Under the pieces are notes generated by a model, which saw only the letters and a list, made by a program, of their open reading frames with translations, made no database searches and was not told the origin of the DNA. Positions 1-54,215 of a stretch of DNA of 54,215 bases are shown piece after piece. A program made the position numbers and the translations under genes. Every line of letters starts with the position of its first letter. Position 1 is the first letter of the stretch. The DNA comes from an uncultured Reyranella sp. (GTDB taxonomy: Bacteria; Pseudomonadota; Alphaproteobacteria; Reyranellales; Reyranellaceae): positions 1 through 54,215 of the forward strand of contig CALDNT010000257.1 of the NCBI GenBank assembly GCA_937915145.1, in the 5' to 3' direction.

Positions 1-195
1 ACCAGCGACTTCTACGGCTTTCGCGTCGTGGCGGTGCTGTCGGTCGTCTTCCTGGTCGCGCGCGCGCTGCACACCGGCGGCATGCTCGGCCTGATCCCGA
101 AAGGTCGCTTCCTCGGCGCGACCGGTTCCTGGCTGGTGCTGACGGCGAGTTCGATCCTGGTCGTCTTCGCGGGCCTCGGCCTCAAGCAGTACTAG
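1..195 (+). CDS. MAPEG-like membrane protein, C-terminal fragment
   Basis: This frame is open from the first base of the window and ends at TAG 193-195, so only the last 64 residues are present. They contain two hydrophobic stretches separated by a short polar loop, the last one running almost to the C-terminus (ending LGLKQY). Length and layout fit the end of a MAPEG-type four-helix membrane protein (eicosanoid/glutathione metabolism family), a small protein common in alphaproteobacteria. The family call rests on general pattern only. The next gene starts 17 bases downstream on the same strand. Confidence 0.5.
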   Translation, partial: TSDFYGFRVVAVLSVVFLVARALHTGGMLGLIPKGRFLGATGSWLVLTASSILVVFAGLGLKQY

Positions 196-212
196 AACGC
201 GGGGGTGGGACG

Positions 213-1631
213 ATGAGCGAGCCGGTCGCCGTTCCGCTCTGGCTGTTCGTGCCGATCGTTGCCTTCGCGCTGTGGTCCCTGCTCGACCGGCTGCTGATCC
301 CGAGCGGGCGCTGGTTCCTGCGGCGGCGTCTCAATCGCCTGATCGACAGGGTCAATCGCCGGCTCGACGTCGAGATCAAGCCGTTCCAGCTCACCAAGCG
401 CCAGGTGCTGATCGATCGGCTGGTCTACGACCCCCAGGTGGTCGCCGCCGCCAACGACTATGCCAAGGAGAACAACCTGCCGCGCGAGGCGGCGATGACC
501 GAGGTCTATCGCTACGCGCGCGAGATCGTGCCGACCTTCAATGCCTATATCTACTTCCGGGTCGGCTATTCGATCGCCCGCGCCGTGGCGCGCTTTCTGT
601 ATCGCGTGCGCCTGGGTTTCGCCGACGCCCGCACGCTGTCCGGTGTGCCGGCGGGCACCGCCGTGGTGTTCGTCATGAACCACCGCAGCAACATGGACTA
701 TGTGCTGGTGGCCTTCCTCGCCGCCGAACGAACGGCGCTCAGCTACGCGGTCGGCGAATGGGCACGCATCTGGCCGCTGCAGCAGCTCATCCGTTCGATG
801 GGTGCCTATTTCGTGCGCCGCAACTCCAACAGCCCGATCTACCGGCGCGTACTCGAACGCTACGTCCACATGGCGACCGAAGCGGGCGTCGCCCAGGCGA
901 TGTATCCCGAGGGTGGGCTGTCGCGCGACGGCCGATTGCGCGACCCCAAGCTCGGGCTGTTCGACTACATGCTGAAATCGTTCGATCCGAAAGGGGCGAA
1001 CGACATCGTCTTCGTACCGGTGGCGCTGAACTACGATCGCGTGCTGGAGGACCGCACGCTGCTGCGCGCGCTCGACGGCGCAGCACCCCGGCGCAGCGCG
1101 TGGTTCGCGACCCGGACCACGCTCGCCTTCTGGTTCCGGCAGATCGGCCTGATGCTGCGCGGACGCTGGTTCCGCTTCGGCTATGCGTGCGTCAACTTCG
1201 GCGCGCCGATCTCCGCGCGCGGCTGGCTCACAGCCCATGCCAGCGCGACAGCGGGCGACTTGCGCAGCCTCGACAAGGAACAACGGTTCGAGATCGTGGG
1301 TCGGCTGGCCCGCGACGTGATGGGCGAGATCGCGCGGCTGGTGCCGGTACTTCCGGTGTCGCTGATCACCACCGTGCTGCTCGACGCCGAAGGGCCGCTC
1401 GACGAGCTGGAGCTCAAGACGCGCGTCGCCGCCTTGATGGCCGACCTCGAAATCCGGGGCGCCAAGCTCTATGTCCCGCGCGGCGATCGCGACTATGCGT
1501 TCCACGTCGGGCTGCGCATGCTGGTGTTGCGCCGTCTGGCAGACGAAAGCGATACCGGCCTATTCTCGGCGGCGGCGGCCGAACGGCCGCTGCTCGCCTA
1601 TTACGCCAACGCCGTCGCCCACCTGCGCTGA
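213..1631 (+). CDS. PlsB/PlsC-type glycerolipid acyltransferase
   Basis: This 472-residue protein is probably a glycerol-3-phosphate or lysophosphatidate acyltransferase acting at the inner membrane in phospholipid synthesis. It has an N-terminal hydrophobic segment (about residues 9-30), then the acyltransferase HX4D motif as HRSNMD (His157 to Asp162), and a glycerol-phosphate-binding block beginning YPEGG near residue 231. The long C-terminal part resembles PlsB more than the shorter PlsC. The gene is followed after two bases by a BrkB-like membrane protein, which suggests co-transcription. Whether the acceptor is glycerol-3-phosphate or 1-acyl-glycerol-3-phosphate cannot be told here. The ATG lies 17 bases after the previous stop. 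Confidence 0.82.
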   Translation: MSEPVAVPLWLFVPIVAFALWSLLDRLLIPSGRWFLRRRLNRLIDRVNRRLDVEIKPFQLTKRQVLIDRLVYDPQVVAAANDYAKENNLPREAAMTEVYRYAREIVPTFNAYIYFRVGYSIARAVARFLYRVRLGFADARTLSGVPAGTAVVFVMNHRSNMDYVLVAFLAAERTALSYAVGEWARIWPLQQLIRSMGAYFVRRNSNSPIYRRVLERYVHMATEAGVAQAMYPEGGLSRDGRLRDPKLGLFDYMLKSFDPKGANDIVFVPVALNYDRVLEDRTLLRALDGAAPRRSAWFATRTTLAFWFRQIGLMLRGRWFRFGYACVNFGAPISARGWLTAHASATAGDLRSLDKEQRFEIVGRLARDVMGEIARLVPVLPVSLITTVLLDAEGPLDELELKTRVAALMADLEIRGAKLYVPRGDRDYAFHVGLRMLVLRRLADESDTGLFSAAAAERPLLAYYANAVAHLR

Positions 1632-1633
1632 CC

Positions 1634-2503
1634 ATGCTGAACGTGCTCTGGCGTATCACCGTCTCCGCCGGTACCGGCTTCTTCACCAACCGGCTGTCGA
1701 CGTCGGCCGCGGCGATGGCGTTTTACACGATGTTCGCGATCGGCCCGATCATGATCTTCAGCATCGCCATCGCCGAACCGTTCGTCGGCAAGCTGATGGC
1801 GCAGGAGGCGATCCTCGGTGCGCTGAGCACGGTGATCGCTCCCGACCAGCTTGAAGGCATCCGGCGGTTCGCCTCGGAGGATCTGTTCAAGGGTGGCGGG
1901 ATCGCAGCCATCGTCGGCGTCCTCGTGCTGCTCTATACCGGCACCCGTGTTTTCGTCGAACTGGACGACGGCATCGATGCAATCTGGCGCGGAAACAATT
2001 CACCCGTGGTGCATCCGGTGTGGGCGGGGCTGCAGGCCCGGTTGCTCGGGCTGGCGCTGATGGTGGTGCTCGGACTGCTGCTGATCGCCGTCATCCTGGC
2101 GAGCGTGATCATTTCCGCCTATGCCGGCGCGCTGGCGGCGTTTCCGGTGCTTGGCGACTGGATCGGGCCGGCGATGTCGGCGTCCGTTCACTACGGGATT
2201 CTGACCATCTTCTTCACGGTGATCTACAAGTGGCTGCCGACCGGCGGCGTGTCCTGGAAATACGCCCTGATCGGCGGCGCCGTGAACGCGCTCCTGTTCG
2301 CCGCCGGCAACCGGGCGCTGGTTTTCTATTTCGAGGTGACGCAACTCACCTCGGCCTTCGGCGCCACGGCCGGCTTCGCCGCCATCATGGTCTGGATGTA
2401 CTGGACGTCGCTCACCATCCTCATGGGCGCCCAGGTCGGCCGCTCGACGCGCGACGTGCTGACCGACGATCGCCGGCGCGAGATCGTCGAAGGCGATCTC
2501 TAA
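1634..2503 (+). CDS. YihY/BrkB family inner-membrane protein
   Basis: A 289-residue multi-helix membrane protein. The start ATG lies two bases after the preceding acyltransferase stop. Several hydrophobic helices are visible, with the family's typical N-terminal block (AAAMAFYTMFAIGPIMIFSI region, about residues 26-45) and a C-terminal stretch containing ATAGFAAIMVWMYW. These match the YihY/virulence factor BrkB family, formerly misnamed ribonuclease BN, whose function is unsettled. The frame is open far upstream inside the acyltransferase gene, but codon use and family length favour this start. Its stop overlaps by four bases the stop of the convergent dehydrogenase gene. Confidence 0.85.
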   Translation: MLNVLWRITVSAGTGFFTNRLSTSAAAMAFYTMFAIGPIMIFSIAIAEPFVGKLMAQEAILGALSTVIAPDQLEGIRRFASEDLFKGGGIAAIVGVLVLLYTGTRVFVELDDGIDAIWRGNNSPVVHPVWAGLQARLLGLALMVVLGLLLIAVILASVIISAYAGALAAFPVLGDWIGPAMSASVHYGILTIFFTVIYKWLPTGGVSWKYALIGGAVNALLFAAGNRALVFYFEVTQLTSAFGATAGFAAIMVWMYWTSLTILMGAQVGRSTRDVLTDDRRREIVEGDL

Positions 2504-3495
2504 AACATCGTCGCGAGTACACGATCCGGCGGCTTGTGGCCGTCGGCGAAGGTCTTGATGTTGATCAGAACCTTTTCGCCCATTTCGATACGGCCCTCGA
2601 GAGTCGCCGATCCCATGTGCGGCAGCAGCACGACGCGCTCGAGCTCGAGCAGCTTGGGGTTGACCTGCGGTTCGTGCTCGTAGACGTCGAGGCCGGCCCC
2701 CGCGAGGTCGCCCGCCTTGAGCATGCGGACCAGCGCGTTCTCGTCGATCACCTCGCCGCGCGCGGTATTCACGATGATCGCCGTGGGCTTCATCAGCTTC
2801 AGGCGGCGTGCCGACAACAGGTGGAAGGTCGCCGGCGTATGCGGGCAGTTCACTGAAACAATGTCCATGCGCGCCAGCATCTGGTCGGGGCTTTCCCAAT
2901 AGGTCGCCTCGAGCTCACGCTCGATCTCGGCATGGGTGCGCTTGCGGTTGTGATAGTGGATCGAAAGGCCGAAGCCGCGGGCGCGACGGGCCAGCGCCTG
3001 GCCGATGCGCCCCATGCCGACAATGCCCATACGCTTGCCCTGCAGGCGGGCGCCCAGCATCGACGTCGGGCTCCAGCCGGTCCACTTGCCCGAACGCACC
3101 AGCCGCTCGCCCTCGCCGACGCGCCGTGCCGTGGCAAGCACCAGGGCCATCGCCATGTCGGCGGTGTCCTCGGTGAGAACCCCCGGGGTATTGGTGACTG
3201 TGATGCCGCGCTGACGCGCGGTATCGAGGTCGATGTGATCGACGCCGGTACCGAACGAAGCGATGAGCTTCAGCCGCGGGCCTCCCTGCGACAACAGCCG
3301 GCTGTCGATGCGGTCGGTCACGGTCGGCACCAGCACATCGGCAGTTTTCACCGCCTCGACGAGTTGGGCCGGCGTAAGCGGCTTGTCCTCGGCGTTGAGG
3401 CGGGTATCGAACAGCTCCATCAACCGCGTCTCGATGGCGTCGGGCAACTTCCGGGTGACGATCACCAGCGGCTTTTTCTTGGAACTGGATGGCAT
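2500..3495 (-). CDS. D-2-hydroxyacid dehydrogenase (glyoxylate/hydroxypyruvate reductase type)
   Basis: A 331-residue NAD(P)-dependent enzyme of the D-isomer 2-hydroxyacid dehydrogenase family, probably cytoplasmic and reducing glyoxylate or hydroxypyruvate. The Rossmann motif GMGRIG lies at residues 160-165. The catalytic triad is visible as Arg246 (in NTARGEV), Glu275 (in VYEHEP) and His293 (in LPHMGSAT). The N-terminal catalytic domain carries the family block SFGTGVDHIDL near residues 80-90. Length is normal. It reads towards the BrkB gene and overlaps its stop by four bases. Substrate preference cannot be fixed from sequence; other candidates are D-3-phosphoglycerate or 2-ketogluconate reductase types. 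Confidence 0.87.
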   Translation of the reverse strand: MPSSSKKKPLVIVTRKLPDAIETRLMELFDTRLNAEDKPLTPAQLVEAVKTADVLVPTVTDRIDSRLLSQGGPRLKLIASFGTGVDHIDLDTARQRGITVTNTPGVLTEDTADMAMALVLATARRVGEGERLVRSGKWTGWSPTSMLGARLQGKRMGIVGMGRIGQALARRARGFGLSIHYHNRKRTHAEIERELEATYWESPDQMLARMDIVSVNCPHTPATFHLLSARRLKLMKPTAIIVNTARGEVIDENALVRMLKAGDLAGAGLDVYEHEPQVNPKLLELERVVLLPHMGSATLEGRIEMGEKVLINIKTFADGHKPPDRVLATMF

Positions 3496-3645
3496 GCTGG
3501 ATCGGTTCCGGGCTGGCGCGGACGAAAGACGAATGCCCGCTTACCAATTCCGCGAGCGGCTTGTCCAGCGGTCGAATTGGATCGGGAGCGCGGCAGAAAA
3601 TCGCGTTCTTTCAAGTACTTGTCGATCAATATGACGATATGAGGT

Positions 3646-4203
3646 ATGCTGAAGCCGATGGGAATTCGACGAACTGCCTCTCTTTGGGCGGCCTTTGCCG
3701 CCTTTACGGCCTTTTGGCTGCCGGTGGCGCTGCCGTGGAGCGGTGGCGCACAGGCCGGTGACAAGTCGGCAATGACGCAGCGCAAGGGCTCCGGCCTTCC
3801 CATCCCAAGGTTCGCCTCGGTGCGGTCGGACGAGGCCAATGTCCGTACCGGGCCGGGCACGCGTTACCCCGTGGAATGGGTTTTCAAGCGCAAGAGCATG
3901 CCGGTTGAGATCGTAGCCGAATACGAGAATTGGCGTAAAATCCGGGACTGGCAAGGTGCGAGCGGGTGGGTCCACCAGAGCCTCCTGAGCGGCAAGCGCA
4001 GCTTCATCATCGCATCGAAGGGCGCCAACCTGCGCAAGACGCCGGCGTCCTCTGCCGAAATCGTGGCCCGGCTGGAACCCGAGGTAATGGGCGAGATCCG
4101 TTCCTGCGCCGGTGACTGGTGTCGTGTAAGGGTGTCGGGAGTGAGTGGCTGGATCGCCCGGACTGGTATGTGGGGCGTCTATAAGTCCGAACCGGTCAAC
4201 TAG
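3646..4203 (+). CDS. Secreted SH3-domain protein
   Basis: A 185-residue protein with an N-terminal signal sequence (about residues 1-37, ending near GAQAG), so it should be exported to the periplasm. Two bacterial SH3-like repeats follow. The first (about 60-112) contains the typical NVRTGPGTRYPVEW block and a W-x-K-I/V-x(8)-GWV pattern. The second (about 120-178) contains ANLRKTP and SGWI. Such domains usually bind peptidoglycan or other wall components, but the target is unknown. A second ATG lies four codons downstream and either could be the start. The TonB-like genes follow 35 bases after the stop on the same strand. Confidence 0.8.
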   Translation: MLKPMGIRRTASLWAAFAAFTAFWLPVALPWSGGAQAGDKSAMTQRKGSGLPIPRFASVRSDEANVRTGPGTRYPVEWVFKRKSMPVEIVAEYENWRKIRDWQGASGWVHQSLLSGKRSFIIASKGANLRKTPASSAEIVARLEPEVMGEIRSCAGDWCRVRVSGVSGWIARTGMWGVYKSEPVN

Positions 4204-4238
4204 CGGCCGAGACATTCGACACGTAGAAAAAGGTCGCC

Positions 4239-5447
4239 ATGGCCCACGCCGTTAGCGCCCTCTACTCAAAGTTCAACCGCATGTCGCCGGCGGCGGCGGC
4301 ATTGGCGGCGCTGCTGCATGCCCTTGTGGCACTGGCGTTTCTGTGGGAATCGCCCCGGCACGAGGTCGAAACCGCCGAACACGTCATTGAGTTCACCGTC
4401 GAGCCGCTGACGCCCACCCCGGCACCGGCACAGCCCGAGGCCCCCGCAGCCCCGACGCAACCGGCCGTCCAGCCCGCCACGCAAGCGCCGGTGCCGCCGC
4501 CCAGCCCACCTTCCCGACTGGGCCTGGCACCGCCACGTTCCCTGACGCCCGACCCACGCGCCAAACCGGCGGCGCCCGAGCCCGATCAAACGCCGCCGGA
4601 GAAGCCAGCCGAGACGACGGAACCGGCCAAGCCGGAACCCGCGAAGCAGGAGCCGGCCAAACAAGAACCTGCGAGGCAGGAAGCACCGAAGCCGGAGCCT
4701 GCAAAGCAGGAGCCCGCGAAAGCAGAGCCTGAACAGCAGCAGGCCAAACAAGAACCTGTGAGGCAGGAAGCACCGAAGCCGGAGCCTGCAAAGCAGGAGC
4801 CCGCGAAAGCAGAGCCTGAACAGCAGCAGGCCGCTGCCGCCCCGCCATCGCCACCACCGCCACCGCCACCGCCGGAACCCAAGCTGGAGCAGGCCCTGCC
4901 CCCCGTGGAAGCGCCGCCGCCGCCGGTCACCGCGCGTGACCTCCCTGTCGTGGCGCTGCCACCGCCGAAAGCACCGCCACCGCCCAAGGCACCGCCGCCG
5001 AAGGCGGCGGCGCCACCCGCCCAAGCATCACAGCCGCGGCAGCTTCAATCATCGCCGCTCTCCCAGGCGCCGCAGCGGCGCGCGCCGGCTGATTCCCAGG
5101 CCGCGGCACGGCCTGCACCTTCGCCTCTGACCAATCCGGCAAGCCAATACGGTAAACGCAGATCCGAAGAGGACTATCTCTGGCGGGTTGCGCAAAAACT
5201 TTCGCAACACCAACAGTACGTCCGCAACGTGAGCACCGAGTCAGGCTCGGTCATGTTGCGGATTGTCGTCTCGCGCGACGGCCATCTGGTCGATGTCACA
5301 CTCATTCAATCCAGCGGTCTGCCGGCCCTCGACAATACCGCCATGAACCTGATCCGCCAGGCATCGCCCTATCCACCACTTCCCGCGGACATCACGGGCG
5401 CGCGACACACTTTCCTCCTGCCGCTTCAGTTCAGGCGCAACAACTAA
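4239..5447 (+). CDS. TonB-like energy transducer with long Pro/Lys/Glu linker
   Basis: This 402-residue protein has a short cytoplasmic N-terminus, one membrane anchor (about residues 17-36), a very long periplasmic linker rich in Pro, Lys, Glu and Gln (about 50-300), and a TonB C-terminal domain (about 305-402; note YLWRVAQKLSQHQQY and the VSRDGHLVDVTLIQSSG block). TonB proteins carry proton-motive energy from ExbB/ExbD to outer-membrane receptors. No exbB or exbD is present in this window. The linker contains PEPAKQEPAK-type repeats and an almost exact 87-bp tandem duplication, reported separately. A second TonB-like gene starts 27 bases downstream. Which receptor it serves is unknown. Confidence 0.82.
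   Translation: MAHAVSALYSKFNRMSPAAAALAALLHALVALAFLWESPRHEVETAEHVIEFTVEPLTPTPAPAQPEAPAAPTQPAVQPATQAPVPPPSPPSRLGLAPPRSLTPDPRAKPAAPEPDQTPPEKPAETTEPAKPEPAKQEPAKQEPARQEAPKPEPAKQEPAKAEPEQQQAKQEPVRQEAPKPEPAKQEPAKAEPEQQQAAAAPPSPPPPPPPPEPKLEQALPPVEAPPPPVTARDLPVVALPPPKAPPPPKAPPPKAAAPPAQASQPRQLQSSPLSQAPQRRAPADSQAAARPAPSPLTNPASQYGKRRSEEDYLWRVAQKLSQHQQYVRNVSTESGSVMLRIVVSRDGHLVDVTLIQSSGLPALDNTAMNLIRQASPYPPLPADITGARHTFLLPLQFRRNN
4655..4828 (+). repeat. 87-bp tandem duplication inside the first TonB-like gene
   Basis: Bases 4655-4741 and 4742-4828 are the same 87-bp unit repeated head to tail. I see a single difference, C to T (cctgcgagg versus cctgtgagg). The unit is exactly 29 codons, so the reading frame is kept and the Pro/Lys/Glu linker is lengthened by 29 residues. 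Near identity at the DNA level implies a recent duplication. Confidence 0.92.
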
Positions 5448-5474
5448 GGCGCCGGAACGTAGTAACATGGCGCT

Positions 5475-6365
5475 GTGGCCTACATCGTCCATGCCCCCAA
5501 GCCGAAATCCGACCGGATGTCGCCGACGGCGCTGGTACTGGCGCTCGCGCTGCATGGGCTAGCTGCCGCGGGGCTGTGGTGGGCATCTTCGCAACGGCCG
5601 ACCGAACCGCCGCAATACGCCATCGTGGTCACGTTCGACAGCGGTACGCCGGCTGGAAGCACCGCCTCGCAGCCGCTCGACAAGCCGGTGCCGCCAGCCA
5701 CTGCAGGCGCGCCCGATCCGGCGGCATCGGGACCGGAACAGCCCCCCGACCCGTCGCAGCGGGCCCTCACGCCAACCCAGCCGCCGCAACCCCCACAACC
5801 CGAACCCGTGCCCCAGCCAAATCTGGAGCAGGCGTTGGCCCTTCCGCAGGAGCCACCGCCTCCAACAACTCTCGACTTCCCAAAGACTTTTCCGGCGAAG
5901 GTCCGCCCGGCTCCCGCGCCGCCGCCGCGGCGCGCCCAATCGCCACCGCCGTCGCCACGACCGCCGCAAACCGCACGCGTACGGCCGCCGTCAAATGCCG
6001 CCTCAAGCGCAACGTCCGTTCCGTCGAACTCTTCGGACTGGCTTGTCGGCACGAGCCGGGCGCGTAACGCCTATCTCGACCGCGTCGCGCGGCACACCGC
6101 GCCTTACCGTCACTATCCGCGCGCCGCACTCGACAACAAGCAGGAGGGTCGCGTCGTCACCCGCGTGACGATCAGTCGTGACGGCGGGTTGATCGACGCC
6201 CGGATCGACAGATCGAGCGGCTGGCCCGCCATCGATGCCGCCGAGCTGGCGACGATACGCAAGTCGGCGCCGCTTCCACCGGTGCCCAACGACATGCCCG
6301 GCGACCCCGTGATCCTGATACTACCGATCATCTACGATCTGTCGTTCGCCGCCCGGAACCGGTAA
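5475..6365 (+). CDS. Second TonB-like protein
   Basis: A 296-residue TonB-family protein starting at GTG 5475; the only nearby ATG (5467) is in another frame. It has a membrane anchor at about residues 17-34, a proline-rich periplasmic linker (about 45-185) and a TonB C-terminal domain (about 200-290; YLDRVARHTAPYRHYP, then VTISRDGGLIDARIDRSSG). The linker is Pro/Ala/Gln-rich and lacks the Lys/Glu repeats of its neighbour, so the two are diverged paralogues. The tandem pair could serve different receptors, but nothing here says which. No ExbB/ExbD genes lie next to it. Confidence 0.78.
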   Translation: MAYIVHAPKPKSDRMSPTALVLALALHGLAAAGLWWASSQRPTEPPQYAIVVTFDSGTPAGSTASQPLDKPVPPATAGAPDPAASGPEQPPDPSQRALTPTQPPQPPQPEPVPQPNLEQALALPQEPPPPTTLDFPKTFPAKVRPAPAPPPRRAQSPPPSPRPPQTARVRPPSNAASSATSVPSNSSDWLVGTSRARNAYLDRVARHTAPYRHYPRAALDNKQEGRVVTRVTISRDGGLIDARIDRSSGWPAIDAAELATIRKSAPLPPVPNDMPGDPVILILPIIYDLSFAARNR

Positions 6366-6400
6366 CGGCGATATCGAACCGGGCACAAAGCCTCCCGATC

Positions 6401-6991
6401 TCAGGCGAAGTCCTGCGCCAGCGCATCACGTACCGCAGGCGACATCGCCGCCATGTGACCGTAGTTGGGATGGTCGAACCCCACCACGACATCGCCATCG
6501 CCGCCACGAAAGGCCGAAATCTGGGGAGGCGTGAAGCCAAAGCGCACGAACTGCACCGCCGAGGCCTTGCCATCTTCGCGCGAGCGCTCCTGGTCTCCTT
6601 CAGCCACACCGCAGATCATCGCGGTGCCGACCCGAATGAAGGCTTGCCGCTCGACGCCACCCAAAGAACCCAGCACGCGGGCACGCCGCAACGGATCGTC
6701 GATCTCGAACATGATCGTGGCAACAAGCTCGTTGCCCCGGGGGATCAGCGGATTGTAGGCCGCGAGTTCGTCGGAAAGCTGCGCCGGACCGCCCTTCTCG
6801 ATAAACAGCATTTCGTGCACCTGGTGCAGCATCGTGTCGTAGGATTCGAAATAGAACATCGCGAACGGGCCGACCTCGAGCCGGCGGTTCTTCTTGAGTT
6901 CCGCCATCCGGCGGCGGCGCTCGGCACGCAGCTTTACATATTCCGCCGGCGGCAGAATGGCATTCGGTTCGATCAGTCGTGGTGAGGTCAT
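6401..6991 (-). CDS. DUF3501 family protein
   Basis: A 196-residue soluble protein matching the pattern of DUF3501 proteins, which are regularly encoded beside rubrerythrin and a ferredoxin-like protein. The N-terminus has an EYVKLRAERRRRMAELKKNRR segment, followed by FAMFYFES and HEMLFIEKGG blocks. No catalytic motif can be named. Its ATG overlaps the stop of the upstream Fe-S gene (ATGA at 6988-6991), implying translational coupling as the third gene of rbr–FeS–DUF3501. A role in peroxide or iron stress is inferred from this context only. Confidence 0.75.
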   Translation of the reverse strand: MTSPRLIEPNAILPPAEYVKLRAERRRRMAELKKNRRLEVGPFAMFYFESYDTMLHQVHEMLFIEKGGPAQLSDELAAYNPLIPRGNELVATIMFEIDDPLRRARVLGSLGGVERQAFIRVGTAMICGVAEGDQERSREDGKASAVQFVRFGFTPPQISAFRGGDGDVVVGFDHPNYGHMAAMSPAVRDALAQDFA

Positions 6992-8346
6992 TGGTCCTGC
7001 CCGATCAATCCATAGGCACGCGCCAAGAGCTCGATCGGATGGTTGGCGCGTGAAGGTTTGGGCCTGGTTTCGCCCGCAGTCATCTCCATCACCTGCATCA
7101 GGTGATCGGCGGCAAGCGGACACTCGGAGGCGACGTAGCTGGTGTCGTTCCTGAGCGCCGCCTGGGCGGCAGGCTTGCCGACCTTCACCGCCGTCTCGAA
7201 GTGCTCTGTCCGCGCGCCCCAGATGCCGCCATGGCCGCTGCAGCGTTCGATCACCGCGACCCGCGTATCCGGCACCAGCCGCAACATTTCGGCGGCCTTG
7301 GCGCCCATGTTCTGGGCGCGGGCGTGACAGGCCAGATGGATGGTGACGCCGCCTTCGATCGGCTCCAGCCCGGGAGCCAGCCCGTGCTTCTTGGCGATGT
7401 CGACCACATACTCCGAGAGGTCGAATGTCGCCTGCGACAGACGTTCCACGCCAGGCTCCTTGGGCAGGAGCAGCGGCCATTCGAATTTCAGCATCAGGGC
7501 GCAGGACGGCGTCAGCGCGATCACGTCATAGCCCTTGTCGATCCACGGCAGTAGCGCAGCCGACACCGTCTTTGCCGCCGCCGCCGTGCCTTCGAGATCG
7601 CCCAGTTCGAGTTTCGGCATGCCGCAGCAGGCGGGATGGACGACTTCGGTTTCGACGCCGTTCCTGGCCAGGACGGCACGGGCGGCCGCACCGATGCCGG
7701 TGTTGTTGAAGTTCACGAAGCAGGTGGCGTAGAGCACCGCCTTGCGCTTGCCGAAGGCCGGCGCCGCCTGATTGAGCGCCGTGCCCTCGCGCGCCGCCCG
7801 GATCTCGAAGGTCTCACCGGCATAACGCGGCAGGCGGGCGCCATGATGAATCCCGGCCAGCCGCTCCATGCCTTTTCGCGTGAGTGTATTGGACTCTTCG
7901 GAGGTCCAGTTGGCGAGGCCCGAAACGAAGGTGCCGAGCCGTCCGATGCGATCGGTATCGGCGAGCTGGCGCGAGACGAAATCGACGCCGGTCTTGCGCG
8001 CCCGCACGGCGCGATGGCGCAGCATGAGATGCGGGAAATCGAGCGCCCACTCGTGCGGCGGCACGTAGGGACACTTGGTCATAAAACACATGTCGCAGAG
8101 CGTGCAGGCCTCTTCGATCTGGGCGTAGTCGGCCTTCTTGACGCCGTCGAGTTCGCCGGTCGGACCGTTGTCGATCAGATCGAACAGCCGCGGGAACGAG
8201 TCGCACAAATTGAAGCACCGGCGGCAGCCGTGGCAGATATCAAAAACACGCTCCATCTCCTTCTCGAGCGCCTGTTCGTCCCAGAACCAGGGATTCTGCC
8301 AATCCAGGGCATGTCGGGTGGGGGCGTCGAGGCTGCCTTCGCGCAT
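6988..8346 (-). CDS. GlpC/HdrD-like double 4Fe-4S oxidoreductase subunit
   Basis: A 452-residue iron-sulfur protein. Two ferredoxin-type CX2CX2CX3C clusters are visible, at Cys38/41/44/48 and Cys81/84/87/92. Downstream lie two cysteine-rich CCG-type regions (CCGMPKLE, and a later HLACHARAQNMG...ERCSGHGGIWG segment), the layout of GlpC, the glycolate oxidase iron-sulfur subunit and heterodisulfide reductase subunits. It may pass electrons between a cytoplasmic donor and rubrerythrin, since the rubrerythrin beside it lacks its own rubredoxin domain; that role is inference. The frame is open further upstream, but the sequence before MREGSL crosses a terminator hairpin and looks non-coding, so ATG 8346 is chosen. 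No strong ribosome site is seen. Confidence 0.8.
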   Translation of the reverse strand: MREGSLDAPTRHALDWQNPWFWDEQALEKEMERVFDICHGCRRCFNLCDSFPRLFDLIDNGPTGELDGVKKADYAQIEEACTLCDMCFMTKCPYVPPHEWALDFPHLMLRHRAVRARKTGVDFVSRQLADTDRIGRLGTFVSGLANWTSEESNTLTRKGMERLAGIHHGARLPRYAGETFEIRAAREGTALNQAAPAFGKRKAVLYATCFVNFNNTGIGAAARAVLARNGVETEVVHPACCGMPKLELGDLEGTAAAAKTVSAALLPWIDKGYDVIALTPSCALMLKFEWPLLLPKEPGVERLSQATFDLSEYVVDIAKKHGLAPGLEPIEGGVTIHLACHARAQNMGAKAAEMLRLVPDTRVAVIERCSGHGGIWGARTEHFETAVKVGKPAAQAALRNDTSYVASECPLAADHLMQVMEMTAGETRPKPSRANHPIELLARAYGLIGQDQ

Positions 8347-8387
8347 GATCGATTCGTTTCGCTGCGGACTGAGGAACTGGGAAGAAA

Positions 8388-8413
8388 AAGGGGACCCTTT
8401 TGGGGGTCCCCTT
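8388..8413 (-). terminator. Rho-independent terminator/attenuator after rubrerythrin
   Basis: A perfect 10-bp stem (8388-8397 with 8404-8413) with a 6-nt loop is followed on the minus strand by TTTTTCTT. It lies between the rubrerythrin stop and the Fe-S gene start. It probably ends most transcripts after rubrerythrin and lowers expression of the two downstream genes. Confidence 0.85.
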
Positions 8414-8431
8414 CGATTAAGCCCGAAGGGC

Positions 8432-8851
8432 TCAGGCCATCGTGTCGAGAGCTTTCTGGAAACGGCCGGCGTGGCTCTTTTCCGCCTTGGCCAAGGTCTC
8501 GAACCAGTCGGCGATTTCGGCCATGCCCTCTTCGCGGGCCGTGCGCGCCATGCCCGGATACATGTCGGTGTATTCGTGGGTCTCGCCGGCAATCGCCGCC
8601 TTCAGGTTCGACGTGGTCGCGCCGATCGGCAGTCCGGTCGCCGGATCGCCCACCGTCTCGAGGAACTCGAGATGGCCGTGTGCATGGCCGGTCTCGCCTT
8701 CAGCCGTCGAACGGAAGACGGCGGCGACATCGTTGTAGCCTTCGACGTCCGCCTTCTGGGCAAAATACAGATACCGGCGATTGGCCTGGCTCTCGCCGGC
8801 GAAAGCCGCCTTCAGATTTTCCTCGGTCTTGGATCCCTTGAGATTCGCCAT
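8432..8851 (-). CDS. Rubrerythrin (ferritin-like domain only)
   Basis: A 139-residue four-helix di-iron protein of the rubrerythrin family, expected to reduce hydrogen peroxide in the cytoplasm. The helices carry the usual carboxylate/histidine ligands: [12 protein letters not shown] near residue 19, [12 protein letters not shown] near 50, [11 protein letters not shown] near 90 and [11 protein letters not shown] near 125. The C-terminal rubredoxin domain of classical rubrerythrin is absent, so electrons must come from another protein. ATG 8851 is preceded by GGGAGAGTGACC; a GTG two codons upstream would overlap that ribosome site. A promoter and an ICE box lie upstream, pointing to iron-responsive control by Irr. 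Confidence 0.88.
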
Positions 8852-8897
8852 GGTCACTCTCCCGCTTTGATCGGCCCATCCGCCGATCCACGCTCAA

Positions 8898-8926
8898 GAT
8901 TTAGGACGCGTTGGCAGAAGCGTCAA
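8898..8926 (-). promoter_or_regulatory. Candidate sigma-70 promoter of rubrerythrin
   Basis: On the minus strand TTGACG (8921-8926) and TAAATC (8898-8903) are separated by exactly 17 bases. The ICE palindrome begins four bases upstream of the -35 element. Confidence 0.6.
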
Positions 8927-8930
8927 GGAG

Positions 8931-8947
8931 TTTAGAATTATTCTAAA
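8931..8947. promoter_or_regulatory. Iron control element (ICE), Irr operator
   Basis: TTTAGAATTATTCTAAA is a perfect match to the ICE consensus TTTAGAA-N3-TTCTAAA described for Irr in Bradyrhizobium and Brucella. It lies between irr and the rubrerythrin gene, touching the rubrerythrin promoter. It also resembles a PerR box (7-1-7), but the neighbouring regulator is Irr-like. Confidence 0.85.
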
Positions 8948-8976
8948 CACTGCAAGCGATTCGCAACGCTCAAGTG

Positions 8977-9396
8977 TTAACGCCGCACCCGCACGATGAC
9001 ATCGACCCGCGCGAGGCGGGTTCCCTTGGGCGGCGCCGGCAGTCCGGCGATCGTCACCTTGTCGGACGGAAAATCGTGCAGTTCGCCGTCGGGCTCGATG
9101 AAGAAATGGTGGTGATGGCCGATATTGGTATCGAAGTAGGACCGGCCGGGAGCGACCACCACTTCGCACAGCAACCCGGCATCGCGGAACTGATTCAGGC
9201 TGTTGTAGACCGTGGCCAGGGACACCGGCATCCGCGACGCCTTGACCTCGGCATGTAGCGCCTCCGCCGTGACATGGCGATGGCCGCCGGCAAAAAGCAG
9301 GCGCGCCAATGCGACCCTCTGCCGAGTAGGGCGAAGGCCGGCCGCGCGCAGGCGGGCGGAAAAATCGAGACTGGTGCCGGGCATTGTCGAGGCCAT
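8977..9396 (-). CDS. irr: Irr, Fur-family iron/haem response regulator
   Basis: A 139-residue Fur-superfamily regulator. The N-terminal winged helix contains RLRAAGLRPTRQRVALARLLF and MPVSLATVYNSLNQF, and the dimerisation part contains YFDTN followed by a histidine cluster (HHHHFF) typical of Irr. Irr acts when iron is short: it binds ICE boxes and represses or activates iron and haem genes, and it is degraded or inactivated with haem. Location beside fabA-fabB-fabI is the same as in Bradyrhizobium and Brucella, which supports the name. ATG 9396 gives family length; a GTG at 9417 and an ATG at 9384 are alternatives. It is divergent from fabA. Confidence 0.88.
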   Translation of the reverse strand: MASTMPGTSLDFSARLRAAGLRPTRQRVALARLLFAGGHRHVTAEALHAEVKASRMPVSLATVYNSLNQFRDAGLLCEVVVAPGRSYFDTNIGHHHHFFIEPDGELHDFPSDKVTIAGLPAPPKGTRLARVDVIVRVRR

Positions 9397-9520
9397 ATGT
9401 AAGGAGTGCCAACGCACATGGAAAGGGCTCCGCGGCCCGATTCGTCGGTTTGCGCTGGGACGCCGGCATCCCTATTCTGCCGGCGATCCCTGATATCGGG
9501 TGGCTACGGGACGGTGAACG

Positions 9521-10051
9521 GTGAGCGAGCAGAAGGACAGTTACACTTTCGAGGATCTGATCGAATGCGCCAAGGGCCACCTGTTCGGTCCCGGGAACGC
9601 GCAGCTGCCGTTGCCTCCGATGCTGATGCTCGACCGCATCGTGAAGATCAACGATACAGGCGGCCAGTTTGGCAAGGGTGAGATCGTGGCGGAATTCGAC
9701 ATCAAGCCGGACCTCTGGTTCTTCGACTGCCATTTCAAGGGCGATCCGGTGATGCCGGGATGCCTGCCCCTCGATGCCCTGTGGCAGGCTCTCGGGTTTT
9801 TCCTCGGCTGGATGAAGGCGCCGGGTCGCGGCCGGGCGCTGGGCGTGGGCGAGGTCAAGTTCACCGGCATGGTGGTGCCGACGGTGCGCAAGCTGACCTA
9901 TCACGTTCATCTCAAGCGCGTGATGCTGCGCAAGCTCGTGCTCGGCATCGCCGACGGCGTCGTTCATGCCGACGGCAAGCAGATATACGAGGTGAGCGGC
10001 CTCAAGGTCGGGCTGTTCCAGGACGCGGCACCCGCCGCGGCCGCGGGCTGA
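9521..10051 (+). CDS. fabA: 3-hydroxydecanoyl-ACP dehydratase/isomerase FabA
   Basis: A 176-residue hot-dog-fold enzyme that dehydrates 3-hydroxydecanoyl-ACP and isomerises the product to cis-3-decenoyl-ACP, the branch point of anaerobic unsaturated fatty acid synthesis. The active-site His71 (in [14 protein letters not shown]) and Asp85 (in CLPLDALW) correspond to E. coli His70 and Asp84. Start is GTG 9521, giving normal length; no in-frame ATG precedes it. It is the first gene of fabA-fabB-fabI, with fabB starting one base after its stop. Confidence 0.96.
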
Positions 10052-10052
10052 C

Positions 10053-11291
10053 ATGAAGCGCGTCGTCGTCACCGGCCTCGGTGTCGTCTCCTCGATCGGC
10101 AACAATGCCGCCGAGGTCACGAAATCGCTGAAGGACGGCACATCCGGCATCGAGTTCGTGCCCCAATATCGCGACCTCGGCTTCCGCAGCCAGATCGCCG
10201 GCACGCTCAAGATGAACGTCGAGGAGCTGGTCGACCGCCGTCTCATGCGCTTCATGGGCAATGGTGCCGCCTACGCCTACCTCGCCATGAAGGAGGCGAT
10301 CGCCGACGCCGGCCTGTCCGACGGCGAGATCTCCAATGAGCGCACCGGCCTCGTCGCGGGCTCGGGCGGGCCCACGACCGGCGCCATCGTGCAGGCCGCG
10401 ATCACCACCAAGGAAAAGGGGCCCAAGCGCGTCGGTCCGTTCCAGGTGCCGCGCGCCATGTCGAGCACCGTGTCGGCCAATCTCGCGACCGCCTACAAGA
10501 TCAAGGGGCCCAGCTATTCCATCAGCTCGGCCTGCTCGACCTCGGCGCACTGCATCGGCAACGCCGTCGAGTGCATCCAGCTCGGCAAGGCCGACCGCAT
10601 GTTCGCCGGCGGCGGCGAGGAGCTCGACTGGACGCTGTCGGTGCTGTTCGACGCCATGGGCGCGATGTCGTCCAAGTTCAACGACACCCCCACGCGGGCG
10701 AGCCGGGCCTACGACAAGGACCGCGACGGCTTCGTGATTTCGGGCGGCGGCGGCATCCTCGTCCTCGAGGATCTGGAGGTCGCCAAGGCCCGCGGTGCCA
10801 AGATCCATGCCGAGGTCATCGGCTATGGCGCCACGTCCGACGGCGCCGACATGGTGGCGCCGTCCGGCGAGGGCGGAATCCGCTGCATGAAGCTCGCGCT
10901 GGACGGATTTCCGGGCGCGGCGCGGCGCAACGGCCCGGTCGACTACATCAACACCCACGGCACCTCGACGCCGGTTGGCGATATCATCGAACTCGACGCC
11001 ATCCGCGCCGCCTTCGGCGACAACAAGCTTCCGACGGTCAGTTCGACCAAGTCTCTGACCGGCCACAGCCAGGGTGCCACCGGCGCCCACGAGGCGATCT
11101 ACACGCTGCTGATGCTGAAGAACGATTTCGTCGCCGCCTCGGCCAACATCGAGAATATCGACCCCGGCGTCGGAGATTATCCGGTCGCACGCGAGCGGAT
11201 CGACAAGGCCGGCCTCGAGACCGTGATGTCGAACAGCTTCGGCTTCGGCGGTACCAACGCCTGCCTGATGTTTTCGCGCTACGACCACTGA
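10053..11291 (+). CDS. fabB: 3-oxoacyl-ACP synthase I FabB
   Basis: A 412-residue condensing enzyme that extends unsaturated acyl-ACP chains. The Cys-His-His triad is present: Cys161 in SSACSTSAH, His302 in [11 protein letters not shown] and a second His in [16 protein letters not shown]-terminal GFGGTNA is conserved. The gene starts one base after fabA stops, and fabI follows after nine bases, so the three form an operon for unsaturated fatty acid synthesis. Confidence 0.96.
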
Positions 11292-11300
11292 GAGGGCCAG

Positions 11301-12206
11301 ATGCCTGACGATCGTCGCCCTCTCTCCGCAGCCCCCGATGGCGGCGCACCTGCGGCGGTGGCGTCCGATCACGCCGTGTCCAAGGCGACCCCAACGCCCG
11401 CCGTATCGGGAATGATGGCCGGCAAGCGCGGCCTCATCATGGGCGTGGCCAACGACCGCTCGATCGCCTGGGGCATCGCCCAGGCCCTGCACCAGGCCGG
11501 CGCCGAGCTCGCCTTCACCTACCAGGGCGGCGCTTTCGGCAAGCGTGTCCTGCCGATGGTCGAAAAGATCGGCTCGAAGATCGTCGAGGAGGCCGATGTC
11601 GAGAACGACGAAAGCCTCGACCGGCTGTTCGCCCGCCTGAAGAAGGACTGGGGCCGGCTCGATTTCGTGGTCCATGCCATCGCCTTCTCCGACAAGGAAG
11701 AGCTGAAGGGCCGCTATGTCGACACCACCAAGGCCAACTTCCAGCGCAGCCTCACCATCTCCTGCTACTCGTTCACCGAGATCGCCCGCCGCGCCCTGCC
11801 GCTGATGACCGAAGGCGGCAGCCTGATCACGCTCACCTATGAAGGTGCTGGCCGCGTGATGCCGTCCTACAACGTCATGGGCATCGCCAAGGCGGCACTA
11901 GAAGCCAGCGTGCGCTACCTCGCGGCCGACCTCGGCCCGCAAGGCGTGCGCGTCAATGCCATCTCGGCCGGGCCGATGCGGACCCTGGCCGGCGCCGTGA
12001 TCGGCAGCGCCCGCTACGTCTACCGCCTGTCGCGCGAAGCCTCGCCGCTGCGCCGCAACATCGAGCTCACCGACGTGGGCGGCGCCGCGCTCTACTATCT
12101 CTCGGACCTGAGCGCCGGTGTCACCGGCACCGTCCACTATGTCGATGCCGGCTACCACGCCATGGGCATGCCGCCGCCCGGTGCGACCGGCCAGAACGGC
12201 GAGTAG
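11301..12206 (+). CDS. fabI: Enoyl-ACP reductase I FabI
   Basis: A 301-residue NAD(P)H-dependent enoyl-ACP reductase, last step of the elongation cycle. The cofactor segment begins GKRGLIMGVANDRSIAWGIA, and the catalytic pair is Tyr190 and Lys197 (YX6K) with a first Tyr180. About 38 residues precede the usual FabI start. ATG 11301 has a ribosome site (GAGAGGGCCAG), whereas MMAGKRG near residue 38 would give the canonical length, so the extension is either real or an annotation choice. It completes the fabA-fabB-fabI operon. Confidence 0.94.
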   Translation: MPDDRRPLSAAPDGGAPAAVASDHAVSKATPTPAVSGMMAGKRGLIMGVANDRSIAWGIAQALHQAGAELAFTYQGGAFGKRVLPMVEKIGSKIVEEADVENDESLDRLFARLKKDWGRLDFVVHAIAFSDKEELKGRYVDTTKANFQRSLTISCYSFTEIARRALPLMTEGGSLITLTYEGAGRVMPSYNVMGIAKAALEASVRYLAADLGPQGVRVNAISAGPMRTLAGAVIGSARYVYRLSREASPLRRNIELTDVGGAALYYLSDLSAGVTGTVHYVDAGYHAMGMPPPGATGQNGE

Positions 12207-12707
12207 ACGCGCCCGGCCGCCCGGCTGTCACAGCCCGGAGTGTCACACCAGATTGAGACAAATGTTGTGACACAGGTTGAGCGCCCACCTGTGGCTTAGC
12301 GAGAATTTGACCCTGCGGCCCCGCCTCGGGCAGCCGCAGACGACCATCAAAATTCAGCCCTTGGATGCGTTGCCCGCACCTCGGTCCACCTCGCCCGCCG
12401 GACGGATCGTCGGCGGGGGCAGCCTTTGCTTGCTACTCACGGCTCAAGACCGCGGGACCTCCCCTTGTCCTCGAAGGAGTTGACCCGGCGGGCGCGCCGG
12501 GCGGGGCATGGCCAAAAGAAAAGGCCGGCGCAATCAGCACCAGCCTATCGGAACTCATAGCATTTTCCTGCTGAACTTGCACATCACATCCACGTGAGCG
12601 AATGCCAGCAGTGCCTGCACCATGACGCGCCCTGGTGCCGTCGACTCCGGCGCGGCCCTGTGACAGCCTATTCGCCTGCAGGCGACGGATCGCCAGAGGA
12701 GATCAAG
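12207..12707. other. Gene-free stretch, possible insertion-sequence remnant
   Basis: I see no convincing gene here. The left end holds three TGTCACA-type repeats (12226-12232, 12241-12247 and, inverted, 12265-12271). The rest is GC-rich with inverted segments and short frames lacking recognisable domains. The repeats look like the end of a decayed insertion sequence, but no transposase fragment is visible. Confidence 0.35.
12226..12272. repeat. TGTCACA repeats with GTGTCACA/TGTGACAC inverted pair
   Basis: TGTCACA occurs at 12226 and 12241, and its inverse TGTGACA at 12265. The pair 12240-12247 and 12265-12272 forms a perfect 8-bp inverted repeat with a 17-base spacer. It could be an operator or an insertion-sequence end. 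Confidence 0.6.
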
Positions 12708-13601
12708 ATGGATGGAGCGACTTCGGCCCGGCGTGAGGCGTCCGCCTACGATCCACCCGCCTACGATCCCGGCGGCCGGTTCGATCTTGTCGTCAGCGAT
12801 GTGGAACTCAGGCGCAATGCCGCCGGCCGCATGCTGATGGCGCGCATCTACCGGCCGAAAGGAAAAGGTCCCTTCCCGACCGTCCTCGACCTGCACGGCG
12901 GGGCGTGGACCCGCAAGGACCGCCTGGCCGAAGGGTCGATGGATCGCGCGCTGGCGTCGAGCGGGCTGCTGGTCGTGGCCGTCGATCTCACGCTGGCGGC
13001 CGAGGCGCCCTATCCAGCCTGCGTGCAGGATGCCAACCATGCCGTGCGCTGGCTGAAAGCGAACGCCGCGCGCTGGAACGGCGATGTCTCAAAGCTCGGC
13101 GTCTACGGCTCCTCGAGCGGCGGCCACGTCGCCGAGCTTTTGGCCATGCGGCCGCACGATCCGCGCTACAGCGCCCTCCCCGTCGAGGGCGCATCGAATG
13201 TCGACGCAACAGTCTCCTGGGTCGCGATGCGCTCACCGCCCAGCAACACCATCGCGCGCTTCGAGAACGCGGAGCGCCGCAAGAACGAGACCATGATCCA
13301 GAGCAACAAGATCTTCTTCTCGCCGTGGGAGAGCATTCACGAAGGCAACCCGCAGGAGATGCTCGACCGCGGCGAACAGGTCGCGCTGGTGCCCTTTCTC
13401 ATCATGCAGGGCGCCCTCGACGACAACGTCCTGCCGGCGATGCAGGAAAAATTCGCCGAAACTTGTAGAGCGGCAGGCGGACAGTGTGATTATCGCCTGT
13501 TCGCGGACTCGACCCACGAATGGGTCGCCGTCCCCGGCCCGCAGACCGACAAGGCGCAAGCAACGGTCAAGGAATTCATCGCGCAGCAGCTTAGGGCCTG
13601 A
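12708..13601 (+). CDS. Alpha/beta-hydrolase (HSL-type esterase)
   Basis: A 297-residue alpha/beta-hydrolase, probably a carboxylesterase. The oxyanion-hole block HGGAW is at residues 63-67, and the nucleophile Ser136 sits in GSSSGG. A C-terminal LFADSTHEW provides the likely catalytic His, and QGALDDNVLP the likely acid. ATG 12708 follows AGAGGAGATCAAG, a strong ribosome site; an upstream GTG at 12594 in the same frame lacks support. No signal peptide is seen, so it should be cytoplasmic. Substrate unknown. It stands alone at the start of the accessory stretch. Confidence 0.83.
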   Translation: MDGATSARREASAYDPPAYDPGGRFDLVVSDVELRRNAAGRMLMARIYRPKGKGPFPTVLDLHGGAWTRKDRLAEGSMDRALASSGLLVVAVDLTLAAEAPYPACVQDANHAVRWLKANAARWNGDVSKLGVYGSSSGGHVAELLAMRPHDPRYSALPVEGASNVDATVSWVAMRSPPSNTIARFENAERRKNETMIQSNKIFFSPWESIHEGNPQEMLDRGEQVALVPFLIMQGALDDNVLPAMQEKFAETCRAAGGQCDYRLFADSTHEWVAVPGPQTDKAQATVKEFIAQQLRA

Positions 13602-13625
13602 TCAGCCGGCGTTGACTGCAGAACC

Positions 13626-14000
13626 CTACTTGTCAGTCGCGTGATTGTCGGAAGATACGAAGTCGGTCGCGACGTCCGCCCGTATGCGTTCTTTCTCCTC
13701 AGGCGTGACTGACGTCAGCTCGACCAAAGCCAGCAATTTCTCCCGGTCGACAAGCCCGCGCCGCACGAGTTCGCTCGTGAAAACCCTGTCCTTGTTGCGG
13801 CGCGCTGCATACTTGGCGATCGCAAACTGTTTCTGGCCGGTAGTGTCCCTTGCCACCCACAGGATGTGGTCAAGCCGATGCTTCTTCCTGCCGGCGCCTG
13901 ACCTCCGATGGCGGCAATGCGATCTACCAAAAGTGGCAGTCGAAGGACGGCGGTCTGGATGTCTCGAATGAGCCACCGTGCAATTGCCGAATAGCATCAA
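13626..14000 (-). CDS. Uncharacterised basic protein, possibly a decayed gene
   Basis: A frame of up to 124 residues that I do not recognise. The C-terminal half (about residues 45-124) looks protein-like, with charged helical segments (KYAARRNKDRVFTSELVRRGLVDREKLLALVEL), while the first 40 residues look like random arginine-rich translation. The only ATGs are at the far upstream end; a GTG at 13856 would leave 76 residues. This could be the 3' part of a truncated gene. It reads away from the MocR gene, from within a stretch with several signs of decay. Confidence 0.3.
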   Translation of the reverse strand: MMLFGNCTVAHSRHPDRRPSTATFGRSHCRHRRSGAGRKKHRLDHILWVARDTTGQKQFAIAKYAARRNKDRVFTSELVRRGLVDREKLLALVELTSVTPEEKERIRADVATDFVSSDNHATDK

Positions 14001-14098
14001 TCGGCAGATGCGCCAGGTCCGCTCTTCCGCATAGACCCCAGCCGGAATCTATTGCTCTGACAACGGACAGTGGGCACGGTGTCCACAGGGGGGGGTGC

Positions 14099-15664
14099 AT
14101 GAAAGCGCTGGGGAGAGACCGGTCTTTGCGCAAGAAGCGCGAACGGCAAACCAAGTGGGCTAATTTGCTCGATGTAGAGGTGACCCCAGACCTGCCGGTA
14201 TCCATTGCGCGTCAGATCTACCAGCAGCTCCAAAAGGCAATAATTTCGACTGCCTTGCCTGCTGGGAGCAGACTTCCGTCAACCCGCGTGTTCTCGGAGC
14301 GGATCGGGGTTTCGAGAACCTCGGTTATCGCGGCTTACAACGAGCTTCTTGCCGAAGGCTATATTGAGGGCCGCCAGGGATCGGGCACGTTCATCACTGC
14401 GCAATTGCCCGATCTCGCCAATTCCCGTTCGAGTTTTGCCATAGCCGATGAGGGTAAGGCTGGTCGCCGGCTGTCGGAACTGGGATATCGTTATCGCGGC
14501 ATGGTCAGTGACGGCGCTGCCGTGAGCGATCAGCCGTTCACTGCAGGTAGATGCTCGGTTGATCTACCCACGATCGAGGCTTGGCGCCAAATTAGCGCCA
14601 GACATGCGCGGTCGATACCGTCCGACGTGTTAGGCTACGGCGACCCGTTCGGTCGCAAATCGTTCCGAGAAGTGGTTGCCGAATATCTACGCGCCTTTCG
14701 CTCGGTTAATTGCACAGCCGAGCAGATTATGGTGACGTCTGGCGCACAACAGGCCATCGATCTCTCGCTGCGTGTGCTCTTGAATTCTGGCGAATCGGTG
14801 TGGATAGAAGATCCAGCTTATCCCGCGCTCCAGAATTCTTTGCGAGCCGCCAATAACATAATGATCCCTGTGCCGGTTGACGTGAATGGAATCGTTGTCG
14901 GAGTTGGTCTTGAGAAGGAGCCGCAACCTAGAGCCATCTTCGTGACGCCGTCGCACCAGTATCCAACCGGTGCGGTGATGTCTATTGAGCGGCGCCGTGA
15001 GTTGCTGCAAGCAGCAAGCGCTGCCGATGCCTGGATCTTGGAAGACGATTACGACAGTGAGTTCCGCTATGCCGGCCATCCTTTGCCGTCCTTGCAGGGT
15101 TTGGACCGGTCCAGCCGTGTCATCTATATCGGCACGTTGAGTAAAGTGTTGTTTCCAGGGTTGCGCACCGGCTTTGCGGTCATTCCACTCGACCTCGTGG
15201 ATGCCTACCGAGGTGCGCGCTACCTTTCGGATCGTGGCCCACCGATTGCTCACCAAGGCGTACTGGAAGAGTTCATGCGTGAAGGATTCTTCACCAGTCA
15301 TATCCGACGCATGCGACAGCACTATCGTACGGTGCTCGAAACAGTGATCGCCGACGTGCGTGCGGCGCTTGAACCACTGGCCACTGTGACGATGCCGGAA
15401 TGCGGTATGCGCTTTGTAGCCTATCTCGCCGACGGAATAGACGATGTCGCTGTTGCCCGGGAGGCTGCTCGTCTCGGTGTCGTAGTTCGTCCGATCAGCC
15501 CACTCTATCTCGACAGCATGGCGCGGTCGGGCATCGACATTGGCTTCACTGGCTTTAATCCCAAGCTGATGCAGATCGCGGCTACGAGACTGGGCGCGGC
15601 AGTGAGGATCGTGGCGGCCGGACGTTCAGACGCCCTTACTGTGGCGCAACGCCAGCATCTGTGA
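14099..15664 (+). CDS. MocR/PdxR-type regulator (GntR HTH fused to aminotransferase fold)
   Basis: A 521-residue regulator. Residues about 35-110 form a GntR winged helix-turn-helix (LPAGSRLPSTRVFSERIGVSRTSV). The remainder is a class I aminotransferase-like domain with the pyridoxal-phosphate lysine in GTLSKVLFPGLRTG. MocR proteins sense amino-acid or vitamin B6-type ligands through this domain and usually control an adjacent operon. ATG 14099 is preceded by a long G-run that can act as ribosome site. Codon use is visibly less GC-biased than the surrounding core genes, suggesting acquisition by transfer. Its end overlaps the convergent broken Bug gene by 29 bases, and its natural target may be that transport locus. 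Confidence 0.87.
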   Translation: MKALGRDRSLRKKRERQTKWANLLDVEVTPDLPVSIARQIYQQLQKAIISTALPAGSRLPSTRVFSERIGVSRTSVIAAYNELLAEGYIEGRQGSGTFITAQLPDLANSRSSFAIADEGKAGRRLSELGYRYRGMVSDGAAVSDQPFTAGRCSVDLPTIEAWRQISARHARSIPSDVLGYGDPFGRKSFREVVAEYLRAFRSVNCTAEQIMVTSGAQQAIDLSLRVLLNSGESVWIEDPAYPALQNSLRAANNIMIPVPVDVNGIVVGVGLEKEPQPRAIFVTPSHQYPTGAVMSIERRRELLQAASAADAWILEDDYDSEFRYAGHPLPSLQGLDRSSRVIYIGTLSKVLFPGLRTGFAVIPLDLVDAYRGARYLSDRGPPIAHQGVLEEFMREGFFTSHIRRMRQHYRTVLETVIADVRAALEPLATVTMPECGMRFVAYLADGIDDVAVAREAARLGVVVRPISPLYLDSMARSGIDIGFTGFNPKLMQIAATRLGAAVRIVAAGRSDALTVAQRQHL

Positions 15665-16378
15665 TCAACTTGGTATACTTGGGCACCTGGGCTTCCAAGA
15701 ACCTGCGAAACTTCTCTGGAGACGAGCCCGCCGGTTCATAAACCACGACGAGGCTGCGCAGGCTCTCCTTGGAGTCTTCGCGCGCCAACGCCTTATTCGT
15801 TTCGACGGCAAGTTTGGAAACGACGTCGTGAAGCGTGCCTGCCGGGGCCATTAACCCCCAGTAGCCGACTAGCTCGATGCTGGGATAACCCTGCTCTGCG
15901 ACCGTCGGCACGTCTGGAGAAAGAGCTACGCGTTGCGCCGTCGTGACTGCGATTGCCCGAAGCTTGCCCGCTTTCACCAGCGGCTCGACGGTGGAAGGGA
16001 CTTCCATGGCGACATCGACCCACCCGGCCAACAAATCGTTGATCGCCGGCGCTCCGCCCTTGTAGGGAACATGCAGTATCTCGATACCCGCAAGATTCGA
16101 GAACAACTGTATGCCGAGGTGATGGCTGATGCCGTGCCCCGGAGTGGCATAGGCCACCTTTCCGGGGCGCGCTTTGGCATAGTCGACCAGCTCCTTCAAA
16201 GTCTTCACAGGCAAGTTGGGATTAACAACCCGCATGAAGGGCGTATAGCCGATGACCGTGATCGGCTCGACGTCCTTTATCGGGTCGTGGGACACTTGCC
16301 GGCTGATTAGGACAATGCCGCCGTGGTGCCGACAGTGAGGCGGGAAGTGACGGCCAGCGCAACCAACGAGAGAAGCAT
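15636..16378 (-). pseudogene. Bug/TctC solute-binding protein, truncated and frameshifted
   Basis: The conserved part covers the last two thirds of a Bug-type periplasmic binding protein for carboxylates (from SRQVSHDPIKDVEPI through HVPYKGGAPAINDLLAG to the C-terminus). Intact members have about 320 residues with a signal peptide. Upstream, ATG 16378 opens MLLSLVALA..., a signal-like start, and runs into LTVGTTAALS, the family's usual block just before the SRQVSHDP region, but then hits a stop; the matching continuation is in another frame. So about 80 N-terminal residues are deleted and a frameshift lies near 16305. No TctA/TctB partners are present. Confidence 0.75.
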
Positions 16379-16426
16379 TAACTCTCTCCAACCCCACTCT
16401 TCAACACGCAGTCGTCCAACGGAAGT

Positions 16427-16825
16427 TCAGTCGGCGACAATTCTCTTGCCATAGGCGCGCTTGCTAGCAACTTTGCCGTCTCGGAAGTCGAAGAGGTCGC
16501 AGACGCGCGCGGTGATCCGCTTTCCGTCCGGGCCGGTGTAGCTTAGCGTCACCTCAGTAAAGCCTTTGTCACCCATGATCGCGTAAGTGCGATCGGTCGT
16601 GGAGGCATCCTTCAGTGCGTCGTAGAAGCGGACAATGCCTTCGGCGAACGCCTTCTTGCCGACGAAGCGCTTGCCGTACACTTCCGGACCGAAGGCTGAT
16701 TCAAGTACGGCGTCGTCGGTGACCATGCTGATGATGTCCTCGACGCTCTTGCGCTTCCAGGCGTCAAAAAACCGCGCCATGAAGGCGTCATCAACGTCGG
16801 GCGCTGGATGAGATGCGACATTCAT
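16427..16825 (-). CDS. SnoaL/NTF2-like small protein
   Basis: A 132-residue protein of the SnoaL-like (NTF2-fold) superfamily, in which a curved sheet forms a ligand pocket. Typical elements are an N-terminal helix pair (FMARFFDAWKRKSVEDIISMVTDDAVLES), a central YGKRFVGKKAFAEGIVRFYDAL segment and the closing RVCDLFDFRDGKVASKRAYG strand pair. Members are isomerases, cyclases, hydrolases or non-catalytic, so no reaction is assigned. It lies just upstream, on the same strand, of the broken Bug gene and may once have shared its transcript. Confidence 0.75.
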   Translation of the reverse strand: MNVASHPAPDVDDAFMARFFDAWKRKSVEDIISMVTDDAVLESAFGPEVYGKRFVGKKAFAEGIVRFYDALKDASTTDRTYAIMGDKGFTEVTLSYTGPDGKRITARVCDLFDFRDGKVASKRAYGKRIVAD

Positions 16826-17359
16826 GATCTCTACTCCCTGCGAATTTTGGAATATGGGCCAGCAAGCTAGAATTCATCGAACTTTGATCGGCGGGAAGAT
16901 CCACTCACCCGTTCTGAAGCAGACCACTTTGACGGATGCTGGAGGATTCAGCTCGTCGATCGAAATTTGGCTCTTACAGCCCGCCAAGAGGAAGAGGCCA
17001 AGTGGCCAGAAGCTCTCCGAATGATGCGTAGACCACGAGAGCGGCTGGCCACGTTTTCACAAAGAACTTCAGTATGTTGGGACGACTAGATCCAACGCAG
17101 AATTGGCGTTCCAGACGGCAGCGCCGGTCCATGTTCGATCTAGATGTTTATCCCGGCACCTGCTGGAGCGGACTGAGGGTCAAGTACCGGGTATCTCGAT
17201 CTCAAAATCGCCCGTATTGGGTGAATTGGACAGACGAGGATCTCTCAGGCGTTTTAGGCCCGGTATGAAGATTGTAACTCAATGGAATCACTTGATAGAT
17301 GACGCATCGTCCCGTCGTGGCGATTGTCTTTTCGGTTCGACAGGATCGGGGACATCCGG
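16826..17359. other. Mostly gene-free stretch with lower GC
   Basis: Apart from the possible lipoprotein remnant at 16874-17035, I see only short unconvincing frames here. Base composition is nearer balance than in the flanking core genes, as in the MocR region. This fits the decaying edge of an acquired segment. Confidence 0.4.
16874..17035 (-). pseudogene. Possible small lipoprotein, start codon missing
   Basis: Read on the minus strand, one frame gives a hydrophobic run ending in a textbook lipobox (FLLAGCKSQ), followed by about 30 polar residues that end FPPIKVR and then TGA at 16874-16876. No ATG, GTG or TTG occurs in frame between an upstream stop and the hydrophobic run, so the gene is either 5'-truncated or uses a rare start. 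I do not recognise the family. Confidence 0.35.
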
Positions 17360-18007
17360 CTACCCGATCACGATATCCATTTTCGCCGCCAGAGCGCCTG
17401 GCTCGATCCCGGACGCCGGCTCCAGCCTCATCTCGATGCGCGCGCGCTGGCGTGGATCGCGGGCGGCTGCGCGGAACACGCCGTCGCCCTCGTTCCGGGG
17501 GTCGCCCGCGACATAAAACTGACTGGTGAGCCTGCGGCCATCGCCGGCCGCGGCCTTGAGATGGATGTGCGGCGCACGGCCGGGATAGGCCACGGGCTTC
17601 AGCGTCCGGAAGCGATAGAGGCCATCGGTGTCGGCCGTCATGCGACCATAGCCCTGGAATGCCGCATCGCGACGCTCGCGGCCGGGCTGGCGCGGGTGAT
17701 CGTAAAGCCCCCGCGCGTCGCACTGCCAGATCTCGACCACGGCACCGGCGAGCGGACGGCCATCGATGTCGATCACCTGCCCTCTTAGATGAAGCACCTC
17801 CCCCATCGCCCGCGCCTGCTGGCCGCGGACCTGGACGAGGTCGTTGTCCATGTCGGCCGGGAAACCGGCGGGATAGAAAGGCCCCTCGGTCTGGCCGGGC
17901 GTCGGAGCCTGGTCGGCAGCAACAGCGGAGCCCAACGGCAGCAGCCCGGCGCCGGCGCTCGCACCGATCAGCAGGTCGCGGCGGGAGAGCATCGAAGGCT
18001 TCAGCAT
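17360..18007 (-). CDS. Exported intradiol ring-cleavage dioxygenase
   Basis: A 215-residue non-haem iron(III) dioxygenase of the protocatechuate 3,4-dioxygenase fold. Iron ligands are visible as Tyr102 (GLYDHP), Tyr141, His147 and His149 (YPGRAPHIHLK). The N-terminus has a twin-arginine signal (SRRDLLIG then a hydrophobic stretch to AVAAD), so the folded enzyme should be exported, unlike the classical cytoplasmic PcaGH. TEGPFYP near residue 40 is a family hallmark. The substrate could be an aromatic diol or a quinone-like molecule outside the cytoplasm. ATG 18007 is preceded by a G-rich ribosome site. No other aromatic catabolic gene is adjacent. Confidence 0.85.
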   Translation of the reverse strand: MLKPSMLSRRDLLIGASAGAGLLPLGSAVAADQAPTPGQTEGPFYPAGFPADMDNDLVQVRGQQARAMGEVLHLRGQVIDIDGRPLAGAVVEIWQCDARGLYDHPRQPGRERRDAAFQGYGRMTADTDGLYRFRTLKPVAYPGRAPHIHLKAAAGDGRRLTSQFYVAGDPRNEGDGVFRAAARDPRQRARIEMRLEPASGIEPGALAAKMDIVIG

Positions 18008-18103
18008 CCCGCCCAGTCTATCAGGCCTTGAACCCGAAAATCTGCATCCGGACGCGGATCGAAACAGACTTGCCCGTTTGCTTTCGTCCACTAGGTTGAG
18101 GGC

Positions 18104-18772
18104 ATGACCCCGACCTGCACCGTTCTTCTCGACCTCGACGGCACCTTGATCAATTCGCTGCCCGGCATACTGGCGAGCTGCCAAGCGGCACTGCGTGCTC
18201 TTGGGCACGAACCGGACAAGGCCCTCGACATACGGCGCGCCATCGGACCGCCCCTCGAAGAGATAATGCAGGGCTTGCTGCGATCCTATGGCGACGACAG
18301 GGTCGACGAAGCCGTAGCGGCCTATCGTCGGCACTACGGCGAAACCGGCTTTCTCGGAAGCGAGCCCTATCCGGGCATTGGCAGTTCGCTCGACGAGATG
18401 AAGCAGGCCGGATTGCAGGTCTATCTGGCGACATCGAAGCGGGTGACTTTCGCGAGCCGCATCCTGGACCACCTGGAGTTTGCCCCCTTCTTCGATGGCA
18501 TCCACGGCTCGGTGCCGGGTGGCGCGTTGGATCACAAGCCCGAGTTGCTCGCCCATGTCCTGTCGGAGCACGCGATTTCGCCGGCCCGCAGCGTGATGGT
18601 CGGCGACCGCCGTCACGACATTGCCGGAGCCCACGCCGTCGGCATGCGCGGTCTTGGCGTGCTCTGGGGCTATGGTAGCCGGGAGGAACTCGAAACCGCG
18701 GGCGCCGACCGGCTGGTGGACTCCAGCACCGACCTCGCCCGGACGGTTCTCTCGATGGTCAATGAGAATTGA
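18104..18772 (+). CDS. HAD-superfamily phosphatase (phosphoglycolate phosphatase-like)
   Basis: A 222-residue haloacid-dehalogenase hydrolase. Motif I LLDLDGTL gives nucleophile Asp10 and acid/base Asp12. Motif II is ATSKR near residue 108, and motif IV MVGDRRHDIAGA near 166. A helical cap lies between motifs I and II, as in the Gph/PGMB class. It probably removes phosphate from a small metabolite such as 2-phosphoglycolate, but substrate is not predictable. It is divergent from the dioxygenase gene. Confidence 0.83.
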   Translation: MTPTCTVLLDLDGTLINSLPGILASCQAALRALGHEPDKALDIRRAIGPPLEEIMQGLLRSYGDDRVDEAVAAYRRHYGETGFLGSEPYPGIGSSLDEMKQAGLQVYLATSKRVTFASRILDHLEFAPFFDGIHGSVPGGALDHKPELLAHVLSEHAISPARSVMVGDRRHDIAGAHAVGMRGLGVLWGYGSREELETAGADRLVDSSTDLARTVLSMVNEN

Positions 18773-18849
18773 GCCGCGCACTAAGCCGGCGGGTGCTCGG
18801 CTCCCTTCAAACAAGCGGTTCGTTATCGGCTCCTGGTACTTCTGCGGCG

Positions 18850-19125
18850 TTATGTAGGAGATACGCCCAGACCGTAGAGAAACCCGCCGAAGCCAATCAC
18901 TGTCAGCCCGACACCCACATGCCTGAAGACGCGGACGGATCGGTGGGCCAACGACTGCTCTTGCCGGTGTGAGGCGCGGTCGGAGCGCGTCATCTCCTCC
19001 CGCGCCTTGTACTGCGCGACGAAGAATATCTCGCTCGCATCCTTTTCCAGTTCAACTCGTGCGCAGATGCCCCAAATGAGCAAGCCGATAACACCAACAC
19101 CGAAGAAGAAGACGGAAAACGGCAT
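18850..19125 (-). CDS. Small two-helix membrane protein
   Basis: A 91-residue protein with hydrophobic helices at about residues 3-21 and 68-87, separated by a charged loop (VELEKDASEIFFVAQYKAREEMTRSDR). ATG 19125 follows GAGGAGATGCAGG, a good ribosome site; the frame is open further upstream but without coding character. I recognise no family. It stands alone between the HAD gene and pnp. Confidence 0.55.
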   Translation of the reverse strand: MPFSVFFFGVGVIGLLIWGICARVELEKDASEIFFVAQYKAREEMTRSDRASHRQEQSLAHRSVRVFRHVGVGLTVIGFGGFLYGLGVSPT

Positions 19126-19425
19126 CCTGCATCTCCTCGTTGTCGTCTCCCGACTCTGGACTCTGATCGACATGCCGAGCGGTCGTCCACCCCAGGTCGG
19201 ACACGCACCCGCAGTCTCGAAATGACACTCGGGTGGATAGGTCATTCCGGCAGCCTCAGTCCAAGCACTGATGTGCCTCTATTTTGGCAAGCCACAATAG
19301 TCACTCGCATGATGTCTGTTTTTGGCGTGTAAATCTAGCGCATCATGCTCGCACTATTCAGAATCACGAGCCTCTAACTCGTCCAAGAGGCGCGCGGTCC
19401 GGAAGATCGTGAGGCCCACACAAAC
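19126..19425. other. Gene-free stretch downstream of pnp
   Basis: No gene, RNA or repeat recognised between the small membrane protein start and the pnp terminator. The middle part is AT-richer than its surroundings. Confidence 0.4.
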
Positions 19426-19456
19426 AAAAACGGCGGCCCTCAGGGCCGCCGTTTCC
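19426..19456 (-). terminator. Rho-independent terminator after pnp
   Basis: A GC-rich hairpin (AAACGGCGGCCCT with AGGGCCGCCGTTT, one-base loop) sits 20 bases after the pnp stop. On the minus strand it is followed by TTTTTGTTTG. It ends the rimP-to-pnp operon. Confidence 0.9.
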
Positions 19457-19476
19457 GTAACCGTTCGGTAGCGGCG

Positions 19477-21612
<2,136 letters not shown>

Positions 21613-21665
21613 CTCATTCATCCTTTCCATCACGGTCGTCCGCCCCCGTTTGGCGACAACCGCCC

Positions 21666-21685
21666 GCCGGCACCCTTGTGCCGGC
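21666..21685 (-). promoter_or_regulatory. Leader hairpin ahead of pnp
   Basis: A perfect 8-bp stem, GCCGGCAC with GTGCCGGC and a 4-base loop, lies about 55 bases upstream of the pnp start. In enterobacteria the pnp leader forms a stem cut by RNase III and then degraded by PNPase itself. This hairpin is a candidate for the same autoregulation. Confidence 0.45.
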
Positions 21686-21782
21686 AGGACCGGGTCAGGC
21701 GTTTGCTCTCGCCCCTGCCTTCCCGGTTACTGCGATGTCGCGTCAGCCGGCCGAACTCACGGGGACCGGACAACGCGACGCG

Positions 21783-21821
21783 AAAAGGCCCCGTCCATCG
21801 GCTTTTGATGGAGACGGGGCC
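21783..21821 (-). terminator. Terminator between rpsO and pnp
   Basis: A 9-bp GC stem (21787-21795 with 21813-21821), extended by CATC/GATG, is followed on the minus strand by TTTTCG. It lies just after the rpsO stop and should reduce read-through into pnp. Confidence 0.85.
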
Positions 21822-21827
21822 GAGGGA

Positions 21828-22097
21828 TCAACGCCGCAGACCCAGGCGCTCGATCAGGGTTGCATAGCGCTGGTTGTCTTTGGACTTGAGGTAGTCGAGC
21901 AACCGCCGACGCTGGCCGACCATCTTCAGAAGACCGCGACGCGAATGGTGGTCCTTGGCGTGGCCCTTGAAGTGCTCGGTGAGGTTGGAAATGCGTTCGC
22001 TCAGGATCGCGACCTGGACTTCCGGCGAACCTGTGTCGCTTTCGGCCTGGGCATACGCCTTGATCAGCTCGGCCTTGCGAGCGAGTGTAATCGACAT
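21828..22097 (-). CDS. rpsO: 30S ribosomal protein S15
   Basis: An 89-residue protein of exactly the family length. It binds the 16S rRNA central domain early in 30S assembly. Conserved S15 blocks are seen: [32 protein letters not shown] and RRRLLDYLK. It lies between truB and pnp, the usual order, and a terminator follows it directly. S15 often represses its own translation, but no such fold can be asserted here. Confidence 0.98.
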
Positions 22098-22114
22098 CGG
22101 GGATCTCCATCGAC

Positions 22115-23020
22115 TTAAAGGTTGAACACGCGCACCGGCTGGATGGCGCTGCCGTCCGAACGGACCAGCGCCACAAGCTTTCCGTCGTGTTCGGCGCGAA
22201 GCAGGGCGCCGGACGGAGGTGCGTCCCCGGTCAAGAGCACCGGCTGGCCTTGGCGCAGCCGGTCCCCTTGGGCCTCCGTCAGGGCCAGCGCCGGGATGTC
22301 GTCCAGCGCGGTCGCAACGGGGGCCAAGGCCCCGAAGAGCGCGGGAATATGCCCGAGGGCCTCCAGCTTGGGAAGCGAAATGGCCTGCTCCTCCCGGAAT
22401 GGGCCGGCGGCGGTCCGCCGCAGCGCGGAGAGATGTCCGACGGTCCCCAGAGCTATGGCCAGATCGCGGCCCAGGGACCGGATATAGGTGCCCTTGCCGC
22501 ACATCACGGCGAATTCGGCATGATCGGCGTCGGGGCGGGCGAGGAATTCCAGCCGGTCGATCCGGACCCGGCGCGGCTTCAGCGTGACCGCTTCACCCGC
22601 CCGCGCCAGGTCATAGGCGCGCCGACCCTCGATTTTCAGCGCCGAAAAGACCGGCGGCATCTGTTCGATCTCGCCCAGAAAAGCCGCCAACGCCCCGCGA
22701 ATCGCCGCGTCGTCCGGCCGCACGTCGCTGGTGGCCGTCACCTCGCCTTCGGAATCCTCGGTGGCGCGCGCCTCGCCGAAGCGCAGGGTGAAGCGATATT
22801 CCTTTCGACCGTCCATCACGAACGGAACGGTCTTGGTCGCCTCGCCAAGCGCGATCGGCAGAACGCCGCTGGCCAGCGGATCCAGGGTGCCGCCATGACC
22901 AGCCTTTTGCGCACCGAACAGGCGGCGCACGCGACTGACGGCCGGCGTCGAGCCCAGCCCGACCGGCTTGTCGAGCACCACCCAGCCGTCGATCTTCTCG
23001 CCTGATTTCCTGCGGCTCAT
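22115..23020 (-). CDS. truB: tRNA pseudouridine-55 synthase
   Basis: A 301-residue enzyme that converts U55 of tRNA to pseudouridine in the T-loop. The catalytic Asp47 is in [25 protein letters not shown] and [12 protein letters not shown] are further TruB blocks. ATG 23020 begins [13 protein letters not shown], giving normal length, although the frame is open upstream into rbfA. The rbfA stop lies 22 bases upstream and rpsO starts 17 bases downstream, so all are co-transcribed. Confidence 0.96.
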
Positions 23021-23042
23021 CGCTACGCCGGACCGGAGACGC

Positions 23043-23447
23043 TCAATCGTCCTTGATGTCGCGCGCCACATCGGGCCGGCGCAGCAGGGCGCCGATGCGG
23101 TCGGCCTCGTCGAATGTGCGGTCGGTCTCGAAGCGGATTTCCGGCGCATGGCGCAGGCCGGCGCGTTCGCCGACCCGGGCGCGGAACCACGGGGCCGCGC
23201 GGCGCAGGGCCGCGAGCAGGCGGGGTTCCTCCTGGCCGCCGAGCGGCATCACGAAGGCCGTGGCGTTGCGCAGGTCGGGACTGACGTCGACGGCGGTCAC
23301 GGTGATCGAGGCGCCACGCAGATCGGGGTCCCGCATATCGCCGCGTTCGAGCAGCTCGGCGAGGATATGACGCAGCTCCTCGCCGACCCGGAGCTGGCGC
23401 TGGCCGGGGGCGCGATTTTCCTTATCGGATGAGCGACGCCGGGACAT
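23043..23447 (-). CDS. rbfA: Ribosome-binding factor A
   Basis: A 134-residue KH-like protein that helps mature the 5' end of 16S rRNA and the 30S subunit. It has RQLRVGEELRHILAELL at the N-terminus, the VTAVDVSPDLRNATAFVMPL strand-helix block and PEIRFETDRTFDEADRI near the end. ATG 23447 follows AAGGAACACGCC. Between its start and the infB stop lies a 125-base mosaic of hairpins. Position between infB and truB is canonical. Confidence 0.95.
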   Translation of the reverse strand: MSRRRSSDKENRAPGQRQLRVGEELRHILAELLERGDMRDPDLRGASITVTAVDVSPDLRNATAFVMPLGGQEEPRLLAALRRAAPWFRARVGERAGLRHAPEIRFETDRTFDEADRIGALLRRPDVARDIKDD

Positions 23448-23467
23448 GGCGTGTTCCTTTCCTCCTG

Positions 23468-23592
23468 CCTCCCCATTCGGATGGGGAGGTGCCCGCGACG
23501 CGGGCGGAGGGGTCATGGGCCACGGCCGATCTGTCGCCTATGACCCCTCCGTCGTCGCAGGACGACGACACCTCCCCCGATGACGGGGGAGG
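23468..23592. repeat. Mosaic of five hairpins between infB and rbfA
   Basis: Five consecutive inverted repeats: 23468-23489 (9-bp stem, TCGG loop), 23491-23506 (GCCCGC/GCGGGC), 23506-23516 with 23540-23550 (11-bp GGAGGGGTCAT stem), 23551-23566 (GTCGTC/GACGAC) and 23571-23592 (9-bp stem, ATGA loop). The style, with TGACCCCTCC and CCTCCCCC motifs, resembles dispersed palindromic elements seen in many alphaproteobacterial genomes. It lies inside an operon and would be transcribed as a structured spacer. Confidence 0.75.
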
Positions 23593-23599
23593 CTAAGCA

Positions 23600-26305
<2,706 letters not shown>

Positions 26306-26337
26306 GTCGAGTGTTGTCCTTGGTCCGCTCCGGCCCG

Positions 26338-26982
26338 TCAACCGGCGCTGTTCAGTCGATAACCGCGCCACCGCGCCGCGCCGACCGCAATTCGTTGAAT
26401 GAACTCGCCGCCCGCATCGTCGCGGGCGACCGCTACATAGACTGCCTGCTCGCGGCCGAAGAGCCCGCCGAGCGCCGTCGCATCGCCCAGCCGGGCGATC
26501 GGCAGACCGCTGGCCCGCAGCTTGCCCAGCCCGTCGCCGTCGGCCTCGTCGGCCACCACCACCAGACCCGCCCGTTGCTGGCCGATCATCTGCTCGACCT
26601 TGACGAAGCCCGCGACGGCCCGGCCGGCGCGGCGCGCCCGGCCGAGATCGGCGAGCGCGCGCTCCAGCAGCAGCCGTTCGACCCGATCCGGAAGGTCGGC
26701 CGACGCCGTCACGGCTGCGCGCGCGGCCCTGGAAAACACCCTCTTCTCCACGGCGCGCTCGACCGCCGCCCGTTCCGCCGTGACCCACAGGCCGCGCCCC
26801 GGCAGCCGCCGCGCCAGATCGGGCACGACATCGCCGTCCGGCCCGACCACGAAGCGGATCATCCGCTCCGGCGACCCTTCGGCGCCGGACACGATGCAGG
26901 TGCGCATCGGCCCCTGCACGGAGATATCCGGCACGGCGGCAGCCGTGGGGTCGGGTTGGGTCATGGCGGAAGTGGGGACCAA
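26338..26982 (-). CDS. ylxR: YlxR/DUF448 RNA-binding protein
   Basis: A 214-residue protein. The N-terminal part is a YlxR (DUF448) domain: [22 protein letters not shown], then [18 protein letters not shown] (about residues 29-90). The C-terminal part (about 110-190) resembles an L7Ae/L30e-like RNA-binding fold. The usual bacterial YlxR is a separate small protein; this fused form is common in alphaproteobacteria. TTG 26982 is chosen because GGAGG lies seven bases before it, while the ATG six codons later has no ribosome site. It sits between nusA (14-base gap) and infB. Confidence 0.85.
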
Positions 26983-26996
26983 CGGCGGACCTCCGC

Positions 26997-28535
26997 TCAG
27001 ACCTTGGCCGCTTCGGCCGCCGGGGCGGCCTCGTCGGCGAACCAGTGCTCCCGCGCCTTCATGATGATGGCGTTGGCGGTCTCGTTGTCCATGGCGCCCT
27101 CACCGATAATCTCGCGCAGCTCGTCGGAGGCGAGGTCGGCCAGATCGTCGAGCGATTTCACGCCCTTGTCGCCCAGCGCCACCAGAATCGGCAGCGTCAG
27201 CCCTTCCGCCGACTGCACCTCCGCGCTGACGCCGAGGTCGGCGAGACGCGTGGCGAACTCGGCGTCGCGCTTTTCGATGTATTCACGGCCGCGGCGCTGC
27301 AGTTCGCTGGCGATCTCCTCATCGAAACCCTCGACCGTGGCCAGATCCTCGACCGCAGCCTCGGCGACGTCCTCGACCGAGACGTAGCCTTCGGCAACCA
27401 GCAGATGGGCGATCACATCATCGACGTCGAGCGCCGCCGTGAACAGCTCGGTGCGCTCACGGGTGTCCTTCTGGCGGCGCTCGCTCTCCTCGGTCTCGGT
27501 CATGATGTCGATCTCCCAGCCGGTGAGCTGGGAGGCGAGCTTGACGTTCTGGCCGCGGCGGCCGATCGCCAGGCTGAGCTGGTCATCCGGCACGACGACT
27601 TCGGTCTTGTTCTTTTCCTCGTCCATCAACACCTTGCTGACCTCGGCCGGCGCAAGCGCGTTGACGATGAAGTTGGCGGTGTCGACCGACCACGGAATGA
27701 TATCGACTTTCTCGCCCTGCAATTCCTGGACGACGGCCTGCACGCGGCTGCCGCGCATGCCGACGCAGGCGCCGATCGGGTCGATCGAGCTGTCATGGCT
27801 CAACACGGCGATCTTGGCGCGGCTGCCGGGATCGCGGGCCACCGCCTTGATCTCGATGATGTTGTCGTAGATTTCCGGCACTTCCTGGGTGAAGAGCTTG
27901 GCCATGAACTGCGGATGGCTGCGCGACAGGAAGATCTGCGGGCCGCGCGGCTCTTCGCGGACGTCGAAGATGTAGGCGCGCACGCGGTCGTTTACGCGCA
28001 AGCTCTCGCGCGGGATCGTCTCGTCGCGGCGAATGACGCCCTCGGCGCGCTGCAGGTCGACGGTGATGTTGCCGTAGTCGACGCGCTTGACGACGCCCGA
28101 CACGATCTCGCCGATGCGATCCTTGAATTCCTCGTACTGCCGCTTGCGTTCGCTCTCGCGCATGCGCTGGGTGATGACCTGCTTGGCGGTCTGCGCGGCG
28201 ACGCGGCCGAAATCGATCGGCGGCAGCTCGTCGGTCAGGAAGTCACCGACCTGCGCCTCGGGATTGCGGCGCTGCGCCTCGGTGAGCGGCATCTGGGTAT
28301 TCTCGTTCTCGATCGGATCGGCGACCTGCATGTAGCGCAGCAGCTTGATCTCGCCGGTCTTGCGGTCGATCTCGGCGCGGATATCGTGCTCCAGCCCATA
28401 CTTGGCGCGCCCCGACTTCTGGATGGCCTGCTCCATCGCCTCGAGCACTTCCTCGCGCTCGATGCCCTTCTCGCGGGCGACCATGTCGGCCACCTGCAGC
28501 ATCTCCAGGCGCGGAATATCGGCAGTCGTTGCCAT
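26997..28535 (-). CDS. nusA: Transcription elongation/termination factor NusA
   Basis: A 512-residue RNA-polymerase-binding factor controlling pausing, termination and antitermination. Domains in order: N-terminal domain ([14 protein letters not shown]...), S1 (about 135-200; [15 protein letters not shown]), two KH domains (about 220-345, with [14 protein letters not shown] and [15 protein letters not shown]) and a C-terminal region with helix-hairpin-helix AR-like repeats (about 360-490). ATG 28535 follows AGAGGAA. It is the second gene of the operon, after rimP. Confidence 0.97.
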
Positions 28536-28572
28536 GTCTGTGTTCCTCTTCTGTCGTGTTCGTTCGTATCGT

Positions 28573-29079
28573 TCAGTGAGGCTGCCCATCGCCCTGGTGG
28601 GCGCGGCGGTGTTCTTCGATCAGCGCGTCGGTCATCTCGAGCTTGGCCCTGAAGACGGCCGAGAGCGGCACGCCGGTCTCCTCGCCATCTTCGAGGCGGA
28701 GCTTCACCATGCCATCGTCGAAGCCCAGCAGGGTGCCCTTGAAGCGGCGGCGGCCGGCGACCGGTTCGGTTGTCTCGAGGCGGGCGGCATAGCCCGCCCA
28801 ACGCACGTAATCCTTGGCCCGGGTGAGCGGCCGGTCGATGCCCGGCGAACTCACCTCCAGCGTGTAGGTGCTGGAAATCGGATCCTCGACATCGAGTACG
28901 GCCGACAGCGCGCGCGATACCGTGGCGCAATCCTCGACATCCATCGGCCGGCCGTCGGCCGGCTCGATCATGATCTGCAGGGTGCCGCCACGGCTCATCG
29001 CGACACGAACCAGCTCGTAGCCCATGCCGACGATGGTCGGGGCGACGGTGTCTTCAATTCGACGCAGCAGGTCGGTCAC
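28573..29079 (-). CDS. rimP: Ribosome maturation factor RimP
   Basis: A 168-residue protein needed for 30S assembly. The N-terminal domain (VAPTIVGMGYELVRVAM, then DVEDCATVSRALSAVLDVEDPI and the YTLEVSSPGIDRPL block) and the C-terminal Sm-like domain (RRFKGTLLGFDDGMVKLRLEDG) are clear. I place the start at GTG 29079 because an intrinsic-terminator hairpin occupies 29125-29156; an ATG at 29235 would put that hairpin inside the gene. It is the first gene of the operon, with the promoter near 29194-29222. Confidence 0.92.
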   Translation of the reverse strand: MTDLLRRIEDTVAPTIVGMGYELVRVAMSRGGTLQIMIEPADGRPMDVEDCATVSRALSAVLDVEDPISSTYTLEVSSPGIDRPLTRAKDYVRWAGYAARLETTEPVAGRRRFKGTLLGFDDGMVKLRLEDGEETGVPLSAVFRAKLEMTDALIEEHRRAHQGDGQPH

Positions 29080-29124
29080 GCGGCGAGGCTTCTCGACGTT
29101 GGGGGCGCGCGGGCCTTCGACAAA

Positions 29125-29178
29125 TGAAAAGAGCGGGTTTTTGGCCCACTCTTTTTGTTCGGTTCGTCCCGCGAACCC
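29125..29178 (-). ncRNA. rimP leader attenuator
   Basis: The transcribed leader of rimP contains a small hairpin (GGTTCG with CGAACC, 29161-29177) followed by a strong stem AAAGAGTGGG/CCCGCTCTTT with an A-rich loop (29127-29155) and TTTTC on the minus strand. Alphaproteobacterial rimP-nusA-infB operons are known to carry a rimP leader element ending in a terminator (Rfam family rimP, from memory), which this fits. Confidence 0.7.
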
Positions 29179-29193
29179 GATGAGGATGGCGCG

Positions 29194-29222
29194 GATATAA
29201 GCGCAATATCGCCAATTGGCAA
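29194..29222 (-). promoter_or_regulatory. Promoter of the rimP–pnp operon
   Basis: On the minus strand TTGCCA (29217-29222) and TATATC (29194-29199) are 17 bases apart, a good sigma-70 promoter. Transcription would start near 29187, just before the attenuator. Confidence 0.65.
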
Positions 29223-29319
29223 GCTTTTCCCGCAATCGGACCGTTTCTTAGTGATGCCCGGGAACCGCCAGCACAGGCATTCTGGTCGTGAAAAACTCGC
29301 GGAAGGCAGGAGGATCGAG

Positions 29320-30549
29320 TTGGCCAGGGGAGAGCGGGTGCGGCGCGGCGTCTACCATGGATGGTGGGTAGTTTTTTGCACCTTTGTCATTGCTCTATAT
29401 GGATGGGGGCTCGGATTCTATGGGTTGAGTCTATATCTGGTGGCCCTGACCGAGATCCACGGCTGGTCGCCGGCCACCATCTCGGCAGGAATCACCTTTT
29501 ATTACATCTTCGGCGCCTTCCTGGTCATGCAGGTTGGCGACGCCATACTGAAGAGAGGCGCGCGGGTCGTCGTCCTGGCGGGCGTTGGGCTGATGGGCCT
29601 GGGCGTGCTGGGCCTCACGATCGTCGACCGGCCCTGGCAGCTCTACATCGCCTTCCTGGTGATGATCCCGGGTTGGGCCGCCATGGGCGGCGGCGCGATC
29701 AACACCATCATCGCCCAATGGTTCAACCGCCGCCGCGGGCTGGCGGCCAGCCTGGCGTTGAATGGTGCCACCTGCGGTGGGCTGTTGTTCGCGCCGGCCT
29801 TTGCCTGGGCGATCGACACACTGGGCTTCGCCAGGGCCTGCGTCGCCGCGGTCGTCGTCGTGCTGGCCACGCTGTGGCCGCTGGCCGCTTTCGCCCTCCG
29901 CCCGCGCCGGCCCGACGAGCACGATACCGGCGACGAGCACGACGCCTCGCTCGAACCGGCCGGCACGCCGCTGAGCCGCGCCCAGCTCCTGCGCCAGCCG
30001 CGCTATCTCACGATGGTCGGTGCCTTTTCGCTGGGCCTGCTGGCGCAGATCAGCTTCATCACCCATCAGGCGGCGTTCCTGGTGCCCACGCTCGGCCTGA
30101 AGGAGGCCGGATGGGTGGTCAGCGTCACAGCCCTGGCGGCCCTGGTCGGGCGCATTTCGGTCGGCCTGGTGATCGATCGCATCGATCGCCGCGGCGCAAC
30201 CTCGGCGAACCTCGCCGTGCAGATCGCGGGCATGATCGTGCTGCTCCAGACTTCGTCGGTGTTCGGTCTTTACCTCGGATGCATCCTGTTCGGCTTCGGT
30301 GTCGGCAATCTGGTCACGCTGCCCGGTCTGATCGTGCAACAGGAGTTCCCGCGCCGCGATTTCGCCCGTGCCGTCAGCCTGAATGTTGCCATCACCCAGC
30401 TCGTTGCCGCGACAGGGCCGTCGATCCTGGGCGTGCTGCACGATCTGTCGGGCGACTACCGCACGTCGCTGATCGCCTGCCTGGTGCTGCAGGCAACCGC
30501 TGCCGTGCTCATCCTGATCCGTTCGCGTTCACCCGTTATCGGCGCCTGA
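29320..30549 (+). CDS. Major facilitator superfamily permease
   Basis: A 409-residue transporter with about twelve membrane helices in two halves, with a charged central loop (about residues 195-225, DEHDTGDEHD). It resembles the monocarboxylate/oxalate-formate-type MFS group, and likely moves small organic acids, but the substrate is unproven. TTG 29320 has AGGAGG six bases before it and puts the first helix (WWVVFCTFVIALYGWG) about 12 residues from the start. ATG 29254 is in frame but would add a polar tail. The stop overlaps the convergent trmB by 14 bases. Confidence 0.83.
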   Translation: MARGERVRRGVYHGWWVVFCTFVIALYGWGLGFYGLSLYLVALTEIHGWSPATISAGITFYYIFGAFLVMQVGDAILKRGARVVVLAGVGLMGLGVLGLTIVDRPWQLYIAFLVMIPGWAAMGGGAINTIIAQWFNRRRGLAASLALNGATCGGLLFAPAFAWAIDTLGFARACVAAVVVVLATLWPLAAFALRPRRPDEHDTGDEHDASLEPAGTPLSRAQLLRQPRYLTMVGAFSLGLLAQISFITHQAAFLVPTLGLKEAGWVVSVTALAALVGRISVGLVIDRIDRRGATSANLAVQIAGMIVLLQTSSVFGLYLGCILFGFGVGNLVTLPGLIVQQEFPRRDFARAVSLNVAITQLVAATGPSILGVLHDLSGDYRTSLIACLVLQATAAVLILIRSRSPVIGA

Positions 30550-31228
30550 AGCGCAGGAACACAGGCTTGTGGCCGGCCAGCATTTTCTGCTCGTAGCGCG
30601 TCGGCGGCCAGTCGTCGGGCCGGCCGCGCCAGTCAGCCGGCCGCTCGGCCAGCCACTCGAAGGCCGGATGGGTGCAGGCATGCTCGACCATCCACGGCAG
30701 GTAGCTCGGATCGTCGGTCGCAAGCCTGAGTTCCGCGCCCGGCGCCATCAGCCGCGCCAGCACACCGAGATTGTCGCGCTGCACGAACCGCCGCTTGTGA
30801 TGGCGGGATTTCGGCCACGGATCGGGAAACAGCACGAAGGCGCGTGACAACGAGGCGTCGGGCAGCGCCTTCATCACCAGCATCGCGTCGTCGGTGAACA
30901 GGCGAATGTTCTCCACGCCCTCGCGCTGGACATGAGCGAGGCATTTGGCGACGCCGTTGATATAGGGCTCGCAGCCGATCACGCCGACCCTTGGATGTTC
31001 CTTCGCCTGCCAGACGAGATGCTCGCCCGCGCCGAAGCCGACCTCGAGCCACACGCCATCGGCCGGCAGCGCGCCGCCGAAAAGACCCGCCAGATCGATC
31101 TTTTCCGGCTCCGGTGGCACGACGAGCGTGAGGCGCGGCAACAGCGTCGCGAGCAGCGACTGCTGCCCGTCGCGCAGTTTCTTGCCGCGGCGCCGTCCGT
31201 AGAGGGTGCGCTCGCGGACTTCGCTCAC
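30536..31228 (-). CDS. trmB: tRNA (guanine-N7)-methyltransferase TrmB
   Basis: A 230-residue SAM-dependent enzyme making m7G46 in tRNA. It has the SAM-binding block LEVGFGAGEHL, GCEPYINGVAK, and the family motif LFPDPWPKSRHHKRRF. The C-terminal TRYEQKMLAGHKPVFLRF is also diagnostic. GTG 31228 overlaps the stop of the TPP-enzyme gene by four bases, so the two are translationally coupled, an unusual pairing. The 3' end overlaps the MFS gene by 14 bases. Confidence 0.95.
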   Translation of the reverse strand: MSEVRERTLYGRRRGKKLRDGQQSLLATLLPRLTLVVPPEPEKIDLAGLFGGALPADGVWLEVGFGAGEHLVWQAKEHPRVGVIGCEPYINGVAKCLAHVQREGVENIRLFTDDAMLVMKALPDASLSRAFVLFPDPWPKSRHHKRRFVQRDNLGVLARLMAPGAELRLATDDPSYLPWMVEHACTHPAFEWLAERPADWRGRPDDWPPTRYEQKMLAGHKPVFLRFRRR

Positions 31229-32769
31229 ATGATCACGTCGATGAGATACGGACCCTTTTGCGACATCGCGTAGGTGAGCTGCTTGGTCAGCTCCTCGAGA
31301 TTGTGCGCCTTGCCGCCCGGAACGCCCATGCTCTTGGACATCATCGAGAAGTCGAGTGTCGGCCGGTCGAGAGTGAGCATGTCGATGGCCCGCGGTCCCG
31401 GGTTGGCGGCCCCGACATCGGCAAGCTGGCTGTAGAGGATGTTGTAGGAGCGGTTGGAGAAGATCATCACGCAGACGTCGAGATTCTCGCGTGCCATCGT
31501 CCACAGCGACTGGATCGTGTACATCGCCGAGCCGTCGCCGATCATGCAGATGACCTTGCGGTCGGGGCAGGCCACGGCAGCACCCACCGCCACCGGTCCG
31601 CCGAAGCCGATCGAGCCGCCCATGTTGTTCAGCCAGTCGTGCGGCGGCGCACCGGCGCTGAACGGGAAGAAGCCGCGGCCGGTCGTCACCGACTCGTCGA
31701 CCACGATGGCACCTTCCGGCATGGTGGCACCCAGGGCCTGGCCGAGACCGTCGAGCGTGAACTTGCCGGTCGGACGATCGGGCCGGCTCGGCTGGGCAAC
31801 GCCGGCCACTTTCTCGTTGAGCGCGCCGAGTTCGGCGGCCAGTGCTTCCAGCGAGGCGATGGGATCGCCCTCGACCGGGCAGAGCGTGCTGATCTCGCAA
31901 CCGTCTGGCGACAGCACGGACGGCTTGCCGGGATAGGCGAAGAAGGCGAACGGCGCCTTGGCGCCGCACAGCACCATCTGCTTCGTCCCCTTCAGTTGTG
32001 CCTGGGCATTCTCGATCACGAAGTGCAGGCGCAACACCGGCACACGGCCGGCGCCACGCTCGATGCGCGCCGTTCCGCCCGCGCCCTGCACCTTGCAGCC
32101 GGTCTTGGCGGCGATCTTGCCGGCGAGTTCGAGGCCCTTGGCGCGCAGCGCCCGGCCGCCGATGAACAGCATCGCGCCTGGCATCTTGAGCGCCTTGGCG
32201 GCGGCCACCACGGTCTCGCTGGCGGGCTTGTCCGGGGCCGGCGTCGCCGGCGTCTCGGCCATGCCGTCGGCCTCGCCCCAGGCGGTGTCGGCCGGCAGGA
32301 TCAGGGTGGCGATCTGGCCTGGTGCCACGCGCGCGGCCTGGATTGCCAGCGCACCGTCGCCGGCCACGGTCTTCGACGTGGGCGAGGTCTTCACCCAATG
32401 CGAGAAAGGCCGCGCGATGCCCTCGATGTCGGCGGTGAGCGGCGTGTCGTACTTGATGTGATAGAGCGCGTGCTCGCCCACGATGTTGACGACACCCGAG
32501 CCGGCTTTCTTGGCGTTGTGCAGGTTGGCAGCCGCATTGGCGAGGCCCGGGCCGAGATGGAGCAGCGTCGAAGCCGGCTTGTCCTTCATGCGGTAGTAGC
32601 CGTCGGCCGCGCCGCTGCATACGCCTTCGAACAGGCCGAGCACGCAGCGCATGCCCTCGACGCGGTCGAGCGCGCCGACAAAGTGCATTTCCGATGTGCC
32701 GGGATTGGCGAAACAAACCTCGACGCCGCCCTTCACCAGGGTCCGTACCAGACTCTCCGCACCGTTCAT
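31225..32769 (-). CDS. Thiamine-diphosphate enzyme, acetolactate-synthase-like
   Basis: A 514-residue enzyme of the acetolactate synthase / benzoylformate decarboxylase family. The N-terminal Pyr domain has FANPGTSEMHFVGAL and the conserved Glu in GLFEGVCSGAADGY. The C-terminal PP domain has the TPP/Mg motif from GDGSAMYTIQSLW to NRSYNIL. The middle domain is degenerate for FAD binding, so a catabolic decarboxylase or lyase is as likely as true acetolactate synthesis, and no small subunit gene (ilvH) is adjacent. ATG 32769 gives family length. Its stop overlaps the trmB start. Confidence 0.83.
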   Translation of the reverse strand: MNGAESLVRTLVKGGVEVCFANPGTSEMHFVGALDRVEGMRCVLGLFEGVCSGAADGYYRMKDKPASTLLHLGPGLANAAANLHNAKKAGSGVVNIVGEHALYHIKYDTPLTADIEGIARPFSHWVKTSPTSKTVAGDGALAIQAARVAPGQIATLILPADTAWGEADGMAETPATPAPDKPASETVVAAAKALKMPGAMLFIGGRALRAKGLELAGKIAAKTGCKVQGAGGTARIERGAGRVPVLRLHFVIENAQAQLKGTKQMVLCGAKAPFAFFAYPGKPSVLSPDGCEISTLCPVEGDPIASLEALAAELGALNEKVAGVAQPSRPDRPTGKFTLDGLGQALGATMPEGAIVVDESVTTGRGFFPFSAGAPPHDWLNNMGGSIGFGGPVAVGAAVACPDRKVICMIGDGSAMYTIQSLWTMARENLDVCVMIFSNRSYNILYSQLADVGAANPGPRAIDMLTLDRPTLDFSMMSKSMGVPGGKAHNLEELTKQLTYAMSQKGPYLIDVIM

Positions 32770-32951
32770 CGACGTAATCCCCCGCCCGCTGAATATATAG
32801 GTGGCGGCACCGTAAGCTGTTGGCCGCGGCCAAGCCATTGCGATTACTCGCGTATTCCAGGATGCGGGTATCCCGCCGATGTTCTTGCTTTATTCTCAGG
32901 AATTTATTCAGTACACTTGAACCATTATTTGAGAACGAAAGTCATATTTCC

Positions 32952-33437
32952 ATGAACTCATCGGTTCCCCCCGGGAGTTCGGCCATCGAGACGACGTTCA
33001 TCGTCGGCACCGATCTGGTCGAGTTTGATCGCCACGACCTTCCGATCTACGCCACGCTGGAGTCGCGTTGGGCGGACGCCGGCCTCGACGCCAGCAGCCA
33101 TGGCGCGTCGCTCGACCGGCTGTTCGGCGAGCCCGGTGAAGTCCACGTAAGCAGTACCGTCGGCGGCGAGCAGCACGCCGCGGCAGCGACCATGCTTGCC
33201 GCCGATCCGCTGGTCGTTCTGACCGGTCTTTCCGATGGATTGGCCGTGCCCGCCGCCGAACCTTCGGGCCGTGCGGGCACGCTCGAGGACGCCCACGGCG
33301 TCCCCCCGTCATCCGGCGCGTCCGGGATCGCTGCGACCTTCGATATCGGCATCGATACGTCTGTCGCGGTGCATTCGGACGACGGCAGCAGTTGGGACCC
33401 TTCCGGCAACGGTTGGCACTTCGACTACGGCGCCTGA
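32952..33437 (+). CDS. Uncharacterised acidic protein
   Basis: A 161-residue protein that I do not recognise. It is rich in Asp, Gly, Ala and Ser, has no cysteine, no signal peptide and no membrane segment. It ends in an aromatic, glycine-rich tail (SSWDPSGNGWHFDYGA). ATG 32952 lacks a strong ribosome site, and the region upstream is AT-richer than average. The frame is open throughout and codon use is GC-rich at third positions, which supports it being real. It stands alone, divergent from the TPP-enzyme gene. Confidence 0.5.
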   Translation: MNSSVPPGSSAIETTFIVGTDLVEFDRHDLPIYATLESRWADAGLDASSHGASLDRLFGEPGEVHVSSTVGGEQHAAAATMLAADPLVVLTGLSDGLAVPAAEPSGRAGTLEDAHGVPPSSGASGIAATFDIGIDTSVAVHSDDGSSWDPSGNGWHFDYGA

Positions 33438-33560
33438 GCAGACCATCAGCTGCCTCGGCTGAACGGGCCTTGCTTGTCCGGCGTCGGTGTATGAATTTCG
33501 GCCTCAAGCCATTGAAGCAACACCCGAATCGACGAAACGCCTGCCACGGAATTCACGCCT

Positions 33561-33980
33561 TCACTTTTCGGGATGCGTGTCTGAAAACGTGACTCCGATT
33601 TCGGCGTCGTAGCGGGCCATCCGGACCTCCGCCTCGCGCAGGCGCTCGGCCAGATCGGTCTCACGGGTCGGCGGCGGAGCCGACGCCGATCCAAAGATCT
33701 CGCGACGAACCTGCCGATTCGCGGCCGTCGGATGGTATCGGTAGACGATGCGCGGGCGGCCCACCAGGGCGCGTTCCATCATCTCGTCATGCAGCATATC
33801 GCACGCCCGGGCGGCTGCCGCCTTCCAGCGCCGCGCGAATTCGGGATCGCGGGCACGCCAGCGGTAGGCCAGGCGCCGGTCAAGGCCGGCCGCACGGCAG
33901 GCTTCGGCGATGTTGGCGGTCCTGGCGAGCGCGCGCAGAAAGCGGCCCTGCCGCGTCCACGGCAAAGTGAGTTTGGTCAT
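33561..33980 (-). CDS. Small HTH protein, terminase-small-subunit-like
   Basis: A 139-residue protein whose first 60 residues form a helix-turn-helix like that of phage terminase small subunits and some transposase-associated regulators (FLRALARTANIAEACRAAGLDRRLAYRWRARDPEFARRWKAA). The C-terminal part has a coiled segment (DLAERLREAEVRMARYDAEIGV). ATG 33980 gives a natural domain boundary. No other phage gene is nearby, so it is a lone remnant or a domesticated regulator. An intrinsic terminator lies directly upstream, and the IS1-like element has inserted about 140 bases upstream of the start. Confidence 0.6.
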   Translation of the reverse strand: MTKLTLPWTRQGRFLRALARTANIAEACRAAGLDRRLAYRWRARDPEFARRWKAAAARACDMLHDEMMERALVGRPRIVYRYHPTAANRQVRREIFGSASAPPPTRETDLAERLREAEVRMARYDAEIGVTFSDTHPEK

Positions 33981-34002
33981 GTGAATGTCCTGTTCGGGCA
34001 AG

Positions 34003-34057
34003 AAAAAACGCCCGGCGGACCGGGCGGAGCAAACTCCGCCCTTCGATCCGCGGGCGT
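34003..34057 (-). terminator. Large terminator hairpin ahead of the HTH gene
   Basis: The inner stem GGGCGGAG/CTCCGCCC (34022-34029 with 34034-34041, CAAA-type loop) and outer arms ACGCCC/GGGCGT (34008-34013 with 34052-34057) form a long hairpin. On the minus strand it is followed by six T (34003-34008), only 23 bases before the HTH gene start, so it may act as an attenuator. Confidence 0.75.
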
Positions 34058-34120
34058 CTGTGTTGAGGGGCCTGAAACACCCCATCATGCCGGAAAATAT
34101 AGCCCAGATCTGCTGAAGCT

Positions 34121-34128
34121 GCAAATTT
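34121..34128. repeat. Left target-site duplication of the IS1-like element
   Basis: GCAAATTT directly abuts the left inverted repeat and is repeated identically at 37647-37654 beyond the right one. Eight bases is within the range produced by IS1-family insertion. Confidence 0.9.
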
Positions 34129-34145
34129 GGTAGTGTCTCAGTTTG
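34129..34145 (+). repeat. Left terminal inverted repeat (17 bp)
   Basis: GGTAGTGTCTCAGTTTG, an exact inverse of 37630-37646. Similarity ends right after the 17th base. Confidence 0.93.
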
Positions 34146-34277
34146 GAATCCACAACCTGTGAATTTTTTGCTTGGACGCTTGGGCGGAAACGACCAAATC
34201 TCATCCCGCTGAATGGGGACGATACGTCGATTTGCGCGATCCGTGCGGGAACTATGCGCGGGTCATCCGTAGACCCG

Positions 34278-34307
34278 TTGACGACTGCTGAGTACAGTCT
34301 CTATAGG
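34278..34307 (+). promoter_or_regulatory. Candidate promoter of the antitoxin/GNAT pair
   Basis: TTGACG (34278-34283) and TATAGG (34302-34307) are 18 bases apart, upstream of the palindrome and the two-gene module. A TAGGATAGGATAG repeat follows the -10 element. Confidence 0.45.
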
Positions 34308-34324
34308 ATAGGATAGATTTCTTA

Positions 34325-34354
34325 ACGATTACCGTCCCGTCGGACGGTAATCGT
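34325..34354. promoter_or_regulatory. Perfect 13-bp palindrome inside the element
   Basis: ACGATTACCGTCC (34325-34337) and its exact complement (34342-34354) enclose a 4-base loop. There is no T-run, so it is not a simple terminator on the plus strand. It lies between the candidate promoter and the antitoxin gene and could be an operator, an RNA leader structure or a read-through barrier. Confidence 0.7.
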
Positions 34355-34467
34355 CCTACTGGGGGTCTGTCAAGGTTTAGACGTGATTGCTCACCATCTC
34401 GCATGCTAATCACGTTTCACACGCCAACTGGCGCCAACTATGGCAGCCACAGGGAAGGGAGGCGAGT

Positions 34468-34665
34468 ATGTCTATTTCATCGACCGCCTTTGGGCGAGTA
34501 GTTCTGACCGGCAAGGATGCCGAGAAATTCAAATCGCAGGTTCGTTACGGACGCGCCAGCGCGGCATCGCGTAGCGCCGTGACGGAAGGCGTGAAGCTTG
34601 CGAAGCAGCTCAGCGCGAACGGAAGCGTAACCTTTAGGCTGCCCAAGATACGCCCTGCCAAATAG
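34468..34665 (+). CDS. Putative antitoxin of a GNAT toxin
   Basis: A 65-residue basic protein (STAFGRVVLTGKDAEKFKSQVRYGRAS... then TEGVKLAKQL). ATG 34468 follows AGGGAGGCGAGT, a strong ribosome site. It is followed with a one-base overlap by a GNAT acetyltransferase, the order of TacA-TacT type toxin-antitoxin operons. It lacks the clear ribbon-helix-helix of DUF1778 antitoxins, so its class is uncertain and the antitoxin role is inferred from size, order and coupling. It is the first passenger gene of the IS1-like element. Confidence 0.6.
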   Translation: MSISSTAFGRVVLTGKDAEKFKSQVRYGRASAASRSAVTEGVKLAKQLSANGSVTFRLPKIRPAK

Positions 34666-35195
34666 TGGCTGACGAAGTTACTATTAGGACCATCGAGCCC
34701 GGAGACAAACTCTCCGGGCTTTCTCTTGGCCTAGCGGAGCATCAGCCTCTCAAGACATTCCTCCTGCGCGATGCCGCTAAATATCACGAGAGCAACCTCG
34801 CAAAAACCTACGGTGCGTTTCTTTCTGATTCTGATACGCCCAAAAAAGCAGTCGGGTATGTAACGCTGGTTTGTGGGGAGATAGCTACAGAAGCGCAACT
34901 GCAGGCCGTGGAAACGGCGACGTTCAATTACCCGCACTATCCGGCGCTGAAAATTGCCCGCCTGGCAGTCAACAAGAACCTTCAGGGTGGAGGACTCGGG
35001 CGTCGTCTCACCCGCCTTGCCATCGGCATCGCCAAAGACGAGATCTGCCCGCGCGTGGGGTGCCGCTTTGTCACGCTGGACGCAAAGAAGGGATCGATCA
35101 CGTTCTATGAAAAGCAAGGCTTCAAGCTTCTCGACACGACGGAGAATATGAAACGGGATCATCCGGTCATGTTTCTCGATTTGAACAAGCACTGA
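34665..35195 (+). CDS. GNAT acetyltransferase, putative toxin
   Basis: A 176-residue GNAT-fold acetyltransferase. The core strand and acetyl-CoA loop are visible as KIARLAVNKNLQGGGLGRRL (QGGGLG at about residues 107-112), and FVTLDAKKGSITFYEKQGFKLL forms the C-terminal part. GTG 34665 overlaps the antitoxin stop by one base (TAGTG). GNAT toxins such as TacT and AtaT acetylate aminoacyl-tRNA and stop translation; whether this one does so is inference from the paired layout. Its stop directly abuts the stop of the convergent transposase gene. GNAT genes are recurrent passengers of IS1/IS1595-type elements. Confidence 0.75.
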   Translation: MADEVTIRTIEPGDKLSGLSLGLAEHQPLKTFLLRDAAKYHESNLAKTYGAFLSDSDTPKKAVGYVTLVCGEIATEAQLQAVETATFNYPHYPALKIARLAVNKNLQGGGLGRRLTRLAIGIAKDEICPRVGCRFVTLDAKKGSITFYEKQGFKLLDTTENMKRDHPVMFLDLNKH

Positions 35196-36020
35196 TTATT
35201 TCGCCAGCGAGGCGATTTCCTCTAGCGACCAAACGTGATCGGTAATGCCGGCCTGCATCGCCGGAGTGACCCGCAGCGTCTTATGAACGCGGCCGAAGTT
35301 GTAGAACATCATGTGCAGCGCCACGGCGTGCGCGTGGTTCTCGATCTTCTTCGAGAAGCCGTTGGTAAGGCGCGTGAAGCGGCGGCAGCCCATGCGCAGC
35401 GTGAGGTTGCTGCGCTCGGCATATGATGTGCTGATGTGCTTTTCATCGGGACGGCCCGCGACAGTGCCGCGCGTAACGCCAAGGCACTGCGCCGGGCTGT
35501 AGCGGGTCGTATTGCCCTCGGGGGCCTTGCCGTAGTGCTTCACGATCATGGCGTAATCAATGACACCGCCAAAAGCTGCTTCAACGGCCTGCAAATAGAC
35601 CTTATGGCCGTCGCTGCTGAGCTGGATGCGATGGGCGAGGCGGCTGGCAAGATCGTCAATGAAGATGCGGCCAGAGGCAGCGTCGCGACCGCCGACGAAC
35701 CAAGACGGGATCAGCTTGGTATCGGCGTCGATGGCGGTCCACGTCCACACGTCGCCCATACCGAGCGCCTTGGCGGTTTCCGACGTGTTGCGCTGCTTGG
35801 AGCCGACGAACGCCCAAATCTCGTCAACCTGGACCCGCTTGCACGACAGGTTCACGAACGCCTTGTCCTGATAGTCGGAAGCGGCCTGCCCCACGTCGAC
35901 CAATAGCTTGGTCACGGTGTTGATGCTCACATCGGCCAGCCGGGACGTGGCCCGCATCGACATGCCCTCAACTAGCATTCCGAGGATTTGGGCGCGCTTG
36001 GCGTTGCTCAGCTTGTTCAT
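35196..36020 (-). CDS. IS1-like DDE transposase
   Basis: A 274-residue transposase encoded by one uninterrupted frame, unlike classical IS1, which needs a frameshift between insA and insB. An N-terminal helix-turn-helix (about residues 10-45, VEGMSMRATSRLADVSINTVTKLL) is followed by the catalytic triad Asp66 (VQVDEIWAFVG), Asp137 (SSDGHKVY) and Glu202 (STSYAERSNL). The C-terminal part (RMGCRRFTRLTNGFSKKIENH...) is typical of this group. ATG 36020 is chosen at the natural start of the HTH domain. It appears intact. Confidence 0.87.
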   Translation of the reverse strand: MNKLSNAKRAQILGMLVEGMSMRATSRLADVSINTVTKLLVDVGQAASDYQDKAFVNLSCKRVQVDEIWAFVGSKQRNTSETAKALGMGDVWTWTAIDADTKLIPSWFVGGRDAASGRIFIDDLASRLAHRIQLSSDGHKVYLQAVEAAFGGVIDYAMIVKHYGKAPEGNTTRYSPAQCLGVTRGTVAGRPDEKHISTSYAERSNLTLRMGCRRFTRLTNGFSKKIENHAHAVALHMMFYNFGRVHKTLRVTPAMQAGITDHVWSLEEIASLAK

Positions 36021-36351
36021 ACTGAACAATATGCTTGAGCGGTCATGGAATGTCAACACGGGTCGATTCCCAAATAGAAGCGGCGGTGGTATAACCACCG
36101 CCGCCGTTGAGGTTTTACGTATCTGCGGCCCACGTTAGGTCGCCTTCCCGTGCCCGGGTTGGCGGCCTTTCTATTGCCCCGTGCCGCCCCCGTGAGCGTG
36201 GGATTCGGCTAGGGGGACCCTCCTGGTCTTCATCTGCGCCTCTTCGTTACTCCCCGGAGACTAGGCTTATTAGTAGGCTTGATCAAGGCTTTTTTCTGGA
36301 CTTGATCGGGAATATCTGCATAAATGCCCTCCACCACTGGAGGCGCGAAAA
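36021..36351. other. Spacer between transposase and DUF5343-like gene
   Basis: No gene seen. It holds a perfect 11-bp hairpin (36080-36090 with 36094-36104, ATA loop) and an AT-richer part near 36250-36320 that probably contains the promoter of the following gene. Confidence 0.5.
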
Positions 36352-37320
36352 ATGACCGACACGGCAGTCGACAAAGACGAAGTATCCCGCACCGTCGTCG
36401 GGCGCGGGCCGGGATACCCATACATCTCTCTGCGAAAAGCCATCGAGCGGGCCGAGGCGGTCCGTGACGCCAACATGGCTCGTGCGGCAGCTAAGCCAAT
36501 CGCCTTCTACAAGGTGTGGGGCTATTCAGGTGACAGTGGCGGCGCGCGCCAGACGATGGCCGCCCTCAACCACTTTGGACTGCTTGATTACGTGGGCCGG
36601 GGCGATGCGCGGGAAGTACGTCTTAGCGATCTCGCGCGGCGTATCGTTCTCGACAAGGTGCCGGACTCAAAGGACCGCGCCACTGCAATTCGCGAGTCGG
36701 CACTGTCCCCGGCGATCCACAAGAAGTTGTTTGAGAGTTATCCGCCGCCGTTGCCGCCAGATGTCGTGATCGAAACGTTCCTCACGCGCGACAATGACTA
36801 TAACGATCAGGCGGCTGCAAGTTTGATCGCAGAGTGGCGGGACACATTGGACTATGCCGGCCTAACGGGGCCTGATAGTATTCCCGCTCAAGAGGACGCG
36901 CTCTCCAAAGAAAAGCCCGACATCGTTGTCAAAGCGGGCGATTTGGTGCAGTGGACAAGCGGCGGCGTCGATCAGTTTCCTGCGCCAAAGCGGGTCTTGG
37001 GCACGCAAACACACGAGGGAAAGGAGTGGGCGTTCGTCGAAGGTGAAAAGACGGGTGTTCCTATGGCCGAATTATCAATCGTTACTGCAGCCCCCGCAGG
37101 CGCCACGGCGCCGCCTGCCATGCCACAAGAATTGCAGGGTCGCCCCACCATCAAGCCTGGCACTCGACAAGAGGTGTTCGCCCTTGATGAGGGAGACGTG
37201 ACCTTGACGTTTCCAGAGGGTCTATCGCCGGAAAGCTATTCCGACCTGGAAAGCTATCTGGGACTGTTCTTGAAGAAGGCGAAGCGCCGCGCCAGCAAAA
37301 AGGACGAGGACCCAGCCTAG
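36352..37320 (+). CDS. DUF5343-like passenger protein
   Basis: A 322-residue protein. The first 170 residues resemble the DUF5343 pattern: PYISLRKAIERAEAVRDA, GARQTMAALNHFGLLDYVG, VRLSDLARRIVLDK, AIRESALSPAIHKKLFESYP and SLIAEWRDTLDYAGL. This looks like a DNA-binding or regulatory fold with a winged-helix flavour. Residues 170-322 are a low-similarity tail that includes an SH3-like stretch and a lysine-rich end (KKAKRRASKKDED). It is a passenger in the IS1-like element, and function is unknown. A role in element control or host defence is speculation. Confidence 0.6.
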   Translation: MTDTAVDKDEVSRTVVGRGPGYPYISLRKAIERAEAVRDANMARAAAKPIAFYKVWGYSGDSGGARQTMAALNHFGLLDYVGRGDAREVRLSDLARRIVLDKVPDSKDRATAIRESALSPAIHKKLFESYPPPLPPDVVIETFLTRDNDYNDQAAASLIAEWRDTLDYAGLTGPDSIPAQEDALSKEKPDIVVKAGDLVQWTSGGVDQFPAPKRVLGTQTHEGKEWAFVEGEKTGVPMAELSIVTAAPAGATAPPAMPQELQGRPTIKPGTRQEVFALDEGDVTLTFPEGLSPESYSDLESYLGLFLKKAKRRASKKDEDPA

Positions 37321-37330
37321 AGGGGCGTTG

Positions 37331-37582
37331 CTAGACCTTCTTCGCCCATCGAGCGCGGGCCGCCTTCTTCGCGATGGCGGCCCGTTTCTTTTGGGTAAGG
37401 CTTGCCGCTCGCGCGTTGCCACCCTTGAGACCGCCCAGGCGCCCCAAGGCCACGGCGGCGGGGTTCTTCCCGTCGCCCGTCTTGGCCGGGGTGTCGTCGA
37501 TCTCGCCACTGGCGATCCCGACAATCATCTTGGCGAGCTGGTTGGTGTCGCGGGGCCGCTTGATGCTTGAGCGTTTAGGCAT
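37331..37582 (-). CDS. Small basic protein with Gly-Gly-Lys-rich core
   Basis: An 83-residue, strongly basic protein. The N-terminus has RPRDTNQLAKMIVGIASGE, the centre KNPAAVALGRLGGLKGG, and the end an Ala/Lys-rich helix (KKRAAIAKKAARARWAKK). Similar short proteins are widespread and uncharacterised; charge suggests nucleic-acid binding. It starts at ATG 37582, only 48 bases inside the right end of the element, and its stop lies 10 bases from that of the convergent DUF5343-like gene. Confidence 0.65.
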   Translation of the reverse strand: MPKRSSIKRPRDTNQLAKMIVGIASGEIDDTPAKTGDGKNPAAVALGRLGGLKGGNARAASLTQKKRAAIAKKAARARWAKKV

Positions 37583-37629
37583 GGGCCTAATGTGGCCTGC
37601 TCAATCTGTGAGTCAATGGCCAAGAAAAT

Positions 37630-37646
37630 CAAACTGAGACACTACC
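37630..37646 (-). repeat. Right terminal inverted repeat (17 bp)
   Basis: CAAACTGAGACACTACC, the exact complement of the left end at 34129-34145. Confidence 0.93.
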
Positions 37647-37654
37647 GCAAATTT
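37647..37654. repeat. Right target-site duplication
   Basis: GCAAATTT, identical to 34121-34128. Confidence 0.9.
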
Positions 37655-37819
37655 AACATGGCTCCCTTTTTGGCCAGCCCTCTCGTGGCACCCATGTATC
37701 GGGCAGGCTGCCGATGCCGCCCTGTGCGCTCCTGCGGCGGCGGGCGCGTATCGACGGCCGGCCAAAAGGCGTAAGGGTATCCTCCGGTCCACGGTGGGCC
37801 GCAGACACAGGGATTTCGC

Positions 37820-38080
37820 ATGACCTACAGGCTTTGGTGGACCGTGGGCTACGTCTGCACCTCCGAAAAGGAATTTCTCGCCGCCAAGCACCGCCTGCTG
37901 CCGGCGGCCTACGAGATGCTGGACGATGCGCTGCGCCGGGCCCGTCAGGTCGGCCAGGCCGGTGGCGTCGCCTGGCTGATCGAAGGCGACGACAAGACCC
38001 GGCTCGGGCGCGCGGCGATCGAAAGGACGATCGAAAAGCGCGGCGGCGAACTCGCCATCGAGCCCGCCACACTCCGCTGA
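37820..38080 (+). CDS. Uncharacterised small protein
   Basis: An 86-residue protein that I do not recognise. It has a tryptophan-rich start (YRLWWTVGYVCTSEKEF), a helical centre (LLPAAYEMLDDALRRARQV) and a charged end (GRAAIERTIEKRGGEL). No signal peptide or membrane segment is evident. ATG 37820 follows a weak AGGGA site. It lies between the IS1-like element and the M20 amidohydrolase. Confidence 0.5.
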   Translation: MTYRLWWTVGYVCTSEKEFLAAKHRLLPAAYEMLDDALRRARQVGQAGGVAWLIEGDDKTRLGRAAIERTIEKRGGELAIEPATLR

Positions 38081-38114
38081 CGGCGACCGGCCATCAGCCC
38101 GCCGGGTCCGGAGA

Positions 38115-39308
38115 TCAGGCCGCGTCGCCCAGCTCGAGCTGGACGAGATTCATCCAGTAGGCCGCGCCGGTCGTCAGGATCTTGTCGTTGAAATCGTAGA
38201 GCGGCGAATGCACGTTGTGGCAGCCGCCCTCTTCCGTGCCGCCGTTGCCGATCATGATGTAGGCGCCCGGTTTCTTCTCCAGCATGAAGGCGAAATCCTC
38301 GGCGCCAGCGATCGGCAACGTGTTGGACTCGACATTTTCCCGGCCGACGGTCGCCGCCGCGGCCTCGACCGCAATCAAGGTTTGCTCCGCCGCGTTGATC
38401 AGCGCGGGATAGCGACGGTGGTACTTGCTCACTGCCTCGCAGCCGCCGGCCTGGGCGATGCCCGCCGCGACCTCGGCCAGGCGACGCTCGAGCAACGATC
38501 GCACGGTCGGGGAGAAGCTGCGCGCGGTGCCGCGGATCAGCACTTCCGACGGGATGACGTTGGGCGAACCCGCGGTGCCCGCCGCGATATGGCCGACGCT
38601 CAGCACCGCCGCCTGGCTGGGCGGCACGTTGCGGCCGACGATGCCCTGCACCGCGACGATGAATTGCGCCGCGACAAAGGTCGGGTCGGTGCCGCGGTCA
38701 GGCATGGCGCCATGGCCGCCGGTGCCCTTGAAGGTGACCTCCCAGCTGTCGGACGAAGCGAGCATCGCGCCGGGACGGATGGCGAAGTGACCGACCGGAA
38801 AGCCCGGCATGTTGTGCATGCCGTAGACGACATCGCAGGGGAACTTGTCGAACAGCCCCTCCTCGATCATCACTCGCGCCCCGCCCAGCCCCTCTTCAGC
38901 GGGTTGAAAAATGAAATGTACGGTGCCGGCGAAGTCCGGCGCCGCCGCGAGCTGTTTGGCGGCCCCCAGCAGCATCGTCGTGTGACCGTCATGGCCACAG
39001 GCATGCATCTTGTTGGGCACTGATGAGGTGTAGTCGAAGTCGTTCTTCTCCTGCAGATGAAGCGCATCCATGTCGGCGCGCAGCCCGATCGTCTTCTGGC
39101 CCGGGCGGTTGCCCTTCAAGGTGCCGACGACGCCGGTCGTGGCGAGGCCGCGATGGATTTCGATGCCCCAGGAGGTGAGCCTGTCGGCCACGATCTGCGC
39201 GGTCCGCTCCTCCTCGAACGCCGTCTCGGGATGGCGGTGGATGTCGCGGCGGATGGCGGTGAGGTCGGCCAGGTCGGCGGCCAGAAGATCGGGGCTGAAG
39301 CGAGTCAT
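38115..39308 (-). CDS. M20 family amidohydrolase (hippurate hydrolase-like)
   Basis: A 397-residue metal-dependent hydrolase of the M20D group that cleaves N-acyl or amide bonds (hippurate, N-acetyl amino acids or similar). Metal-ligand blocks are visible: HACGHDGHTTMLLGAA, AEEGLGGARVMIEEGLF with the catalytic Glu pair, GMHNMPGFPVGHFA and, near the C-terminus, GAEDFAFMLEK. A dimerisation lid domain lies in the middle. ATG 39308 follows AGAAGGATCCTTC. It is divergent from hisA, and nothing links it to histidine synthesis. Confidence 0.88.
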   Translation of the reverse strand: MTRFSPDLLAADLADLTAIRRDIHRHPETAFEEERTAQIVADRLTSWGIEIHRGLATTGVVGTLKGNRPGQKTIGLRADMDALHLQEKNDFDYTSSVPNKMHACGHDGHTTMLLGAAKQLAAAPDFAGTVHFIFQPAEEGLGGARVMIEEGLFDKFPCDVVYGMHNMPGFPVGHFAIRPGAMLASSDSWEVTFKGTGGHGAMPDRGTDPTFVAAQFIVAVQGIVGRNVPPSQAAVLSVGHIAAGTAGSPNVIPSEVLIRGTARSFSPTVRSLLERRLAEVAAGIAQAGGCEAVSKYHRRYPALINAAEQTLIAVEAAAATVGRENVESNTLPIAGAEDFAFMLEKKPGAYIMIGNGGTEEGGCHNVHSPLYDFNDKILTTGAAYWMNLVQLELGDAA

Positions 39309-39436
39309 GAAGGATCCTTCTGCGAAGGTCGAAGACTAGCCAGCAGAGAGGGCCGTGCCAATCAGCGCCGGCGGCCAAGCATGCGGGCGGCCGCGACGGA
39401 TGACAGGCGAAGGGAGCCGCGCTAAACCCCGCCGCC

Positions 39437-40165
39437 ATGATCCTTTTTCCCGCCATCGACCTGAAGGACGGCAAGTGCGTTCGCCTGCTGCGGGGCGACA
39501 TGGCACGGGCCACGGTGTTCAACGACAGTCCGGTCGCCCAGGCCAAGGCCTTTGCCCAGGCCGGTTGCGAATGGCTGCATCTGGTCGATCTCAACGGCGC
39601 GGTCGAGGGCCATCCGGTGAACCGCGCGGCGGTGATCGAGATCCTGAAGGAGATCGAGGTTCCGGCCCAGCTCGGCGGCGGCATCCGCACCATCGAAAGC
39701 ATCGCCCAGTGGTTCGAGGCCGGCATCAAGCGCGTCATCCTGGGCACCATTGCGGTCAAGGAGCCGGGACTGGTGAAGGCGGCGTGCCGGCAATGGCCGG
39801 GCCAGGTCGCGGTCGGCATCGATGCCCGCGAGGGCGTGGTGGCGGTCGACGGTTGGACCAAGCAGAGCACCGTGCGGGCGCTCGATCTCGCGCTGCGCTT
39901 CGAGGACGCCGGGGTGGCCGCCATCATCTACACCGATATCGACCGCGACGGCGCCATGGGCGGGGTCAATGTCGATGCCACGGTGACGCTGGCCCAGCAT
40001 CTCACGACGCCGGTGATCGCCTCGGGTGGCGTCAGCTCGCTCGACGATCTGCGCGAACTGCGGCCGGCCGAAGAGCACGGCATCATCGGCGCCATCGTCG
40101 GCCGCGCGCTCTACGACGGCCGGGTGACGGTGCCCGATGCCATCCGCGTGCTCAGGGGCGAGTGA
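39437..40165 (+). CDS. hisA: HisA, ProFAR isomerase
   Basis: A 242-residue TIM-barrel enzyme that isomerises ProFAR to PRFAR in histidine synthesis. It starts [20 protein letters not shown] with catalytic Asp8. [15 protein letters not shown] holds the second Asp, and the phosphate loops are GGGIRT and SGGVSS. hisF begins at its stop (ATGA, 40163-40167), the usual coupled pair. hisH and hisB, normally just upstream in this group, are absent; the M20 gene lies there instead on the other strand. Confidence 0.95.
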
Positions 40166-40938
40166 TGCTGAAGGTCCGCATCATCCCCTGTCTCGACGTC
40201 AAGGACGGCCGCGTCGTGAAGGGCGTGCAGTTCGAATCCCTGCGCGATGCCGGCGATCCGGTCGAGCAGGCGCGCATATACGACGCCGCCGGCGCCGATG
40301 AACTCACTTTCCTCGACATCACCGCCAGCCACGAGAACCGCGACACCATCCTCGATGTCGTCGGCCGCACGGCGGAACAGTGCTTCATGCCGCTCACCGT
40401 GGGCGGCGGCGTGCGCACCATCGAAGACATCCGCCGCCTGCTGTTGGCGGGCGCCGACAAGGTGGGGATCAACTCCGCCGCCGTGACGCGGCCGGAGTTC
40501 GTCAAGGAAGCCGCCGAGAAGTACGGCGACCAGTGCATCGTTGTCTCGATCGATTCCCGGCAGACCGCTTCGGGCAAATGGGAGGTCTTCACCCATGGCG
40601 GGCGCAAGGGAACGGGCCTCGACACGCTCGACTGGGCGCGTCGCATGGCACAATCCGGCGCGGGCGAGCTGCTGATCACCTCGATGGATCGCGACGGCAC
40701 CAGGTCCGGCTTCGACCTCGAGCTGACCCGGGCGGTCTGCGACGCCGTGCCGGTGCCGGTGGTGGCCTCGGGCGGCGTGGGTTCGCTCGACGACCTGCTC
40801 GACGGCGTGACCAAGGGCGGCGCCTCGGCAGTGCTGGCCGCCTCGATCTTTCATTTCGGTGAATTCACCATCGCCGAAGCGAAGCAACATCTCGCGCGCG
40901 CCGGTGTGCCGGTACGACAGGTCTCGCGCGCGGCGTGA
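40165..40938 (+). CDS. hisF: HisF, imidazole glycerol phosphate synthase cyclase
   Basis: A 257-residue TIM barrel that, with glutaminase HisH, makes imidazole glycerol phosphate and AICAR from PRFAR and ammonia. The start [20 protein letters not shown] holds catalytic Asp11, and SIDSRQ near residue 130 holds the second Asp. Phosphate-binding loops GGGVRT and SGGVGS are intact. ATG 40165 overlaps the hisA stop. Its partner hisH is not in this window. Confidence 0.96.
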
Positions 40939-41020
40939 TTTTGGCGTAAATTCATCTCAGCGCCCGCTCAAGAGGCGCCAGGATCGCCCTCTCCCCCCGG
41001 GCGATGGAGTTTCTCCCTCG

Positions 41021-41407
41021 ATGGCCAAAGAAAAGAAAGCCAAGAAGAAGGCGGACAAGAATCGGCGCCAGACCAATCCCGTCAGCGTCGACGAGCATGT
41101 GCTCGATCGCCTTTATGTCGTGATCGACAGCCGCAAGGGCGCCGACCCCGACACATCCTACACCGCGCGCCTGTTCAGCCGCGGCCGCGCCCAGATCGCC
41201 AAGAAGCTGGGCGAGGAAGCGGTCGAGGCTCTGATCGAGGGAATCAGGGGCGACCGGCCGAAGCTCGTCGCGGAGAGCGCCGACATGCTCTACCATTTGC
41301 TGACCCTGTGGGCCGCGACCGGGGTCCGTCCCAAAGCGGTATGGGCCGAGCTGGCACGCCGCGAAGGCCTCTCAGGCATCGCCGAAAAAGCGTCACGCAA
41401 GAGATAA
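41021..41407 (+). CDS. hisE: HisE, phosphoribosyl-ATP pyrophosphatase
   Basis: A 128-residue all-helical MazG-like enzyme that hydrolyses PR-ATP to PR-AMP, the second step of histidine synthesis. The metal site is formed by [13 protein letters not shown] and the [13 protein letters not shown] segment. About 20 lysine-rich residues precede the domain ([15 protein letters not shown]), an extension not needed for the fold. It follows hisF after 82 bases, without hisI in fusion. Confidence 0.93.
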
Positions 41408-41477
41408 CGGCAGCGACTTCGCAGAGGCCGCGTGAAGAGGCTACTCTCTCGCCTCCGCGGCGTTTCCGGAGTCTCTG

Positions 41478-41861
41478 ATGCCCCCCTACGATCGCAACAA
41501 CATCTTCGCGCGCATCCTGCGCGGCGAGCTGCCGTGCAAGAAGGTCTACGAGGATGCGTTCGCGCTGGCCTTCCGTGACATCCGCCCGTTGGCTCCGGTG
41601 CATGTCCTCGTAATCCCGAAGGGCGAGTATGTATCGCAGGCGGATTTCTGCGCCGAGGCGCCGGCCGAATTGCTCGTCGGCTTCTGGCGGGCCGTGGCAA
41701 AAGTCGCAAAGGATCTCGGCCTCGAACCCGATGGCTACCGTATGGTCGCCAATCATGGTCCCAATGGCGGCCAGCTCGTCTTTCACTTCCATGTTCATCT
41801 CTTCGGCGGCCGGCAGATGAGCCATCGCATGGGCAACGCGCCGGAGCCGGAACAGAAGTAA
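41478..41861 (+). CDS. HIT-family nucleotide-binding protein (HinT-like)
   Basis: A 127-residue histidine-triad protein. The motif HFHVHLF gives His103, His105 and His107; the N-terminal IFARILRGELPCKKVYED is typical of the HinT branch (purine nucleoside phosphoramidases). HinT often follows hisE in alphaproteobacteria. Its TAA overlaps by one base the ATG of the following hydrolase (TAATG), so the two are coupled. Confidence 0.93.
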   Translation: MPPYDRNNIFARILRGELPCKKVYEDAFALAFRDIRPLAPVHVLVIPKGEYVSQADFCAEAPAELLVGFWRAVAKVAKDLGLEPDGYRMVANHGPNGGQLVFHFHVHLFGGRQMSHRMGNAPEPEQK

Positions 41862-42925
41862 TGATCGACCGTCGTGCGCTGCTGGCTACGGCCGCGCTGG
41901 CACCGCTGGCGGCACGCGCACAAAGTCCATGGAAAGGTTACTACGCGGCCGGCACGAGGCAGCGGCCGGTTCATTTCGCCGGCGGCGATGGCGCAACGCT
42001 TGCCGGCACATTGTTGCTGCCGATGTGGAGCGAACTGCAGCGGGTGCCCGGCGTCGTCCTGATCGCCGGCAGCGGGCCGACCGATCGCGACGGCAACAAC
42101 CCGCTGGTGCCGGAGTCCCAGGTCGGCGGGCGCATCGACCTTCTGAAGCTGATCGCCGAACTGCTGGCGCAGGCCGGTATCGCCAGCCTGCGCTACGACA
42201 AGCGCGGCATCGGCAGCTCGACACCGCGGCCGACGGGCACTCTGGAAGACCAGGAGCAGTTCTTCGCCTGGACAAATTTCGTCGGCGATGTCGCGGCAGC
42301 TCACGGCGAGCTTCTCAAGCACGACGAGATCAAGCCCTACGCTACCGCGTTGCTGGGACACAGCGAGGGCGGGCTGCTGGCGATCGCTGCCGCCACGGCG
42401 ATGGCAACCAGGGCGCCGGAACCGGGAAAGCGGCACAGACTGCATGGGCTGGTGCTCGCGGCAACGCCCGGACTTCCACTGGCCGATATCGTGCGCGCCC
42501 AGATCGCCCGCAACGCGCCATCGCTGCTCGAACCGGCGGAACGGACGATGGCCGAGGTGATGGCCACCGGCCACGTCCCCGCCGGCCTGCCACGCGAGCT
42601 GCAGGCGCTGTTTCCACCCTATGCCGGTCCGTTCCTGCAGAGCTTGCTGGCGTTCGATCCGGCCACGGCGCTGGGCAGGCTGGATATGGCCTGCCTGATC
42701 GTGCAGGGCGCGGCCGACCGCCAGGTCGTGCCGATGGCCGACGTCCAGCCCCTGATCGACGCACTCGGCCGGCGCACGGCGCCCGGCGAGGCGGTGATCC
42801 TGCCGGCCGTCAGCCACAATCTCAAACGCATCAGCGGACCGGCCGATCCGGGATTTGCCGGGCCGCTGGCGCCCGCCGTCGCCGACACGCTCATTGGCTG
42901 GCTCAGGCCGCTGCTCGGCGCTTGA
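41861..42925 (+). CDS. Exported alpha/beta-hydrolase
   Basis: A 354-residue hydrolase with an N-terminal signal (MIDRRALLATAALAPLAARAQ), so likely periplasmic. The oxyanion region is VLIAGSGPTDRDGNN, the nucleophile Ser is in LGHSEGG, a likely acid in QGAADRQV and the His in AVSHNLK. This matches exported serine aminopeptidase/esterase-type hydrolases often annotated as alpha/beta fold, with unknown substrate. The start overlaps the HIT gene stop by one base. Confidence 0.85.
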   Translation: MIDRRALLATAALAPLAARAQSPWKGYYAAGTRQRPVHFAGGDGATLAGTLLLPMWSELQRVPGVVLIAGSGPTDRDGNNPLVPESQVGGRIDLLKLIAELLAQAGIASLRYDKRGIGSSTPRPTGTLEDQEQFFAWTNFVGDVAAAHGELLKHDEIKPYATALLGHSEGGLLAIAAATAMATRAPEPGKRHRLHGLVLAATPGLPLADIVRAQIARNAPSLLEPAERTMAEVMATGHVPAGLPRELQALFPPYAGPFLQSLLAFDPATALGRLDMACLIVQGAADRQVVPMADVQPLIDALGRRTAPGEAVILPAVSHNLKRISGPADPGFAGPLAPAVADTLIGWLRPLLGA

Positions 42926-42975
42926 TCGGGCGCCGAAGCGGGCCGATCATCGCGGCCGAAGACGGAGGAGACGAC

Positions 42976-43842
42976 ATGACCGCTGTGGTGCGTCCGGTGA
43001 CCGAGGCAGTGGGCGCGGAGATTTCCGGCGTCGATCTCAGGCACTTGAGCGATCAGGATTTCGCCGCGATCGAGCGCGCCTGGTACGATCACTCGATGAT
43101 CCTGCTGCGCGGCCAGCAGCTCGGCGACGACGATCTGCTGGCCTTCAGCCGCCGTTTCGGCGAACTCGACCCGCCACCCAACCAGGAACGCGGCCGCATC
43201 AGCCCGCCGGGCTATCCCGACATCTATGTCGTGTCGAACGTGCGCGACGCCAAGGGCGATCCGATCGGTGCGCTGGGCGATGGCGAGGCGGTCTGGCACA
43301 CCGACATGAGCTATCTCGACACGCCGCCCGATGCTTCGATGCTCTATTCGCTGGAGATCCCGCCCAGCGGCGGCAACACCTGGTTCACCAGCATGCAGGC
43401 GGCGTGCGACGCCCTGCCCGCCGACCTGCGCCGCAGGATCGAAGGCCGCAGGGTCAAGCACGACGGCACCTACAATTCCGGCGGCTATCTGCGCAAGGGT
43501 GTGACGCCGACCGACGATCCGATGGCGGCACCCGGCGCCTGGCATCCGGCGATCCTGCGCCATCCGGTCAACGGCCGCGCCACGCTCTATCTCGGCCGCC
43601 GCCGCAACTCCTACGTCGAGGGCTATTCGCCGGCTGAATCCGAGGCCGTGCTCGAGGCACTGTGGGCCCATGTCACCCAGCCGCGCTTTGTCTACGAACA
43701 TTTCTGGAAGCTGGGCGACCTCGTGATGTGGGACAACCGCTCGACCATGCATCGCCGCGACCCGTTCGACAGCGCGGCGCGGCGCGTCATGCATCGCACC
43801 CAGATCAAGGGCAGCCACAGGCCCGTGGCTTTCGCCGCCTGA
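42976..43842 (+). CDS. TauD/TfdA-family 2-oxoglutarate dioxygenase
   Basis: A 288-residue Fe(II)/2-oxoglutarate oxygenase. The metal triad is His108 and Asp110 (WHTDMS) with His259 (STMHRRDPF), and the 2-oxoglutarate-binding Arg is in RVMHRTQIKG. ATG 42976 follows GGAGGAG. Family members oxidise taurine, aryloxyalkanoates, alkyl sulfates or other acids. It is followed after 29 bases by an ADPS-like flavoenzyme on the same strand, which suggests a joint catabolic role, for example with an ether- or hydroxyacid-type substrate; this is inference. Confidence 0.9.
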   Translation: MTAVVRPVTEAVGAEISGVDLRHLSDQDFAAIERAWYDHSMILLRGQQLGDDDLLAFSRRFGELDPPPNQERGRISPPGYPDIYVVSNVRDAKGDPIGALGDGEAVWHTDMSYLDTPPDASMLYSLEIPPSGGNTWFTSMQAACDALPADLRRRIEGRRVKHDGTYNSGGYLRKGVTPTDDPMAAPGAWHPAILRHPVNGRATLYLGRRRNSYVEGYSPAESEAVLEALWAHVTQPRFVYEHFWKLGDLVMWDNRSTMHRRDPFDSAARRVMHRTQIKGSHRPVAFAA

Positions 43843-43871
43843 GCGACAACGAGAACAATCCGGAGGGGACC

Positions 43872-45461
43872 ATGAGGCGGCAGAAGAAATTTTATGCCTG
43901 GGGCTATGCCGACGAGGATCTCTCGCCCGAGGAGATCAAGACCTGGGAGGCCGAGATCGCCCAGCGCTACGGTCTCTCCGGCTTCGACGTCACACCGCCG
44001 CCCAAGCCCGACGAGATCACGCTGCGCAAGCCACGCGTGGAAGTGCCGGCGGCGTTGCAGTCGATGGTGCGCAACGATCACCTGACACGGCTCGAACACA
44101 GCTACGGCAAGGCCGGCTTCGACGCCACGCGCATGTTCATGCGTTCGGTACCCAACCCGCCCGACGCCGTGGCTTTTCCGGAGACCGAGCAGGACATCGT
44201 CAAGCTGCTGGACTGGTGCGACCGCATCGGCGCCAAGGCGATTCCCTATGGCGGCGGCTCGTCGGTGGTGAAGGGCATCGAACCGGCGGCGGCGTTCGAA
44301 AAGGTGGTGACGATCTCGATGCGCCACATGGACAAGGTGCTGGAAGTCGATGCGACCAGCCAGGCGGCGCGCATCCAGGGCGGCATCTACGGGCCGGCGA
44401 TCGAGGACGCGCTGCGCGACACGCCCTTCACCATGCGCCATTACATGCAGGCCTACCGCTGCTCGACGCTGGGCGGCTGGATCGCCACGCGCTCGGGCGG
44501 CCATTACGCCACGCTCTACACCCACATCGACGATTTCGTGGAGAGCACGCGGGTGGTGACGCCGGCCGGCACGCTCGAGTCGCGCCGCCTGCCAGGCTCC
44601 GGTGCCGGCCCCAGCCCCGACCGCCTGTTCATCGGCTCCGAGGGAATTCTCGGCATCATCACCGAGGCCTGGGTGCGACTGCGCAAGAAGCCGACCTTCC
44701 GCGCCTCGGCCAGCGTGCGTTTCAAGGATTTTTATACCGGCGCCGACGCGGTGCGCGACATCACCCAGGCCGGTCTCTATCCCGCCAACTGCCGCCTGCT
44801 CGAAGCGCGCGAGGCATTACCGGGCATCCCGTGGAGCAGCAAGGAGGCCGTCCTCGTGCTGGCCTTCGAATCGCCCGACCATCCGCTCGACGCCTGGATG
44901 GCGCGCGCGCTCGAAATCTGCCGCGACCATGGCGGTGTGGCGGACGTGGGCGGCGACGACGAGAATGCCCATCGCAGCGGCGCCGCCGGCGCGTGGCGCA
45001 ACAAGTTCATCCGCGCCCCGCACTACAGCGAACACGCCGTGGCGCGCGGCATCCTGTCCTCGACCTTCGAGACCTCCATGACCTGGGAGCGCTTCCGCGA
45101 CTTCCACCAGAAGATCACCAAGGTCGCGCACGACACGATCAAGCGCGTGACCGGCCGCGACGGCACGGTCACCTGCCGCTTCACCCACGTCTATCCCGAC
45201 GGGCCGTGTCTCTATTTCACCTTCGGCGGCATCCTCGACAAGAAGAAGTCACTGGACCAGCTCATGGAGGTGCTGTCGACCTGCACGGCGGCGACGGTCG
45301 AGCATGGCGGCACGACCACGCACCATCACGCCGTCGGCCGCTTCCATCGGCCGTTCTACGACAAGCAGCGGCCAGAGCTGTTCGCCCGCGCCCTGCGCGG
45401 CGCCAAGCGCGAGCTCGATCCCAAGGGGATGATGAATCCGGGCGTGCTGATCGATCCGTAG
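43872..45461 (+). CDS. FAD-dependent oxidase, alkyldihydroxyacetonephosphate synthase-like
   Basis: A 529-residue flavoprotein of the VAO/PCMH family. The FAD-binding part (about residues 100-290) has IPYGGGSSVVKGIEP and GSEGILGIITEAWVRL. The C-terminal FAD-oxidase domain carries the histidine-rich THHHAVGRFHRPFY block, characteristic of alkyl-DHAP synthase, and ends KRELDPKGMMNPG. The N-terminal KKFYAWGY segment is also typical. In bacteria such proteins may make ether lipids or act as D-2-hydroxyacid oxidases. ATG 43872 follows GGAGGGGACC. It forms a two-gene unit with the TauD-like gene. Confidence 0.85.
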   Translation: MRRQKKFYAWGYADEDLSPEEIKTWEAEIAQRYGLSGFDVTPPPKPDEITLRKPRVEVPAALQSMVRNDHLTRLEHSYGKAGFDATRMFMRSVPNPPDAVAFPETEQDIVKLLDWCDRIGAKAIPYGGGSSVVKGIEPAAAFEKVVTISMRHMDKVLEVDATSQAARIQGGIYGPAIEDALRDTPFTMRHYMQAYRCSTLGGWIATRSGGHYATLYTHIDDFVESTRVVTPAGTLESRRLPGSGAGPSPDRLFIGSEGILGIITEAWVRLRKKPTFRASASVRFKDFYTGADAVRDITQAGLYPANCRLLEAREALPGIPWSSKEAVLVLAFESPDHPLDAWMARALEICRDHGGVADVGGDDENAHRSGAAGAWRNKFIRAPHYSEHAVARGILSSTFETSMTWERFRDFHQKITKVAHDTIKRVTGRDGTVTCRFTHVYPDGPCLYFTFGGILDKKKSLDQLMEVLSTCTAATVEHGGTTTHHHAVGRFHRPFYDKQRPELFARALRGAKRELDPKGMMNPGVLIDP

Positions 45462-45465
45462 GCGT

Positions 45466-46248
45466 TCAGCTCGCGCTCCAGCCGCCGTCGATCGGGATCG
45501 CCGCGCCGGTGATGTCGGCACCGGCAGGACCGCACAGGAAAGCAACCAGCGCCGCCACGCCGTCCATCGATACGAACCGCCCCGACGGCTGGCGCGAGGC
45601 CATGAACTTGGCGACAGCCCGATCGCGCGACAGGCCTTCCTCCGCCATGAAGCCTTCCAGCCGCTCCTCGATGGCGGGCGTCGGCGAGGTGCCGGGACAG
45701 ATCGCGTTGCAGGTGATGTTCTGGCTCGCCGCTTCGAGCGCCACCGCACGCGTGAAGCCGATCAGCGCCGTCTTGGTCGTGACGTAGTCGACCCGGTTCA
45801 CCGCGCCGACCAGGCCGTAGATCGACGCCATGTTGACGATCCTGCCGAAGTCGCGCTGGCGCATGCCGGGCAGGACCAGGCGCGTTGTGTGGAACGCCGC
45901 CGAAAGATTGACCGCCAGCGCCCTGTCCCAATCGTCCGGACGGAAATCCTCGATCGGTGCGAAATGGCGGACGACGGCGTTGTTGATCAGGATGTCGACG
46001 GCACCGAAGGCCCGGGTTGCCGTTTCGACCAGGCCGGCGATCTGACCCGGATCTGCCAGATCGGCGCCGTGATGAAGGGCGCGGACGCCGTGGCTGTCTT
46101 CGAGATGCCGGCGTTTGTTCTCGATGTCGTGGGCATCGCCGAACCCGTTCAGAACGACGTTGCATCCCTGGGCGGCGAGCCGGCCGGCCATCGCATAACC
46201 CAGCCCCTGCGTCGACCCGGTGATGATCGCGCTCCTGCCCTTCAGCAT
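45466..46248 (-). CDS. Short-chain dehydrogenase, 3-hydroxybutyrate dehydrogenase-like
   Basis: A 260-residue SDR enzyme. The cofactor motif TGSTQGLG is at residues 10-17. The catalytic Ser is in NMASIYG and the Tyr/Lys pair in YVTTKTAL. GFGDAHDIE after the second strand suggests NAD. The pattern is closest to D-3-hydroxybutyrate dehydrogenase, although other hydroxy substrates are possible. ATG 46248 follows AGGAGATCAC. It converges on the ADPS-like gene, with four bases between stops. Confidence 0.87.
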   Translation of the reverse strand: MLKGRSAIITGSTQGLGYAMAGRLAAQGCNVVLNGFGDAHDIENKRRHLEDSHGVRALHHGADLADPGQIAGLVETATRAFGAVDILINNAVVRHFAPIEDFRPDDWDRALAVNLSAAFHTTRLVLPGMRQRDFGRIVNMASIYGLVGAVNRVDYVTTKTALIGFTRAVALEAASQNITCNAICPGTSPTPAIEERLEGFMAEEGLSRDRAVAKFMASRQPSGRFVSMDGVAALVAFLCGPAGADITGAAIPIDGGWSAS

Positions 46249-46363
46249 GTGATCTCCTGATACGCGCCGCATCGACGACGCCGACATCGGGCGATTATGG
46301 GGTGGCTGCGGCGCCGGGAGAACGACAGAGTGCGGCCGCATTGCAGTGAAGGAAGGATATGTC

Positions 46364-47260
46364 ATGGCAAATGAGATGCTGGGATTTGTCGGCGTGGGCC
46401 GGATGGGCGGCTTGATGGCCGCGCGCCTGCTCGATGCCGGTCATCGTTTGTGCGTCTATGACGTCTCCGACGAAGCCACCCGGCCGCTGGTGGCGCGCGG
46501 CGCCCAGCTTGCCGCCTCGCCGGCCGAGGTGGCCTCGACGGCCGGTATCGTCCTGATCAGCCTGCCGACCCCCGACGTGGTGCGACAGGTCGTCCTCGGC
46601 GGCAACGGCGGCATCATCAACGGTTCGAGCGTGCGGCTGGTGATCGACCTGTCGACCACCGGCCCGGGCGTGGCCACCGAGGTCGCAGCCCAGCTTGCCG
46701 AACGGCGGATCGGTTGGGTCGATGCGCCGGTGAGCGGCGGCGTGACCGGCGCCAGGGCCGGCACGCTGGCGATCATGGTGTCGTGCCCGACGCCCACCCT
46801 GCAGGAGGTCGAACCGGTCCTCAAAGTGTTCGGACGGCCGTTTCACGCCGGCGAGAAGCCCGGCCTCGCGCAGACCGCGAAGCTTGCGAACAACCTCCTG
46901 GCGGCGGCAGCGCTGGTGGCCACTTCCGAAGTCATGGCGATGGGCGTCAAGGCGGGGTTGGAGGCCAAAGTGCTGATCGACATCATCAACGCCTCAAGCG
47001 GTCGCAACAGCGCCACACAGGACAAGTTCCCGCGTGCCATCTTGCCGGGAACCTTCGATTTCGGCTTCACCACCGGCCTTTCCTACAAGGATGTTCGCCT
47101 GTGCGTCGACGAGGCCGAGGCGATGGGCGTGCCCATGGTGGTGGGCGCCGCGGTGCGCCAGATGCTGGCCGTCACCAAGGCGAGATTTGGCGCCGACTCG
47201 GATTTTACTTTCGTCGCCAAGGTCCTGGAAGAGTGGGCCGGAGTCGAAATCCGCAGCTAG
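46364..47260 (+). CDS. Beta-hydroxyacid dehydrogenase (3-hydroxyisobutyrate dehydrogenase family)
   Basis: A 298-residue NAD(P)-dependent dehydrogenase. The Rossmann motif is GVGRMG near residue 8, the substrate block DAPVSGGVTGARAGTL near 125, and the catalytic Lys in KLANNLLAA near 173. It may oxidise 3-hydroxyisobutyrate, tartronate semialdehyde or another beta-hydroxyacid. ATG 46364 follows AAGGAAGG; an upstream GTG would overlap that site. Its stop overlaps the convergent hexapeptide gene by four bases. Confidence 0.88.
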   Translation: MANEMLGFVGVGRMGGLMAARLLDAGHRLCVYDVSDEATRPLVARGAQLAASPAEVASTAGIVLISLPTPDVVRQVVLGGNGGIINGSSVRLVIDLSTTGPGVATEVAAQLAERRIGWVDAPVSGGVTGARAGTLAIMVSCPTPTLQEVEPVLKVFGRPFHAGEKPGLAQTAKLANNLLAAAALVATSEVMAMGVKAGLEAKVLIDIINASSGRNSATQDKFPRAILPGTFDFGFTTGLSYKDVRLCVDEAEAMGVPMVVGAAVRQMLAVTKARFGADSDFTFVAKVLEEWAGVEIRS

Positions 47261-47880
47261 GCGCTGCTGGTCGGGACCGCCTGATCGACCAACGACAGGC
47301 GTTTCACGATGGTGTCCGGCGCGAGAACGGCGCCCGGGGCAATGACGGCATTGGCACCAATCCTGGTGCGATCCCCAACCAGCGCGCCGAACTTTTCCGC
47401 CCCCGTACCGATCCGTTTGCCTCGGTAAACGAATGAAATCGTCGGATCGGCCCATTCGTTTCGATAGTTTGCGATGATGGAGCCGGCTTCGAGGTTGACC
47501 CCGCGACCGAGGATGCTGTCGCCGACGAAATTGAAATGAGCGAGCTTCGATCCGCCGAAGACGAACGACGATTTCAGCTCTGCTCCCGGCCCCAAGATGC
47601 AGTTGCCCTCCAGCCAGCAGCCGCCACGTACCAAGGTCCCCGATCCGATGAAGCATTTGGGCCCGACGATTGCCGGGCCCTTGAGTATCGCTCCCTCCTC
47701 GATGGTCGAGGTGAGATGACAGGCGACGTTCCCATTCACGGCATAGTCCACGCCCAAACCGCCCAGAAGCCGCTCCACGATTGCCGTCGAGGAAGACGTC
47801 AATTCCCACGGTGGACTGCCGGAGAAATCCCGGAGCGCCGAATTACGGAATTCTGCAATGTGTTCGTCGATGAGCTCCAC
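47257..47880 (-). CDS. Left-handed beta-helix (hexapeptide) acyltransferase-like protein
   Basis: A 207-residue protein built mostly of hexapeptide repeats (from about residue 50: IEEGAILKGPAIVGPKCFIGSGTLVRGGCWLEG...). The central block KLAHFNFVGDSILGRGVNLEAGSIIANYRNE resembles the C-terminal acetyltransferase domain of GlmU. The uridyltransferase half of GlmU is missing, so it is a stand-alone sugar-type acetyltransferase or a related structural protein. Its partner substrate is unknown. It is convergent with the beta-hydroxyacid dehydrogenase gene. Confidence 0.8.
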   Translation of the reverse strand: MELIDEHIAEFRNSALRDFSGSPPWELTSSSTAIVERLLGGLGVDYAVNGNVACHLTSTIEEGAILKGPAIVGPKCFIGSGTLVRGGCWLEGNCILGPGAELKSSFVFGGSKLAHFNFVGDSILGRGVNLEAGSIIANYRNEWADPTISFVYRGKRIGTGAEKFGALVGDRTRIGANAVIAPGAVLAPDTIVKRLSLVDQAVPTSSA

Positions 47881-48013
47881 CCTCGACCCCTCCCGATATA
47901 GTCCGCCCCGATATAATTCGTAAGGTGGCGGATGCAGAATCGCGCAGCAATCGATTTTGCCGCCCGGGCAATTGAAGCCATAGAGGTCACAGGGTGCGGT
48001 CTAGCTCCTGCCT

Positions 48014-49633
48014 TCAAGCAGCCATCGCGGCTCGCGGCTGCGGGCGGCGGTAGGAGAGCGCCTCGGCGATGTGCAGACGCCGCACGGAAGCGGACCCGTC
48101 GAGATCGGCGAGGGTGCGCGCCACCCGCAAGGTGCGATGCCAGGCACGGGCCGACAGACCGAGGCGCTCGGCAGCCCTTGTCAGGAGCGCGCGGCCCTCG
48201 GCGTCGGGTTCGGCGATGGCCGCCAGCAGGGCGCCGTCGGTATCGGCGTTGCAGCGTGGCTTCGACCAGCCGCGCGCCCTGTCGGACAGCAGGCCGGCGG
48301 CGGGATCGGCCTCGACCGCCAAAAGCCTGCCCTTGCGGTCGAGTTCGGCCAGCCGCTGGCGCTGCACCGCCCGCGCCGCGGCCACGCGCGCCGCGACATC
48401 GGCGGAGGTCTCGGCCGGCGGCGGCAGTGCGAGATCGGCGGCGCCGACCGGCGGCACATCGATGCACAGATCGATGCGGTCGAGCAGCGGGCCCGAGAGC
48501 TTGCCCTGATAGTCAACGCCACAACGCGGGGCCCGGCCACAAGCCCGGCCGGGTTCCATCAGATGGCCGCAGCGGCAGGGGTTCATTGCCGCCACCAACT
48601 GAAAGCGGGCCGGATAGGTGACGTGGGCATTGGCGCGCGCCACCGTCACGCGGCCCGACTCCAGCGGCTGGCGCAGCGCTTCCAGCGTGGCGCGGCTGAA
48701 TTCCGGCAGTTCGTCGAGGAACAGCACACCATGGTGGGCGAGCGAAACCTCGCCCGGCCGGACACGTTGGCCGCCACCGATCAGGGCCTGCAGCGTGGCG
48801 GAGTGGTGCGGGTCGCGAAAGTTGCGGCGGCGGCTAAGCTTGCCTTCAGTGAGGTCGCCGGCCAGCGAGCGCACCATCGAGGCTTCCAGAGCCTCGTCGG
48901 GTTCGAGCGGCGGCAGCAGGCCGGCCAGACGCGCGGCCAGCATCGACTTGCCCGAGCCCGGCGGGCCGATCATCAACAGATTGTGGCCGCCGGCCGCCGC
49001 CACTTCGAGCACGCGCTTGGCGCTTTCCTGGCCCTTGATCTCGGCAAGGTCAGGATAGGTGGTGCGGTCATCGGCGATCAGCGCTTCAGGCGTCGGCAAG
49101 GTCTGCTGGCCGCGCAGGTGATTGATCAGCGCAAGCAACGACGGCGCGGCAACGATGGCGGACCGGTCGGTGTCCTGGGACTCGAACCCACCCCACGCCG
49201 CCTCGCCGCCGCATACTGCGGGGCAAATCAGACCGCGCCCGGATGCGACGGCGGCAATTGCCGCCGGCAGCACGCCGGGCACGCGACTGAGCGAGCCATC
49301 GAGCGCCAGTTCACCCAACACGACGAAGTCTTCCAGACACTCCCGCGTGAGCACGCCCATGGCGGCCAGAAGCGCGAGCGCGATCGGCAAGTCGTAGTGG
49401 CTGCCCTCCTTGGCGAGGTCGGCCGGCGAGAGATTGACCGTGATGCGCTGCGGCGGCAGGGCAAGGCCCAGCGCCCGCAACGCCGCCCGCACCCGTTCGC
49501 GGCTTTCACCGACCGCCTTGTCCGCGAGGCCAACCATGGCGAAGGCGATGGTGCCCGGCGCGATCATCACCTGCACATCGACCGGCAGGACATCGACGCC
49601 CTGGAAAGCCACGGTCCTTACCTTCGCCTGCAT
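48014..49633 (-). CDS. comM: YifB/ComM-type Mg-chelatase-like AAA+ ATPase
   Basis: A 539-residue protein. The N-terminal Lon-protease-like ChlI domain (about residues 20-140, with NLSPADLAKEGSHYDLPIAL) is followed by an AAA+ core with Walker A GPPGSGKS (about 215) and Walker B GVLFLDELPEF, then a C-terminal helical domain ending IAEALSYRR. ComM is a hexameric helicase that aids branch migration during natural transformation. ATG 49633 follows AGGAGAACGAC; the frame opens 10 codons further upstream. It stands alone between two minus-strand genes. Confidence 0.93.
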   Translation of the reverse strand: MQAKVRTVAFQGVDVLPVDVQVMIAPGTIAFAMVGLADKAVGESRERVRAALRALGLALPPQRITVNLSPADLAKEGSHYDLPIALALLAAMGVLTRECLEDFVVLGELALDGSLSRVPGVLPAAIAAVASGRGLICPAVCGGEAAWGGFESQDTDRSAIVAAPSLLALINHLRGQQTLPTPEALIADDRTTYPDLAEIKGQESAKRVLEVAAAGGHNLLMIGPPGSGKSMLAARLAGLLPPLEPDEALEASMVRSLAGDLTEGKLSRRRNFRDPHHSATLQALIGGGQRVRPGEVSLAHHGVLFLDELPEFSRATLEALRQPLESGRVTVARANAHVTYPARFQLVAAMNPCRCGHLMEPGRACGRAPRCGVDYQGKLSGPLLDRIDLCIDVPPVGAADLALPPPAETSADVAARVAAARAVQRQRLAELDRKGRLLAVEADPAAGLLSDRARGWSKPRCNADTDGALLAAIAEPDAEGRALLTRAAERLGLSARAWHRTLRVARTLADLDGSASVRRLHIAEALSYRRPQPRAAMAA

Positions 49634-49766
49634 GTCGTTCTCCTGATCGTGGAGAACAATCATAGAGACGCATCTATATCAAGTAAATCTCGTATAAGTT
49701 GTATTTCAACCATCAGCCGACGGCGCCGACAACCTGTCAAAGCAGGTGCGGGCCGAGCGCTGCGGA

Positions 49767-51572
49767 TCAGGCGGTTCCTCCTGCGACGATCAGGGCCGGA
49801 TCGATCGGCTCGACGTAGAGTTTCGCCACGTCGGCTCCCCGTCGTTCCAGTACGCGTCGCGCGTTGATCGAGCGCTTGTCGGTCACTTCGCCGTCGGCCA
49901 CCGAGGGCGGCTCTTCGAGTGGGAGCAGCCTCAGCACGCGGGTGCTGGAGCCGCCGGGCCTGCCGTTGAACGCAGCGAGCAGCCGCGCGAGCGCCGGCCG
50001 CCACGCTTCGGAGCCCCCCGCCTCGGCGCAGGCTGTCGCATCGAGCCATGCCAGGGCACCCAGCCACGGCCGGTCAGGGGCCGCGATGACGAGGTCGCGC
50101 ACATAGGGTTGGAGGGCGTCGATCAGCTGCGTGCGCAAGGTCGTGGCGCGCACCCATGTGCCCGAAGCAAGCTTGAATTCCTCCGACAACCGGCCGGCAA
50201 ACGCAATGCCGGCGGCGGGATTGTCCTCGTCGATCCAGCGCGCGGCATCGCCGGTGCGGAAGAATCCATCCTCGTCGAAGGCCTCGCGATCGGCGTCGGG
50301 GCGCTTGTGGTAGCCTGCCATGACGTGCGGGCCCTTGACCCGCAACTCGTAGCGATCACCCGCCGGCACCAGCTTGGCCAGCGCGCCGGGCGGCGGCAGA
50401 CCGAGCAGGCCGGCGCGATCGACGTTCCAATAGACCATCAGGCCGACGCTGGTCGTCTCGGTCATGCCCCAGCCGCAGCCGAACGGCAGGCGCTCGCCGA
50501 GCTGGCCGATGGCGAGACCCTGCAGCCGGTCGAAGCTCTCCTGCGGCAGCAAGGCACCGCCGTAGCCAAGGCCGCGCAGGTTCCTGAAGAATTTGGCGCG
50601 CAGATCCTCGTCGCGCTCGAGCGCCTCCAGCAGCAGCGGGTAGGCCGCCGGCACGGTGCTGAAACGCGACGGCGAGAGTTCGCGCAGATTTTCGATCGTT
50701 TCCTGGAAGCGGCCCGGCACCGGCCGGCCGCCGTCTATATAGAGAGAGCCTGCAACCCGGATGATGCCGTTGAGATTGGCATTGCCGCCCCAGGTGTGAT
50801 GCCAGGGCAGCCAATCAAGTGAGACGGCCGCGCGCTGATCGTCGAGCGGCTCGCCGACCGCCCGGACCATTTCCGACGCCGCTGCGAGATTGCCATGGGT
50901 ATTGAGCACGCCCTTGGGCAGGCCGGTCGAGCCCGACGTGAACAGGATCTTGGCCGGCGTATCGGTTGTGATGTGCTGGCGGCGCTCGGCGACCGCGGCG
51001 TCGACCGGGCAGGCGGCAAGCGCGGCGAATGCCTGTCCGCGCTTTCCATCTACGGTGACGAGCCTTGCGCCACCGGCTGCAGCACGATCGAGGGCGTCGC
51101 CGTAGGCAGCCGAGTCCTGGGCAAACACCAGGCCCGGCTCGACGACGCCGAGCGCATGATCGAGACGCGTGAAATCTCCCGACAGCGAATAGTTGGGCGA
51201 CAAGGGCGCCACCAGCGCACCGGCCCGCAGTGCGCCGAAGAGAAAGAGCGCATTCTCCAGGCTGTTGTCCGACAGAATCGCCACTGACCGGCTGCCCGGA
51301 CCGTAACCCTCGGCGATCAGCCACGACGCAACGGCGCCCGTCCTGGCCCACGCCTCGGCATAGCTGAGATGCCGCCAGGCCCTGTCCGAACCGCGGCGCT
51401 CGGCAAGAAACGTGACGTCGGCACGGCGTTCGGCGGCTTGCCGGAGCTGGTCGATGACCAGCGGCAGCCCGGTCGGCAACGCGCGACCGGCCGATAGCAC
51501 AAGCGTGCCGTCGGGCCGCCGCTCGACTTCAACCGTCGGTTTCGGCCGATTGAGTGCACGCATGGGCGCCAT
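49767..51572 (-). CDS. Feruloyl-CoA-synthetase-like AMP-dependent ligase
   Basis: A 601-residue ANL-superfamily enzyme. The ATP-binding motif A3 is FTSGSTGLPKGV near residue 212, A5 is GWGMTETTS near 370, and A7 is FRTGDAARW near 442. The DWLPWHHTWGGNA block and the late SINARRVLERR segment are typical of the feruloyl-CoA synthase group, which activates hydroxycinnamates to CoA thioesters. No enoyl-CoA hydratase/aldolase (ech) or vanillin dehydrogenase gene is adjacent, so the substrate is not secured. ATG 51572 is chosen; ATG 51563 is an alternative. A phenylpropanoid role would fit with the intradiol dioxygenase elsewhere in the window. Confidence 0.83.
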   Translation of the reverse strand: MAPMRALNRPKPTVEVERRPDGTLVLSAGRALPTGLPLVIDQLRQAAERRADVTFLAERRGSDRAWRHLSYAEAWARTGAVASWLIAEGYGPGSRSVAILSDNSLENALFLFGALRAGALVAPLSPNYSLSGDFTRLDHALGVVEPGLVFAQDSAAYGDALDRAAAGGARLVTVDGKRGQAFAALAACPVDAAVAERRQHITTDTPAKILFTSGSTGLPKGVLNTHGNLAAASEMVRAVGEPLDDQRAAVSLDWLPWHHTWGGNANLNGIIRVAGSLYIDGGRPVPGRFQETIENLRELSPSRFSTVPAAYPLLLEALERDEDLRAKFFRNLRGLGYGGALLPQESFDRLQGLAIGQLGERLPFGCGWGMTETTSVGLMVYWNVDRAGLLGLPPPGALAKLVPAGDRYELRVKGPHVMAGYHKRPDADREAFDEDGFFRTGDAARWIDEDNPAAGIAFAGRLSEEFKLASGTWVRATTLRTQLIDALQPYVRDLVIAAPDRPWLGALAWLDATACAEAGGSEAWRPALARLLAAFNGRPGGSSTRVLRLLPLEEPPSVADGEVTDKRSINARRVLERRGADVAKLYVEPIDPALIVAGGTA

Positions 51573-51605
51573 ATGGCTCGTCAGGGCGTCAATTGAAAGG
51601 GAGCG

Positions 51606-52766
51606 TCAGGGACGGTTCAGACGCCGTTTCAGTTCTTCGGCGATGAGCTCGTGGGTGAAGGCGGTGGGATGGCCGTCATGCGGAATGAGAAGGCGCGAGA
51701 CGTGGACGCCGGCTGTCAGATTGTCGACCGACAGCAGCGGAATGCCGGCCTCGCGCAACCGGTCTAGGACGGAGATCAGAAACTGCGGCGCGGGACCGTA
51801 GCCGCGCGTCTGCAGATTGTCGGGCCACGAATAAATGACGACCAGAGGGGCGTTGAACTTTTCGCGGACCAGCGTCTGCAGCCGCGTCATGAGGGCGACG
51901 AACAGGTCGGCCTGCGCCTCCTGCTTCTGGCGCATGCCGATCGCGTCGACGAACACGAACTGCTCGCCCAGCAGATATTTCAGCCCGGCAAGCGGATGGG
52001 TCCAGCGGTACTCGTTGAACGACCCGGTGTGGCGCAGCGTGCCGTCTTCGAGGACATAGCGCGGCGACGAGCCCAGCCAGGACCCATCGCCCGTCACCCG
52101 TGCCAGATGCGCCGGAATGATCCAGCTCACCACCGCCTTGACGTGCTGGCCGGCATAGCGATCGAGCAGGCCCGCCTCGAGCGCACGCACGAGATGATTG
52201 GGTCCGTAGCCCGGCACGCCGAGATTGATCGCGCGCACCTTGAGGTCGTTGGCCTTGGCGAACTGCGACGCCAGACTCTGATCGTCGGGAAGTCCCTGGC
52301 CGAAGATGAAGGAATCGCCCAGGAACAGGTAGGTGTCGGCGCCCGCCGGACCAGCCAGCGTGACCCGCGCGGCGGTGTCGTCGAAATGATAGGTGTGGCG
52401 ATAGATTTGGTCCGCCCCGAAGGCCGCTGTGGCAACCACCTCGGAGTTCGGCCGCGGCCGGAAACCCAGCACCGGATCGGGTGGCGGCCACCATTTGGGA
52501 TCGGTCGCCTTCACCAGACCGTGCCCCATCGGCACGGGCGACAGGAATCCCGCGACGGCATCGAGCAATGCCAGACTGACGGCGAGCGCCGACATCAGCA
52601 GTGCCCCGGCCCGCCAACGATTGCCGCGCAACAGAACGACGCCCGCCAGGGCGAGGAGCGCCGCCAGGCCGCACGCCCACAGCGCCGACGGCAACACAGA
52701 AACGCCGATCGCCAGCACGGCCAGCAGGCCCGAGGCGAGCCAAAGATTTCGACGGGTATCGGTCAT
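51606..52766 (-). CDS. Membrane-anchored SGNH/GDSL hydrolase
   Basis: A 386-residue protein with two or three N-terminal membrane helices (about residues 8-75) and an exposed SGNH domain. The nucleophile Ser152 lies in FLGDSFIFGQGL, the oxyanion Gly/Asn block in GVPGYGPNH, and the catalytic Asp364/His366 pair in HDGHPTAFTHELIAEEL. Such proteins deacetylate or acetylate extracellular polysaccharides. ATG 52766 gives a charged start MTDTRRN. The CoA-transferase gene is divergent and begins 60 bases away. Confidence 0.83.
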   Translation of the reverse strand: MTDTRRNLWLASGLLAVLAIGVSVLPSALWACGLAALLALAGVVLLRGNRWRAGALLMSALAVSLALLDAVAGFLSPVPMGHGLVKATDPKWWPPPDPVLGFRPRPNSEVVATAAFGADQIYRHTYHFDDTAARVTLAGPAGADTYLFLGDSFIFGQGLPDDQSLASQFAKANDLKVRAINLGVPGYGPNHLVRALEAGLLDRYAGQHVKAVVSWIIPAHLARVTGDGSWLGSSPRYVLEDGTLRHTGSFNEYRWTHPLAGLKYLLGEQFVFVDAIGMRQKQEAQADLFVALMTRLQTLVREKFNAPLVVIYSWPDNLQTRGYGPAPQFLISVLDRLREAGIPLLSVDNLTAGVHVSRLLIPHDGHPTAFTHELIAEELKRRLNRP

Positions 52767-52826
52767 TGACCTCAAGGCGCCTATCGAGAGTAGGGTGCGA
52801 TGTACGTGGTCGAAAGGAAAACATCA

Positions 52827-54038
52827 ATGCGCGGGCAATTGCCGCTGAAGGGTCTGCGGGTTCTCGATCTTGCCAGTTTCATCGCCGCGCCGGTGGCGAC
52901 CACGGTGATGGGCGACTATGGCGCCGAGGTGATCAAGATCGAACCGCCGGGCGAGGGTGACCCACAGCGCAAGCTCGGCCAGGCGCATTCGATCCCGCAA
53001 CATCCGGTGAATTTCTGCTGGCATCTCACCAACCGCAACAAGCGGGCGATCGTGCTCGACCTCAAGAGCGATGGCGGCCGCGCGGCGTTCGACCGGCTGG
53101 CCCGGACCGCCGATGTGATGGTGGTGAACTTCCCGCTGAAGGTCCGCGAGCGCCTGCGCATGCGCTACGCCGACGTGGCCGCGCTCAACCCGCGGCTGAT
53201 CTACGCCTCGATGACAGGCTATGGCGAACAGGGCCCCGATGCCGACCAGCCGGGCTTCGACTCAACCGCCTTCTTCGCCCGCTCCGGCCTGCTCGATGCG
53301 CTCTCCTACGCCGAGGGACCGCCGGCCTTCTCGTTGCCGGCACAGGGCGACCAGATGGCCGGCATGAACCTGTTCGCCGCCATCACCATGGCGCTGCTCC
53401 ATCGCGAGCGCACCGGCCAGGGCAGCGAAGTGACGACATCGCTGCACGCCGGCGGCCTGTGGTCGAACGCCATGCTGGCGCAGGGCGCCCTGCTCGGCGC
53501 CTATGTGGCACCCAGGCCGCCGCGCACCCAGCCAAGGAGCGCGCTCGCCAACCAGTACCGCACCTCCGACCACCGCTGGATCCAGCTCACCATCGTGCGC
53601 GAGGACAAGTTGTGGCCCGAACTCTGCCAGGCGATCGAGCGGCCCGACCTGATGGACGATCCGCGCTTCCAGACGACCGAGCAACGCCGCGCCCACGCCC
53701 CGGAGCTGGCGGCGATCCTCGATCCGGTATTCGCCGCCCATCCCTGGCTGCACTGGCGCCTCAGGCTGCGCCACCACGGCATCACCTTCGGCCTGCTGGG
53801 CGTCATGCGCGACGTGCCGCATGACGAGCAGGCAGTGGCCAACGGCGCCGTGGTGCCGAGCACGATCGAGGAGATGCCACGCACCATCTCGGCGCCGATC
53901 CGGCTGTCCTTCGCGCCCGAGCCGGTGGCGCCCGGACCCGGCCCCGGCCACGGCCAGCACACCGACGAGGTGCTGGGCGAGCTGGGGTATGGCACCGCCG
54001 AAATCGCGGCGCTCCGCGCCACGGGGGCGCTGGGCTGA
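52827..54038 (+). CDS. Class III CoA transferase (CaiB/BaiF family)
   Basis: A 403-residue enzyme that moves CoA between carboxylic acids. It starts LPLKGLRVLDLASFIAAPVAT and has the family blocks YGAEVIKIEPPGEGD and NKRAIVLDLKSDGG. The catalytic Asp145 lies in QPGFDSTAFFARSG. ATG 52827 follows AAAGGAAAACATCA; an ATG at 52800 in the same frame would include that ribosome site. The acid pair used (formyl, carnitine, bile acid, succinyl types) cannot be read from sequence. It is divergent from the SGNH hydrolase gene. Confidence 0.9.
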   Translation: MRGQLPLKGLRVLDLASFIAAPVATTVMGDYGAEVIKIEPPGEGDPQRKLGQAHSIPQHPVNFCWHLTNRNKRAIVLDLKSDGGRAAFDRLARTADVMVVNFPLKVRERLRMRYADVAALNPRLIYASMTGYGEQGPDADQPGFDSTAFFARSGLLDALSYAEGPPAFSLPAQGDQMAGMNLFAAITMALLHRERTGQGSEVTTSLHAGGLWSNAMLAQGALLGAYVAPRPPRTQPRSALANQYRTSDHRWIQLTIVREDKLWPELCQAIERPDLMDDPRFQTTEQRRAHAPELAAILDPVFAAHPWLHWRLRLRHHGITFGLLGVMRDVPHDEQAVANGAVVPSTIEEMPRTISAPIRLSFAPEPVAPGPGPGHGQHTDEVLGELGYGTAEIAALRATGALG

Positions 54039-54215
54039 CGCCGGCTGATGCCGGGCCCAACCGTGGTAGTCCAGCCCAGAACCCCGGCCGAATTTCGGCT
54101 CCCCGCACGCCGGAAAGCCAATAACGACGGGCTTTTCGCCCGACAATCGTGGACGCCTGGATGTAACGCGTGGTGTCCGGAACGGTGTCCACAAATCTGA
54201 GACAAGCCTTGTTTT
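54039..54215. other. Right edge of the window
   Basis: No gene recognised. It contains a weak hairpin (CGGGC/GCCCG near 54128-54142) that could end the CoA-transferase transcript. The last 30 bases (GTGTCCACAAATCTGAGACA and on) resemble the repeat region at 12240. Confidence 0.3.

Follow-up and report, generated by a model that had tools for sequence, protein, structure and literature searches.

A predicted Irr operator at the promoter of an aerobic-type rubrerythrin module, and its probable place in a peroxide-defence regulon of Reyranella

Introduction

Most of what is known of Irr comes from rhizobia, where it responds to haem status and governs a broad iron regulon; the haem regulatory motif linked to haem-triggered degradation has a Cys-Pro form. 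The PerR regulons of Bacillus, Campylobacter and Leptospira resemble that of Reyranella Irr, described below, in their target classes, and the two regulators are alike in their metal-site residues; the Reyranella protein, in contrast, scores as Irr with NCBIfam models, and its operator is of the ICE type.

In R. sphaeroides, ICE boxes are few and both lie at oxidative-defence genes, as they do in Reyranella; Irr binds mbfA and ccpA, and an irr mutant resists H2O2 (PMC3413700). The targets include a rubrerythrin-like protein and a peroxidase, which is a further likeness to Reyranella, and the distance from the box to the ccpA start is ∼40 nt (PMC3413700), the geometry found at Reyranella rbr. 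The two systems differ in that the R. sphaeroides targets are a membrane-bound ferritin and a cytochrome c peroxidase (PMC3413700) whereas Reyranella rbr is of the soluble aerobic type, and in that R. sphaeroides katE has no box and is not bound by Irr (PMC3413700), whereas Reyranella katG and katA have boxes. The B. japonicum Irr regulon (bfr, mbfA) shares the ICE consensus and has the rubrerythrin-like blr7895 among its targets. Twenty-three sites are predicted in that organism (quoted in PMC3413700), in contrast to two strong ones, both at peroxide-defence genes, in the Reyranella genome studied here. B. japonicum Irr is degraded on exposure to H2O2, and its high-affinity targets are the most derepressed at elevated iron or H2O2 (PMC4902296). 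That rubrerythrin-like and peroxidase genes can carry Irr boxes is already known.

The aerobic RBR-RFO-DUF3501 system (PMC5114695, PMC7050145) consists of the same three adjoining genes as the locus described here, where the rubrerythrin likewise lacks a rubredoxin domain. In eukaryotes, RFO and DUF3501 are reportedly mitochondrial and derived from alphaproteobacteria (PMC7050145). The text of PMC5114695 contains neither "Irr" nor "PerR" nor "regulator", and regulation of the module is not treated there. We found no literature description of Irr control of the aerobic rubrerythrin module, part of which computational work of 2006 may predict, nor of a near-pure peroxide Irr regulon, for which an earlier computational prediction of 2006 is possible.

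Results

The window, by which we mean the whole stretch of 54,215 bases that was analysed, belongs to a Reyranella draft genome of 4.77 Mb that is 98% complete. The features of the locus are as follows, in the order in which they are read on the minus strand.

8977..9384, minus strand: irr, above the cut-offs of the NCBIfam models IrrA and Irr; a longer GTG start at 9417 is possible
8950..8966, minus strand: inverted repeat of Fur type (7-1-7), TTGCGAATCGCTTGCAG, separated from the downstream ICE box by 2 bp
8931..8947, minus strand: ICE or Irr box, a perfect palindrome (TTTAGAATAATTCTAAA on the coding strand), predicted operator
8921..8926, minus strand: -35 element TTGACG, 4 bp after the ICE box
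8898..8904, minus strand: -10 element CTAAAT or TAAATC (the latter at 8903-8898), spacer 16 or 17
8432..8851, minus strand: rbr, aerobic-type rubrerythrin of 139 aa without rubredoxin domain (PF02915, E 1.6e-30)
8381..8414, minus strand: hairpin with T-run in the gap between rbr and RFO; 60 nt comprising two hairpins fold at -30.6 kcal/mol
6988..8346, minus strand: RFO, named after PMC5114695; PF02754 over cut-off, GlpC models below
6401..6991, minus strand: DUF3501 gene (PF12007, E 5.6e-51 for 6404-6988), its ATG overlapping the RFO stop

The sequence TTTAGAATTATTCTAAA at 8931-8947 has no mismatch to TTTAGAA-N3-TTCTAAA and is the only ICE match at up to three mismatches in the window. On the coding (minus) strand the irr stop is followed by the Fur-type repeat (8966-8950), 2 bp, the ICE box, CTCC and TTGACG, and then by 17 bp, TAAATC, an SD and the rbr ATG at 8851. 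The first-pass annotation had described a perfect ICE box touching the rubrerythrin promoter with irr next door, and this description is borne out: TTGACG begins 4 bp past the box, and the product of irr (8980-9384, minus strand) exceeds the NCBIfam IrrA and Irr cut-offs. Because irr and rbr share one strand, the layout can be drawn more closely, with the box inside the 126-nt gap from the irr stop to rbr. In 27 aligned Reyranella rbr promoters the -35 element is kept, the box being followed by 4 bp (5 in one case) and TTGAC. As to the TTGACG-17-TAAATC promoter that had been proposed, the -35 half stands, and for the -10 element kept across the genus CTAAAT/CAATAT/CAAAAT is the better rendering. 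The annotation had passed over the Fur-type box 2 bp away, the katG target elsewhere in the genome and the rubredoxin-less aerobic type of the rubrerythrin. The rbr promoter is absent from the output of a generic promoter scan, which over 6300-9700 gave three other promoters, one of them on the opposite strand and overlapping the ICE box. For irr itself no ICE box was found, the best match in the irr/fabA gap having seven mismatches.

Could the palindrome be a chance match? At up to three mismatches 0.11 matches are expected in the window, and 11 of 100 window shuffles gave one, which is in favor of coincidence. The box has no mismatch at all, however, and both Reyranella and other families retain it at a near-fixed distance from the -35 element, so that coincidence has a negligible probability.

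The proposed genome scan for the motif yields two sites at up to two mismatches, located at rbr (no mismatch) and katG (one mismatch, between katG and a divergent lutA-like gene with a CCG domain); there is none at exactly two mismatches and six are found at three. The six three-mismatch sites lie in or beside open reading frames not recognised as iron or peroxide genes. We discounted them as targets for this reason and because such sites are fewer than in the control: at up to three mismatches the genome has 8 ICE sites versus 17 for the reversed pattern.

Extending the scan to 37 Reyranella genomes (that of the window and 36 relatives) gave 61 ICE sites at up to one mismatch, versus 2 for the reversed pattern. 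The surroundings of all 61 were examined, sites being assigned by tblastn and start position; one locus, L077, duplicates another, L034. The sites are located at rbr (28), katG (23), ahpC (5), katA (3), a dps-like gene (1) and lutA alone (1); the rbr count consists of 27 assigned by script and one (L061) where the contig ends inside rbr but the start is readable. Thus, 60 of the 61 predicted sites are at peroxide-defence genes, and haem-synthesis, iron-uptake or Fe-S assembly genes are not represented among them. One example of each target family was checked: KatG exceeds its NCBIfam cut-off, and the Pfam cut-offs were passed for catalase (PF00199), AhpC-TSA (PF00578), AhpD-type CMD (PF02627) and ferritin-like proteins (PF00210), the label "Dps" standing for PF00210 together with our own reading. 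Such near-identical sites, almost only at peroxide-defence genes, suggest a role of Irr in this genus that is closer to the control of peroxide defence than to general iron regulation.

The palindrome is present at up to two mismatches in every Reyranella rbr promoter examined (34 of 34). At up to one mismatch it is present in 28 of the 37 genomes, and six further genomes have an rbr with a two-mismatch box, the TTGACG and a version of the adjacent repeat being retained. These six boxes are altered symmetrically, to CTTAGAA..TTCTAAG in five and to ATTAGAA..TTCTAAT in one. When rbr was sought in eight of the nine genomes lacking a box at up to one mismatch (G020 lay outside the search), G006 gave none and G017 a fragment.

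A single box is shared with lutA at 6 of the 23 katG sites and at 1 of the 3 katA sites; the window genome (L003, 5309-8455) and five others have the shared katG arrangement. The sole site at lutA alone (G011, L018, ∼1200-1520) faces a frame that, by reading, starts like a catalase and then breaks off; on this reading the operator seems to have outlived its catalase gene.

Position relative to the promoter bears on whether Irr represses or activates. At 15 of the 23 katG sites TTG directly precedes the box, and in 13 of these, the window genome included, a TATA-like stretch follows. At such sites the box would fill the -35/-10 spacer of katG, which is a repressor's place, although this geometry is not general since 8 of the 23 sites have no TTG before the box. 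The rbr box, in contrast, is fixed 3-5 bp upstream of the -35 element, and a box in that position could activate rather than repress. Irr might accordingly activate rbr from an upstream site while repressing katG from an overlapping one, replacing a haem catalase by a haem-free peroxidase at low haem. Where the box lies is indeed reported to determine whether Irr activates or represses (PMC7762939), and in the Irr-bearing Ca. Pelagibacter rbr rises 1.57-fold on iron limitation (P 0.025; PMC2864753), which runs opposite to repression by iron-free Irr and counts against it. The swap is spoiled, though, by the haem catalase gene katA, whose box lies 4 bp before TTGACA in L072 and L077, an arrangement like that of rbr (in L029 it is katG-like). 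Moreover, R. sphaeroides ccpA, of similar geometry, is slightly higher, not lower, in an irr mutant under iron limitation (PMC3413700). We therefore consider activation of rbr coupled to repression of katG rather unlikely. These ccpA data and the H2O2 resistance of that mutant, together with the degradation of Irr on H2O2 exposure and the derepression at elevated iron or H2O2 in B. japonicum, make repression by Irr the most likely mode, by analogy. A 2.1-fold lower level of M. gryphiswaldense rbr in anoxic cells (PMC9549626) decides nothing here, nor do PMC6532209 and PMC10294975.

The arrangement was also followed beyond the genus. Of 289 genomes sampled from the class, 177 have Irr (E ≤1e-15). 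From these we took 70 irr loci, 30 of them the best-scoring and 40 picked by hand from the list. A colinear rbr lies within 700 nt of irr in 56 of them and at a distance of 1,375 nt in one; it was not found at the other 13, where some flanks measured 1.5 kb or were ended by the contig. In the 56 irr-rbr gaps an ICE box is found at 0, ≤1, ≤2 and ≤3 mismatches in 5, 16, 33 and 42 cases, compared with 0, 0, 0 and 2 for the reversed pattern, and is missing at ≤3 mismatches in 14. The 33 gaps at ≤2 mismatches span 25 families by label count, that of Reyranella included. Among the best 80 irr loci of named organisms, 11 of which (L200-L210) are from Reyranella or near relatives, a colinear rbr was seen in 49 and none in 31, some of these stretches being short. 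The box is present at ≤2 mismatches in 36 of the 49 gaps (reversed pattern, 1 of 49), and TTGA(C/T) starts 3-5 bp past it in 37 of the 40 loci with ≤3 mismatches. Both sets favour close relatives, and the site counts are not independent because the genomes are related.

Ten of 14 chosen Irr-bearing genomes from other genera have sites at ≤1 mismatch, 11 in all versus 2 for the reversed pattern, and these are located in the irr-rbr gap (7), at katG (1), at dps-like genes (2) and at a DUF2061 gene (1). The last of these, in a genome of another family (G076), is a perfect ICE box followed by TTGACG before a DUF2061 membrane-protein gene (PF09834; L197, 1501-1517), a possible further Irr target. 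In 24 out-of-genus genomes the count of ICE against reversed-pattern sites was set aside as uninformative, AT-rich genomes dominating both. Fourteen loci from these genomes were inspected: six lie at ahpC, a dps-like gene, katG (2), irr-rbr and 3′ of irr, all in Irr-bearing genomes, and the other eight, six of them from Irr-less genomes, matched no query protein. Conversely, in five genomes that have an rbr relative but no Irr at E ≤1e-15, no box at ≤2 mismatches is present within 300 nt upstream of that gene (best matches 3, 5, 5, 5 and 5 mismatches), a small test since only two of the five rbr genes are close (84 and 81% identity; the others 49-58%). Since the site is conserved, the irr-box-rbr order recurs and the box is missing in all five Irr-less genomes, Irr very probably binds 8931-8947, as judged from sequence.

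Window Irr scores 196 bits with the curated NCBIfam model IrrA (cut-off 150) and 181 with Irr (cut-off 170), versus 66.6 with PerRB (250) and 54 with PerRA (200). In an alignment of 22 Irr proteins hand-picked from 20 families, H37, N61, D85, H91, H93 and D104 are invariant. The sequence contains a PerR-type His/Asp site (H37, D85, H91, H93, D104), whose positions bear the same numbers as the metal ligands of B. subtilis PerR. It also contains a putative haem-binding HxH motif (H91-x-H93, within HHHH). A Cys-Pro motif of the B. japonicum type is not present in window Irr, which has a single Cys (C73), so the haem-triggered degradation route cannot be assumed for it. An Asp at the switch position sets PerR and Irr apart from Fur, Zur and Mur; Asp103 and an Asn of the DNA helix are common to PerR and Irr, and many effectors are regulated by both (PMC8638967). 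As the Asp rule also holds for Irr, it does not separate Irr from PerR. An AF2 model (pLDDT 91.4) has the Fur/PerR fold and matches Fur and Leptospira PerR about equally, so that the predicted fold does not decide either.

OxyR was considered as a peroxide regulator and not retained: model NF008361 has no match over cut-off in 38 genomes, the best of the window genome reaching 116 bits (cut-off 329). Matches of 213-250 bits occur in 7 of 24 Reyranella genomes searched; for these bacteria that threshold is perhaps too stringent, and relatives could have OxyR-like proteins.

In the 27 aligned Reyranella rbr promoters a conserved block lies 4-18 bp before the ICE box, with the consensus TTGCGAATCGTTTGCA by column counts, a 7-1-7 inverted repeat. 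A form of this repeat is also present upstream of the ICE box at five ahpC loci (L037, L053, L059, L063, L075). The exact sequence TGCRAAYNRTTYGCA, from which the window copy differs by one mismatch, occurs at 14 sites in 13 Reyranella genomes, and the reversed pattern at none. The sites are distributed as follows.

Fe(III)-binding-protein-like genes (4 sites): L093 (window genome), L179, L181, L183
ECF sigma genes (3 sites): L180, L187, L188
rbr (1 site)
no evident iron link nearby (6 sites): L096 (window genome), L182, L184, L185, L186, L189

The L093 product matches solved iron-binding proteins (E down to 1e-103); the NCBIfam models gave it no name, the best being below cut-off. With moderate confidence we regard the 7-1-7 repeat as a Fur box, which would bring two Fur-family proteins together at the rbr promoter.

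The window genome has three Fur-family proteins: Irr and two that score best as Fur (C305) and Zur (C59), both below cut-off. One of the latter might therefore read the ICE box, with Irr a mere neighbour. The box, however, tracks Irr, as seen from its absence in the Irr-less genomes with an rbr relative and from the six out-of-genus sites at peroxide or irr genes, all in genomes with Irr; a different, Fur-type motif lies at some putative iron-uptake genes, and the sequence of the box is the published ICE consensus. Another reader is hence most improbable.

Discussion

We consider it probable that the ICE palindrome is the Irr operator of the aerobic rbr module, acting in repression within a peroxide-defence regulon that would comprise rbr, katG, katA, ahpC and a dps-like gene. 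The site, its conservation, the set of genes it precedes, its co-occurrence with Irr and the residues of Irr are observations, whereas the binder, the repression and the releasing signal are inferred. An Irr dimer would most likely be bound, holding transcription down, when iron or haem is scarce and peroxide is low, and it would be released when haem or iron rises or when peroxide inactivates Irr. The adjacent Fur-type box would give rbr a second iron input.

The first-pass annotation had predicted that cellular iron or haem, rather than PerR or OxyR, switches this peroxide system. Its placing of an Irr operator at the rbr promoter is upheld by the 34 of 34 Reyranella promoters, by 33 of the 56 gaps in the class and by the lack of a box in the five Irr-less genomes. 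The opposition to PerR or OxyR is not upheld as worded, given the PerR-like target set, the PerR-type ligands with Asp104 and the Fur-type box nearby. With such a target set and such ligands, and with no Cys-Pro motif, peroxide sensing by Irr is, from its sequence, at least as plausible as iron sensing. AhpC needs no metal, and its presence among the targets would fit a peroxide logic better than iron-sparing. Taken further, Irr of Reyranella, and perhaps of the ancestral alphaproteobacterium, could be the equivalent of PerR and not a regulator of iron homeostasis: it would sense peroxide through its His/Asp metal site and repress catalases, AhpC, Dps and the aerobic rubrerythrin module, the rhizobial iron/haem regulon being a later expansion; we put this forward tentatively, as the less probable course.

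In Reyranella the strongest predicted Irr boxes outline a regulon devoted almost wholly to peroxide defence, and across many alphaproteobacterial families one operator is found again and again before the aerobic rubrerythrin module. This hints at an earlier role of Irr, prior to iron regulation, points to a candidate regulator for the RBR-RFO-DUF3501 module, and provides a simple test case for whether Irr senses haem, iron or peroxide.

Within the module, a rubredoxin-less RBR adjoins RFO and the DUF3501 gene, as in aerobic-type systems, and this gene order recurs at many other loci. Compared with PDB entries, Rbr matches the rubrerythrins 9onm and 4di0 (E 3e-73) and then sulerythrin (E 2.5e-52); with the classical rubrerythrin model NF045767 it scores 138.7 bits, below the cut-off of 200. 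The hairpin after rbr is not among the results of a terminator scan. With its T-run it is likely to be a partial terminator that sets rbr above RFO and DUF3501, and the operator that would control rbr would then probably reach the two downstream genes in part by read-through. Two adjacent proline-rich proteins, whose C-termini look TonB-like by reading, are encoded past DUF3501 on the other strand (4239-6365).
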